NCBI GenBank assembly: GCA_015522635.1
Contig: WALW01000010.1
Location: 78,640 to 123,296, forward strand
DNA from: Candidatus Tiamatella incendiivivens
GTDB lineage: Archaea > Thermoproteota > Thermoprotei_A > Sulfolobales > Acidilobaceae
DNA length: 44,657 nucleotides
Direction: 5' to 3'
Shown: positions 1 to 44,657 of the stretch, one piece after another
Layout of the letters: every line of letters begins with the position of its first letter
How positions within the stretch are numbered: position 1 is the stretch's first letter
Notes under the pieces: model-generated
Seen by the model: only the letters and a program-made list of their open reading frames with translations
Database searches by the model: none
What the model was told of the DNA's origin: nothing
Position numbers and translations under genes: made by a program

Positions 1-325
1 AGCCTAGATCAGCGCCAGAGACGCCTAGAGCTTTTATCCCACGATACTCTAGCCCCGAAACAATCCTCTTATTAAGAAGACCTGCCATAACCATGGTATA
101 AATTTCGAGTTCCTCAAGGCTAGTGTACCGACTCTTCATGCCATTAGGATGAACTACTATTCTAGGTTCAACACCCATTTTCCTTGAATACTCTGTAACA
201 ATGTCTCCACCACCATGAACTAACACTATACCGCGTCTAACCGTAGAATTTGAAGCCAGATCATCTAAGAGGTTATTAAGATTTTAGAGTATAACTCTTC
301 CACCAGCTTTAACAACAATAACCAT
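1..325 (-). pseudogene. lysZ: LysZ, [LysW]-aminoadipate kinase, 5' part only, in-frame TAA
   Basis: This is the N-terminal part of an amino-acid kinase; the rest lies beyond the window edge. The family phosphorylates LysW-bound alpha-aminoadipate (or glutamate) in lysine/arginine synthesis. The start MVIVVKAGGRVIL and the later segment GIVLVHGGGDIVTEYS are typical of the N-acetylglutamate kinase/LysZ fold, and the Gly-rich motifs bind ATP and substrate. Codon 14 is TAA (284-286), and the same frame stays open and homologous on both sides, so this is a nonsense substitution rather than a shift. A GGTGG motif precedes the ATG, which sits 14 nt after the lysY stop, so the two genes form an operon. 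Whether the codon is real or a base error cannot be decided here. Confidence 0.8.
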
Positions 326-339
326 ATTCAACCACCATA

Positions 340-1382
340 TCAAGGTCTCAACGGGGGAAGCCTTAACCCCTCGTCCTCAGGTAAGCCTAGCATTAAATTC
401 ATGTTCTGAACGGCCTGCCCTGCTGCCCCCTTTACCAAATTGTCTATAACGGCAAACCCCGTTACCCTCCCGGTTGATTCATCCACAGCATATCCTATAT
501 CAACGTAATTGCTACCTACAACGTTCTTCACATCCGGGTACTTTAAAGGGCTAAGATGAGATAATCTGATAAACCCTTCGCCTAGATAAAATTTGGTATA
601 AGCCTCTGAAACTCTATGAGAATCAATCTCGTCTACAAATGTATGAACGGATGCAAGGGTGCCTCTAACAGCTGGAACAGCGTGAGGGATCAGTGATACT
701 CTTATATTTTTGCTGCCAGATAATCTTGAAAGTTCCTGGGACACCTCTGCCTGGTGTCTATGGCCAGATGGACTATACGGCCTGATACTACCTGACCTCT
801 CAGGATGATGCCTTCCCCTTGAAGGTTTAGAGCCGCCCTCACTGCTTCCTACCTTAATATCTGCTAACAGGAAATCGTTTACTATATTATACTTTACAAG
901 CGGGGTGGCTGCAAGTATAGCAGCTGTAGCATTACATCCTGGCGAGGCAATAAACTGTGACCCCACGATTTCTTCCCTATTAATTTCCGGGAGGCCGTAT
1001 GCCGCCTTACCTATTAGATCAGGCCTTGGATGGGGGCCATACCATCTTTCATATAACTCTATGTCTCTAAGCCTGTAGTCTGCGCTTAAATCAATAACTC
1101 GGATGCCGGAATCATAGGCTTCTCCTATTATCCCAGCCCCTATACCATGCGGGAGTGCATTGAATATAACATCCATGCCAAATAACCTGTCCGGGTTTAT
1201 CTCAGAATACTTCAACCCCTTATAGAAACCTTGTAGTGCAGGATGGGCGTAATGTACCGGCTTCCTTTTATATTCTCTGCTAGTAACTAGTACTACCTCA
1301 ACCTCATTGTGGAGGAGGAGAAGCCTTAGGAGTTCTCCTCCAGCATATCCTGACCCCCCCCAAGTATTCCTATTTTAATCAA
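340..1382 (-). pseudogene. lysY: LysY, [LysW]-aminoadipyl-6-phosphate reductase, frameshift in a G8 run
   Basis: This is a LysY/ArgC-family NADP-dependent reductase acting after LysZ. The body is clear: FIASPGCNATAAILA carries the catalytic Cys, and HHPERSGSIRPYSPSGHRH is typical of the family. The N-terminal nucleotide-binding segment GILGGSGYAGGELLRLL is encoded in a different frame from the body. The break falls in a run of eight G (coding strand; C8 at 1354-1361 on +). Six G would restore a protein of about 346 residues, the normal family length. The start is taken as TTG at 1382. The longest uninterrupted frame runs 340-1215. It is followed by lysZ. The break is either a true frameshift, a homopolymer error or a slippery site. 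Confidence 0.82.
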
Positions 1383-1416
1383 GCTAACAACCCTAGGGTA
1401 GGAGGGTTAGTTTATC

Positions 1417-1462
1417 AGGGTTTAAATCACTTGAAAACGATATTATTCGTTTTTCAAACCCT
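1417..1462. promoter_or_regulatory. Nested inverted repeat between lysY and lysW
   Basis: Inner arms TTGAAAACGA (1431-1440) and TCGTTTTTCAA (1447-1457) are complementary except for one extra T. Outer arms AGGGTTT (1417-1423) and AAACCCT (1456-1462) are also complementary. The site lies in the divergent intergenic region, 35 nt from the lysY start. Its position and symmetry suit an Lrp/LysM-type operator for the lysine genes. Binding is inferred, not shown. Confidence 0.5.
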
Positions 1463-1505
1463 CTCTACTAACGGTAGTACTGTTTCAGTCTCCCACTATT
1501 GGAAC

Positions 1506-1560
1506 ACTTTATAATCCTCGAACCCTTGTAACACTCTCCCGATTAAAGCATCCAAGGTGG
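1506..1560 (+). promoter_or_regulatory. lysW promoter TATA box and ribosome site
   Basis: TTTATAAT at 1508-1515 is a good archaeal TATA box about 50 nt before lysW. GGTGG at 1556-1560 gives a 5-nt spacing to the ATG at 1566 and supports that start. Confidence 0.5.
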
Positions 1561-1565
1561 TATGT

Positions 1566-1736
1566 ATGGTGAAGGTTAAATGTCCTGTTTGCGGTGAGAT
1601 GGTTGACGTCCCGGACGATGCTCTTCCAGGAGAATTGATAGAGCATGAATGCGGTGCCCTTCTAGAGGTTGTCGTGGAGAATGGTGAGATAAAACTGAAG
1701 ATAGCTGAAGACGTGGGGGAGGATTGGGGAGAATAA
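1566..1736 (+). CDS. lysW: LysW amino-group carrier protein (56 aa)
   Basis: LysW is a small acidic carrier whose C-terminal glutamate side chain is linked to alpha-aminoadipate (or glutamate), shielding the amino group through the next four steps. The 56-residue product starts MVKVKCPVCGEMVDVPDD, with a CxxC zinc site at residues 6-9 and a third conserved Cys in HECGA (residue 29). It ends in the diagnostic EDWGE, whose last residue is the attachment point. The ATG follows GGTGG by 5 nt. The end overlaps the TTG start of lysX by 13 nt, so the two are translationally coupled. The gene is intact, unlike its partners lysZ, lysY and lysJ. Confidence 0.95.
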   Translation: MVKVKCPVCGEMVDVPDDALPGELIEHECGALLEVVVENGEIKLKIAEDVGEDWGE

Positions 1737-2641
1737 GGTTGCCTATAACCATAGCCTACGATATACTGAGATGGGAGGAGAAGGCGCTTATCGGAAAAGC
1801 CGATTATCTAGGCATAGGGCTCAAATTAATTCACCTGAATAATACAACGCTAGAGCTGGGCATGAAAGGTGAAATAGATGTAGCTCTCATCAGGGCTACA
1901 TCACAGTATAAGGCCTTAGCATCATCATCAGCTCTAGAGAGTAGCGGTGTGAGAACAGTTAATACTGTAGAGTCCCTATATGCCACATTCGACAAGCTTA
2001 GAACTCATAGTCTGCTAGAGAAGGCCGGGATACCGGCACCTAGGACTATCATAGCCTTCTCACAGGAATCAGCTCTCTCCGCAGCGGAAGAACTCGGTTA
2101 TCCGGTGGTGGTTAAACCGCTTCATGGAAGCTGGGGAAGACTAATAGCGTTAGCTAACGATAAAGAGGCATTGAGGAGTATAGTCGAGTACAGCCAGTAC
2201 ATAGGTCCTCATGGGAGAGTACATTATATACAGGAGTATATTGACAAACCAGGTAGAGATATTCGTACCTTCTGCATAGGAAGTAGCGTACCAGCAGGAA
2301 TATATAGAGTCAGTAGAGAATGGATAACTAATACCGCCAGAGGCGCACAATCTTTCCCTGCCAAGATAACAGGTGAACTAGAGGATCTAACGTTGAGGGC
2401 TTGTAGGGCTGTAGGAGCAGAGTTTGCCGGGGTGGATATTGTAGAAGATAAAGATCGAGGGTTCCTCGTCCTAGAGGTCAACGGTGTACCTGAATTCAAG
2501 AATACTGTAAGAGTTACAGGTGTAGACCTCCCAGGTCACCTAATGACCTACTTATTGGAGCTCGCTCAAGATTATACTAGATCCCCCGGTATCCAGAGAG
2601 CAGAGCTCGATTATACTCCGCTTATAAACCTCAGCCGCTAA
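1724..2641 (+). CDS. lysX: LysX, LysW-alpha-aminoadipate ligase (ATP-grasp)
   Basis: LysX is an ATP-grasp ligase that joins the LysW C-terminal glutamate to the amino group of alpha-aminoadipate using ATP. Visible motifs are VVVKPLHGSWGRL (ATP-binding lid), QEYIDKPGRDIRTFCIG (central domain) and FLVLEVNGVPEFKNT, with the Mg-binding Glu/Asn and the LysX/ArgX specificity loop. The product is 305 aa, slightly longer than usual because about 20 residues follow the normal LYLLELA-type end. The TTG start lies inside the last codons of lysW. The 3' end overlaps the convergent lysK by 90 nt. Whether it also takes glutamate (arginine branch) cannot be read off. Confidence 0.92.
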   Translation: MGRIRLPITIAYDILRWEEKALIGKADYLGIGLKLIHLNNTTLELGMKGEIDVALIRATSQYKALASSSALESSGVRTVNTVESLYATFDKLRTHSLLEKAGIPAPRTIIAFSQESALSAAEELGYPVVVKPLHGSWGRLIALANDKEALRSIVEYSQYIGPHGRVHYIQEYIDKPGRDIRTFCIGSSVPAGIYRVSREWITNTARGAQSFPAKITGELEDLTLRACRAVGAEFAGVDIVEDKDRGFLVLEVNGVPEFKNTVRVTGVDLPGHLMTYLLELAQDYTRSPGIQRAELDYTPLINLSR

Positions 2642-3634
2642 ACTAAGCTCTTCCTCGCTTATAACCTCCATTGTACTATGAGCCATAATGGGATCACCAG
2701 GCCCGTATGCTGATATACTAAGGGCATAGTGTCCAAGTATATTCCTATCACTAGTCCCTCTCTTAACAACAGGTCTAGGCTTGACGTTCATTCTGAGAAG
2801 ACTCCTGGATATGCTTCTAGGAACAGGGGTATTCAAGCTAACCCTAATAGATTCTACACCGCCTGAAAAGGCAGTCACACAATCATAGCTCTTGGCTAAG
2901 TTATCAATATTCTGTGCTACACTCTTATTCGTCCAGCCCGGTGGAACGCGAACATCAAGCCTTACTATAGCTTTCCTAGGTAAAACATTCCAAGCATCCC
3001 GCGCCTCTAGTCCTGTAACAGCTATACTGGGCTCATCCAGGCTTATACTAGGATACGATTTTTTGATGTTATCTATTAAAATAATGGCTTTGTCTAAAGC
3101 AGAATCTCCCAAGTGAGGCGTAGAAGAATGGCCTCCCCTACCCATACAGACTACTTCAACGTGGAATCCTCCTCTATAGCCAACAACTACTCTATTCCCA
3201 CCGCTTGGTTCACCAATAATAACAAACGGTGGAACCAGTCTTTCACGAACAAGCCTCCGCGCTCCACGACTATCTCCCTCCTCGCCGGCTAAACCAGCAA
3301 GAGCAACAGGACATGAAGGATTATTCATGGCTACTAGAAGGAGACCTACACTCATACTAGCTAAGGGTCCCTTTGCATCTACAGCTCCTCTACCCCAGAC
3401 CTTCCCCTCCTGCCAGCCTGGATCTATCCAGCCTTCCACCGCATCTATATGGCCAGCGAGTAATATACGGACTTCCCTAGTATCCGGCGGTGCTAGGAAC
3501 CCGCTTCCAGCACTTTCAACCCATGCCTTAAGACCATTCTCTTCACCCCACTCTACTAGTTTCTTAACAGCCCTCTCTTCCATGCCAGTAGGGCTGTACT
3601 CTTTTAAGAGATTGTAAAGCAGGTTAGCTGCCAT
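2552..3634 (-). CDS. lysK: LysK, [LysW]-lysine/ornithine hydrolase
   Basis: LysK is an M20-family Zn-dependent hydrolase that releases lysine (or ornithine) from LysW in the last step. Metal-binding motifs are in order: AGHIDAVEG, WGRGAVDAKGP, LAGEEGDSRGA, IIGEPSG and the late His in IMAHSTMEV. The ATG at 3634 (MAANLLYNLLKEYSPTG) fits the family N-terminus; an upstream in-frame start would add 18 residues without homology signs. The start overlaps the lysJ stop by 11 nt, so lysJ-lysK is an operon. The C-terminus runs about 20 residues beyond the usual end and overlaps lysX antisense. The frame is intact. Confidence 0.9.
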   Translation of the reverse strand: MAANLLYNLLKEYSPTGMEERAVKKLVEWGEENGLKAWVESAGSGFLAPPDTREVRILLAGHIDAVEGWIDPGWQEGKVWGRGAVDAKGPLASMSVGLLLVAMNNPSCPVALAGLAGEEGDSRGARRLVRERLVPPFVIIGEPSGGNRVVVGYRGGFHVEVVCMGRGGHSSTPHLGDSALDKAIILIDNIKKSYPSISLDEPSIAVTGLEARDAWNVLPRKAIVRLDVRVPPGWTNKSVAQNIDNLAKSYDCVTAFSGGVESIRVSLNTPVPRSISRSLLRMNVKPRPVVKRGTSDRNILGHYALSISAYGPGDPIMAHSTMEVISEEELSLAAEVYKRSIIELCSLDTGGSSIILSELQ

Positions 3635-4778
3635 ACGTCTTGGTGACGCATTCCCTGAATGACTTAGTGACCCATTCAATATCATCACCTGATATCATGT
3701 AGGGAGGTAGAAACCTAACTACGGTAGCACCGGCTTTCAAGGCCAGTACTCCGTGGTCTTGAAGGCATTTTAGAATAGGGGTGGGATTATACTTCAATTC
3801 CACCCCCAACATGAGGCCTTCGCCTCTAATGTCCCTCACGGAATTCAACTCCAATGCTTCTCTCAGAGAACTCGAGAGCAATCGACCTGACCTTTCAGCT
3901 CTCTTCGGCACACCATCGTGGAAAAGAACATCAACAGCTGCTCTTACAGCAGCCATAGCGGCTAGGTTACCTGCAAACGTAGATCCATGCCGACCCCCCG
4001 TCAACGATTCAGCTATTTCCTTCACAGTAAAGAGAAGGCTTACAGGATAACCTCCTCCAACCGCTTTCCCGGCAACAAAGATGTCAGGTGATATTCTTGC
4101 TTTAGTGTAACTCCATATTCTACCCGTTCTACCGAAACCTGATTGTATTTCATCCACTATAAGCAATGAATCATTTTCCCTCGCCAGCTTTCCAACTAAT
4201 TCTAGGAAACTGGTTGTGCCGGGTATAATTCCCCCCTCACCCTGAACCGGTTCAACTATAATGGCAGCAGTACTAGTATCAATAACTCAGTATAACTCCT
4301 CGCAATCAGAGTTATATTGGGCAAATACAACGTTGTTCAAAACCGGGAAGCCTTTCCTATACCTAGGATTCCACGTAACACTCAATGCTCCCAGCGTCCG
4401 ACCATGGAAACTATTCTTGAAAGCTATGATTTTCCTTTTACCAGTATAAGCCCATGCTATTTTTAACGCTACCTTAACTGCTTCACCGCCAGTATTCAGG
4501 AAAAATACAGTATCATGAGATTCTGGGGCGATCCTAGACAACGATTCTGCGGTCTTGTCTTCTAAATTATTGTAAAATGACAATCCAGGTGAAACGAGTG
4601 TAGATAACTGACTCGAAACAGCTTCCACTATAAAAGGGTTAGAATGGCCTAGGAAAGCAACACCATGCCCGTTATTAGCGTCGAGATACTTCCTTCCACC
4701 ATCATCCCATACATACTGCATATAACCCTTGGTCAACCTAAGGTTTCTAGCGCCATAAAACCTGAATACGCTTAACAA
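3624..4778 (-). pseudogene. lysJ: LysJ, [LysW]-aminoadipate semialdehyde transaminase, in-frame TGA
   Basis: LysJ is a class-III PLP aminotransferase. One frame of 384 codons covers the full family length: N-terminal WDDGGRKYLDANNGHGVAFLGH, NTGGEAVKVALKIAW, SFHGRTLGALSVTWNP, then IIVEPVQGEGGIIPG, LIVDEIQSGFGRTG and FVAGKAVGGGYP with the PLP-binding Lys. A single TGA at 4287-4289 interrupts it between EELY and VIDTSTAA; both halves stay in register, so this is a nonsense change, not a shift. It is coupled to lysK by an 11-nt overlap. It might still be read through or be a base error; otherwise the lysine pathway is blocked here too. Confidence 0.88.
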
Positions 4779-4889
4779 GATATATCATCCTTTACACCCG
4801 GGGGGCGTGGTACACCCCTAATAAAACTATTTCCTTCAGATGGTTTGGAAACCGTAAGAAATAGTGCTGAAAAACATAATTTATGCACC

Positions 4890-5837
4890 CTAAGGGCTAA
4901 AACGGCTTCTATAAAACGAAACAGTATCCCGGAGGCCATCCAGCAGGCCAGTCTCCGGCTTCCAATGAATAGATTTCCAAGCCAACTCTATATCTGCTCT
5001 ACTCCTCTGCACATCACCAGGCCTAGGAGGCTTAAACTCAGGTTCAAGGCAACTTCCAATTACACCGCATATCATATAATACAAATCCTTTATACTAGTC
5101 TCAACGCCAGACCCTATCTCCAACACACCAGTATAACAAGTTTTCAACGCTAATAGATTCGCCTCAGCTACATCCTTTACATAAACGAAATCCCTAGTCT
5201 GAAAACCTGATCCATAAATAATGGGTCTCCTATCTTTGAGAAGGGCTTCAATAAATGCTAATACCACACCAGCATAAGGGCCGGGTCTCATCCTAGGGCC
5301 GTAAACGTTGAAGTATCTTAACGCAATAGTCTTCAACCCATAGTCATCACGGTACCTGTCAAGGAGTCTCTCGCTGAAAACCTTGGTTTCACCGTAAAGG
5401 TTAGCCGGGTTCAAAGGATGATCCTCATCCACCGGGAGATATAAGGGTTCACCGTGAACAGCAGTACTGGAAGCAAACACAACCCTATCCGCATCAAGCA
5501 ACCTAGCCAACTCCAACACATTAACAGTACCCTTCACATTCACGTCCAAAGCACGTTGCGGGTTACTCATCACCTCAACAATATTAATCAATGCAGCAAG
5601 ATGAACAATCCCAACAACACCGCCGCTAGAAACTGCCCTCGAAATCTCCCCTCTCAAAACACTCCAATCACTCACATCAACCCTTAACACACGCAGCCTC
5701 CCATCACTCCTAGGCAGATTATCGAGGCTACCGGAGTAGAAGTCATCTACAACAATAACATCATACCCCTCCGATAATAACAGATCAACGGTATGACTGC
5801 CGATAAATCCAGCTCCACCAGTAACTATTACATCCAA
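4890..5837 (-). CDS. NAD-dependent sugar-nucleotide epimerase (UDP-glucose 4-epimerase type)
   Basis: This is an extended short-chain dehydrogenase. The N-terminal VTGGAGFIGSH binds NAD. The catalytic Ser and the YxxxK motif are seen in VFASSTAVHGEP and NLYGETKVFSERLL. DFVYVKDVAEANLLAL and the end WKPETGLLDGLRDTV are typical of GalE-like enzymes. The TTG at 5837 is chosen because GGAGG lies 9 nt upstream and the protein then starts at the first beta strand (LDVIVTGGAG); an ATG 54 nt upstream would add an unrelated tail. It probably epimerises or dehydrates nucleotide sugars for surface glycans or glycolipids. The substrate cannot be told from sequence. Confidence 0.88.
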   Translation of the reverse strand: MDVIVTGGAGFIGSHTVDLLLSEGYDVIVVDDFYSGSLDNLPRSDGRLRVLRVDVSDWSVLRGEISRAVSSGGVVGIVHLAALINIVEVMSNPQRALDVNVKGTVNVLELARLLDADRVVFASSTAVHGEPLYLPVDEDHPLNPANLYGETKVFSERLLDRYRDDYGLKTIALRYFNVYGPRMRPGPYAGVVLAFIEALLKDRRPIIYGSGFQTRDFVYVKDVAEANLLALKTCYTGVLEIGSGVETSIKDLYYMICGVIGSCLEPEFKPPRPGDVQRSRADIELAWKSIHWKPETGLLDGLRDTVSFYRSRFSP

Positions 5838-6032
5838 GCCAGCAATCCTCCAAACCAAACAGATTGTATAGCAGAAAAATAAAGAATTCATCTCCCAAAA
5901 AAGAACATACTAATAAAACATACCCTAGCTTCTGGAGACAAGATTATATGATATACAATGACAAAAAAAGAACAACCCTGAAAACAAGCGGGGATCAAAT
6001 ATAGGATCTCAACCTCGTGTTGAGGGATAAAA

Positions 6033-6353
6033 ATGGAAACCCCGATCGTCATAGATGTCATAAACGAACTCATCCTCCGGAGAAAGAAGAAGATACGAAG
6101 ACAAATAGCCTAAGAACCTGCAACCAAGGACCTGTTGCCCTAGGAGAAGAACAGGCTCCTCGCTGAAAGGCTCCTCGGGAAGATGTACAACGACCTCTAC
6201 GCCAAGGGAGAACTCGCCTACAAGGAACTCAAAGAAAAGGAAGACTAGCTGGATCCAGCCATAAGGGCAATGTTGGAAAAATACAGGAAAATTGATGTTA
6301 TTGCTTCGCTATACGAGGATTTTGGCCGTGTTCCTTGGTTAGAAGTTGTATAG
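6033..6353 (+). pseudogene. Decayed gene with PIN-toxin-like tail, three in-frame stops
   Basis: One frame of 106 codons runs from an ATG at 6033 to TAG at 6351, broken by TAA (6111), TAG (6141) and TAG (6246). The first part (METPIVIDVINELILRR) and the middle (NRLLAERLLGKMYNDLYA) look like a small helical protein I do not recognise. The last 20 residues include YEDFGRVPWLEVV, nearly the same as the C-termini of the PIN toxins at 27368, 30010 and 30934 (DFKRVPWLEVI). The frame register is kept across all three stops, which suggests recent decay by substitution. A 6-bp hairpin (6008-6024) lies just upstream. Confidence 0.55.
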
Positions 6354-6363
6354 TAATTTCTTG

Positions 6364-7308
6364 TTATTGTGTTATTAGTGTGTAGAGTATTATTGCTGCT
6401 GTTACGAGTGCTAACGTTATCGTATAGGTGTTTATGTAGGGGGTTCGTCTTGGTTTTATGTTGAGGGTTATTATCGCTATTAGGGAGCCTGCTGTTATCC
6501 CGGTTATGTTTTGTATGGTTATGTTTAGTGCGTTCATGCTTCCATGGATGTTTACTGGTAGGAGTAGTGCTGATACCGTTAGGGGTGGTAGGAGCGCTGC
6601 TGCTATGGCTATTCCCGCTATTGCCTCTGTTACTTCCTTCCTTGTAGATAGTATGGCTGCGTAGCCTAGGAGTATTGAGAGTACAGCGTATAGTGGAGTT
6701 AGAATGGTGCGCGAGATTATCTCATTGCTTGCCGGGATAGTTATTCCCTGCTGTTTTATTGCTAGGGATATTGCTAGGATTGTAAGGTAGGCTGCTCCTG
6801 TTAGAATAATTATGTTCAATAGGCTTTTCCATGTATCCCTAGGCTTTCCGAAGGCTAGGTTTAGTGAGAGAGAGTATAGCGGGCCGAGGAGAGGGCTTAG
6901 GAGCATTGCCCCTATTACTATGGCTGGACTGTCTAGCCATAATCCTATTAGCGTTATCATTGAGGCGAGTGCGGCGAGTAGTGTTTTCCCGGGGTCTATT
7001 CTGCTTAGTTGCCTTGCTTTCATTATCAGCTCGTCCACAGGGGTTTCCATGGTTGATGGTTTCATATTCATTGTTCTCTTTACAGGTCCTCCTAGGATTA
7101 TTTTCGGTTTGTCCGCCGTGACTATGTTTTCCTTGTACCTCATGTCGAGCGTGTTCTCTACTTGGGTTAGAAAGTCTTCTACCTCTCCTTCCGGTACATA
7201 CGCTATTACTGTTCCATCTCCATAGGTTATGTTATATTGCTTCTCTTTGAGGAGCCTCTTGATCTTATCCTCTTCTTCTCTCCGATAGTGTATTGTTACT
7301 CTCCACAA
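6364..7308 (-). CDS. DUF389/TIGR00341 family membrane protein
   Basis: The 314-residue protein has a soluble N-terminal region (about 1-105) and six or so hydrophobic segments. The first carries the family signature region PAIVIGAMLLSPLLGPLYSLS, here at about residues 128-150. Short polar turns such as GKPRDTWKS and STRKEVTEA separate the helices. The DUF389 family is widespread in prokaryotes and of unproven function; channel or transport roles have been suggested. It is transcribed away from the gene at 7391, sharing an 82-nt divergent promoter region. The ATG start gives a short leader before the first beta strand and fits the family. Confidence 0.85.
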   Translation of the reverse strand: MWRVTIHYRREEEDKIKRLLKEKQYNITYGDGTVIAYVPEGEVEDFLTQVENTLDMRYKENIVTADKPKIILGGPVKRTMNMKPSTMETPVDELIMKARQLSRIDPGKTLLAALASMITLIGLWLDSPAIVIGAMLLSPLLGPLYSLSLNLAFGKPRDTWKSLLNIIILTGAAYLTILAISLAIKQQGITIPASNEIISRTILTPLYAVLSILLGYAAILSTRKEVTEAIAGIAIAAALLPPLTVSALLLPVNIHGSMNALNITIQNITGITAGSLIAIITLNIKPRRTPYINTYTITLALVTAAIILYTLITQ

Positions 7309-7390
7309 ATGAATAGCCCCATTAATCGTTTGGTTAGGAGGGTTGTTTATTTAACTGTCTATTCACTGAATTTAATCATAGTTAACATGT

Positions 7391-7864
7391 ATGGTGGTTG
7401 ATATGGTAGAGATTCTCGAGCAGACTGTGCTTACACCCGATATGGATCAGGAGAAATTCATATCATCTATGGACCCCGTTAGTGCAGCAGCTCTCCTCCC
7501 CGGGTTAGAGGAAGTTGAGCGTATGGATAACATTGTAATTGTAAAGCTACGCCATCGCATCGGGCCTATGGGGGTATCTGATGAGGGTGTTATACAGATT
7601 AAACCATGGGTTGACAGGGCTCTATTCAAAGTTGACACTGATCATATAAGGTATAGGGTTGAGTTTGTCGTCGACGGTGTTGGGCCGAGGACTAACGTCA
7701 AAATCATCGTCCGAACTATAGCTAAGAAGGACTTGGTAAGCCAGCTGATCCCTGTTAAGGAGAAGATCCTTATGAGTAGGTCTATTGGATTGGTAGCCGG
7801 TTTAGCCCGTCAGGCTGGGGCGTCCATGGTTCTTCCTCTGTGGAGGAAGGAGCTAGAGTATTGA
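7391..7864 (+). CDS. Hypothetical protein, possible START/SRPBCC-like fold
   Basis: I do not recognise this 157-residue protein with certainty. It alternates short beta-type segments (NIVIVKLRHRIG, DEGVIQIKPWVDR, IRYRVEFVVDGVGPRT, VKIIVRTIAKKD) and ends in a long helix (IGLVAGLARQAGASMVLPLWRKEL). That order resembles START/CoxG-type ligand-binding proteins. It has no Cys, no signal peptide and no membrane span. The start codon ATG at 7391 lies in a short divergent region opposite the DUF389 gene, and an alternative ATG is four codons in. It precedes the HD phosphohydrolase by 52 nt and may share its transcript. Confidence 0.6.
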   Translation: MVVDMVEILEQTVLTPDMDQEKFISSMDPVSAAALLPGLEEVERMDNIVIVKLRHRIGPMGVSDEGVIQIKPWVDRALFKVDTDHIRYRVEFVVDGVGPRTNVKIIVRTIAKKDLVSQLIPVKEKILMSRSIGLVAGLARQAGASMVLPLWRKELEY

Positions 7865-7916
7865 GTTAAGCGTTTTAGCCTCCAATTCCCCCTAAAACAT
7901 TTCGGTGCAGTAAATA

Positions 7917-9386
7917 GTGCATAGAATCATTTCCAGGGGATATATCAGGGATCCTATTCATGGTTACATACTTTTCGATAAGAAACTGGAGAAACCGCTT
8001 ATAGATCACGAGTTAGTCCAGAGGCTCCGCCATATAAGACAGCTACAGCTGACATACCTAGTATACCCTGGGGCAACACACTCCAGGTTCAGCCACAGCA
8101 TCGGTGTTATGCATCTCGCATGCAGGTTTGTTGATACACTCCTATCCAGACTGGATGACGACGATATGGACGGGTTCAGCAGGGATTCCCTAATAGAGTC
8201 AGCTAGGATCCTAGGATTAGTCCATGACATAGGCCACGGCCCCTTCAGCCATGCTTTCGACGAGTCAGTATTGACTAAGCATTACAGGAATAAGAAGGAC
8301 GCCTTGAACCACGAGGCATTAGGTAGAGTAATATATGACTGGTTCATCAAGGATGAGCTGCGTAAACAGTTCTATGGTACATCCCTAGAAGGTTCCGAGG
8401 AGATAGTTTCATCCGTATTAAACGATAGGGAAGGAAACAATATTCTAAAGCTCATACGGTATGCTGTCAAAGACTTCTACTACCCGTCTGATCTACTTGA
8501 TTTCCTAGTAAGAGACTCGTATTATACGGGCACAGTAGAGTATGGGTTTATAGACGCCTCAAGGCTGATGGAGTCAAGCAACCCAGTTAAACTTGACAAT
8601 GGCTCATATAGAATAGCGCTCGACAGGAAGGCGGATGGAGCCCTACGAGGTCTTTTGCAGGCCAAGGTCTCTATGTTCGAATATGTCTACCTCCACCACT
8701 CGAACAGGGCTTATGACAGGCTTCTCAAGAAGGTTCTCGGGAAATACGCGTTGGATCTAGGATTAGTAGAGGCTGTTGAGAGGCTTTTGAATAAGGATCC
8801 GTCAATGTATTCAAGGCTATGGGACGATGTTGTCTACTATAAGATAATTCACCTTGATGAAGCCTTGTGCCCTAGTGCTGGATACTTGAAGAGGAGGTAT
8901 AGTCCTTGGAAGCTTGAATATACCCCTCTCCGCATACCGTTGATCAAAGCAGTACCACAGCATATACTAGATAATATAGTAAGCCATGTATCAGACATTA
9001 TTGCCGATAAGATAAAGTCGAGTTCAGATAGGATAGAGGAGTTCTGGGTTGAAGCAGCTGAAATAAGGCCGATACCCTCCACGGTAGAGGAGCCAAACGG
9101 CCATGGAGACTTCCTCTTCGCATACAAGCGGGATACCGGTATCAGCGTCGAGAAGATAAGCCCTGAGAGATTGACAGGTATACTGGGAGTGATCCCCACA
9201 CTCCACATCAGAGTATATGTAAGAAGAGACGTTTATGCTACACTAGGCAAGGATAGGGTTAGAGAGATTATCTACACCGCCTCTGAGGATGTGATGAGAG
9301 AGTTGGATGAGGCGTATAAGATTAGTGACCTGATGGCTTTATCAATGAAAGAAGGATTAGAAGGGCATGAAAGGGTGACAATGTAA
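7917..9386 (+). CDS. HD-domain phosphohydrolase, SAMHD1/dGTPase-like
   Basis: The protein (489 aa) opens with the family signature YIRDPIHGYI and QRLRHIRQLQLTYLVYPGA. The metal-binding H...HD...D set follows: H in THSRFSHSIGVMH, HD in LGLVHDIGHGPFSHAFDE, and a later D in the DFYYPSDLLDFLVRDSYYTG block. SAMHD1-like enzymes hydrolyse dNTPs to nucleoside and triphosphate, and archaeal members are often broad in substrate. The GTG start gives the DPIHG motif at its usual N-terminal position. The stop is 3 nt before the TTG of the methyltransferase gene, so the two are coupled. The C-terminal 150 residues are less conserved. Confidence 0.88.
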   Translation: MHRIISRGYIRDPIHGYILFDKKLEKPLIDHELVQRLRHIRQLQLTYLVYPGATHSRFSHSIGVMHLACRFVDTLLSRLDDDDMDGFSRDSLIESARILGLVHDIGHGPFSHAFDESVLTKHYRNKKDALNHEALGRVIYDWFIKDELRKQFYGTSLEGSEEIVSSVLNDREGNNILKLIRYAVKDFYYPSDLLDFLVRDSYYTGTVEYGFIDASRLMESSNPVKLDNGSYRIALDRKADGALRGLLQAKVSMFEYVYLHHSNRAYDRLLKKVLGKYALDLGLVEAVERLLNKDPSMYSRLWDDVVYYKIIHLDEALCPSAGYLKRRYSPWKLEYTPLRIPLIKAVPQHILDNIVSHVSDIIADKIKSSSDRIEEFWVEAAEIRPIPSTVEEPNGHGDFLFAYKRDTGISVEKISPERLTGILGVIPTLHIRVYVRRDVYATLGKDRVREIIYTASEDVMRELDEAYKISDLMALSMKEGLEGHERVTM

Positions 9387-9389
9387 GCT

Positions 9390-10559
9390 TTGACAATAAA
9401 GTACATGGTAACAGGCATTGGAGCCAGGGAGATAGAGAAGGGCTCTACTGTAGTCTATGAGAAGTGGATAAAGCGGAAGGAAAACATCCGGTCAGGCTCA
9501 CTAGTCGAGCTAGAGACAAGTAATGGTGTAAAAGCATGTGGTTTATGGGATGGAGCAGGCCATGTAGGAGCTAGAATACTATATTATGGTTCATGCAGTT
9601 CAAATGATCCCATCGAAGCCATAGAATCAAATTTGGAGACAGCTTTCAGGTTGAGAAATAAGGTAGGACTAGGCGATCCTAGAACAGGTTTCAGGTTGAT
9701 TAATAGTGATGGAGACCTGATGTCAGGGCTGATAATAGATGTGTATAATGATGTAGCTGTTATCCAGTCTAGTAGCTTAGGGTTTGACCGGTACCTGCGG
9801 ATGATAGCTGCATGGCTTACGCGTGAAGTAGGCGTCAACAGCGTATTCGAGAAAAGTGTGCAGAGGAGCAGGCGTGACATAGGGTTAAAACCTAGGAGAA
9901 GATGGCTGCTTGGAGGTAAGAGAGAGACGGTCATAGAAGAGTACGGTGTACGCTTCATAGTTGACGTAGAAGAGGGGCAGAAGACCGGGTTCTTCCTAGA
10001 CCAGAGGGCTAACAGGAGGGAATTCGGATCTTACGCTGGTAAGGAAGACAGTGTACTAGACGTTTTCGCCTACACAGGAGGCTTCGGGTTACATGCAGCT
10101 CTTAATGGAGCCTCCAAGCTTGTATTTATCGAGGAAGACCCTAGTGCTGTAAAGATTCTTAAGAGGAACCTTGAGTTAAACGGTTTCTCGAAGTACGAGA
10201 TCATCGAGTCATCTGTATGGCACGTAATAAACAAGGTAAAAGGCGGTTATGACCTAGTGTCAATAGATCCGCCAGCATTCATACAGGAGAATAGTAAAAC
10301 TTCTATAGAGAAAGGAGTGAAGGCGTACAGAGAAATCTATAAGTATGGTCTAGAGCGTACTGGTAAGGATGGAATAATATTTCTCTCAAGCTGTAGTTAC
10401 TTCCTCACACAGGAAATGTTCGTCCAGCTAATAATGAAACTAGCATCAAAACTGAATGCGAGGATGATAGGATCCGTTAGAAAGGCAGATAGGGATCACA
10501 TGGTGAATACTGCCAGCTATCTAGAATACCTCAAAGGCGCATTTATCCACCTATCATAA
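9390..10559 (+). CDS. RlmI-like class I SAM-dependent RNA m5C methyltransferase
   Basis: This 389-residue protein has a PUA-like N-terminal domain (about 1-75) followed by an EEHEE linker and a Rossmann methyltransferase. The SAM motif I is SVLDVFAYTGGFGLHAA, motif II VFIEEDPSAVKILKRN, and the catalytic region has DLVSIDPPAFIQ and FLSSCSYFLTQEMF, the Cys being the expected nucleophile region. GQKTGFFLDQRANRREF is diagnostic of the RlmI/RlmK/SAM-MTase YccW family that modifies rRNA. It follows the HD gene with a 3-nt gap and TTG start. The last 6 nt overlap the convergent ABC-class ATPase gene. The exact RNA target is unknown. Confidence 0.85.
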   Translation: MTIKYMVTGIGAREIEKGSTVVYEKWIKRKENIRSGSLVELETSNGVKACGLWDGAGHVGARILYYGSCSSNDPIEAIESNLETAFRLRNKVGLGDPRTGFRLINSDGDLMSGLIIDVYNDVAVIQSSSLGFDRYLRMIAAWLTREVGVNSVFEKSVQRSRRDIGLKPRRRWLLGGKRETVIEEYGVRFIVDVEEGQKTGFFLDQRANRREFGSYAGKEDSVLDVFAYTGGFGLHAALNGASKLVFIEEDPSAVKILKRNLELNGFSKYEIIESSVWHVINKVKGGYDLVSIDPPAFIQENSKTSIEKGVKAYREIYKYGLERTGKDGIIFLSSCSYFLTQEMFVQLIMKLASKLNARMIGSVRKADRDHMVNTASYLEYLKGAFIHLS

Positions 10560-12242
10560 ACCCTCATGCCTTACCTTAAGATTATAGACCCTATCCAAGA
10601 CCCATATTACATCTAGGCCGCTAGTCTCGACAAGGTCCGGTGGTACAGGTTTGACGTAGAAACGGAAGCCCCCTGATTCTAGAGCGGAGTCCACCCAGAG
10701 TGCTATGTCATGGAAGGACTTATTCAAACCTGTCTTCAATATCAAACGGATTGAACGGGCGATGAACTTTACCTGCCCGTCTTCCACTATTCTAGGATTC
10801 TTATCGACGGGGAACTCTAGTAGACCGGTTCTCTCATAGTCTATGAGGATCTTCTTTTTCATGCTCTTAATCTTCCTTACACTCTTAACTCCTAGGAAAA
10901 CCCTTGTCTTAGGCAGGCCTATATGATCACACGAGGAATCCTCTTCTCGCCCTATATGTTCGGGAGTAATGGGCTTGGTTATTACCTGGGGATCGTATTT
11001 GACCATTTTTATTAAGTGTGTGGCTTGTGGTAGGAAGGAACTAGAGGCTGTTGTTATAGCTGTAAATGAGACGTTATGATGCTCATATAACTTTCTCACC
11101 GTCAGGTTCAGCGGTTTTATGGGATCCTCCGGCATAAGCTTCATCATTATATTATCCTTATATAATAGGTTGGTCGCACTGGTATCCTCGTCAAACAATA
11201 TGTGCCTCACACCTAATTCCAAGCTCTCACTAATAGCTGCAGCCATACTCGTTGACCCACTGGCGTCTATCGTATTGAAGCATACAGTGTCCCTGCCGTC
11301 GGGTAGGGTGTTGAAGAATAGGCTTATGTCTGTGCAGGTGATTATGCGGCCGTCCTCTGATTGGACAAGGAAGGTATCAGGCCTCGATATAACATGCTCT
11401 CTTCCATCGCCAGGTATATGATTGTAGATTCCTTCAAGGATGGCTTGTAGTAGAGTTGTTTTCCCATGGTAAGCCCCTCCAGTCAAAAGGGTTACTCCAT
11501 CCTCAACCAACATGCCTCGGATACAGCCATGCTCAACGCAGATTTCCCTTTCAAGCTCGGGAGGTGACTGAAATGGAATAGCATCCTCTAGTGGTTTCTG
11601 GCTGAAGCCGGCTTCCCGTGGGAGAATAGATCCATTACCTATTATGAACGAATAGCCGTTCTCTACTAGCCACCTCCTCACTTCCGTTTGGAGGATATAA
11701 TAGTGTATGTGATTCTTCAAAGGATCCCGTTGCCCGAGCATTTCAACTAAACCCCTAATTACTCTCGGGACCCTCTCTAAAAGTACCCGCCTAGCCATTC
11801 TACCGTTAACTCTCCTACCTATAGACGGTAAACCTACCCATAGTCTAAGAACCATATTAGCCTTATCGAAGACTACAGTACTCCTGTACAACATTCTAGG
11901 CGAAGGCTTAGGCACGCTTATCAGGCAACTGTTCCCATTACCGCATCGCTCCGAGTATTTCCCCGTAATCCTATGTAGGAGTCTGCTGGCATAATCAGAT
12001 AATGGCTTATATACTAAGGTGCTCTCTATATCTAGGTCCTCCAGTTTATGTGTTTCTATTGGTAGCTTAGCTTCGAGGATAGACGGCGGGGCGTGCGTGT
12101 CTCCTTGTATAGATGTTAGTTTAAGCGTGTATTCCTTTGATGAAACGGTTACATCGTATAGATCTTTATAGGACCCATAGCCTCTACCATCAAGTTTTCT
12201 GAGTACTCTATCCAATTCGGTGGGGGATATTGTTCTAGGCAA
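10554..12242 (-). CDS. Predicted ATPase of the ABC class (PF09818 type)
   Basis: The protein is 562 aa. An N-terminal DIRRxLxxLDGRGYGSYKDL-like segment (residues 8-30) is typical of this family. Walker A is GGAYHGKTTLLQAI (about residues 256-270), and a Walker B-like stretch HILFDEDTSATNLL follows with the acid pair. SRPDTFLVQSEDGR lies between them. It is a soluble protein without membrane spans, so it is not a transporter; the family role is unproven. Start ATG at 12242. It faces the methyltransferase gene convergently (6-nt overlap). The small membrane-protein gene upstream ends 10 nt before it, so the two probably form one transcript. Confidence 0.85.
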   Translation of the reverse strand: MPRTISPTELDRVLRKLDGRGYGSYKDLYDVTVSSKEYTLKLTSIQGDTHAPPSILEAKLPIETHKLEDLDIESTLVYKPLSDYASRLLHRITGKYSERCGNGNSCLISVPKPSPRMLYRSTVVFDKANMVLRLWVGLPSIGRRVNGRMARRVLLERVPRVIRGLVEMLGQRDPLKNHIHYYILQTEVRRWLVENGYSFIIGNGSILPREAGFSQKPLEDAIPFQSPPELEREICVEHGCIRGMLVEDGVTLLTGGAYHGKTTLLQAILEGIYNHIPGDGREHVISRPDTFLVQSEDGRIITCTDISLFFNTLPDGRDTVCFNTIDASGSTSMAAAISESLELGVRHILFDEDTSATNLLYKDNIMMKLMPEDPIKPLNLTVRKLYEHHNVSFTAITTASSSFLPQATHLIKMVKYDPQVITKPITPEHIGREEDSSCDHIGLPKTRVFLGVKSVRKIKSMKKKILIDYERTGLLEFPVDKNPRIVEDGQVKFIARSIRLILKTGLNKSFHDIALWVDSALESGGFRFYVKPVPPDLVETSGLDVIWVLDRVYNLKVRHEGL

Positions 12243-12252
12243 AAACTATACC

Positions 12253-12585
12253 TCATTGAAGGGGGTTACTCCCCCTTTTCTCAGGCTCCCCCGGTTCCTC
12301 CTTGGACTCTCCTTCTTTCCCCTCTTCCTTCATTTCACCTTCAAGTTTCTTAAGCTCTTCCTCAAGCTCCTGCTCGATCTCCTCTATAGGCTTGGGCGGC
12401 GGGGTTGTGGCTAACGTATAGCCTATCCATGCTAGGATACCGAAGACTGCTGCCACCGCTACGAAGCCTGTGAGTTTAAGTAGTATGATACCATATGTCG
12501 TGGCGAATACTCCGTAAGTGTATAGAATAATGACTATAATGGAGACAACGGCTATGCTCCAACCAATTCCTTGATCCTTATTCAA
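12253..12585 (-). CDS. Small membrane protein with acidic coiled-coil tail
   Basis: I do not recognise a named family. The 110-residue product has two hydrophobic helices (about residues 8-29 and 33-58; VVSIIVIILYTYGV and GFVAVAAVFGILAWIGY). A Pro linker TTPPPKPIEE follows, then a highly charged Glu/Lys-rich helix likely to form a coiled coil, and a Gly/Pro-rich end. Both termini may face the cytoplasm. It lies 10 nt upstream of the ABC-class ATPase gene in the same direction, which suggests co-expression and perhaps a membrane anchor for that ATPase. That partnership is inference only. Confidence 0.65.
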   Translation of the reverse strand: MNKDQGIGWSIAVVSIIVIILYTYGVFATTYGIILLKLTGFVAVAAVFGILAWIGYTLATTPPPKPIEEIEQELEEELKKLEGEMKEEGKEGESKEEPGEPEKRGSNPLQ

Positions 12586-12691
12586 CGTGTAAAACCTCCG
12601 AATTAACGTTTTATTCCTTAGTTTAAGTCTATTTTCTAGTTTGGTAGTATAAAGATTAATTAAAAACGTTATGTTGCTTTGAAATAACCTC

Positions 12692-12913
12692 TTATATCAA
12701 TGCAAACCCCCTAATGAGAGCTAGTAATACGATGAAGAGTATGCCGACGAACACCAGTATGACCAGGAGAGGGATTATAAATAGGAGCAGTGGCAGGATG
12801 ATTGCTAATATGAAACCGTAGATAACTCCTTCAACGATACTATCCTTCCTAAACATGCCGTAAAGCAATCCTAGGATAAAGCCCAGTAAAGCAATCGTTG
12901 TAAGCGTGAACAC
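12692..12913 (-). CDS. Small hydrophobic membrane protein (73 aa)
   Basis: Almost the whole product is hydrophobic, with two or three membrane helices (TTIALLGFILGLLYGMF, GVIYGFILAIILPLLLF, LVILVFVGILFIVLLAL). A short charged loop (RKDSIVEG) separates the first two. No family is recognised. It stands alone, 106 nt upstream of the 110-residue membrane protein and divergent from the glycerate kinase gene at 12997. GAGGGATGATG lies immediately before the start, giving a plausible ribosome site. The length and composition resemble many unnamed crenarchaeal membrane peptides. Confidence 0.55.
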   Translation of the reverse strand: MFTLTTIALLGFILGLLYGMFRKDSIVEGVIYGFILAIILPLLLFIIPLLVILVFVGILFIVLLALIRGFALI

Positions 12914-12996
12914 TACATCATCCCTCTTGGATATAGTTTAGCCTGTTTCAATAAATTTTTCTCCGACATAATTAACCATTAATTGGGGTACGGGAA

Positions 12997-14337
12997 TTGT
13001 CATTCTACAAGCTTAACGAGCATATGACTTTGATACTAAGGAAAATACTCAACTCCGGGTTAGCAGCGGCGGATCCTAGGGAAAGAGTAATGGAAACACT
13101 GTCTGTTGAGGGGAATTGCATAAAAGTGAAAGGGAAAAAGTACTGTGGATATAGGGAGATTTACGTTGCAGGATTTGGTAAGGCATCTAGAAGGATGGCT
13201 GAAGGAGTATACAGTGCAATAGGCGGCTTAATAGAGGATGGCTTAATAATAGTTCCAAAGGGATCGCCGGCAAATCCTATAGGCTGTATAAAAATATTGG
13301 AGGGAGAGCACCCTCTCCCCAACGGCTTAACACTATCATCGAGCCTTAGACTACTAGACTATCTAACCAGCCTCCCAGAGGATTCCCTGCTAATCCTCCT
13401 CATATCCGGTGGGGGCTCTGCATTATTTGAGGTTCCCGCAGGCAATGTCTCCTTAAAGGATATCTCACAGACTGCTGGGATGCTGATGAAGAGCGGAGCA
13501 GATATAGTGGAGCTAAATGCTGTGAGAAAACACTTATCCAAAGTAAAGGGAGGCCAGCTCCTCAGATACATAAACCCGTCGAAAATAATATCACTAATAA
13601 TAAGCGACGTAGTAGGAGATAGGCTAGACTCTATAGCGTCTGGTCCAACTGCACCTGACAAAACAACATTTCAGAATGCGTTTAATGTCCTAGTGAAGTA
13701 CGGTTTATGGGAAAAGGTACCTGAAGGAGTCAGATCACATATAGAGAATGGAGTCAAGGGCCTGGTTCAAGAGACGGTGAAGAAAGGGGATCCTCTACTC
13801 TCTAAGGTTAAGAATGTTATCATAGCTAGCAACAGCATTTCACTCAAAGCAATGGGTGAAACCGCTAAGGTGGAGGGATGGAAGACTATTGTTCTCACCT
13901 CTAGAATGAGAGGCGAGGCTAGGGAAGTAGGTAAACTCATAGCCGGCATAATCGAGAGTATTTCCTATGAGAATATGCCTGCAAAGCCTCCAGTTGTGCT
14001 TTTGGCGGGTGGAGAGACCACAGTCACCGTCAGAGGAAGAGGAGTAGGTGGCAGGAACCAGGAGCTATGTCTTTCAATACTGTTGGAACTCAGCCAACAG
14101 GATATAGGTTTTACAATAGCCTGTATGGGGAGTGATGGAATAGACGGTACTAGCCCGGCGGGAGGAGCATACATAGATTCTGCACTCTATAGGGAAGCAT
14201 TATCAAGGAACCTTGATCCAAAAAGTTATCTATTAGAGAATGATAGCTACACTTTCTTCAAACGATTAAATAGGACAATAGAGACAGGCTATACAGGCAC
14301 AAATGTTAATGATTTCCTTGTAGCGATAATACGCTGA
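12997..14337 (+). CDS. gck: Glycerate 2-kinase (GckA/MOFRL family)
   Basis: The enzyme phosphorylates D-glycerate to 2-phosphoglycerate, feeding lower glycolysis. The N-terminal DUF4147 domain shows YVAGFGKASRRMAEG, LLILLISGGGSALFE and ELNAVRKHLSKVKGGQL, and the MOFRL domain follows near the end (VLLAGGETTVTVRGRGVGGRNQE, GSDGIDGTSPAGGAY). Length 446 aa is normal. The TTG start at 12997 gives a typical N-terminus; an in-frame ATG is nine codons in. It heads a set of same-strand genes for 2-hydroxyacid oxidation, separated from the FAD enzyme by 72 nt. Together they could turn glycolate/lactate/glycerate-type acids into central metabolites. The kinase also serves non-phosphorylated Entner-Doudoroff routes. 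Confidence 0.92.
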   Translation: MSFYKLNEHMTLILRKILNSGLAAADPRERVMETLSVEGNCIKVKGKKYCGYREIYVAGFGKASRRMAEGVYSAIGGLIEDGLIIVPKGSPANPIGCIKILEGEHPLPNGLTLSSSLRLLDYLTSLPEDSLLILLISGGGSALFEVPAGNVSLKDISQTAGMLMKSGADIVELNAVRKHLSKVKGGQLLRYINPSKIISLIISDVVGDRLDSIASGPTAPDKTTFQNAFNVLVKYGLWEKVPEGVRSHIENGVKGLVQETVKKGDPLLSKVKNVIIASNSISLKAMGETAKVEGWKTIVLTSRMRGEAREVGKLIAGIIESISYENMPAKPPVVLLAGGETTVTVRGRGVGGRNQELCLSILLELSQQDIGFTIACMGSDGIDGTSPAGGAYIDSALYREALSRNLDPKSYLLENDSYTFFKRLNRTIETGYTGTNVNDFLVAIIR

Positions 14338-14409
14338 TTACTAGAGTAAATGGGTAATTGATAAGAACTACTCTGCCTAATCTGATTCATGTAGGGAAGT
14401 GACCTGGTC

Positions 14410-15834
14410 TTGAATAGGGACAAACTAGCCAAAGGACTCATTGGTGCAATAGGGAAAGAGAAGGTTATAGTTGACCCTTCAATAATTAAACTATACTCAA
14501 GGGAGCCGAGCGGCTACACTGCGAGGGAACTACCTCTAGCTGTAGTATTCCCTGAGACGGTTGACGACACCTCAAGGCTGGTCTCTTACGCTTATAAGCA
14601 TAACTTGAAGATCTACCCGCAAGGCTCAACGACAAGCCTAGCAGGATCCGCTGTCCCTCTTAACGGCGGCATAGTCCTCAGCTTGGAGAGGATGAAAGGT
14701 ATCGTCGAGACCAGCATAGAGGACAGCTATACTATAACAGAGCCGGGCGTGAAGATAGACGAGCTAAACGACCACCTGGCAGGATATGGTTACATGTTCC
14801 CAGTCGACCCCGCGAGCTCTTCTGTAGCTACAGTTGGAGGAGCAGTCAATAGTGGAGCGGGAGGCATGAGGGGAGCCAAGTATGGGACGATGAAAGACTG
14901 GGTTCTGGGGCTTCAAATAGTTGTACCAGACGAAAAGGGCTCTAATATGTGGATCGGGTGTCGGACACTAAAGTGTAGGCAAGGATACGATATAACAAGG
15001 CTTATAATAGGCAGCGAGGGGACCCTCGCGATAGTCACGAAGGCGGTACTGAAAATAACACCTCTCCCCGAGAATGTTGTAACCGCGCTGGCTTTCTTCC
15101 CAAACCTTGAACAATTATCTCAGACCGCTGTAGACTTGAAGAGCAGCGGGGTTCAACCGTATATCATGGAGTTCCTAGATGAAAGGACTACACAAGCAGC
15201 TATAGAGCTAGCGGAGACCAATGTAAAGGGAAACGGGGCAATGCTTCTGGTAAGCATAGATGTAAATAAGGAAGCCATTGATAGGTTCCTCAAGTGGCTG
15301 GTGAATCTCCTTAGAAGCAATGGTGCAACAGAAATCTACACAGCTAAGACTATGGAGGAAGCCGAGGGGAATGGCCTCTTCGATCTGCGACGTTCACTAT
15401 TCCCTGCCCAAAACTATCTATCAAGGAAGATGCTTGGAATAGAGAATCCTATGATTTATATTGAAGACATAGCAGTGCCGCCCTCCAAGCTAGTGGAGGC
15501 TGTCGGGGAGATAGCTAGGTTGGAAGAGAAATACGGGCTCCCTACATTCATGGGAGGACATATAAGTGACGGTAACCTCCATCCCGCTGTGGGGTTCAAC
15601 CCTGGAAACCCTGATATGGCTAGTAAGGTTGAGGAATGGTTTTATGGTCTAATGAGAATAGCGATAAGCTTAGGAGGAACTGTTAGCTCCGAGCATGGTA
15701 TTGGATTGATGAAGAAGAAAGGATTAGAGATGGAGTTAGAGGCTCACGGAGCAGCTATGATGATCGGTGTTATGAAGAAGATAAAACAGGCGTTTGACCC
15801 TAAAAACATTCTCAACCCTGGGAAAGTTATCTGA
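14410..15834 (+). CDS. FAD-linked 2-hydroxyacid dehydrogenase (GlcD / D-lactate dehydrogenase type)
   Basis: This is a flavoprotein of the GlcD/DLD family that oxidises glycolate or D-lactate. The FAD-binding PCMH domain shows YPQGSTTSLAGSAVPLNGG, TITEPGVKIDELND, ASSSVATVGGAVNSGAGGMRG and RLIIGSEGTLAIVTKAVLK. The C-terminal substrate domain has GHISDGNLHPAVGF, the catalytic-region His residues, and SSEHGIGLMKKKGL, ending in AFDPKNILNPGKVI. Length 474 aa is normal. The TTG start follows GTAGGGAAGTGA. Its stop is 2 nt before the next ATG, so it is tightly coupled to the Fe-S gene. Substrate choice between glycolate and lactate cannot be settled by reading. Confidence 0.92.
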   Translation: MNRDKLAKGLIGAIGKEKVIVDPSIIKLYSREPSGYTARELPLAVVFPETVDDTSRLVSYAYKHNLKIYPQGSTTSLAGSAVPLNGGIVLSLERMKGIVETSIEDSYTITEPGVKIDELNDHLAGYGYMFPVDPASSSVATVGGAVNSGAGGMRGAKYGTMKDWVLGLQIVVPDEKGSNMWIGCRTLKCRQGYDITRLIIGSEGTLAIVTKAVLKITPLPENVVTALAFFPNLEQLSQTAVDLKSSGVQPYIMEFLDERTTQAAIELAETNVKGNGAMLLVSIDVNKEAIDRFLKWLVNLLRSNGATEIYTAKTMEEAEGNGLFDLRRSLFPAQNYLSRKMLGIENPMIYIEDIAVPPSKLVEAVGEIARLEEKYGLPTFMGGHISDGNLHPAVGFNPGNPDMASKVEEWFYGLMRIAISLGGTVSSEHGIGLMKKKGLEMELEAHGAAMMIGVMKKIKQAFDPKNILNPGKVI

Positions 15835-15836
15835 AT

Positions 15837-16184
15837 ATGGAGAGGGAAAACGGTTTGACTGAAGAATTGAATAATATCCTAGAAGAGACGGGGAAATGCC
15901 TATACTGCGGCTTCTGCGAGGCGGTATGTCCAACACTCCCCTTCGGCCCACACAGGGGATACGGTCCCCGTGGAAGAGTCTACCTCGCTAGGGAGATAGC
16001 CTCCACGGGGAAAGCTAGTGGAGAAGCTCTCTCCAGTATATTCTCCTGCCTAACATGCGGGGCCTGCACAATAAAATGCCCCACCCGGATAAGCGTGGCA
16101 GGTCTCGTTAAGAAAATGAGGAGCCTCGTACTATCCGGTAGAATAGAATCGGATCTAGGTATGATAGTTATAAAGTCAAGGTAG
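15837..16184 (+). CDS. Two-[4Fe-4S] ferredoxin-domain subunit (GlcF N-half-like)
   Basis: The 115-residue protein carries two classic cluster motifs: CLYCGFCEAVCPT and CLTCGACTIKCPT. This corresponds to the N-terminal ferredoxin half of GlcF/HdrD-type proteins. The C-terminal cysteine-rich half is encoded by the next gene, so the usual single protein is split in two here. ATG at 15837 lies 2 nt after the dehydrogenase stop; the next gene starts 11 nt after its own stop. It probably relays electrons from the FAD subunit toward the cysteine-rich subunit and a quinone or menaquinone pool. Confidence 0.88.
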   Translation: MERENGLTEELNNILEETGKCLYCGFCEAVCPTLPFGPHRGYGPRGRVYLAREIASTGKASGEALSSIFSCLTCGACTIKCPTRISVAGLVKKMRSLVLSGRIESDLGMIVIKSR

Positions 16185-16195
16185 GTGTATAAGGT

Positions 16196-17176
16196 TTGTC
16201 CTCTACAAAGGAGATAATCTCATTCATATCAGAGAACACGCGTAGAACGAATCTACCCCTCCCAGCCCCGAGAGACGCTCTCTACAGATGGGCACTAGAC
16301 GTTAAGCCTCCTAGAAAAGGCGAGTATATACTCTACACTGGAGGACTCTACCAACTTATCCCTCAAATAAATAGCCTAGTGAACCAGCTAGAAAGCCTGA
16401 CCGAGAGGAAAACAGGGGCACTAGCACTTAGGTTCGCGAAAGCATTCTCAAAACTAATAGATCTATCCAAAATAGCAAAACCCCGGAAAAAAGACGTGGA
16501 GTACAGCAACTCCATACTAAGAGGAATAGCTGCTCTACTAGACTCTGCTGGAGTAAACTATGGATACCTCTACGAGGACGATATGTACAGTGGGATACTC
16601 CTACACGACATGGGGCTAGAACAAGACTTCGCTATACACGCGGGTAAAGTCTACAGCAAACTAAAAGAACATAATGCTTCTAAAGTAATTACAGTAGACC
16701 CTCACACTACATACGCCCTAACAAAACTGTACCCAGAATACATAGACAACTACAACCTCGAGGTAGTGAACTACCTTCAACTACTCCACGATAAAACCTT
16801 GGAAGGAGAACTAACATTCAAACAGGGCGAGAAGGGAGAAGTAGTCATACACGACCCATGTTACTATGCAAGATTCCTGGAAATACTGGATCCTCCACGG
16901 GCACTCTTGGAAGCAGCAGGCTATAAGGTATTGGAACCGAGGAGAACACGTAAAATGACCTACTGTTGCGGGGGACCGATAGAATCCCTAAGCCCAAGGC
17001 TAGCATTGAAAATAAGTGAAACCAGGGTAAAAGAACTACTAGAGAAATCTCCTAGAATAGTTACGCTGTGCCCTATATGCTATGCAAACCTATCCAGATC
17101 CACCCCTAATGACTCGACTATTAAGGACATAGCCATCTACCTAAGCGGTGCACTCCCCGGTGAACGGGAGAGGTGA
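16196..17176 (+). CDS. Cysteine-rich (CCG) domain subunit, GlcF/HdrD/LutA-like
   Basis: The 326-residue protein has one cysteine-rich CCG module near its C-terminus: HDPCYYARFLEILDPPRALL, then MTYCCGGPIESLSPRLAL, then TLCPICYANLSR. This set binds a non-cubane 4Fe-4S cluster in heterodisulfide-reductase relatives. The N-terminal half lacks the first CCG repeat motif, as CxxC residues are absent there, so only one module is complete. TTG start at 16196 follows GGTGTATAAGG. It sits between the ferredoxin-like gene and the LutB-like gene and most likely completes an electron-transfer complex for 2-hydroxyacid oxidation. Confidence 0.85.
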   Translation: MSSTKEIISFISENTRRTNLPLPAPRDALYRWALDVKPPRKGEYILYTGGLYQLIPQINSLVNQLESLTERKTGALALRFAKAFSKLIDLSKIAKPRKKDVEYSNSILRGIAALLDSAGVNYGYLYEDDMYSGILLHDMGLEQDFAIHAGKVYSKLKEHNASKVITVDPHTTYALTKLYPEYIDNYNLEVVNYLQLLHDKTLEGELTFKQGEKGEVVIHDPCYYARFLEILDPPRALLEAAGYKVLEPRRTRKMTYCCGGPIESLSPRLALKISETRVKELLEKSPRIVTLCPICYANLSRSTPNDSTIKDIAIYLSGALPGERER

Positions 17177-17200
17177 CCAGGTATAACAAACGCAGACAAA

Positions 17201-18394
17201 GTGCTTGAGAAAGTGATGGAAGACATAAGGAAGGCACTGGATAACCGTTCCTTCCAAGAAGGGGTAAGCAGAGCGGCACATAGTGCAGAAGTGAATGTCC
17301 CAAAAATACTCTCATCCAACCCCCACATAGTAGAGATGGCTAAGGAGGTAAAGAAGGCCAAAGAAAGAGTAATTGCAAACCTGGATTACTACATAGAACA
17401 AGCAGTTGAAAGCCTAAAAGCAGTACAGGCAAAACCATACTTAGCAAAGACACCGGAAGAGGCCAAGGAATACATACTAGGCATGGTCGGTTCAAGTAAA
17501 ACAATAGTCCTCTCAAAAAGCATGGTAGCTGAGGAAATAGGGTTGCGAGGGTATTTAGAGGAGAACGGGAACGAGGTATGGGAGACTGATCTAGGCCAAC
17601 TACTAGTCCAATTGGAGCATGGGAAACCCATGCATACCACAGCACCCGCAATACATTTGACAAGGGAACGGGTAGCAATACTACTCAGAGAAAAACTAGG
17701 AGCAGAGCTCTCTGAAAGCGATCCCCCTGAGAAAATGGTTCGATTCGTCCGAAGATTCCTCAGGGAAAAATTTACTAAAGCAAATGTAGGAATAAGTGGA
17801 GCCAATGCAATAGCAGCTGATACTGGAGCAATATTCCTAGTAGAAAATGAGGGAAACATAAAGCTAGTAACAGGGCTGCCTGAGAAGCATATTGTGGTAG
17901 CTGGAATAGAGAAAATTCTCCCAACAGCACTAGACGCGTTCAAAACAGTTCTCGTACAAGCAGCCTATGCGGGCCTATACCCTCCTACATATCTCAACAT
18001 AATAGCAGGCCCAAGCAGCACGGCGGACATAGAACACACAAGGGTATACGGAGCTCACGGCCCACTGGAACTCCACGTAGTACTCATAGATAATGGAAGG
18101 AAGAAAGCTGCAGAACACCCGTTCCTAAAAGAACAACTCAGATGTATCAGATGCGGAAGATGCCAATACGAATGCCCGGTATGGAGGCATACTGCAAACT
18201 TATGGGGAGGGCCAGCATACGGTGGACCCATGGGAATAAACTGGACAGCAATAACTCTGAGTGAGGAGGTGGCTTCTGGTTTGGCGGTGTTATGCTTAAA
18301 CTGTAGGAGGTGTAATGAGGTGTGTCCTGTTGAAATACCATTGTCTGATATAATTAGTAAGCTCAAAGTCGATTATTCTAAAAGGATAAAGTAA
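17201..18394 (+). CDS. LutB-like LUD-domain iron-sulfur protein
   Basis: The 397-residue protein has a LUD domain (about 15-310), with IVLSKSMVAEEIGLRGYLEE, ETDLGQLLVQLEH, ISGANAIAADTGAIFLVENE and GPSSTADIEHTRVYGAHGP. Two cluster motifs follow: CIRCGRCQYECPVW and CLNCRRCNEVCPVEIP. LutB-type proteins work in L-lactate oxidation together with LutA and LutC. The GTG at 17201 is the first usual start, but the good ribosome site GAGAGGTGA lies about 26 nt upstream, so translation might begin earlier at a non-standard codon. Bases 18248-18356 in the second cluster region are duplicated exactly at 19589-19697. It is the last gene of the operon. Confidence 0.88.
   Translation: MLEKVMEDIRKALDNRSFQEGVSRAAHSAEVNVPKILSSNPHIVEMAKEVKKAKERVIANLDYYIEQAVESLKAVQAKPYLAKTPEEAKEYILGMVGSSKTIVLSKSMVAEEIGLRGYLEENGNEVWETDLGQLLVQLEHGKPMHTTAPAIHLTRERVAILLREKLGAELSESDPPEKMVRFVRRFLREKFTKANVGISGANAIAADTGAIFLVENEGNIKLVTGLPEKHIVVAGIEKILPTALDAFKTVLVQAAYAGLYPPTYLNIIAGPSSTADIEHTRVYGAHGPLELHVVLIDNGRKKAAEHPFLKEQLRCIRCGRCQYECPVWRHTANLWGGPAYGGPMGINWTAITLSEEVASGLAVLCLNCRRCNEVCPVEIPLSDIISKLKVDYSKRIK
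18248..18356 (+). repeat. 109-bp direct repeat, copy 1 (inside the LutB-like gene)
   Basis: This stretch starts GCAATAACTCTGAGTGAGG and ends CTGATATAATTA. It is identical over 109 bases to 19589-19697. It codes for the second Fe-S motif of the LutB-like protein. Sequences on both sides of the two copies differ. Confidence 0.95.
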
Positions 18395-18401
18395 GCTTAG
18401 T

Positions 18402-18515
18402 ATTGCTAGTAGTAGCAATGTTAACTCTGGATCCCAGGGTTAAAGTGTATTATTTGAAGGTTGGGTCAGACCTCTGGGCTCAGTCATCTGTAAATCAGAG
18501 CTTTTAACCCCAATC
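18402..18515. other. Run of inverted repeats after the oxidation operon
   Basis: Three structures follow the LutB-like stop. ATTGCTA/TAGCAAT (18402-18419) has a 7-bp stem and 4-nt loop. TTAACTCTGG/CCAGGGTTAA (18421-18443) has a 10-bp stem with one T-G pair and a 3-nt loop. An outer GGTTGGG (18459-18465) pairs with CCCAATC (18509-18515) around CTCTG/CAGAG (18472-18500). No T-run follows the first stems. These could be a transcript end, a processed RNA or a structured remnant. Confidence 0.4.
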
Positions 18516-18571
18516 ATCCCCGTTTGTAACGATTGTTAGAGTTTATAGAAGATAAATTGCACCTATTGCTA

Positions 18572-19346
18572 CTACCTATGCACTATATCCCTACTGGAAT
18601 CCAGGTGCCTCTCCACCTGTAGGAAATCACTAATATCATTGTGGTTTAGCTTTACGAACCTTTCCAAACTACCGACATCATACCATGACCCCGAGTAAAT
18701 ATAGCCCTTGACTTTCCTCGCATTACTTATAGACCAGGGGACAAGGTCCCCCATGATATCGAAGTTTGTTCCAAGCCCATCACTATAGGCTTCTACCACG
18801 AGGTTTCTTTCAATTACAACTATTCCAATAGTCACCTTCAAGGAAAGCCATGGTTTCTCAGTTAAACTAATGATGTTACCGTCTTCATCTGTTTCAGCTA
18901 CACCTACAGGAACATTACCTGCCAGCTAAGACTACTGTCATATCAGCATTCTTCTCTCTATGATATCTTAATAGATCCGTCACGTTCACAGTGGCTAGTA
19001 TATCACCATACCAGACAACAATAGTTGGGTCTGTTATTACACCAGTCAATACAGCTTTAGCAAGAGATCCTCCAGTATTCCTGTACTCGTCACTATCTAC
19101 ACTGTATTTAACATTCATTCCCAGCCATTTTCCATCTCTGAAATAGTTGTATATTTGCCTCCACTTGTATCCTACGAGGAGTACAGCCTTCCTTATATTA
19201 TGCCTCCTCAGCCAGCTTAAAATATACTCTACAATAGGCTTCTCCTCGCCACCAACAGGTATCATAGGTTTTGAAACTATATCGGTAAAAGGCTTGAACC
19301 GCTTCCTCTCTCCACATGCTAGGATTGCTGCTGTAACATTATCCAA
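18572..19346 (-). pseudogene. Sugar-phosphate nucleotidyltransferase, one frameshift
   Basis: The N-terminal frame (from 19346) has the NTP-transferase signature AAILACGERKRFKPFTDIVSKP, the IVEYILSWLRRHNI region and VVWYGDILATVNV, ending at a stop after TVVLAGR near 18914. The protein then continues in another frame with VPVGVAETDEDGNIISLTEKP, followed by LKVTIGIVVIE and the family end SGSWYDVGSLERFVKLN. Restoring one base near 18909 (TAAT from an expected TANAAT) rejoins the two into about 258 residues, the normal size of short mannose-1-phosphate guanylyltransferase or glucose-1-phosphate thymidylyltransferase relatives. It lies between the two copies of the 109-bp repeat. Confidence 0.75.
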
Positions 19347-19551
19347 TAATCATCGTCTAAGTAAAACATCTTTTAATTGTATTCATATTTATTGTATGAT
19401 CAACAAATATATACGTTTTGTTATTTTAAACAGAAGATATAGATTTACCTATGAATAAGTTAACATTGCGATTGCTACTGGTTCCTGAAATAAAAGCAAT
19501 TGGTTCCCATCGCCTCTTTATGTAGGCTAATCTGTAGCTGATAGAAAAGGT

Positions 19552-19582
19552 GTTCTAGTAGGTATTACTTCAGTATTACCGG
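19552..19582 (+). repeat. 31-nt repeat with 11-bp tandem GTATTAC, copy 1
   Basis: The segment matches 22643-22673 at 28 of 31 positions. Its core is GGTATTAC, three bases, then AGTATTAC, so the half-sites lie 11 bp apart, about one DNA turn. Such spacing suits a regulator-binding site. Copy 1 lies upstream of the transporter operon. Confidence 0.7.
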
Positions 19583-19588
19583 TTAACG

Positions 19589-19697
19589 GCAATAACTCTG
19601 AGTGAGGAGGTGGCTTCTGGTTTGGCGGTGTTATGCTTAAACTGTAGGAGGTGTAATGAGGTGTGTCCTGTTGAAATACCATTGTCTGATATAATTA
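19589..19697 (+). repeat. 109-bp direct repeat, copy 2 (orphan fragment)
   Basis: This is an exact copy of 18248-18356 from the LutB-like gene. It has no start or useful continuation; the frame ends two codons after the repeat. It begins 6 nt after the first 31-nt repeat. Perfect identity argues for a recent event. Confidence 0.95.
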
Positions 19698-19877
19698 CTT
19701 GAAGCAGTGCATATGCAACGGGGCGCGTGTTCCTGTTTTTCTTTTCTTAATGCATGGGGCTTAGTTCATCTGTTCCTGTGAACTTCGGTGTGATAGGGTT
19801 TTTATATGCCTCTAATACTATTAAACCTGAATATATGGTACAATTAAAAGAGGTAATTACCTCTAAAGGTGGTATAA

Positions 19878-20876
19878 ATGAATCGTGGGATAGTTATCCT
19901 AGTCATAATACTAGTTGTATTGCTGGGAGGAATTGCATACACCTCTCTAGGAGGGGTAAATAAGCAAAACCCTACTGTTACAGTAGCTACAATACAATTC
20001 GGAATATCCACACTAGACCTCATTCAGTCAGGCACCGTTAAGCCAAGTGGAATAAATGTAAAGGTAATGCGTATACAGCTAGCTCCCGACGTTGCAACAG
20101 CCTTGCTTAAAGGTGATGCTCAAGTAGCTATTCTACCAGTGGATGTGGCAGCGAAATTATTCGAGACGGGGAAGAATATAACTGTTATTGCAGTTGACAT
20201 GTACCAGAACCAAGCAATCCTAGTACCGGTGAATTCTACGTTTAAGGATCCAACAAACCTCAAAGGCAGAACGATTGCCTCTCCCATCGCTAGTGGAACA
20301 TTTGCTATGTTCAAATCATATATGAAAGCAATATACAACATTACAGTCCTGAATCCGGGTCAAACAGGTGGTGGAATAAATGTTGTCAACACACCACCCG
20401 CCCAAACACTCGATGCAGTAATGAAAGGTGATGCTGACGCTGCTGTTGTATGGGAGCCTATAGTTTCTCAAGCACTAGCGACTGGTAAATTCAGGGTTCT
20501 AGCGTCATATATGGATCTATGGAGCAAACTAGGCTATAATGATAAGCCTGTTATGGTTGTGTGGGTCGCTAGAGGAGACTGGGTTAAGAATCACCCTGAC
20601 CAGGTGGAGGAGCTTCTAGAGGCTAGGGAGGCGGCTGCATTATTATGGGTCAATAATAGGAATGCCACCATTTCCAGTTTAGAGAGAATCTATGGGTTAG
20701 ATAGCAGGGTTCTAAACATCCTTTATAATAGAACGCAAATATGCACTGAAGAAAGGGTTACAACTCCATTACTGGATAGCATTAAGCAAGTGTTAAACCT
20801 AGCTGTTAACGGTGGTTACATTGAAACATCTGACATAGACTATGGGAGATTCGTATACATGCAAGGCTGGAAGTGA
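19878..20876 (+). CDS. ABC transporter substrate-binding lipoprotein-like protein (NitT/TauT type)
   Basis: The 332-residue protein has an N-terminal membrane anchor or signal (RGIVILVIILVVLLGGIAYTS), then the SsuA/TauA/NMT1-like fold: VTVATIQFGISTLDL, DAQVAILPVDVAAKLFE, DPTNLKGRTIASPIASGTF, TPPAQTLDAVMKGDADAAVVWEP-type segments and a later VWVARGDWVKNHPDQVEEL. It captures a small solute outside the cell for the permease at 20881. The ATG at 19878 follows AAAGGTGG. Known substrates of the family include nitrate, sulfonates, taurine, bicarbonate and thiamine precursors; nothing here decides among them. Confidence 0.88.
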   Translation: MNRGIVILVIILVVLLGGIAYTSLGGVNKQNPTVTVATIQFGISTLDLIQSGTVKPSGINVKVMRIQLAPDVATALLKGDAQVAILPVDVAAKLFETGKNITVIAVDMYQNQAILVPVNSTFKDPTNLKGRTIASPIASGTFAMFKSYMKAIYNITVLNPGQTGGGINVVNTPPAQTLDAVMKGDADAAVVWEPIVSQALATGKFRVLASYMDLWSKLGYNDKPVMVVWVARGDWVKNHPDQVEELLEAREAAALLWVNNRNATISSLERIYGLDSRVLNILYNRTQICTEERVTTPLLDSIKQVLNLAVNGGYIETSDIDYGRFVYMQGWK

Positions 20877-20880
20877 ACTG

Positions 20881-21642
20881 GTGCGAGAATTGAATAGTAA
20901 CATGAGAACCCTTTCCTCATACATCACTAATCTAATTTTAATCATTCTGGCTTGGAAATTACTTAGTTTAGCAACAGGAGATCTCCTCCCAAGCCCTGTA
21001 GAAACTATTACATGGATGTATAATAGTGAGACCTTAGCCAGCATAATCTACAATACTTTAATCACACTACGAAACTCTCTCGCAGGATTCTCAATAGCCT
21101 TATTCCTGGCTGTAATAACTGTTCTAGCCTCTAAAATACATGGTATATTAGAAGGCCTAGTCGAATCTCTCAACGTATATGTTCAAAGCATAAGTGCCCT
21201 GATATGGATACTGGTATTCCTAGTATTATTCGGTTTCAAAAGCCCGCTCCCTCCCATGCTAGTCACTACGGGAGTAGCCTACCCAATACTTCTCTCAAAC
21301 CTAATCAGTGGGATAAAGACTGTTGATAGTAAAATAATAGACCTCTCAGAACTTCTAGGAGCATCCAAGATCCAGTTGTTCAAACACGTCTACATACCTG
21401 CGAGCGTTCCCTATACTATAGCAGGTAGTAGAGCAGCACTAGGGGCCTCACTTAGGATAAGCGTGGTAGCAGAAGCATTCGGGTCGAGTGGCGGAATAGG
21501 CTATAAGCTAACCTACTACTTCGATTTATACAACTACAAGGGAATGATGGCTTGGGCTCTATTCCTAGTAGTCCTGATGATCCTGTTAGATAAACTAGTC
21601 TTAGAGCCATTAGAGGACTGGAGTAAGAGGTGGCTACCATGA
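20881..21642 (+). CDS. ABC transporter permease (NitT/TauT type)
   Basis: This is an inner-membrane permease with about six helices and the EAA-type cytoplasmic loop LSELLGASKIQLFKHVYIPASVPYTIAG, here spread over about residues 150-180. RISVVAEAFGSSGGIGYKL is also typical of SsuC/TauC. I choose GTG at 20881, 4 nt after the binding-protein stop; a start 39 nt earlier would overlap that gene. The predicted protein is 253 aa, a normal size. The stop overlaps the ATPase start (ATGA), so the operon is coupled. Specificity follows the binding protein and is unknown. Confidence 0.88.
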   Translation: MRELNSNMRTLSSYITNLILIILAWKLLSLATGDLLPSPVETITWMYNSETLASIIYNTLITLRNSLAGFSIALFLAVITVLASKIHGILEGLVESLNVYVQSISALIWILVFLVLFGFKSPLPPMLVTTGVAYPILLSNLISGIKTVDSKIIDLSELLGASKIQLFKHVYIPASVPYTIAGSRAALGASLRISVVAEAFGSSGGIGYKLTYYFDLYNYKGMMAWALFLVVLMILLDKLVLEPLEDWSKRWLP

Positions 21643-22334
21643 CTAGGGTCATAGTCAATCAGTTATACAAGAATGTCAATGGCAAACGCATCCTCGAAGA
21701 TATAAGCCTTACAGCCGTTAAAGGAGAAATCCTAGGCATAGTAGGGCCTAATGGTATTGGGAAAACAACTCTTCTTCGAGTCCTAGCAGGTATAGAGAAA
21801 CCTACACGCGGGGCAGTGGTGATTGAAGGGAAAGTAGGACTTGTACCTCAGGATGACTTGCTTCTACCATGGAAAACACTCTACGATAACATAGCTATAG
21901 GCCTGCAATTCAAACATATACCTGGAGACGTGATAAGGAAGAAAATAAGAAATGTAGCAGATCTCCTCGATCTATACGACCACCTAAACAAATACCCAAA
22001 AGAGGCCAGCGGGGGGACAAGGAGGAAGACAGCTATAGCCCGTGCCCTGGTATTAGACTCTGATATCCTACTTCTAGACGAGCCCTATGCTGGATTAGAT
22101 GTTTCAACAGTGCAGAATCTAGGTGATGTGCTGGTCGAATTGAAAGGTAAGGGTAAGACCCTCATTATAGTATCACACCAGTTATGGGAGCTAGCTACAA
22201 TAGCCGATAGAGTGTTAATGATGAATGGTCCTCCTGGAAGAATTGTCAGCGAAGTAAGAATAAGTGGTCTCGATAGAGGGGAAAGAATATCACTACTAGT
22301 AAATGAGACCCAAATCTATAGCAAGCGGATATAG
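21639..22334 (+). CDS. ABC transporter ATPase (NitT/TauT type)
   Basis: The ATPase shows Walker A GPNGIGKTTLL, a Q-loop VPQDDLLLPWKT, the signature EASGGTRRKTAIARAL (ASGGT in place of LSGGQ), Walker B DILLLDEPYAGLDV and the H-loop IIVSHQLWELA. It powers the permease encoded just upstream. ATG at 21639 overlaps the permease stop by 4 nt; another in-frame start 9 nt earlier is possible. Length 231 aa is normal. The signature variation still carries the SGG core and is seen in related importers. It is the third and last gene of the transporter operon. Confidence 0.9.
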   Translation: MTRVIVNQLYKNVNGKRILEDISLTAVKGEILGIVGPNGIGKTTLLRVLAGIEKPTRGAVVIEGKVGLVPQDDLLLPWKTLYDNIAIGLQFKHIPGDVIRKKIRNVADLLDLYDHLNKYPKEASGGTRRKTAIARALVLDSDILLLDEPYAGLDVSTVQNLGDVLVELKGKGKTLIIVSHQLWELATIADRVLMMNGPPGRIVSEVRISGLDRGERISLLVNETQIYSKRI

Positions 22335-22719
22335 GGGCTCAGTTCGCTCGTGCATCACCACCAATCAGTGTCCGGGGTGCATCATAGCCCTAATCTATAA
22401 CGTATACCCAGCAAGAGAATTAATATGATTTTTAGACAATGAGATCAATACATTCGTGCTCAACTAATCCTCCGAACATACTATGAAACAGATTAATTAG
22501 AACAAAAAATGTACCAAGAAAATCACAGATACCCTACATCCCTCAAAGGATTCGGTATTACCCATATCTCTCATAGAATTATGTAACAGCCACCTGAAGA
22601 ATATGCTTGTCAGCTTAAACTATAGTTTCACCTGCATTAGATGTTCCAGTAGGTATTACTTTGGTATTACCGGGGTATAAGGGATTTCATTAATCCGGTA
22701 TAAAGGTTGTTGTTGAGAG
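22335..22719. other. 385-base intergenic stretch with second 31-nt repeat
   Basis: No gene is supported. TGCATCA occurs twice about 28 nt apart (22352-22358 and 22378-22384), and the middle is A/T-rich. The 31-nt repeat copy 2 and a promoter-like region precede the next small gene. Confidence 0.5.
22643..22673 (+). repeat. 31-nt repeat with 11-bp tandem GTATTAC, copy 2
   Basis: GTTCCAGTAGGTATTACTTT is followed by GGTATTACCGG. The two GGTATTAC half-sites are perfect here and 11 bp apart. It lies 46-55 nt before the small membrane-protein gene. Three bases differ from copy 1. Confidence 0.7.
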
Positions 22720-22728
22720 GTGGTTACT

Positions 22729-22977
22729 GTGAGTCTTATGACACTACAAGCCGCGGTTCAAACTCTAGGTGGAATAGGGTTTAACACACACGGCGTTGGG
22801 TACTATATGGTTCTAACAGGATTTGGTATACTTGCGGCAATCCTAGTGGGGGCGCTAGCAATAGGCCTTGTGAGGTTCGTTAAGAGAGTAGGGGACATGA
22901 GCCCTGGTCAGTTCATAATATTCATGGCAACAATAGCACTGGGATTGATAATCGTAGGTACACTTCTTCCAGCATAG
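22729..22977 (+). CDS. Small membrane protein with two helices
   Basis: No family is recognised. The roughly 82-residue product has an amphipathic N-terminus and two membrane helices (YYMVLTGFGILAAILVGALA and FIIFMATIALGLIIVGTLL), with a basic loop between them (RFVKRVGDMSPGQ). The GTG at 22729 follows GAGAGGTGG with good spacing; another GTG 9 nt upstream is possible. A tandem-repeat element (22643-22673) lies just upstream, so expression may be controlled by the same factor as the transporter. It is a single-gene unit. Confidence 0.6.
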   Translation: MSLMTLQAAVQTLGGIGFNTHGVGYYMVLTGFGILAAILVGALAIGLVRFVKRVGDMSPGQFIIFMATIALGLIIVGTLLPA

Positions 22978-23289
22978 CATTATTTACAGCGAACAATACC
23001 CCGCAAAACAGGAAAAGAATAATTTCTTCCTCGCCTCAAAGTACTCTACTGCATTTTTGAGATACATATGACTTCACGCTTCCATCCCTTATGAGGAAAT
23101 GTTATACGGGTTACATGTAGATAGCAGATACCTAGCCATTATACCATAATCAACAGCCAGATGCTATCACAGATTCGATTATCTTTAAGGGGGATCTCTC
23201 GCTTAACCCTCCACCTCGCAGATGCCGATACCTATCAGTAACGAGGCAATAACAAGAACCAGCAGAGTCGACCTCGACTTGTATATACA
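22978..23289. other. 312-base stretch with nothing recognised
   Basis: This lies between the small membrane-protein gene and the convergent UbiA gene. I see no RNA gene, repeat or convincing open frame. A/T-rich parts may hold transcript ends for both sides. Confidence 0.5.
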
Positions 23290-24192
23290 TTATAATAAAA
23301 CGTCTAATATTACTGCAATAGTCAATATTAACCCAAGCAATAAATTCAGATTGAAAGCAACAGGAGTCATTTCCCCGTTATGCCTATATATAATATAGTG
23401 TTGAGAATAGATTATTACCGCAGATGCGATCGTGCCTATTATACCTATAATCCCCAAATGGTACTCTGGAATCGCGATCAAAAACAGTATCGTTGCAGAT
23501 AAATGTGTTAAACGGCTAATCCATAGAGACATATTTTTACCCAGCCAAGCCGGGATACTGTGAAGTCCATGGCTCCTATCGAAACCTGCATCCTGAATAC
23601 TGTATGGTATATCGAATCCAGCCACCCACAATGTAACTGCTATTAAATACGTCCAAGGCACACGTTGTAGTGTCCATATCAGAGGCGGATTAGACTCTGG
23701 GCATACTGCTACTGCTCCTCCGAATACAACAAACCCTAGGACCAAGCCCAGATGATAGTGAGCAAGCGGGCTATACCGTTTATGATGGGGGTAAGTTACG
23801 GCTAGTATCCAAAGTATAGGGCTCAGCATAAACGCGGTCTCATTCAACAGTATTGCAGAGGCGAAGTAAACTATGGATCCTAGGACAACCAAGAACCATG
23901 CATCTCCTAGCTTCATTATGCCTGATACTAGAGGCCTACTACTAGTTCTAGGATTCTCCTTATCAATATCCAAGTCTGCGATATTGTTATATGCCATTGA
24001 GGCTGTCCTAAGCCCTAGGACAGCTAGCCCTATCAATAGAGTATTCCATATGTCTAGCTTACTAGGACATGATAAAACCGCGCCAAGATAAGCGAAAGGA
24101 AGGCTGAACAAGGTATGCTCTATTCTGATCAACCGCATCATTAAATGTAGCCGGGAAGGTTGCTTAACTCTCCCAGGATCCCAGCCGTTCAA
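23290..24192 (-). CDS. ubiA: UbiA-family prenyltransferase
   Basis: This is an integral membrane enzyme that attaches a polyprenyl chain to an aromatic ring in quinone synthesis. The first Asp-rich motif is NNIADLDIDKENPRTSSRPL and the second is DIPYSIQDAGFDRSHGLHS, both Mg-diphosphate sites. About eight hydrophobic helices are visible. TTG at 24192 is the nominal start (10 nt after UbiD); an internal Met at residue 18 (MMRLIRIEHTLFSLPFAY) would also fit. It is co-transcribed with UbiD, as is common in archaeal 4-hydroxybenzoate-type quinone pathways. Prenyl donor and ring acceptor are unproven. Confidence 0.9.
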   Translation of the reverse strand: MNGWDPGRVKQPSRLHLMMRLIRIEHTLFSLPFAYLGAVLSCPSKLDIWNTLLIGLAVLGLRTASMAYNNIADLDIDKENPRTSSRPLVSGIMKLGDAWFLVVLGSIVYFASAILLNETAFMLSPILWILAVTYPHHKRYSPLAHYHLGLVLGFVVFGGAVAVCPESNPPLIWTLQRVPWTYLIAVTLWVAGFDIPYSIQDAGFDRSHGLHSIPAWLGKNMSLWISRLTHLSATILFLIAIPEYHLGIIGIIGTIASAVIIYSQHYIIYRHNGEMTPVAFNLNLLLGLILTIAVILDVLL

Positions 24193-24202
24193 AGATGAGC
24201 CC

Positions 24203-25648
24203 TCACCCCCCTAGTAACTTGTCAGCCAACTGCCTCATAGCTGCCTCCACACTAGGATCCTGCCTTACCTCTAGAGGCCACTCTGTCCCATCATTCTCCT
24301 CTGGCATCTTCCTGGTAGCATCTATCCCCAGCTTACTACCATATCCAGGTGTGGGCGTCGATGGATCCAGCTGATCCGTATGAGTATAGGGTTGTATAAT
24401 TACATCCCTCTGAGGATTAACGTTGCTTGAGATAGCCCAGATAACCTGGTTAATATCATGCGGGTCAACGTCATGGTCCACTATAACTATTATCTTCGTT
24501 AGACTCGTCTGACCTAACCCCCAGAACGCGTTCATAACCTTCTTAGCGTGACCTGGATATCTCTTCCTTATAGAAACGATCACTAGTCCCTGGAAAACCC
24601 CGTGGAGTGGGAAGTTCACCTCGACTATCTCAGGTAGAAGAGTCTTCAATATAGGGAGGAACACTCTTTCTACACCCTTACCGATCCAAGCATCCTCCAA
24701 CAGTGGCCTGCCAACTATAGTCCCAACAAAAACCGGGTTATTTCTAAACCATATCCTTTCAACAAGCATAACTGGGAACTTGCGAATAGGCTTATCATAG
24801 TACCCCCAGTGATCCCCAAACGGCCCCTCACAACTCTCTTTACCCTGCTCTATATAACCCTCTAAAACAACCTCGCTCCCGGAGGGAACAGGTATTCCAC
24901 TAGGAAGATCATATAATGATATACCCTTACCAGCCATTAATCCCGCGAACAAGTATTTGTCAATAGGGTAGGGAACAGGCGCCACTCCGGTGAGCATAAA
25001 AGCCGGAGTCGATCCTATAACAACTGCTACAGGCATATCATTTTTAGTTTCAAGATAGTTCATCCTCCCCCTTTTATGAAGTTGCCAGTGCATGATGACC
25101 TCGTTCTGAGACTTAACCATAAGCCTGTAAACACCTATACCAGTACTACCAGTATTAGGGTCAACGGTAACGGTCTGTGCAAACGTGAGGTATCTCCCCC
25201 CATCTAAAGGCCAAGTCTTAAATGCTGGTAATTTATATAGATCTACCTTTTCTCCCTCAACAACGTTCTCATCAAACCTAGCATGACTGGTTTTCTTAGG
25301 TAAAAACTTGGAAGCATCAAACACACCTTTCAATACCCCTAATCTCTCGCCCAGAGAATAAGGCACTCGTCTCCAAGCATCGCCCACTAGTCTCCACCCA
25401 ATATCCTCTAATCTATCTGTTTGAAGTGCCATTTTCACTCTATCCAGAGACCCGAAAAGGTTTCCTGCAACCCTCCAACCAGGATGCCCTTTAACCTCCT
25501 CGAAAAGTAGAGCTGGCCCATTCCTGAGCATAATCTGCCTCAACAACTCGGGTATCTCTAGAACAGGGCTTAGCTCGTTCTTAACTCTCAATAACCGGCC
25601 TTTCTCCTCGAGGTATTCAAGATACTCCCGTAGATCGTTGAACGCCAA
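24203..25648 (-). CDS. ubiD: UbiD-family (prFMN) decarboxylase
   Basis: The 481-residue protein matches UbiD-type decarboxylases, which use prenylated FMN to remove a carboxylate from aromatic or unsaturated acids. Visible family segments include DLREYLEYLEEKGRLLRV, GPALLFEEVKGHPGWRVAGN, NTGSTGIGVYRLMVK, MHWQLHKRG, GPFGDHWGYYD and IVIVDHDVDPHDINQV. The TTG start at 25648 gives the usual N-terminus LAFNDLREY. The next gene, UbiA, starts 10 nt downstream, so the pair probably acts in one quinone pathway. No UbiX (prFMN-making) gene is in the window. Confidence 0.9.
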   Translation of the reverse strand: MAFNDLREYLEYLEEKGRLLRVKNELSPVLEIPELLRQIMLRNGPALLFEEVKGHPGWRVAGNLFGSLDRVKMALQTDRLEDIGWRLVGDAWRRVPYSLGERLGVLKGVFDASKFLPKKTSHARFDENVVEGEKVDLYKLPAFKTWPLDGGRYLTFAQTVTVDPNTGSTGIGVYRLMVKSQNEVIMHWQLHKRGRMNYLETKNDMPVAVVIGSTPAFMLTGVAPVPYPIDKYLFAGLMAGKGISLYDLPSGIPVPSGSEVVLEGYIEQGKESCEGPFGDHWGYYDKPIRKFPVMLVERIWFRNNPVFVGTIVGRPLLEDAWIGKGVERVFLPILKTLLPEIVEVNFPLHGVFQGLVIVSIRKRYPGHAKKVMNAFWGLGQTSLTKIIVIVDHDVDPHDINQVIWAISSNVNPQRDVIIQPYTHTDQLDPSTPTPGYGSKLGIDATRKMPEENDGTEWPLEVRQDPSVEAAMRQLADKLLGG

Positions 25649-25772
25649 TACTCTACCACCAATCCAAGTGGCTAACAGTATCTGTAAGCCGGATTATTAT
25701 CATTTGTTTATATCTATAATACTAATAAACCAATACTGGCTTTCAATTATACCCTGGTGGGATGAACGAGTA

Positions 25773-27176
25773 GTGGACCAGGAGAGAGCCAGCAACCTAG
25801 AGAAACAACGCAGGGAAATACTGGAATCCCCACAGCTTGGACGCCTCATCATAGCCCTGAGCATACCACTCTTCGTTTCAGGAAGCCTCCAAAGCCTCTA
25901 CAGCATAATAGACACATTCTGGCTCTCCAGGCTAGGAAGCGCAGCCCTAGGCACACCCACAGCATCCTGGCCCTACCGTGGAATACTCATGAGCATAGGA
26001 TTCGGCCTCGCAAGCAGCATCTCAGCCCTAACCGGCCAATACATAGGTGCAGGAGACTACCGTAAAGCCTCGAAAGTAGTAGGCTACGTCCTAGGCCTAC
26101 TCATGCTAATAGGGATACCGGGCACAGTAATATTCTACCTGCTAAGAGGATACTATCTTGACCTCGCCCACATACCTTCAGACGTAAGCAAGCTAGCAAA
26201 TATGTACATAGCGGTAACACTAGTCGGTGTAGTCTTCAACTACCTCTTCCTAACATTCAACTTCGCCCTTGGAGCAGCTGGAGACACTAAAACCCCGATG
26301 AAGATAAGTGTAGTATCAACCCTCCTAAACTTCGTCCTGGACCCAATAATGATCTTCACACTCAGGATGGGAGTGTTTGGAGCAGCACTCGCCACAGTGT
26401 TATCAGCAATGCTATCAGGCATCTACTCTATATATAGCCTAGCGACAGGCCGACATGGCTACAAAATAACTCCCCGGGATCTAGTAGCCGATAAGTACCA
26501 CCTAAACCTCATAATGAAAGTATCACTACCCCCCACAGCACAACGACTACTAACAACACTAGGATTCCTAGTAATGATGGGAATAGTAGGAGGACTAGGA
26601 ACCCCCATCCTAGCCGCGTACAGTATAGGCCAGGTAGTACTAAGCCTAGACCACGTAATAGTATTCCCACTAATACGGAGCACAAGCATAGTAATAGCCC
26701 AAACACTAGGAGCAAACCTCCTCGAAAGAGCCCGTCGGGCAGCCCTAACCGGCCTAGGAATAATGACACTACTAGTCTCAATCTACATAGGGGCACTCCT
26801 AATAGGAAAAGACTTATTCATAGAAGTATTCACAAGCGACCCGCAAGTAGCAAGAGCAAGCCACAACATGCTCCTAATATTCGGGCCAAGCGTACTAGGA
26901 TTCGACATACTAATGATAGCAGGAGGAATAGCCCGCGCATCAGGACACACACTAGGAATAAGCATACTCGGCACAATAAGGCTATGGCTGATAAGAGTAC
27001 CAGCATCATACCTTCTAGCATACCCTCTAGGAATGAAAGACATAGGACTATGGACAGGAATGTCAGCCTCAAACGCGATAACAGGGATCATAGCACTAGC
27101 ATGGATACTCAGTAGAAGATGGCTCAAACCAATAATAAAAACACCACAAGACAAAACAAGTAAAATGGGCCCGTAG
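25773..27176 (+). CDS. MATE-family efflux transporter
   Basis: The protein has twelve hydrophobic segments in two related halves, typical of MATE/NorM drug or metabolite antiporters. Examples are LGRLIIALSIPLFVSGSLQ, FWLSRLGSAALGTPTASWP, ALTGQYIGAGDYRKASKV, LGAAGDTKTPMKISVVSTL and IVIAQTLGANLLERARRAAL. I choose GTG at 25773 (VDQERASNLEKQ), since a longer frame from 25638 overlaps the divergent UbiD start. The last codons and the TAG stop lie inside the first 10 nt of tRNA-Arg, and the tRNA promoter must lie in its coding sequence. Codon use is rich in AGC, CTA and ATA like its neighbours. Confidence 0.88.
   Translation: MDQERASNLEKQRREILESPQLGRLIIALSIPLFVSGSLQSLYSIIDTFWLSRLGSAALGTPTASWPYRGILMSIGFGLASSISALTGQYIGAGDYRKASKVVGYVLGLLMLIGIPGTVIFYLLRGYYLDLAHIPSDVSKLANMYIAVTLVGVVFNYLFLTFNFALGAAGDTKTPMKISVVSTLLNFVLDPIMIFTLRMGVFGAALATVLSAMLSGIYSIYSLATGRHGYKITPRDLVADKYHLNLIMKVSLPPTAQRLLTTLGFLVMMGIVGGLGTPILAAYSIGQVVLSLDHVIVFPLIRSTSIVIAQTLGANLLERARRAALTGLGIMTLLVSIYIGALLIGKDLFIEVFTSDPQVARASHNMLLIFGPSVLGFDILMIAGGIARASGHTLGISILGTIRLWLIRVPASYLLAYPLGMKDIGLWTGMSASNAITGIIALAWILSRRWLKPIIKTPQDKTSKMGP
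27131..27140 (+). promoter_or_regulatory. Probable tRNA-Arg TATA box inside the MATE gene
   Basis: AATAATAAAA is centred about 32 nt before the tRNA start, a normal archaeal distance. It doubles as MATE codons. Confidence 0.4.
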
Positions 27177-27241
27177 CCTAGCCAGGATAGGGCACCGGCC
27201 TTCGGAGCCGGGGGTCCCGGGTTCAAATCCCGGCGGGCCCG
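27167..27241 (+). tRNA. tRNA-Arg (anticodon TCG), CCA encoded
   Basis: All arms fold: acceptor GGGCCCG with CGGGCCC, D stem GCCT with GGGC (one T-G), anticodon stem CCGGC/GCCGG around loop CTTCGGA, giving TCG at the wobble-to-third positions. The T arm is CCGGG-TTCAAAT-CCCGG. The discriminator is G, followed by an encoded CCA (27242-27244). No intron is present. Its 3' half is the parent of the degraded repeats found downstream at 28180, 29122, 30816 and 31721. Its first 10 nt overlap the end of the MATE gene. Confidence 0.95.
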
Positions 27242-27367
27242 CCACTTAAGTATCCCATATATAAACTTTTCCCTCTTTCAGGATAAAGCTCTGGCTTCCA
27301 GGTCAGAACAATAACTAAGTTCGTCTTTATTTAATGCTTGATAACCCCGGCTGATTGTCTTGGAGGC

Positions 27368-27820
27368 TTAAGAGACTACCTTTAGCCAAGGAACTCTCTT
27401 AAAATCTTCATCGAAGGTTATGATAGTGTCTATATTATTGTACTTACATGTTAAGGCTATGATTGTGTCGCTTGGCAGAAGTTTTAGTTGGCTGGCGGCT
27501 TCTATCATGCCTTGGTATTCTACGTCCTCTACTAGTACTTTGACTTCAAGGTCTTCCAGCAATTCCCTTATACCATTGACTATGAGCTTGGGATATCCTT
27601 TGGTTGTTATTAGTTTCCTTAGGCTGTATGGCCCCCTTAGTTCTCTAAGGGTTTGATAGTACTTTCTTGCAGATATATAGAGTAGTTCGTTCACTACGGT
27701 TAGACTTGTATGGAATTTGTTCTCTTCATATTCTTCTAACAGCTTCCGGGCTTTGCTGGTAAGGCTTGTCTCGAACAGTATGTTGTAGAATATATTGGTG
27801 TCGATAAAGACTTGGTTCAC
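27368..27820 (-). CDS. VapC1, PIN-domain toxin (cassette 1)
   Basis: This is a PIN ribonuclease toxin of 150 aa. The acidic site is visible at D7 (VFIDTNIFYN), E45 (VVNELLYIS), D118 (LLPSDTIIALT) and D137/D139 (TFDEDFKRVPW). It shares its C-terminal DFKRVPWL block with the toxins at 30010 and 30934 but only weak similarity elsewhere, so they are diverged relatives rather than fresh copies. The GTG start overlaps the antitoxin stop (GTGA). It lies 124 nt from the tRNA CCA end and is transcribed toward the tRNA. It likely cleaves RNA when VapB1 is lost. Confidence 0.9.
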   Translation of the reverse strand: MNQVFIDTNIFYNILFETSLTSKARKLLEEYEENKFHTSLTVVNELLYISARKYYQTLRELRGPYSLRKLITTKGYPKLIVNGIRELLEDLEVKVLVEDVEYQGMIEAASQLKLLPSDTIIALTCKYNNIDTIITFDEDFKRVPWLKVVS

Positions 27821-28017
27821 TGTGCTTGGGCCTCCTCCTCATACTTCTTAAGCTCCTCTACAGCGGCTTTGCCAAATAATCCAACATATTTGTCGAGTAT
27901 TTCACTAACTCTGTGCTTGCGTATGAAGACTACTAGCTCCTCTCCCTCCTGGAGCTCAACCGGCTCCAAAGGTTTCAACACGCCTTTTTCATATCTAACT
28001 CGTATAATGTTGGACAC
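27817..28017 (-). CDS. VapB1, DUF104/AF2212-type antitoxin
   Basis: This 66-residue antitoxin has the family start IIRVRYEKGVLKPLEPVELQEGEELVVFI-like pattern in residues 4-33, then a charged helical tail ending EEEAQAQ. The start GTG-TCC-AAC fits the xTG-TCY-A pattern shared by the other antitoxins of the array. The stop overlaps the VapC1 start (CAGTGA). Promoter-like CATATAC lies 15-20 nt before the start. It would bind VapC1 and probably repress its own operon through the conserved leader at 28079-28179. Confidence 0.88.
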   Translation of the reverse strand: MSNIIRVRYEKGVLKPLEPVELQEGEELVVFIRKHRVSEILDKYVGLFGKAAVEELKKYEEEAQAQ

Positions 28018-28078
28018 TTCCTAGCCCCAAGTATATGTTTTGGGCGTCGAGGCAATTAGCCTTTCCTGTGAGGCTGGA

Positions 28079-28179
28079 TGTTTCCATATTATCAGCAATG
28101 ATATTCCTAAGGGGATAACCGTTTGCGAAGAGTGTTTCCATTCTTGGGTTACTTCTGGAAACGTTTTTGATAAGTCTTG
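28079..28179. promoter_or_regulatory. Conserved array leader L1 (TTTCCA box plus inverted repeat)
   Basis: Block A TGTTTCCATATTATC starts at 28079. A perfect 7-bp inverted repeat GTTTCCA/TGGAAAC lies at 28134-28162 with a 15-nt loop. A TTTTTGATAAG tract then leads directly into tRNA fragment R1. The same order occurs in L2, L4 and L5. Confidence 0.7.
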
Positions 28180-28227
28180 GGCCTTTGGAGCTGGGGGTCC
28201 CGGGTTAGAATCCCGGCGGGCCCGCTA
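28180..28227 (+). repeat. tRNA-Arg 3'-half fragment R1 (att-like)
   Basis: 48 nt match tRNA-Arg from the anticodon stem through CCA at 43 positions. Changes are in the anticodon (TTT for TTC), the stem, and the T loop (TTAGAAT for TTCAAAT). The 5' half of the tRNA is absent, so it is not a working tRNA. Confidence 0.92.
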
Positions 28228-28293
28228 CAAACTTCCTAAAACGTTGGCGCTGTAATGATTGAGATGATTATTTTATTTTATAACGAATATTGA

Positions 28294-28758
28294 TTATGAT
28301 ATTAATTCGTTCATGAAGGTCTTATAATCTTCATCGTTTAATAAGTAGTAGGCCTCAACATCAGATTTTAAGGCGTTTTCTTTCATGGTTCTATCGCTAG
28401 TGACGAGGGCGGCGTCTACATGCTTGGTTGCCGCTATGTAGTATGCGTCAACTGCTCTACAACCGGTAAGCAGGGCTATTTCTGATGCCTTGTCATGAAT
28501 GAGTTCTTCATCCATTACATTGACGTGTCCGAGCACTATGTCTAATATCTCTAGAACTTCCTTAGGATTAATCCTTCTCACAAGTACAGCTCGAAGTTCT
28601 ACTTCAAACAAGAAAGGTTCATGAACCGGTAAGCCTAGGTTGGACAGTTTGTCGAGAACAGCCCTTGCTCTTTCATGTCTCCCTGGATTCTCCGGGTAGA
28701 GGAAGTAATAGTCAGCAAAGACACTAGTATCCACCACGACAGCGTGGATGGATTTCAA
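28294..28758 (-). CDS. VapC2, PIN-domain toxin of a different subfamily (cassette 2)
   Basis: The 154-residue toxin shows the PIN acids at D in VVVDTSVFADYYF, E in PFLFEVELRAVL, D in CRAVDAYYIAATK and D in ALVTSDRTM. It lacks the DFKRVPWLEV end of VapC1/4/5 and continues with a divergent tail (AYYLLNDEDYKTFMNELI). It is therefore a separate lineage placed in the same cassette frame. TTG at 28758 is 8 nt after the VapB2 stop. Its stop lies 66 nt from R1, the same spacing as VapC5 from R3. Confidence 0.9.
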   Translation of the reverse strand: MKSIHAVVVDTSVFADYYFLYPENPGRHERARAVLDKLSNLGLPVHEPFLFEVELRAVLVRRINPKEVLEILDIVLGHVNVMDEELIHDKASEIALLTGCRAVDAYYIAATKHVDAALVTSDRTMKENALKSDVEAYYLLNDEDYKTFMNELIS

Positions 28759-28766
28759 TCCAATAA

Positions 28767-28961
28767 CTACCTCCTTTCCATCACAAACTCTTTAACCACG
28801 TCACGGTCAACCTTGAACAGATATCTACCACTTTCCTTCTGGAACCCTCTAAAACTCCTTCGAATAATCATTACCTCTAACTCCTCCCCCTCCCTAAACT
28901 CGACATAATCAATAGGCCTAAACACTCCCTTCTCGTATCTAACCCTGATTACCTTGGACAA
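28767..28961 (-). CDS. VapB2, DUF104-type antitoxin
   Basis: The protein starts LSKVIRVRYEKGVFRPIDYV and continues REGEELEVMIIRR, the DUF104 pattern, then a basic tail. The TTG-TCC-AAG start (28961) is chosen because all array antitoxins share xTG-TCY-A followed by the I/V-(R/K)-(V/A) strand; a GTG 12 nt upstream would add four residues. The tail differs from VapB1, 4 and 5 (no EEAQ end), matching its different toxin partner. TTATAATAA lies just upstream on the same strand as a promoter. Confidence 0.87.
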   Translation of the reverse strand: MSKVIRVRYEKGVFRPIDYVEFREGEELEVMIIRRSFRGFQKESGRYLFKVDRDVVKEFVMERR

Positions 28962-29021
28962 TTCCCTAGACACCCAAGATTATTATAACACTTCAATCCA
29001 ATATACCTTTACTAATCTAAG

Positions 29022-29121
29022 TGTTTCCAGACTATCAAAATAGATATCCTTAGCAGATAATCATCTTTGCACTATGCTTCCAGTTAATGGTTTCTGCTGG
29101 AAACATTCTTTATATGTCCTC
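29022..29121. promoter_or_regulatory. Conserved array leader L2
   Basis: Block A TGTTTCCAGACTATC is at 29022-29036, with CAGATAATCATCTTTGCA after it. The inverted repeat TTCCAG/CTGGAA lies at 29078-29102 (13-nt loop), followed by CTTTATATGTC and then fragment R2. Block A plus the next 8 bases is almost the same as in the far leader at 36270. Confidence 0.72.
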
Positions 29122-29169
29122 GGCCTTTGGAGCTGGGGGTCCCGGGTTAGAATCCCGGCGGGCCTACCA
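29122..29169 (+). repeat. tRNA-Arg 3'-half fragment R2 (att-like)
   Basis: It matches the intact tRNA at 42 of 48 positions, and shares four changes with R1 (TTT, GCT, TTAG). The end reads GGGCCTACCA. The shifted VapC3 frame ends within this element (TAG at 29164-29166). Confidence 0.92.
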
Positions 29170-29695
29170 CCTAACCGGTTTTAATATGTTATGTATGGTT
29201 CCTTGTTTAGTTTGGAATAGCCTACCCGAGTCTTTAGAGGGGTTTTCTAGGGTTATGCTGCGTAGAAGGATTACGTTAATTCCTAGTGTTTCTGCATGCT
29301 TGGTCATTGGCCCATCGTCTGTTATGAGGAGTGTTTTTTCTGTCTTGGGCTAGGGCTATTATGTATGCGTCGAATCCTGAGCAGCCTGTTTCTAGTGCTA
29401 CTTGTAGTGCAGTGTCTCGGTATTCCTCTTCTCCGACGATAGTGTAATTCTCAGTAGTTCTAAGTGATTCTACCACCTTTTCTGCTAGTTCCCAGTTTGC
29501 AAGCCTTGAAATTACTGCCACAACCTTCACTAGTACTGGGAACGGTATTAGCACAATAGTTTGGTGAGATTCTAGCGTTTTTATCAAGACCTTAGCTTTC
29601 CGGTGTGTTTCCAATTCCCTCTTATAAACTTCACCAGGTAGCCAATGGACCGGTCTTATGACAGATTTAACGATAACGCTAGAATCTAATACCAC
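29164..29695 (-). pseudogene. VapC3, PIN-domain toxin with a frameshift in an A6 run
   Basis: The frame starts VVLDSSVIVKSVIRP with the first PIN Asp, and shows TGCSGFDAYIIALAQD with a later one. It then shifts at AGAAAAAACAC (A run at 29334-29339 on the opposite strand). Removing one A restores TLLITDDGPMTKHAETLGINV, the expected last PIN strands with the final acid pair. Without this the product ends at 29276 after an unrelated tail. The restored frame has no early stop and runs into R2. GTG start at 29695, 5 nt after VapB3. It could be an inactivated toxin or a slip site. Confidence 0.82.
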
Positions 29696-29700
29696 CTCTT

Positions 29701-29889
29701 CTAACGCTCACGGGCCTCCCTCAACGCCTTATCCGCATCATCATTGGCTTCCACACTTACCTTTTCCACCAGCTCTGGGAACTTTTCTGGAAGTAACAGG
29801 ATTCTGATTTCCTCTCCTTCCTTCAGTTCAAGCGGTTCTAGCGGCTTTAATGAACCATTCTCATACTTAACTCTTATGACTTTAGACAA
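29701..29889 (-). CDS. VapB3, DUF104-type antitoxin
   Basis: The protein starts LSKVIRVKYENGSLKPLEPL and continues ELKEGEEIRILLL, a clear DUF104 antitoxin, with a charged tail (DDADKALREARER). The TTG-TCT-AAA start at 29889 matches the other array antitoxins; an upstream start would add two residues. It pairs with the frameshifted VapC3, so it may now be an orphan antitoxin able to act on, or be regulated with, its neighbours. Confidence 0.87.
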   Translation of the reverse strand: MSKVIRVKYENGSLKPLEPLELKEGEEIRILLLPEKFPELVEKVSVEANDDADKALREARER

Positions 29890-29948
29890 ACCCAAACACC
29901 ACTCAAGAATACTATAGTCTCCAAGAGCAACTAGCCTTTTCTTTATTA

Positions 29949-29990
29949 TGTTTCCAGGCTATCATTACGGATTTCCATGGCTGATAATCA
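29949..29990. promoter_or_regulatory. Truncated array leader L3 (no inverted repeat, no tRNA fragment)
   Basis: Block A TGTTTCCAGGCTATC (29949-29963) and GGCTGATAATCACAGCA are present. The TTTCCA inverted repeat, TATA-like tract and tRNA fragment that follow in other units are missing; VapC4 begins within about 20 nt. A deletion at this joint is likely. Confidence 0.65.
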
Positions 29991-30009
29991 CAGCAGATAA
30001 TAGTAGCGC

Positions 30010-30459
30010 TTAAGGGATTACCTCTAGCCAGGGCACTCGCTTGAAGTCCTGGTCAAAGGTTAGAATTGTGTCAATGTCGTATAGCCTGGCGGTTATTGCT
30101 ATCAAAGCGTCTCCGGGGAGAAGGTTGTAGTTTTTCATGGTTTCCAGGAGTTCTTTAAGATTTCCCTTATCCTCTAGGACAAGTATTCCCAGTCCTTCTA
30201 TTAGTTCTTCGACATCATTTATAGCGTCAGCGAATCTTTCAATGCCATGTTTTCTTATATAGTCCCGCAACTGATCTAGCCTCTTAATTTCTAGCTTTCT
30301 CAGTGCATCTAGCCTTATGAAGGTGAAGATAGCCTCGTCAACTATTCTGAGGGTTATTGCTAGGTCCTCCTTCTCTACTAATATCTTTTTTGTCTTAGAG
30401 GCATAAGGCTCGACCCGGTGAAGATAGTATACGAGGGCATTCGTGTCCACAAGTATCAC
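30010..30459 (-). CDS. VapC4, PIN-domain toxin (cassette 4)
   Basis: The 149-residue toxin has PIN acids in MILVDTNALVYYL, RIVDEAIFTFI, LPGDALIAITA and LTFDQDFKRVPWLEVIP. It shares the C-terminal block with VapC1 and VapC5 but its middle is clearly different. The GTG start overlaps the VapB4 stop (CAGTGA), the same junction as cassettes 1 and 5. It follows the shortened leader L3, so cassettes 3 and 4 form one double unit between R2 and R3. Confidence 0.9.
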   Translation of the reverse strand: MILVDTNALVYYLHRVEPYASKTKKILVEKEDLAITLRIVDEAIFTFIRLDALRKLEIKRLDQLRDYIRKHGIERFADAINDVEELIEGLGILVLEDKGNLKELLETMKNYNLLPGDALIAITARLYDIDTILTFDQDFKRVPWLEVIP

Positions 30460-30659
30460 TGAGCCTCGGCCTCCAGCATAAACTCATCAAGAAGCTTCTT
30501 CGGTGCCGAACCCCGTTTTCCATAGAACTTTTCAACGATTCTCTTCCTATCTTCAAGTCTTTCTATCTTAACTAGAACCTCTTCACCCTCCCTAAGTTGA
30601 ACAGGTTCTAAGAGCCTTAGTATCCCTTTCTCATATTTCGCCTTAATCATTCTAGACAA
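30456..30659 (-). CDS. VapB4, DUF104-type antitoxin
   Basis: The antitoxin starts LSRMIKAKYEKGILRLLEPV, then QLREGEEVLVKIE, and ends in LLDEFMLEAEAQ, the EAQ end seen in VapB1 and VapB5. TTG-TCT-AGA at 30659 is taken as start by comparison; three residues could be added upstream. It is coupled to VapC4 by a 4-nt overlap. TTTTATATATAC upstream on its strand (about 30678-30690) provides a strong A/T promoter. Confidence 0.88.
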   Translation of the reverse strand: MSRMIKAKYEKGILRLLEPVQLREGEEVLVKIERLEDRKRIVEKFYGKRGSAPKKLLDEFMLEAEAQ

Positions 30660-30718
30660 CCTAAGCACCTCACCTTGTTTTATATATACTCAATCCAATA
30701 TGCTTTTACTGGTCTAGG

Positions 30719-30815
30719 TGTTCCCAGATTATCTGTGCTGATATTCTTGGCGATATTCATCGTTGAAGAGTGTTTCCAATTAATGGTTTCGCTGGAAATA
30801 TTGTTTATAAGCCTC
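30719..30815. promoter_or_regulatory. Conserved array leader L4
   Basis: Block A variant TGTTCCCAGATTATC starts at 30719. The inverted repeat TTTCCA/TGGAAA is at 30773-30798 with a 14-nt loop. TGTTTATAAGCCTC leads into fragment R3. Confidence 0.7.
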
Positions 30816-30867
30816 AGCCATTCGGAGCCTAGTGTCCCGGGGCTCTCTGATCCCTGCGGGACCGCCA
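30816..30867 (+). repeat. tRNA-derived fragment R3 (strongly diverged)
   Basis: It begins AGCCATTCGGAGCC, keeping the parent anticodon and stem, and ends CGGGACCGCCA. The middle (T arm) is altered with inserted bases. Position and ends support descent from the same tRNA half as R1 and R2. Confidence 0.7.
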
Positions 30868-30933
30868 CCCAAACATACCTCATGGGACGTCTTCTAGTCT
30901 AGACTGATAGTATTGTCTGATAATCCCGTGTAA

Positions 30934-31380
30934 TTATGGGATTACCTCTAGCCATGGCACCCGCTTAAAGTCTTCATCGAATGATGCTAGTGTTTTTACA
31001 TTGTTATGTTTGCAGGTTATCGTTATTTGTGCGTCGTTTGGTGCTAACTTGTAATGCTTGATTGCCTCTACCAGTTCAGATGAGTTCTGGTAGTCTAATA
31101 TTATTGTTACTCTGAAATCTTTGATGAAATTATTAACCGTATTTATGGCCTCTTCGGGGAATCCATATTTTGCTATGTATCTCTTAAAAGAGTATTTCCC
31201 TTTAACGCCATATTTAATCTTGGCGGCTTTGGAGCCTACGGTATATAGTAACTCGTTATACACTATCATAGGAATGGCAATGCCCTTGATTACACTTTCA
31301 CGTATAACACTCTCCGCCAACCCAGTCAGCTCGGTTTCATAAAGAAAGTTGTAGATAATATTGGTGTCAAGGCATATCAC
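30934..31380 (-). CDS. VapC5, PIN-domain toxin (cassette 5)
   Basis: The 148-residue toxin has PIN acids in MICLDTNIIYNFLYE, IVYNELLYTVG, LAPNDAQITITCK and ASFDEDFKRVPWLEVIP. It is the closest relative of VapC1 within the array (GKYSFKRYIAKYGFPEEAI against GPYSLRKLITTKGYPKLIV), though still well diverged. The GTG start overlaps the VapB5 stop. It is 66 nt from fragment R3. Confidence 0.9.
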   Translation of the reverse strand: MICLDTNIIYNFLYETELTGLAESVIRESVIKGIAIPMIVYNELLYTVGSKAAKIKYGVKGKYSFKRYIAKYGFPEEAINTVNNFIKDFRVTIILDYQNSSELVEAIKHYKLAPNDAQITITCKHNNVKTLASFDEDFKRVPWLEVIP

Positions 31381-31574
31381 TGGGTTTGAGCCTCCTCCTC
31401 AAGCTCCCTGAACTCCTCTATGGATGACTTTCCGAGGACCCCCCTATACTTCCTGATTAATCCGTCAATATCCTCCTCCACAACAACCCTATACTCCTTG
31501 CCCTCCTCAAGATCGACGCGACCTAACGGTTTCAGCACCCCCTTCTCATATACAACCTTGATAACTCTAGACAT
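31377..31574 (-). CDS. VapB5, DUF104-type antitoxin
   Basis: The antitoxin starts MSRVIKVVYEKGVLKPLGRV, then DLEEGKEYRVVVEED, and ends EEFRELEEEAQTQ. It is the only array antitoxin with an ATG start, which confirms the xTG-TC start pattern for the rest. It resembles VapB1 over its whole length, as VapC5 resembles VapC1, so those two cassettes share ancestry as complete pairs. The CAGTGA junction couples it to VapC5. Confidence 0.9.
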   Translation of the reverse strand: MSRVIKVVYEKGVLKPLGRVDLEEGKEYRVVVEEDIDGLIRKYRGVLGKSSIEEFRELEEEAQTQ

Positions 31575-31632
31575 CTTCTCCTCCCATTAATCTAATATTG
31601 TTATTGAAGCAATTAGCCTTTCCCTAACCGAT

Positions 31633-31720
31633 TGTTTCCAGGTTATCATATGTTGATAATCATCTTTGCATATTCTTTCCAATTATTCGTTTGTTTTGGA
31701 AGTGTGATTTATAAGTCTCA
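31633..31720. promoter_or_regulatory. Conserved array leader L5
   Basis: Block A TGTTTCCAGGTTATC (31633-31647) is followed by TTGATAATCATCTTTGCAT, matching L2. The inverted repeat TTCCAA/TTGGAA is at 31677-31701 with a 13-nt loop. GATTTATAAGTCTC then joins fragment R4. Upstream, GCAATTAGCCTTTCC matches L1 and nearly L3. Confidence 0.72.
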
Positions 31721-31771
31721 GGTCTTTAGAGCCGGGGGGGTTCCGGGTTCAAACCCGCAGTGGGCCTGCTA
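31721..31771 (+). repeat. tRNA-derived fragment R4 (diverged)
   Basis: GGTCTTTAGAGCCGGGGGG is followed by CCGGGTTCAAACCC and an end GGGCCTGCTA. The T loop TTCAAA is still that of the intact tRNA, unlike R1/R2. Small insertions break the stems. Confidence 0.75.
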
Positions 31772-31857
31772 CACTTAGAATTGTATTTAGAGCAAGAAAT
31801 AACGGTTATTGTAATTAGCTTAAAATGTCTTAAAGGTTAGAGTGTAAATGGGGAACT

Positions 31858-32088
31858 ATGTTGCCTGTTGAGTTTTCAATTAAATACGATCGGTTGAGTG
31901 ATATTTTGTATATTAAGCTCAGAGATGATAAGGTCGTTGACTCTGACGAGGTAGAGCCAGGTGTTATAGTGGATTATAATGAGAAGGGAGAGATCATTGG
32001 TATAGAGGTTCTATGGTTCTCCCGGAGGAAGCTGGACCTTTCAAAGCTAATCCTGAGTGGGCCGGAAGCCTTGGTGGCTGAAGTGTGA
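31858..32088 (+). CDS. DUF2283-family protein (antitoxin-like)
   Basis: The 76-residue product has the DUF2283 pattern: YDRLSDILYIKL, a DxVDSDEVEPGVIVDYNE-like stretch and GEIIGIEVLWFSRR. Such proteins are often found beside DUF4258 or PIN/HEPN-type partners and are thought to be antitoxins. No partner of that kind is seen next to it. The ATG at 31858 gives a short product that matches the family length. It lies 87 nt after R4 on the plus strand, opposite to the vapBC pairs, and may mark the old edge of the array. Confidence 0.8.
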   Translation: MLPVEFSIKYDRLSDILYIKLRDDKVVDSDEVEPGVIVDYNEKGEIIGIEVLWFSRRKLDLSKLILSGPEALVAEV

Positions 32089-32304
32089 TAATACACTATA
32101 CCCCATATGTCTTGGAGCTGATGAAGTAATGCGGTGTTGAGAGGGAGCTCATCTATTAATGCTTCCATTAAGGCATCATTGTATTCTAGGTTCAGCAATT
32201 ATGGAGCAAATGGTCATTATTGGCTTCAAGAATCTATGTAGAGAATAAATATTCTACTAAGCATGGTAAGCTCGAATACTTGGTAAGTATCAGAGAAAGA
32301 AAAA

Positions 32305-33963
32305 TTAGTCGTTTTTCTTGGTAAAGTAGTTACTGTATTTGACTCTTATCATTTTCTTATTGAACTTCCCTGTGCTTGTCTTAGGTATTTCATTTGCAAC
32401 GAATATTCTGTCTGGTATTTGCCATTTCGCGAATCTCTTTGAGAGGTGTTCCTTTAGCTCTTTTTCTATTTCATCAACGTTCACGTTTCTGTATTCCTCT
32501 CTAAGGACGACAAGAGCTATCGGTCTCTCCTCCCATCTCGGATGGGGTACTCCTACTACGGACGCCTCTAATACAGCGGGATGCGCCATCAAATGGTTTT
32601 CTAGGTCAATGCTTGATATCCATTCTCCTCCACTTTTTATAAGGTCTTTTAGTCTATCTACTATTTTCACGTAACCGTTCTCATCTATTACTCCGGCATC
32701 CCCGGACTTCCACCAGGAGTCAATGAATGATTTCTGGGTTCTCTCGTCATTATAGTATTGGGTTGCCACCCATGGCCCCTTCATCCATAATTCTCCAATG
32801 CTCTTCCCATCCCATGGGAGGCCTCTTCCTGTAGGATCTACGATTCTTACTTCTACGCCGAACACGGGTAAACCTTGCTTCCTCGCGTTTTCTATCTGGT
32901 CTTCCTCGCTGAGTTGTAGGATCTTTTTCTTGGGCAGATTAGCTGTTACCAACGGGCCTGTCTCCGTTGCTCCATACGCGTGGATTATGTTTATTCCAAA
33001 CTCCTTTAGTTGCATCATTAGAGCTAATGGCGGCTCGGATGCTCCTGACACGAATCTTAGGTTTTTCAGCTTGGGTTTCGTTTTCATTTTCCTGAAAACC
33101 TCTAACATAGGAATTAGTATTGCTGGTGCCCCGGCTGCAGCTGTAACACCCTCGTTTATTAGGATATTAGCCAAGCTTTCTGGAGAGTATCTTCCCGGTA
33201 AAACGATTTTCGAACCCATCATAGTTGCAGCTATATGGACGCCCCATCCATTAGCGTGGAATAATGGAACTATTGCGGCGAAAGCATCATCTGGTTTAAA
33301 ATTCAATACGCCGTTGATAGCCCATGCATGCAGTATTAGACTCCTATGGGAGTAGTATACTCCCTTGGGTTTACCTGTAGTTCCAGAGGTGTAGCAAGCT
33401 GTTGCCGATGATTTCTCATCGATCTCCTCGTAATCTATTTTGGGAGAGCTGTTCTTTACCAGGTCTTCGTAGTTGTATATGTTGTTATTAATGTCGATAT
33501 TTAGCTTAGAGGGATCATCGCTCATAATTACCGTGAAATCCAGGTCATTGTTCTCTATTAGAGCATTACCTAGTTCGACAAGGCTTTCATCGACAAATAT
33601 TCCTTTCGCTTTCGAGTGCTTAACTATATAGTCCAGGTCACTTATGTGGAGCCTTTGGTTTAGTTGAAGCAACACTGCGCCCAAACTTGTTATTGAGAAA
33701 TAGGATTCATAGTACCTATGGTCATTCCACCCTAAAACAGCTACTCTATCCCCCGGCTTTACTCCCAAGTCCCTTAATGCATTTGACATCCGCTTAATTC
33801 TCTCATACACCTCTCTATAATTCATTCTGTGTACCTTTCCGCCTTGCAAGTTTCTATATGAGACAACCTCTGTATCATAGTGGATTTTAGCAGCGTAATC
33901 TATGGCTTTCCATAGATTCAGCTGATATGAATCGTTCATAGTGGAAGGAAAACCTTTAATCAT
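32305..33963 (-). CDS. Acyl-CoA synthetase (AMP-forming, fatty-acid ligase)
   Basis: The 552-residue enzyme activates a fatty or other carboxylic acid to its CoA thioester through an acyl-AMP. Family motifs in order are CYTSGTTGKPKGVYYSH, VPLFHANGWGVH, HAYGATETGP, SWWKSGDAGVIDENGYVKIVDR-type segments, and PKTSTGKFNKKMIR with the catalytic Lys. The start is taken at 33963; an ATG 24 nt in (MNDSYQLNLW) is also possible. With the acyl-CoA dehydrogenase gene upstream (34190, same strand, 226 nt away) it points to fatty-acid breakdown. Chain length preference is unknown. Confidence 0.9.
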   Translation of the reverse strand: MIKGFPSTMNDSYQLNLWKAIDYAAKIHYDTEVVSYRNLQGGKVHRMNYREVYERIKRMSNALRDLGVKPGDRVAVLGWNDHRYYESYFSITSLGAVLLQLNQRLHISDLDYIVKHSKAKGIFVDESLVELGNALIENNDLDFTVIMSDDPSKLNIDINNNIYNYEDLVKNSSPKIDYEEIDEKSSATACYTSGTTGKPKGVYYSHRSLILHAWAINGVLNFKPDDAFAAIVPLFHANGWGVHIAATMMGSKIVLPGRYSPESLANILINEGVTAAAGAPAILIPMLEVFRKMKTKPKLKNLRFVSGASEPPLALMMQLKEFGINIIHAYGATETGPLVTANLPKKKILQLSEEDQIENARKQGLPVFGVEVRIVDPTGRGLPWDGKSIGELWMKGPWVATQYYNDERTQKSFIDSWWKSGDAGVIDENGYVKIVDRLKDLIKSGGEWISSIDLENHLMAHPAVLEASVVGVPHPRWEERPIALVVLREEYRNVNVDEIEKELKEHLSKRFAKWQIPDRIFVANEIPKTSTGKFNKKMIRVKYSNYFTKKND

Positions 33964-34189
33964 AGGAGTTACCCCAGTTTACCTATATGTTTATAGTTTC
34001 TATCTAATCGATTATATAAACACTTATATTCAAACATGTTATATTTACGATAATACAATCATTACTATGCATTTATTGTTAATAAAAATGTCTTCAATTG
34101 TGAACGTTGCCCCTTTACGCTGGAAAGCCCTAAAAAATTCTATGGTTTCATTCTCAAACGTATATTTGTTAGCTCTGTACGTCTTTTAC

Positions 34190-35341
34190 TTATTTCTTTA
34201 TGGATGAAATTCTCCCAGCCAGTGCTTTTGCTATAACAAGCTTTTGTATTTCATTGGTTCCATCGCCTATTTCTACGCCTTTTATGTCTCTATAGTATCT
34301 TTCAATGTTGCTCTCTTTGCTGTAGCCGAATGCTCCTTGAACCTGCATTGCTAGCCTGACTAGATCAACACCCCACATGGCTGTTGAGTACTTGGCTATC
34401 GACGACCACATAGGGTAGTCCGTTTCATCGTTATCTATTTTCTGTGCAGCATTGTAAATCAACAATCGGGAGGCCTCTAATTTGACTTTCATATCTGCAA
34501 TCATGCTCTGCACCATTTCGTGTTCTATTATTGGTTTACCCATACTCTCTCTCATCTTTGCGTAGCTCAGGGATTCATCGAATGCAGCTTGCATTATACC
34601 CAGACCTATGGCGGCAGTTACAACTCTACCTTCATTGATTCCATCTATCACTATTTTAAAACCATTATTCAATCTACCTACCAAGTTCTCCCTAGGCACT
34701 CTACACTCATTGAAAAGGAGCTCGCTACTCCCGCTTCCACGGATCCCCATCAACTCTATCTTGCTCATCTCAATACAATCATCTTTGTCAACAACAAATA
34801 TCGATATACCTTTATGCCTATCCTCTTGTCTACCTGTCCTCGCGGCAACCAAGAAGAAATCCGCATACACTGAATTCGTAACCCATGTCTTCCTACCATT
34901 TATAATATAATCCCCACCATCCTCCTCCGCTCTTGTTATTATACTCGCAGCATCCGACCCGCAGCAGGGTTCGCTAAGTGCAAACGCCCCTATTTTACCC
35001 TTAGAAAGCCTGGTCAAGTACTCCTCCCTGAGATCATCACTTGAATAATGGACTAATGAGTATGGAACCATAGTACCGGAAATAGCTGAAATAGCTGCAA
35101 TAGCCCCCGACGCCCGGGCAAGCTCTTCAACCACTACAACAGACTCTAGAGTCGACAGGCCAGGCCCACCATACTCCTCAGGCACTCTTAAAGCGAAATA
35201 CCCCATATCAGCAACCTGACTCAAAATATCCTCGCTGATATAGTTCGCAGCATCAATTTTCCTAGCAACCGGTAACAATACCTCCTCAGAGAATTTCCTA
35301 ACAGAACGCCTTAACAATTCGATATCCAGCTTTCCGCTCAA
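34190..35341 (-). CDS. Acyl-CoA dehydrogenase
   Basis: This flavoenzyme oxidises acyl-CoA to the enoyl-CoA in beta-oxidation. ADMGYFALRVPEEYGGPGLS, FALSEPCCGSDAASIITRAE, YIINGRKTWVTNSVYADFFLV and MQVQGAFGYSKESNIERYYRD are classic. The end has EIGDGTNEIQKLVIAKAL. In most short- and medium-chain members the catalytic base is the Glu of a YEGT motif at that point; here the position is Asp (GDGT), so either Asp serves or the base lies on another helix as in isovaleryl/long-chain enzymes. Length 383 aa is normal. It probably works with the ligase at 32305. Confidence 0.9.
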   Translation of the reverse strand: MSGKLDIELLRRSVRKFSEEVLLPVARKIDAANYISEDILSQVADMGYFALRVPEEYGGPGLSTLESVVVVEELARASGAIAAISAISGTMVPYSLVHYSSDDLREEYLTRLSKGKIGAFALSEPCCGSDAASIITRAEEDGGDYIINGRKTWVTNSVYADFFLVAARTGRQEDRHKGISIFVVDKDDCIEMSKIELMGIRGSGSSELLFNECRVPRENLVGRLNNGFKIVIDGINEGRVVTAAIGLGIMQAAFDESLSYAKMRESMGKPIIEHEMVQSMIADMKVKLEASRLLIYNAAQKIDNDETDYPMWSSIAKYSTAMWGVDLVRLAMQVQGAFGYSKESNIERYYRDIKGVEIGDGTNEIQKLVIAKALAGRISSIKK

Positions 35342-35587
35342 GATAATGCACCGACTACAAGTTGGAATAGGGTACTAGAATTTATATAGTTAACCAAAAT
35401 ATACAACAATAAATAAACATTCCTATCAATTAACAGTAATATAAACAATGAACTCCTTATAAGTAAGACGTATTCATAAATTAAACTCTTATACTTTAGA
35501 TGACTCTCAGCCCAATCGTGAAGAATTACACGGATATTTACTTGATTATTCCAAAGTTTCTCTGTGCATCAGTTATGCTCCATATCT

Positions 35588-35944
35588 CTATGAGATAGCT
35601 GTTCTTTTTGTGATCAGTGTTGCTTTCCCTTTAAGACATGTTGCTACGTGATATGTATCAGCATATTCTGTCTCTGGCATGTAAGGTTTTACTACCTCTA
35701 GATCCCCTTTTCCAGGGTTGATTATTGTTACTTTCCCTCTTATTAGGTGGTACAGGATTTCCGCTTGCTCTTTCACAGAAGGTACCGCTGAGGCGAGCCT
35801 TTCAAACTATTTTCTGTACTCATACAGGGGTATATCATCGGCGATAAGCTCTACTTCTGGGTCTAATAGCAGTTTCTGGAGGAGTCTCGTGGTACCAGTA
35901 TAGCCGGACTTGAAGGTAGCTATGAACACGTTAGTGTCAATCAT
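35588..35944 (-). pseudogene. VapC6, PIN-domain toxin with a premature TAG
   Basis: One frame of 118 codons reads MIDTNVFIATFKSGYTGTT, then LIADDIPLYEYRK, a TAG (35807-35809, codon 46), then FERLASAVPSVKEQAEILY and a typical end EYADTYHVATCLKGKATLIT. The PIN acids D3, E42 and the late D in YADTYH are all there, and both sides of the stop are in register. The start ATG overlaps the antitoxin stop by 8 nt. Length without the stop is normal for this PIN_3-like type. The toxin is probably lost unless the stop is misread. Confidence 0.8.
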
Positions 35945-36197
35945 GAATCTTCTCCTTTCCAAGCTTGTTGGCCTCTTCCTCCACCTCTTGACCTAGTTTA
36001 TCCAAGTCTATTCCATGCTTTGCCACTTCCTCGGCAATCTCGCGGGCAAGTTTCTCCACATCAATTCTCTTCAAGACCAGAATGTTGTCCCGAAGCTCTA
36101 GAATAATGAACGTATCCCCTTTCTTTAGCTGGAGCTTATTCCTAAGCCTACTAGGGATAATTATTCTCCCTCTATCATCAACAACTACAACACTCAA
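35937..36197 (-). CDS. VapB6, AbrB/SpoVT-type antitoxin
   Basis: The 86-residue antitoxin has an N-terminal AbrB swapped-hairpin DNA-binding domain (VVVVDDRGRIIIPSRLRNKL, KGDTFIILELRDNILVLKRI) and a C-terminal helical, acidic tail that would grip the toxin. This family differs from the DUF104 antitoxins of the tRNA array. Even so, its upstream leader (36256-36300) is close to the array leaders. Upstream lies a perfect 12-bp inverted repeat, a likely operator. The partner toxin gene carries a TAG, so this may now act only as a repressor. Confidence 0.88.
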   Translation of the reverse strand: MSVVVVDDRGRIIIPSRLRNKLQLKKGDTFIILELRDNILVLKRIDVEKLAREIAEEVAKHGIDLDKLGQEVEEEANKLGKEKIHD

Positions 36198-36255
36198 CCC
36201 ATATTACCTATATCACCCATTTATCCCACAACCTAATAAATACTCGCATACCATA

Positions 36256-36281
36256 AGTCTTGAAACACATGTTTCAAGACT
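36256..36281. promoter_or_regulatory. Perfect 12-bp inverted repeat upstream of VapB6 (leader L6)
   Basis: AGTCTTGAAACA and TGTTTCAAGACT flank a 2-nt centre, without a mismatch. The right arm is also the array block A: TGTTTCAAGACTATC at 36270-36284, followed by GAAATAGAT, against TGTTTCCAGACTATC then AAAATAGAT in L2. It lies 59-84 nt upstream of the start. Confidence 0.75.
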
Positions 36282-36350
36282 ATCGAAATAGATTTCATAG
36301 CTCATAATTATATTCACAAAAAACCATTCCCCTGTAGAACCTAATCTCCA

Positions 36351-36418
36351 CGTCTTTAGATTTTCAGAGTAATAGGTTCCCGGGTTCAAATCCACGGTAT
36401 GTCCACGGTATTCATGGA
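36351..36418 (+). repeat. tRNA-like remnant R5
   Basis: TCCCGGGTTCAAATCC (36378-36393) equals the T arm of tRNA-Arg(TCG) over 16 nt, and CGTCTTTAGA at the left resembles the start of R4. The rest does not pair as a tRNA. It lies beyond leader L6 in the same order as the array units. Confidence 0.5.
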
Positions 36419-36431
36419 GACTACTTATATG

Positions 36432-36866
36432 CTATTCATTGGGATATTCTGTTTTATCGCAGTAACGGCTAATTAGCCTGTGTACGAGACTCTCTAGATT
36501 GGAGGGTAATTTAGGATAGATTAGGTAGCTTGCTAGATCTTTGCAACGCCTGTTTATCCACTCGTATTTGCCTCTGTTCTCGGCTTCAGATAGTTCTATG
36601 TTTAGAGCCTCTAAGTGAGCTTGATAAGTGTAAGGGTATGCTCGCATTAGGACATTTTGTGGTATTTTATAATCCATCTTTTTCAAGAAGCATATCTCCG
36701 CTACATCATGCAGAACGAGTTTATCGTTCAATATATCGCTTAACCGTGTAGCGTCATCTTCGTAGCTTGGACCCTCAAGGTATGCTAGTAGCTCTTGGAA
36801 AGAAACATTACATTCAACACCGTGTCGTCGTAAAATTTCCAAGACATCAGCTAATCTCAGTTGCAA
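36432..36866 (-). CDS. Hypothetical protein, 144 aa
   Basis: I do not recognise the family. The product is soluble and mostly helical, with a start LRLADVLEILRRHGVECNVSF that looks like a small helical domain, a charged middle and an end LESLVHRLISRYCDKTEYP. Two aromatic/Tyr-rich segments (MRAYPYTYQAHLEAL, NRGKYEWINRRCK) are notable. TTG at 36866 is the start. It is divergent from the GNAT gene and may share its promoter region. The gene lies among toxin-antitoxin loci, but I see no PIN, HEPN or nucleotidyltransferase motif in it. Confidence 0.55.
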   Translation of the reverse strand: MQLRLADVLEILRRHGVECNVSFQELLAYLEGPSYEDDATRLSDILNDKLVLHDVAEICFLKKMDYKIPQNVLMRAYPYTYQAHLEALNIELSEAENRGKYEWINRRCKDLASYLIYPKLPSNLESLVHRLISRYCDKTEYPNE

Positions 36867-36922
36867 TACTTAGCTCACCTTTAGATCCACTGGTTAACGC
36901 TGAGAACTCTCTTTATAACCCT

Positions 36923-37615
36923 ATGGACTTCAGAGCTGAAATACTTGAAGAACTTGCTGTGGGCGATAATATGCCTCAGGATAGAAGCGTAGTTGTCCGA
37001 GAAGCCGGTAGAGGAGATTTAGAGGAATTCATAGATCTCTATGCTGAGTTTTACAGCGATCTACGTCTCAGGCAGGGGTTAAAGCAACATAGCAGGGAGA
37101 AATACCGTGGTGATGTGGAAAAATATCTTTCTAGGGATAAGGTGTTCTTAGCTGAGACTGATAGAGGTGAGGCTATAGGCTTCATACGGGTCTCTGAGCG
37201 TGAGGGTTGCTACTGGATTGAGGAGCTCTACGTAAAACCCATGTACCGCGGAAAGGGTGTTGGGAGGAGGCTTGTAGAGAAAGCAGAGAATTACATCAAG
37301 GAACGTGATTCCCATGTCTACATAATGGTTCTCCCCCAAGACAGGAGAGCTATGAGCTTCTGGCTCCACCATAGCTACTCGCTCCTCAACACGGTTGAGT
37401 TGGCGAAGAGCCTTAAAGGAGACAAGGGGGAGACAAGGCCAGTTCCACTCATGGATAGTATACTAGAAATGTACCGATGGGCAAAGGAAGACTATACACC
37501 TCTAGAGAAGAAGTACCTGGAGTTAGTGGAGGAGTTCCAGAGAAAAGGCGGAGGAGGAAAGGAACTACTTGAAATCTTTGTTAAGGCACTAGAGCAGTAT
37601 CTCTCAAAGGCATAG
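36923..37615 (+). CDS. GNAT-family N-acetyltransferase
   Basis: The GNAT fold begins VVVREAGRGDLEEFIDLY, and the acetyl-CoA site is in IEELYVKPMYRGKGVGRRLVEKAENYI (the RGKGVGRR loop). MVLPQDRRAMSFWLHHSYSLL completes the family pattern. A helical C-terminal extension of about 60 residues follows. The ATG at 36923 is one choice; ATG at 36971 (MPQDRSVVV) may be better, as TTTATAA at 36911-36917 would place the transcript start after 36935. The substrate may be a protein N-terminus or a small amine. It is transcribed divergently from the 144-residue gene. Confidence 0.82.
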   Translation: MDFRAEILEELAVGDNMPQDRSVVVREAGRGDLEEFIDLYAEFYSDLRLRQGLKQHSREKYRGDVEKYLSRDKVFLAETDRGEAIGFIRVSEREGCYWIEELYVKPMYRGKGVGRRLVEKAENYIKERDSHVYIMVLPQDRRAMSFWLHHSYSLLNTVELAKSLKGDKGETRPVPLMDSILEMYRWAKEDYTPLEKKYLELVEEFQRKGGGGKELLEIFVKALEQYLSKA

Positions 37616-37687
37616 GCAAAACAGTGGAGTCAAGACGGTATCACCATATAAAACTGGTTGACTAGCACTGGTACGCAGTGTGTGGTT

Positions 37688-38104
37688 CTAAGGATATGTT
37701 ACTATGCCGCGTTTCACAGCAATTCCAGAAAGCTTTCCGTCGAACGTGGATAAAGCCGCTCCTATAGATTTAGCTAGTTGTATGTAGATGGCATCATATA
37801 CTGTAACGTCCTCTTCTAACGCAAGTCTAAAAGCATCCCCCGCTACCCCGGTTGAAGAATATACTTTTAGTGTACTCCATATTTTCAGGAGATCCCCCGC
37901 ACTATCAATCGCCTTGTCCAAGTCTAGGTCTCCAATTTTTAGAGCATGCCTCCATACCGCATTCAAGGCCTCAGGAAGCGCCAAGTCTACAGTTACCAAG
38001 GTCTCCCCACTACTAGCCCATGAGCGTGCTAGCTCACGAGCTTTCTCCGAGCCTTTCTCCTCTAGTACAAGCTTCACAAGGAAGGATGCATCCAGTACAA
38101 TCAA
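37688..38104 (-). CDS. VapC7, PIN-domain toxin
   Basis: The 138-residue toxin begins MIVLDASFLVKLVLEE, with later acids in VDLALPEALNAVWR, DVTVYDAIYIQLAK and ALSTFDGKLSG. It belongs to the VapC group with LSTFDxKLS ends, common in Sulfolobales, and is unlike the array toxins. The TTG start overlaps the antitoxin stop by 4 nt (GTTGA). The pair has its own palindromic operator at 38320. No tRNA fragment is nearby, so it is not part of the array. Confidence 0.9.
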   Translation of the reverse strand: MIVLDASFLVKLVLEEKGSEKARELARSWASSGETLVTVDLALPEALNAVWRHALKIGDLDLDKAIDSAGDLLKIWSTLKVYSSTGVAGDAFRLALEEDVTVYDAIYIQLAKSIGAALSTFDGKLSGIAVKRGIVTYP

Positions 38105-38319
38105 CGCTCCTCCCTTGACTCCCTAATAAGATCTACCGAGTCCACCCTAGTCCTCCTCTTCCCTGCTTTCTTCTCGATATTATCCAGAGTCTCGAGGAAC
38201 TCGAGAACCTTGACACGATCCTCGAGAAACCTTCTAACCTCCCCACTCCAATCCACGGGATACTTCTTCATTTTCTCCTTAAGCTCTTTCGAAACTCTTA
38301 CCGATATTACGTCTGACAA
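38101..38319 (-). CDS. VapB7, ribbon-helix-helix antitoxin
   Basis: The 72-residue antitoxin starts MSDVISVRVSKELKEKMKK, a ribbon-helix-helix (CopG-like) strand and helix, then DWSGEVRRFLEDRVKVLEFL and a basic tail. RHH antitoxins bind paired half-sites and repress their operon. The TTG at 38319 sits directly beside the operator at 38320-38354, so repression is likely to block the start site. It overlaps VapC7 by 4 nt. Confidence 0.88.
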   Translation of the reverse strand: MSDVISVRVSKELKEKMKKYPVDWSGEVRRFLEDRVKVLEFLETLDNIEKKAGKRRTRVDSVDLIRESREER

Positions 38320-38354
38320 TATGTATACACCAAGTAATCATTATTGTATACATA
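38320..38354. promoter_or_regulatory. VapB7 operator: two TGTATACA palindromes
   Basis: TATGTATACA (38320-38329) and TGTATACATA (38345-38354) form a perfect 10-bp inverted repeat with 15 nt between. Each contains the self-palindrome TGTATACA, so centres are 23 bp apart, about two helical turns. This suits two RHH dimers. It abuts the vapB7 TTG. Confidence 0.8.
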
Positions 38355-38503
38355 AGTTTTATGTATTACCTTTAAAAAGCTATGTACGAAATATTACGTA
38401 TGAAATTATCTAACTGTAACTATTCGACGTAAGCGGAAAACGGATTTACCGTGTATTCAGGAAGACCGAGCTAGAGTTTGGAGGTTTATGAGTTTACAGA
38501 AAG

Positions 38504-38513
38504 CTTATAAATA
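38504..38513 (+). promoter_or_regulatory. TATA box of the phosphoesterase gene
   Basis: CTTATAAATA lies 33 nt before the ATG at 38546 and fits an archaeal promoter with a short leader. Confidence 0.5.
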
Positions 38514-38542
38514 TCCTAAGATAACTGCGAACTCTGTGAAGA

Positions 38543-39859
38543 GTGATGCCAAAATCCATGCCTCTTCTAACTACACTAATCCTGACCGCGCTTCTGATTT
38601 CCGTTATCTCTAGTGCTTTTGTGAACGTGAATGCTCAACAGAATGGGAACAGGATAGAGCATGTGGTTATTATAGTTAAGGAAAATCATTCTTTCGATAA
38701 TTACTTCGGTGCTTTCGGCCATGGAGCAGACGGGGATCCATCTTTAGCAGTATACAACGGGATCTATGTGAATGAGTCCGTAATCCCTAACCTCTGGCAC
38801 CTTGCGGAAGGGTATGTGTTATGCGACCATATGTATACCTCTAGCCCGGACATGTCTTTCCCCAATCACTTCTACCTCATAGCAGCGTGGACCCCCTATC
38901 CACATGCTCCGGAGGGCGTGCATAACTGGAGTACTGCTGGTTACTGGCCGAGCAGGTTAACACTCCCCGATCTTCTTAACGCTAGGGGGCTGAGCTGGAG
39001 AGTGTATTCCTGGGGTAAGTACGGGCCTTACTTCCCTTTGGTAATGACGCATGCTAGGGGCATAATTAAGGGCCACTGGTTCCCTGCTTCACAATTTATT
39101 AGCGATGTAGAAAACGGGATGTTGGCAAATGTGACATGGGTCACGGATACAGACAGTATAACAGATCACCCACCGCATAACATCACAGAAGCAGATGAAT
39201 TAACTGGAGAGGAAGTCAGGGCGGTCATGGACTCGCCTTACTGGAAATCAACCGTCATATTCATCGTAGAGGACGATTGGGGGCACTTCAAGGATCACTT
39301 GAACATAGATGTACCCGAATACCATGACGGTATAATCCAGGAATGGCGTAGGGTGCCGTGCATAATAGTCTCACCTTTCGTGAAGAAGGGCTACATAGAC
39401 CATGAATTCCATGAATTCACAAGCATCGTTAAGTTCGTTGAGACTGTGTTCGGTTTACCGTCAATAAACCAGAGGGATTTCCTGTCAGACTATTTCTTGG
39501 AGGCATTTAATGAGTCATCCACCACATTACCTGGTCCTCCAAGGTTCTTCCTCCAAGACTTCTGGACAGGTAAGAACATTACCGAACTATTAAATAGTTG
39601 GATAAACATTAGCGTAACACAGACTATTACACAGCCAATCACAGAGACTAAGACCCAAACATCAACAACTACAGTAACCCCCTTCAAGACCTTGACCACC
39701 ACACTAACACAGACCTCACCCACTGTGACAACAGAGACGGAAACGATCACGCAAAGGGCGGGAGGAATCTCTACAGATGCTTTCGTGATCACAGTTGGAA
39801 CGCTATCGGCAATAATCATTATAGTCTCAGCACTCGCAAGCAAAAAGGGAGCAGATTAA
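38543..39859 (+). CDS. Secreted, membrane-anchored phosphoesterase (PF04185 type)
   Basis: The 438-residue protein has an N-terminal signal (LLTTLILTALLISVISSAFV), then a phosphoesterase domain: HVVIIVKENHSFDNYFGAFG with the catalytic-region Asn/His, DHMYTSSPDMSFPNHFYLIA, VTDTDSITDHPPHN, VIFIVEDDWGHFKDHL and VPCIIVSPFVKKGYIDHEF. These are typical of the phospholipase C/acid phosphatase group. A Thr-rich stretch (about 355-405) forms a stalk, probably glycosylated, and a C-terminal helix TVGTLSAIIIIVSALAS anchors it. It should act outside the cell on phosphate esters. The start may be ATG at 38546. Confidence 0.88.
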   Translation: MMPKSMPLLTTLILTALLISVISSAFVNVNAQQNGNRIEHVVIIVKENHSFDNYFGAFGHGADGDPSLAVYNGIYVNESVIPNLWHLAEGYVLCDHMYTSSPDMSFPNHFYLIAAWTPYPHAPEGVHNWSTAGYWPSRLTLPDLLNARGLSWRVYSWGKYGPYFPLVMTHARGIIKGHWFPASQFISDVENGMLANVTWVTDTDSITDHPPHNITEADELTGEEVRAVMDSPYWKSTVIFIVEDDWGHFKDHLNIDVPEYHDGIIQEWRRVPCIIVSPFVKKGYIDHEFHEFTSIVKFVETVFGLPSINQRDFLSDYFLEAFNESSTTLPGPPRFFLQDFWTGKNITELLNSWINISVTQTITQPITETKTQTSTTTVTPFKTLTTTLTQTSPTVTTETETITQRAGGISTDAFVITVGTLSAIIIIVSALASKKGAD

Positions 39860-39939
39860 AATAGGATTTTTAAGACCAATCTGTTTTTCTCACATTTAAT
39901 AAGTACACTAAAACAATCAGGAAGGAACATACGGATTCT

Positions 39940-40620
39940 ATGTTGGATCATCTCCAGGTTTTTATACCTTACTTGGCTGATGGATTTTTAGAGAGGAGGT
40001 TTTTGCTCCAAAAAATAAAAACCAGTGTAAAACTAGAGTTCAAATATCTTGGTAGAGTAAAAAAGCCGCTAATTTACTTTATATTGTTTACAGTCCTCGT
40101 TGTTCTACTGCAGAGATACCTAATTCTCCCCATACTCCCCAGTACAATACATGGGGGCGTATACTGGGAGATTGCTCTCCTAATCTTCACAAATAATACT
40201 CTAGCATATCTACTCATCGCCTATGGAACCTACATTATATTCTACGAAGCACCCCTCATATCGAGGGAGAGATGCCGCCAGGTAAGATTGCCTGACTGTA
40301 AGATATGGATGAGTATAATAGACTCCTGGAAGACTAGGCTGATCCTCACATTAATCTTTATACCAATACTCCTAGTATTGATGTTGTATACATCGCTTAG
40401 AATAGAGTCCTCCATATTCCATGTAAATGTCGAGCTGAAGAATGTCCTATTATGGGGAGTCTACAAAATATATGGTATCTTCGAGTTATCGGGGGAAACA
40501 ATGGCACTGTTATCCCAGGTGCCGGGCAAGCGGAATCATAGAGCGATCCTTTTCACACTAGGACTGGTATTGTTACTTGTGGGAGCACTCATAGAGTCTA
40601 GACTAATAATAGGAGGATAA
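39940..40620 (+). CDS. SpoIIM-like membrane protein
   Basis: The 226-residue protein has four hydrophobic helices. IALLIFTNNTLAYLLIAYG and the late LLWGVYKIYGIFELSGETMA are like the conserved FxNN and PHGxxEL regions of the SpoIIM/DUF95 family of prokaryotic membrane proteins. The role in archaea is unknown. A GGAGG lies upstream of a possible internal TTG, but the ATG at 39940 keeps a cytoplasmic N-terminus of about 45 residues. It sits between two genes for exported, anchored proteins, so an envelope role is plausible. Confidence 0.6.
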   Translation: MLDHLQVFIPYLADGFLERRFLLQKIKTSVKLEFKYLGRVKKPLIYFILFTVLVVLLQRYLILPILPSTIHGGVYWEIALLIFTNNTLAYLLIAYGTYIIFYEAPLISRERCRQVRLPDCKIWMSIIDSWKTRLILTLIFIPILLVLMLYTSLRIESSIFHVNVELKNVLLWGVYKIYGIFELSGETMALLSQVPGKRNHRAILFTLGLVLLLVGALIESRLIIGG

Positions 40621-40699
40621 CCATAATATCTCTACTCGCGGGTTTAATTGAGAAAAAATAACTGTTATTTTAATAATAATTACACTAGCGTGGTATAAC

Positions 40700-41566
40700 T
40701 TGAAGAAACAAGCGATTATAGCTTTAACTATGTTATTCATTATGAGCTTGACTCTGGCTACCCAAGCTTACTCCTCACCGCAAAACAAGACGGTTACCGT
40801 GAAGTATGTTGAGAAAATAACGTATTCATGCCTAGGCGGGACAAGGATGTGCCCGAAAGTATATGGCCTACGAGTCAACCACACAGTGACAGTGTATGTA
40901 GAATACTATGTAAACATGACGACACTCTCGCCTACTGGCACGGTTGCCGCGAGACTAGTCGTCAACGGCACCCGCTCCTACAACCCTGTATATCTCCACC
41001 TAATCGGTAGAGGGATGATTGAGAATAAGGGATACGCATCTACATATTATGCGGACATAACCCCCGAGGACTTCGGTTATACCAACTCTACATATCTAGC
41101 AGTGGATCCTCCAATAGCAATAGACTTCCACCCAGAGCCCAGTGAAATCGTGGGTGGCTTCTACATAGCTAGAATAGGCGAACCATACACACACCCTAAT
41201 CTATCGAATGCCAACTTGAAATATTTCGAACTCTACTATGACCCGGATACAGGGTTATTCATAGGAGGAAAACTCCATTTCATCGACACGGAGATAGTGA
41301 ATATGAATGGATACCCGATTATATGGGGTTTCTACGATGTCTACGCAGAGATATACCCTCCAAACACTCAGCCACCCTGGATAACAATAGGCCAGCAAAC
41401 AACGCAGTACAACACAACAAGTCCTCCAATAAACATGTCAACTCCCTCCTATACACCTACACCCAAGTGCCCTGGGAACTGGATGACTGTGGCGGCGATT
41501 GGATTGGTAGAAGCACTGGTTTTCGCTGCAGTGATAGTCTTTTACTGTAGATCAAGGAGATCCTAA
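40700..41566 (+). CDS. Secreted, C-terminally anchored protein of unknown function
   Basis: No family is recognised. The 288-residue product has a signal peptide (KKQAIIALTMLFIMSLTLATQ, cleaved after an Ala/Ser-rich site), a beta-rich domain with two early Cys (SCLGGTRMCPKVYG, likely a disulfide) and many N-glycosylation sequons (NHT, NMT, NGT, NST). A Pro/Thr/Ser linker TSPPINMSTPSYTPTP follows, then a C-terminal helix AAIGLVEALVFAAVIVFYC and a basic stop. It should be an S-layer-associated or surface protein. TTG start at 40700. Confidence 0.65.
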   Translation: MKKQAIIALTMLFIMSLTLATQAYSSPQNKTVTVKYVEKITYSCLGGTRMCPKVYGLRVNHTVTVYVEYYVNMTTLSPTGTVAARLVVNGTRSYNPVYLHLIGRGMIENKGYASTYYADITPEDFGYTNSTYLAVDPPIAIDFHPEPSEIVGGFYIARIGEPYTHPNLSNANLKYFELYYDPDTGLFIGGKLHFIDTEIVNMNGYPIIWGFYDVYAEIYPPNTQPPWITIGQQTTQYNTTSPPINMSTPSYTPTPKCPGNWMTVAAIGLVEALVFAAVIVFYCRSRRS

Positions 41567-41645
41567 AAGGGATCTAGAAATCCACTCCATGATTATTAAA
41601 CCGGCAACCGAAAACTACTCTTGACCGGCCGGTAGGTGTTGTGGT

Positions 41646-42353
41646 TTGCCTAAACGTTATAAGCACATAGGCATAGTAGCTGTAAGTTCTCCCGGAGCAG
41701 CATTATGCTATCAAACAATCTGTACAGAATTCGAGAGAATAACTGGAAATAGGTATGAGCACCCGGAGGCAAGCATGCACTCATTATCATTCAAAGACTA
41801 TATGGACAGAATAGAATCGGGCGACTGGAAGGGAGTCGCAGATCTCCTAGTTGTCTCCTCGGAGAAACTAGCCGCTATCGGAGCCGACTTCGCAATATGC
41901 CCAGATAACACTGTACATATAGCATTCGATGAAGTCGTAAAAAGATCACCGATACCTTGGATGCATATAGCTGAGGAAGTAGCCAAGGAAGCCAGGGAAA
42001 GAGAGTTCAATAAACTAGTTATACTAGGCACAAAGTTCCTTACGGAATCAGGTGTTTACCCCTCCAGGCTGAAGAAGTATGGCATAGACTGGATTATACC
42101 GGATAGCCAGCAGAGGAGAGTTATTAATGACATAATTTTCAACGAGTTAGTCTACGGTGTAGTCAGACAGGAATCTAAGAGCAAGCTCGTCGCCATAATA
42201 AAGTATTTAGCTGGAAGAGAAGGAGGTGACGCTGTGGTATTGGGGTGCACTGAGCTACCTTTAATTCTAGATGATAAGGTATCGCCTATACCTGTACTGG
42301 ATTCTACGAGGATACTAGCTAGGAGAGCGCTCAGGGAAGCCGTTAGACACTGA
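41646..42353 (+). CDS. Asp/Glu racemase-family protein
   Basis: The 235-residue protein has the family fold: HIGIVAVSSPGAALCYQTI, FAICPDNTVHIAFDEV, NKLVILGTKFLTESGVYPS and AVVLGCTELPLIL. The second catalytic Cys (GCTEL) is present. The first is normally directly before NT (CNT); here it is Asp (PDNT), with a Cys three residues earlier. Loss of one of the two acid-base cysteines would make racemisation unlikely or one-sided, unless the nearby Cys replaces it. TTG start at 41646 follows GGTGTTGTGG. Length is normal. Confidence 0.85.
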   Translation: MPKRYKHIGIVAVSSPGAALCYQTICTEFERITGNRYEHPEASMHSLSFKDYMDRIESGDWKGVADLLVVSSEKLAAIGADFAICPDNTVHIAFDEVVKRSPIPWMHIAEEVAKEAREREFNKLVILGTKFLTESGVYPSRLKKYGIDWIIPDSQQRRVINDIIFNELVYGVVRQESKSKLVAIIKYLAGREGGDAVVLGCTELPLILDDKVSPIPVLDSTRILARRALREAVRH

Positions 42354-42355
42354 TT

Positions 42356-42760
42356 CTAATGAATCATGGAAACGATCTTATCTAAAACAATAACCGGTAT
42401 CATGAAAACACCCATTGCAGCTGTAAGCACGAACATTAAAGGTGCCTGGGCTACATACTCAAGCCTAGATGGTATACTAGCAGTGTAACCATTGATAATC
42501 TCCACATAAAGGTTATAGTTATATGCGGCTACAACCACTCCTATTGTAAAGCTTAAGGCACTAGGTATAACGCCTCTACGCTTATAGAGAGCTATGAAAA
42601 CCAAGGGATAAAGTATCAGCTATCCACTAAAACTATGAAGCATTGATTCAACTGCTGCTTCCGTACCATAGGGGGCATTGAACTGTGAAGCAATATAAGA
42701 ACCCAGCAGAGAAATAGCCAGTGCAGTAACATAAATTAGATGCACATACGAGTTCTTCAA
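42356..42760 (-). pseudogene. Four-helix membrane protein with an in-frame TAG
   Basis: From TTG at 42760 (with GGGAGG just upstream) the frame reads LKNSYVHLIYVTALAISLLG and so on to LHSFSG, then TAG (42620-42622, codon 47), then LILYPLVFIALYKRRG and a further 80 residues to 42356. Four hydrophobic helices result if the stop is ignored. The strong ribosome site and continued frame support one gene. The family is not recognised. It converges with the racemase-family gene, 2 nt apart. Confidence 0.6.
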
Positions 42761-42836
42761 AACCTCCCTCCCTATAACATATTAGTTATACACATTACCG
42801 TTTTTTCGTTTTCCATGCGCAAACAGGCTCTCAGAG

Positions 42837-43496
42837 TCAAAGCTTCTTATAAGCTGAGATATAAACCGTGTCTAAAGGCAGAGTCCTCGATATCGTGATA
42901 ATTTTCCTGAACCCCGCCAGGAAAGCTATTCTCCCTATTTCTTTTACCCCAGTCAAACTAGAATATGCTACTAAGAGTAATCCCCCACGTTTCAATACCC
43001 TTTTAGCAGTTAGAAATAAGTCTAGGATAACCTCGAGGGATGAACCGCCGCACCAGTTCCTCTCCAAAGGATCCCTCGGATCCAGAGGAAGGTATGGAGG
43101 ATTGGATAAAACCACATCAAACAACCCTCTAATTCTCCGAGTAACCTTTATCTTATCATATAATCTATTCGCAACAGAGTTCATCAACGCTGTCTTTAGA
43201 CTCTCGCTTGATACATCGTAGCATATGACTTCTCTAACACCTGGCAAGGATACTATAGCGAGGGATATTGCACCGGAGCCACAGCCGTAATCAAGTACTC
43301 TACCCTTGACACCAATTACCCTCGCAGTATCCACTAATAAGCCGGAGGATACTTTGAATTTAGGTATGAAGATGTGAGGAGATAGATATAGATATACACC
43401 CTTGAAAACCACGGCTCTTCTGGTGAAATAAAATACCCGATGATATAACCTTAGGATTTTTGATACCAGTATTGACCCTAAAATTCTTCTCATCAC
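42837..43496 (-). CDS. HemK/Mtq2-like N5-glutamine methyltransferase
   Basis: The 219-residue Rossmann methyltransferase has SAM motif I GRVLDYGCGSGAISLAIV, motif II VICYDVSSESLKTAL and the catalytic NPPYLPLDP that recognises a Gln amide. It lacks the N-terminal helical domain of bacterial PrmC, so it is like the Mtq2/HemK2 group that methylates release factor aRF1 with Trm112. The GTG at 43496 or ATG at 43493 starts the protein; about 50 N-terminal residues with basic and aromatic character come before the SAM fold. No Trm112 gene is nearby. Confidence 0.85.
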   Translation of the reverse strand: MMRRILGSILVSKILRLYHRVFYFTRRAVVFKGVYLYLSPHIFIPKFKVSSGLLVDTARVIGVKGRVLDYGCGSGAISLAIVSLPGVREVICYDVSSESLKTALMNSVANRLYDKIKVTRRIRGLFDVVLSNPPYLPLDPRDPLERNWCGGSSLEVILDLFLTAKRVLKRGGLLLVAYSSLTGVKEIGRIAFLAGFRKIITISRTLPLDTVYISAYKKL

Positions 43497-43615
43497 TATC
43501 CCTTCTGGGTCTAATTATACTTGTGATGTTGAAAGGTGTAAACTATTTTTGTTTGCAAATAGAATTATTAAGTATAGCAATAGTTGAGGAAGAATATACA
43601 TAGGTGTAACAGTTA

Positions 43616-43867
43616 ATGTCTGTAAAAATTTCTATCAGAATTAGAAAGGAATTGGTAGGGCTGGCTGATAAGATGGTTAAATATGGTATAGCTAGAAGCA
43701 GATCCCATGCCTTCAATATAATGATAGAAAAAGGAATTGAACAAGTCAGGGAAGAAGTTGAGTTATGGGATTCCGTATATAAGAAAGTAGGCCAATTAGA
43801 GCGAAAGAACTACAGAATAAAGCACGGCGAACTATCAAAGCTTTTAGAAGCGGAGAGATCCCGTTGA
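43616..43867 (+). CDS. VapB8, ribbon-helix-helix antitoxin
   Basis: The 83-residue antitoxin starts MSVKISIRIRKELVGLADKM, an RHH strand and first helix, then ARSRSHAFNIMIEKGIEQV and a charged tail. Its stop overlaps the TTG start of a truncated PIN gene by 3 of 4 bases (TTGA). A short inverted repeat CTATTT/AAATAG lies about 60 nt upstream. With its toxin reduced to 25 codons it is effectively an orphan antitoxin. Confidence 0.85.
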   Translation: MSVKISIRIRKELVGLADKMVKYGIARSRSHAFNIMIEKGIEQVREEVELWDSVYKKVGQLERKNYRIKHGELSKLLEAERSR

Positions 43868-43941
43868 TCTCGCTGGATACGAGTGTTATAGTCTCCTATA
43901 AGGATGAAACCTGTTCTAATTATGCCAAAAGAATGGCTTGA
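43864..43941 (+). pseudogene. VapC8, first 25 codons of a PIN toxin
   Basis: The fragment LISLDTSVIVSYKDETCSNY has the first PIN strand and Asp, in the correct coupled position after VapB8. It ends at TGA after KRMA, inside the 3' end of the convergent toxin gene (43920-44375). The rest of the toxin is missing, so a deletion or insertion joined the two loci here. Confidence 0.75.
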
Positions 43942-44375
43942 ATTCCAGTGTTCTCCGCTGCGTTTTGCAGTATTTTATCCCCTGTATAGAATTTATCTGC
44001 ATTCAGGTATTTTGCTGTGACTATCTGAAGTGCATCGGCTACATAGATGTGTTGCTCCTCAAGCATTCGCCAGGCTTCTTTCAGTAAATAGATGTTGACA
44101 GGTACGACTATGGTGATTCCAAGCCTTATCATTCGCCTTGTCTCACCTATGAATCGTCTACGAACCAATTTATACTGAGCAGTAGTCAATCTCTTGGTTC
44201 TAAAAGCCCTGTCTATTGTACCCAGTAATTCTCCTATATTCCACACATTGAACGAGATCTTGATTTTACCCTCATATGCCTTTATGAAAAGGTTTCTAAC
44301 TATATCTGAACCCGGCTCCTTCACATACCTTTTTATTATAGCACTAGTATCGAGATATTCTATTGGAACGCTCAT
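43920..44375 (-). CDS. VapC9, PIN-domain toxin
   Basis: The 151-residue toxin reads IEYLDTSAIIKRYVKEPGSD, with later acids in NVWNIGELLGTIDRA, EQHIYVADALQIVTAKYL and DKFYTGDKIL. The order and spacing are normal for the KRYVxEPGS PIN group. The ATG at 44375 overlaps the antitoxin gene by 32 nt, a longer overlap than in the other pairs. Its 3' end overlaps the truncated VapC8. Confidence 0.88.
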   Translation of the reverse strand: MSVPIEYLDTSAIIKRYVKEPGSDIVRNLFIKAYEGKIKISFNVWNIGELLGTIDRAFRTKRLTTAQYKLVRRRFIGETRRMIRLGITIVVPVNIYLLKEAWRMLEEQHIYVADALQIVTAKYLNADKFYTGDKILQNAAENTGIQAILLA

Positions 44376-44634
44376 CTCTCATCTCCCTAACAATAGAGCT
44401 AATCTCACCTGCCTCTATCAGAATTGGCTCGAAATCCAGTTCAATAGTCTCCTCCTCTACCATGTCGTCTAGTACTTCGATTAATTCCTCCTCTACAATT
44501 CCCTCTCTAATCAATTCTTCAAGGAGTTTCGAGATCTCCATATTCCTCCTCCTAGCGTAGTTCCTCAATTTCTCCCATAGCTCACGGTCGATATACACGC
44601 TAGTCTTATACCTTGAACCCAAAACAGCCACCAA
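44344..44634 (-). CDS. VapB9, ribbon-helix-helix antitoxin
   Basis: The 96-residue antitoxin has an RHH N-terminus (RYKTSVYIDRELWEKLRNYA, then ISKLLEELIREGI) and a very acidic tail (EEELIEVLDDMVEEETIELD) that should bind the basic toxin surface. The family length is usual. Its promoter lies at the window edge, with TATACCTATTATAC just upstream. It overlaps vapC9 by 32 nt. Confidence 0.85.
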   Translation of the reverse strand: MVAVLGSRYKTSVYIDRELWEKLRNYARRRNMEISKLLEELIREGIVEEELIEVLDDMVEEETIELDFEPILIEAGEISSIVREMRDERSNRISRY

Positions 44635-44657
44635 TATACCTATTATACTTACATACA

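Follow-up and report, generated by a model that had tools for sequence, protein, structure and literature searches.

Beside an AbrB-type antitoxin gene of Candidatus Tiamatella incendiivivens lies a short leader resembling those of an array of DUF104 antitoxin genes, which raises the question of whether the two belong to one system and, if so, how different genes came to share the same frame. The stretch of DNA analysed as a whole, hereafter the window, is 44,657 nt in length (contig WALW01000010.1), and the features at the AbrB site are as follows.

35588..35962, minus strand: PIN toxin gene belonging to the AbrB cassette, broken into two fragments, recognised by identity to the intact PIN of a relative (L101)
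35937..36197, minus strand: AbrB/MazE-type antitoxin, 86 aa (PF04014, 30 bits)
36256..36281, no strand assigned: 12-bp palindrome, AGTCTTGAAACA/TGTTTCAAGACT, its arms (36256-36267, 36270-36281) separated by 2 nt
36270..36318, plus strand: decayed right end (R-end), block A and what follows, from alignment and models R1 and R2
36375..36397, plus strand: T-arm remnant of a tRNA 3' half, decayed and colinear with the R-end

The leader sequences given in the preliminary description were found in both places: the block A copy beside the AbrB gene is TGTTTCAAGACTATC at 36270-36284 (plus strand) followed by GAAATAGAT, and its counterpart in L2, the R-end of the second array cassette, is TGTTTCCAGACTATC at 29022-29036 followed by AAAATAGAT. 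Matches to block A with up to 3 mismatches numbered 11 in the window versus 2.7 expected, a count reached by no shuffle. When at most 1 mismatch was allowed, the whole genome held eight, of which six were in the array region, one was at 36270, and one was elsewhere. Outside the array and the 36270 site block A is thus nearly absent, and the idea that it is a general promoter element in front of unrelated genes was rejected. The 12-bp palindrome with the block as one arm was also present as described, and it is local to the window copy, because it is absent from the AbrB R-ends of both relatives that have them (L101 and L078). The 16-mer TCCCGGGTTCAAATCC at 36378-36393 is identical to the T arm of tRNA-Arg, as had been claimed; however, it is not Arg-specific, because its core 15-mer is common to 13 of the 45 tRNAs of the same genome, and the end of a tRNA-Ala fits equally well, so that an Arg identity taken from this sequence alone was not retained.

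The leader at 36270 gave an alignment score of 26.5 with the u2 R-end (shuffle maximum 20; 0 of 500 shuffles attained the score) and also 26.5 with the AbrB R-end of another genome (shuffle maximum 21.5). Model R1, a sequence-only model of four array elements from which the tRNA part was left out, scored 12.2 bits at this site (E 0.0078 over the window). Model R2, which combines the R-end with the tRNA half, gave a single colinear match at 36270-36397 with normal spacing between leader and T arm (14.2 bits, E 4e-5), in a search of 1.2 kb, the match being missed when R2 was run over the whole window with default filters. The leader therefore exceeds chance and has the colinear arrangement of the cassette family, but the score is weak, the inner inverted repeat is lost, and the site taken alone is weak; its nature is settled by relatives and not by the site itself.

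There is a second weak R-end-like match at 36875-36939 of the window (plus strand, 17.3 bits, model positions 53-117), directly upstream of a minus-strand ORF at 36432-36866, and this is perhaps another decayed cassette. Another PIN toxin gene with a small upstream ORF is present at 37688-38319 (minus strand), outside the frame.

The array with which the site was compared begins at an intact tRNA-Arg(TCG) gene.

27167..27244, plus strand: intact tRNA-Arg(TCG), landing gene and start of the array
27245..27374, plus strand: left end (L-end) type I, abutting the tRNA, from an independent L-end model
27368..28017, minus strand: cassette 1, VapC 27368-27820 (PIN) and VapB 27817-28017 (AF2212-like/DUF104)
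28077..28227, plus strand: cassette 1 R-end and tRNA-Arg 3' half (half from about 28180)
28294..28973, minus strand: cassette 2, VapC 28294-28758 and VapB 28767-28973
29021..29169, plus strand: cassette 2 R-end (L2) and tRNA-Arg 3' half (half from about 29122)
29276..29895, minus strand: cassette 3, VapC (frame apparently shifted near the C-terminus) and VapB 29701-29895
29948..30001, plus strand: cassette 3 R-end, truncated, without a tRNA half
30010..30668, minus strand: cassette 4, VapC and VapB
30717..30867, plus strand: cassette 4 R-end and degenerate tRNA-Arg 3' half
30934..31574, minus strand: cassette 5, VapC and VapB
31632..31770, plus strand: cassette 5 R-end and degenerate tRNA-Arg 3' half

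Each of the five units consists of a minus-strand PIN toxin gene with a DUF104 antitoxin gene (PF01850 next to AF2212-like PF01954, i.e., a type II VapBC pair) and an element of about 120 nt, followed in four of the five by a tRNA-Arg 3' half that starts at the anticodon loop. The R-ends contain block A, GATAATC motifs, the inverted repeat TTCCA...TGGAA, a TATA-like box, and TTTATAAG. Decay of the tRNA remnants rises with distance from the tRNA gene in the window (alignment scores 39, 38, 25, and 25); this gradient was discarded as evidence because it is not kept in relatives. Two further R-ends occur in the same genome away from the array, at G000:C21:4577-4706 and G000:C8:53065-53171, and contig C8 ends near a tRNA-Arg half.

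Among 79 genomes from the order, many of them draft assemblies, 30 contained strong R1 matches (E<1e-8), often in tandem about 1 kb apart; this tally is quoted instead of the one made with the tRNA-containing model, which was inflated by tRNA genes. In a scan of named genomes, confirmed matches occurred only in Acidilobaceae, Pyrodictiaceae, and other Desulfurococcales or Thermoproteota bins, and in viral contigs the specific pattern had no matches and the loose pattern only a chance-level number. From the relatives we took 53 regions holding 82 elements. The usual position of the R-end was the closing end of a VapC/VapB (DUF104) cassette of about 1 kb, with DUF104 VapB on the opposite strand beside most elements and PIN VapC usually present. 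Among elements with enough sequence behind them, the best 3' half (from anticodon loop to CCA) was that of tRNA-Arg(TCG) in 60, Arg(CCG) in 7, and Arg(TCT) in one (random maximum 14 versus a mean of 26), and an intact tRNA-Arg gene stood at the head of 15 of the 53 regions (13 Arg(TCG), two Arg(CCG)). An intact tRNA at the near end and a duplicated 3' end at the far end is the anatomy of a tRNA-targeted element. In two genera (L101:3013-3215 and L118:4001), we also observed an R-end variant in which GTTGCAT/ATGCAAC replaces TTTCCAG/CTGGAAA, the two copies being highly similar (59.5 versus a shuffle maximum of 16.5).

The left side was evaluated with two L-end models, each of 130 nt behind an intact tRNA-Arg gene and built without remnant sequences. 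They gave 49 matches in 472 kb, and in about 45 of these the sequence immediately before the match was a tRNA-Arg 3' half, intact or degenerate. The core is therefore flanked by conserved arms on both sides, L-end and R-end, as in attP.

Integrases of the PF16795 family (431-446 aa, with an N-terminal HTH) were found directly behind tRNA-Arg genes in five genomes. The L-ends of three of these integrase elements match an integrase-less vapBC element in G070 (25.5-30.5, shuffle maximum 16). The integrase element of G050 ends in VapBC and an R-end; along 131 nt, this R-end aligns with the one of a G071 vapBC cassette that lacks an integrase and belongs to another family (69.5, maximum 18). In a G071 array, an integrase element precedes smaller units, and its R-end matches the R-end of a later one. 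The tRNA-Arg(CCG) array of G071 (L286 and L298, G071:C47) has the integrase element first, four tRNA-Arg 3' halves, smaller units, and three end types. The end motifs by type are TGTTTCA, GTTGCA, and TGTCCCA, each repeated in inverted orientation. Integrase-bearing and integrase-less elements thus share ends at tRNA-Arg, and we therefore propose that the latter are non-autonomous cassettes moved in trans; such movement is supported for the class, and for the window's cassettes we infer it. There is no integrase in the cassettes or the array of the window, PF16795 is absent from its genome, and among the relatives examined no integrase was found with the window's end type (TTTCCAG/CTGGAAA). R1 gave no match to the ends of the integrase elements, and alignments were not significant between the L-ends of the window and of the integrase elements, between the type-B R-ends of L101 and L118 and the G050 integrase element (local alignment), or between the G071 integrase element and the array cassette L-end. 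The genome has one XerA-like gene and one recombinase fragment, neither within the array, and no SSV-type integrase was found in it. The fragment, a truncated tyrosine recombinase at G000:C21:13495-14283 (L120; 263 aa versus about 500 aa in relatives) on a contig that carries tRNA-Val, is probably the remnant of another integrated element.

The lack of a matching integrase in the genome fits an explanation in which the cassettes are the same but are exchanged only by homologous recombination between repeated ends or tRNA halves, the halves being relics of ancient integration and no site-specific system being active. Exchange between tandem elements has been discussed (PMC8371274), and one cassette BLAST match stops at block A, a possible crossover. 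We nevertheless consider this explanation unlikely, given that several tRNA-Arg genes are occupied, that the half changes with the Arg isoacceptor (TCG, CCG, or TCT), and that integrase elements are present at the same sites with ends shared with cassettes.

An AbrB-type antitoxin gene with a PIN gene was found within the same frame in L101 (G014) and L078 (G075), with clear R-ends and tRNA halves. The identity to the 86-aa AbrB of the window was 74% (L101) and 65% (L078), and the broken PIN fragments of the window were 65 and 63% identical to the intact PIN of L101. The AbrB homologues found in the 79 genomes numbered nine, three inside the frame and six outside. Next to its AbrB cassette, the L078 contig is interrupted by a gap of N; at L078:2400-3450, the same 62 nt stand behind both cassettes with the run of N between, reflecting either a misassembly or a population of cells with different cassettes. 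Further cargo, located between tRNA halves or adjacent to R-ends, included an aspartyl-protease-like gene (L266) and a ClpP/SDH-type protease gene (L075). A ThaI-like restriction endonuclease gene beside an R-end and tRNA half (L113:4001, G023:C108) is possibly defence cargo. The earlier statement that both antitoxin and toxin families change within the frame is correct for the antitoxin (AbrB versus DUF104), whereas the toxins are both PIN-domain proteins that are only divergent, with other cargo occurring elsewhere.

The ends and the cargo were also decoupled in their similarity. Across 595 pairs, R-end identity had a rank correlation (rho) of 0.04 with VapC identity, whereas VapB versus VapC gave 0.60; because the pairs are not independent, the contrast between the two values weighs more than p values. 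In one pair, the R-ends were 89% identical and the VapC proteins 34%. DUF104 adjoined 59 of 64 R-end matches that start before block A (25 positions earlier) but only 1 of 12 that start at block A (p=9e-9); the start position thus tracks the presence of DUF104, which makes block A a module boundary. Cassette 1 encodes a VapC with 95% identity to one in genus g2, although the XerA there is only 58% identical.

These results bear on an alternative in which one ancestral tRNA-Arg/VapBC unit was duplicated in tandem and diverged, while the AbrB site merely lies nearby, has no relation to it, and resembles a tRNA by chance. DUF104 VapBC clusters in Archaeoglobus have been read in this way (PMC2701414), and orientation and spacing are equal in all units of the array. 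Nevertheless, R-end and cargo similarity are uncorrelated, AbrB-PIN pairs occupy the same frame with strong R-ends in two other genomes, the tRNA half starts at the anticodon loop and not at the 5' end of the gene, and a VapC is nearly the same in another genus. The decoupling of ends from cargo and the AbrB cassettes with strong R-ends largely refute tandem duplication, which we regard as very improbable.

Turnover was apparent at individual tRNA genes. The congener L266 has the same tRNA and upstream MATE gene, but its first cassette differs, resembling the third of the window (71.5%), and is followed by another cargo. On a contig of the congener assembly with another tRNA-Arg(TCG), the first cassette after the tRNA corresponds to the fifth of the window (85% over 731 nt), which could be a binning error. 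G040 has a cassette like the second of the window and then the DUF2283 flank that in the window follows cassette five. G014 and G022 have upstream genes and tRNA in common and no cassette in common, as the comparison of L101 with L083 shows. Judged from these assemblies, sister species carry different cassettes at one tRNA. The finding of AbrB-PIN in the same frame, the differences between sister species, and the independence of R-end similarity from cargo strongly support exchangeable cargo rather than plain duplication, as the preliminary description had proposed from the retained frame of leader and tRNA end.

That description also held that the leader drives the antitoxin gene, a notion that was not borne out: nothing marks the block as a promoter, and at 36270, as in the array units, it lies upstream of the minus-strand antitoxin gene, between it and the tRNA core, pointing away, and does not differ between two antitoxin families that are unrelated. 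The block behaves as an attachment-site arm in these comparisons. VapC toxins often cleave tRNAs, and the R-end has a TATA-like box and an inverted repeat, but a regulatory unit, in which the R-end acts as promoter or operator and the tRNA half serves as an RNA end or VapC decoy, kept for TA expression, is highly unlikely because the half is often decayed or missing, non-TA cargo also lies in the frame, the frame also ends integrase elements, and block A points away from the antitoxin gene and is common to unrelated antitoxins.

Taken together, these results indicate that the 36270-36397 site belongs, on sequence comparison, to a widespread cassette system, of which it is a decayed member. We consider it probable that the site is what decay has left of the right end of a small integrative cassette with exchangeable cargo, whose ends and tRNA core would be attP-like and recognised by a tyrosine integrase in trans. 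Such a cassette would comprise an L-end of about 130 nt, cargo (usually a type II TA pair on the opposite strand), an R-end of about 100-120 nt beginning at block A, and a tRNA-Arg 3' half; the ends would be the attP arms and the half the core for the integrase. Integrase-less cassettes would be inserted serially at tRNA-Arg by a pNOB8-like (PF16795) integrase supplied from integrase-bearing elements at the same tRNA genes, and the array and its end repeats may also permit cargo exchange. Recombination itself we infer from sequence. A broader proposal, to which we give an even chance, is that this is an integron-like capture system of hyperthermophilic archaea with tRNA-Arg as its platform, in which HTH-bearing tyrosine integrases, acting in trans, would integrate and exchange arm-ended cassettes of about 1 kb, the arm motif setting several incompatible end types, and which would build TA and defence islands order-wide.

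In the open-access literature, we found no earlier description of this frame. Integration at archaeal tRNA genes by pNOB8-type integrases is known (PMC8371274), vapBC genes have been reported near integrations in Sulfolobus islandicus (PMC3718332), and TA genes occur within archaeal integron cassettes (PMC9668308). The frame explains fast turnover of the TA repertoire in these archaea, and its ends, being short and portable, are on offer as tools for hyperthermophile genetics.

The cassettes resemble archaeal tRNA elements with pNOB8-type (type II, intact gene) integrases in their tRNA 3' half core and insertion just downstream of an intact tRNA, and the integrase-bearing relatives here have an intact integrase gene next to the tRNA; the window's cassettes differ in being about 1 kb, without an integrase, in serial arrays, and with an end type matching no integrase found. 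Like integron cassettes, including those of Archaea (PMC9668308), they are serial, small, exchangeable units in which TA cargo is common, whereas here the landing site is a tRNA gene, two long arms flank a core made of a tRNA half, and no IntI was seen, the recombinases of the genome being XerA-like and pNOB8-like only. As in MITEs and non-autonomous satellites, ends are shared with larger recombinase-bearing elements and the recombinase itself is lacking, but the cassettes are site-specific at tRNA-Arg, and their cargo looks functional. Finally, TA pairs of different classes lying close together ('TAS islands') were noted in 2009 as a pattern that tandem duplication does not explain, and preferential insertion or cassette transfer was proposed (PMC2701414). 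The cassettes here share that close spacing of different classes but have, unlike those islands, a repeated frame and a landing site, to which the clustering of TA pairs can be attributed, and this repeated frame at one tRNA gene provides a testable anatomy for the 2009 cassette-insertion idea.
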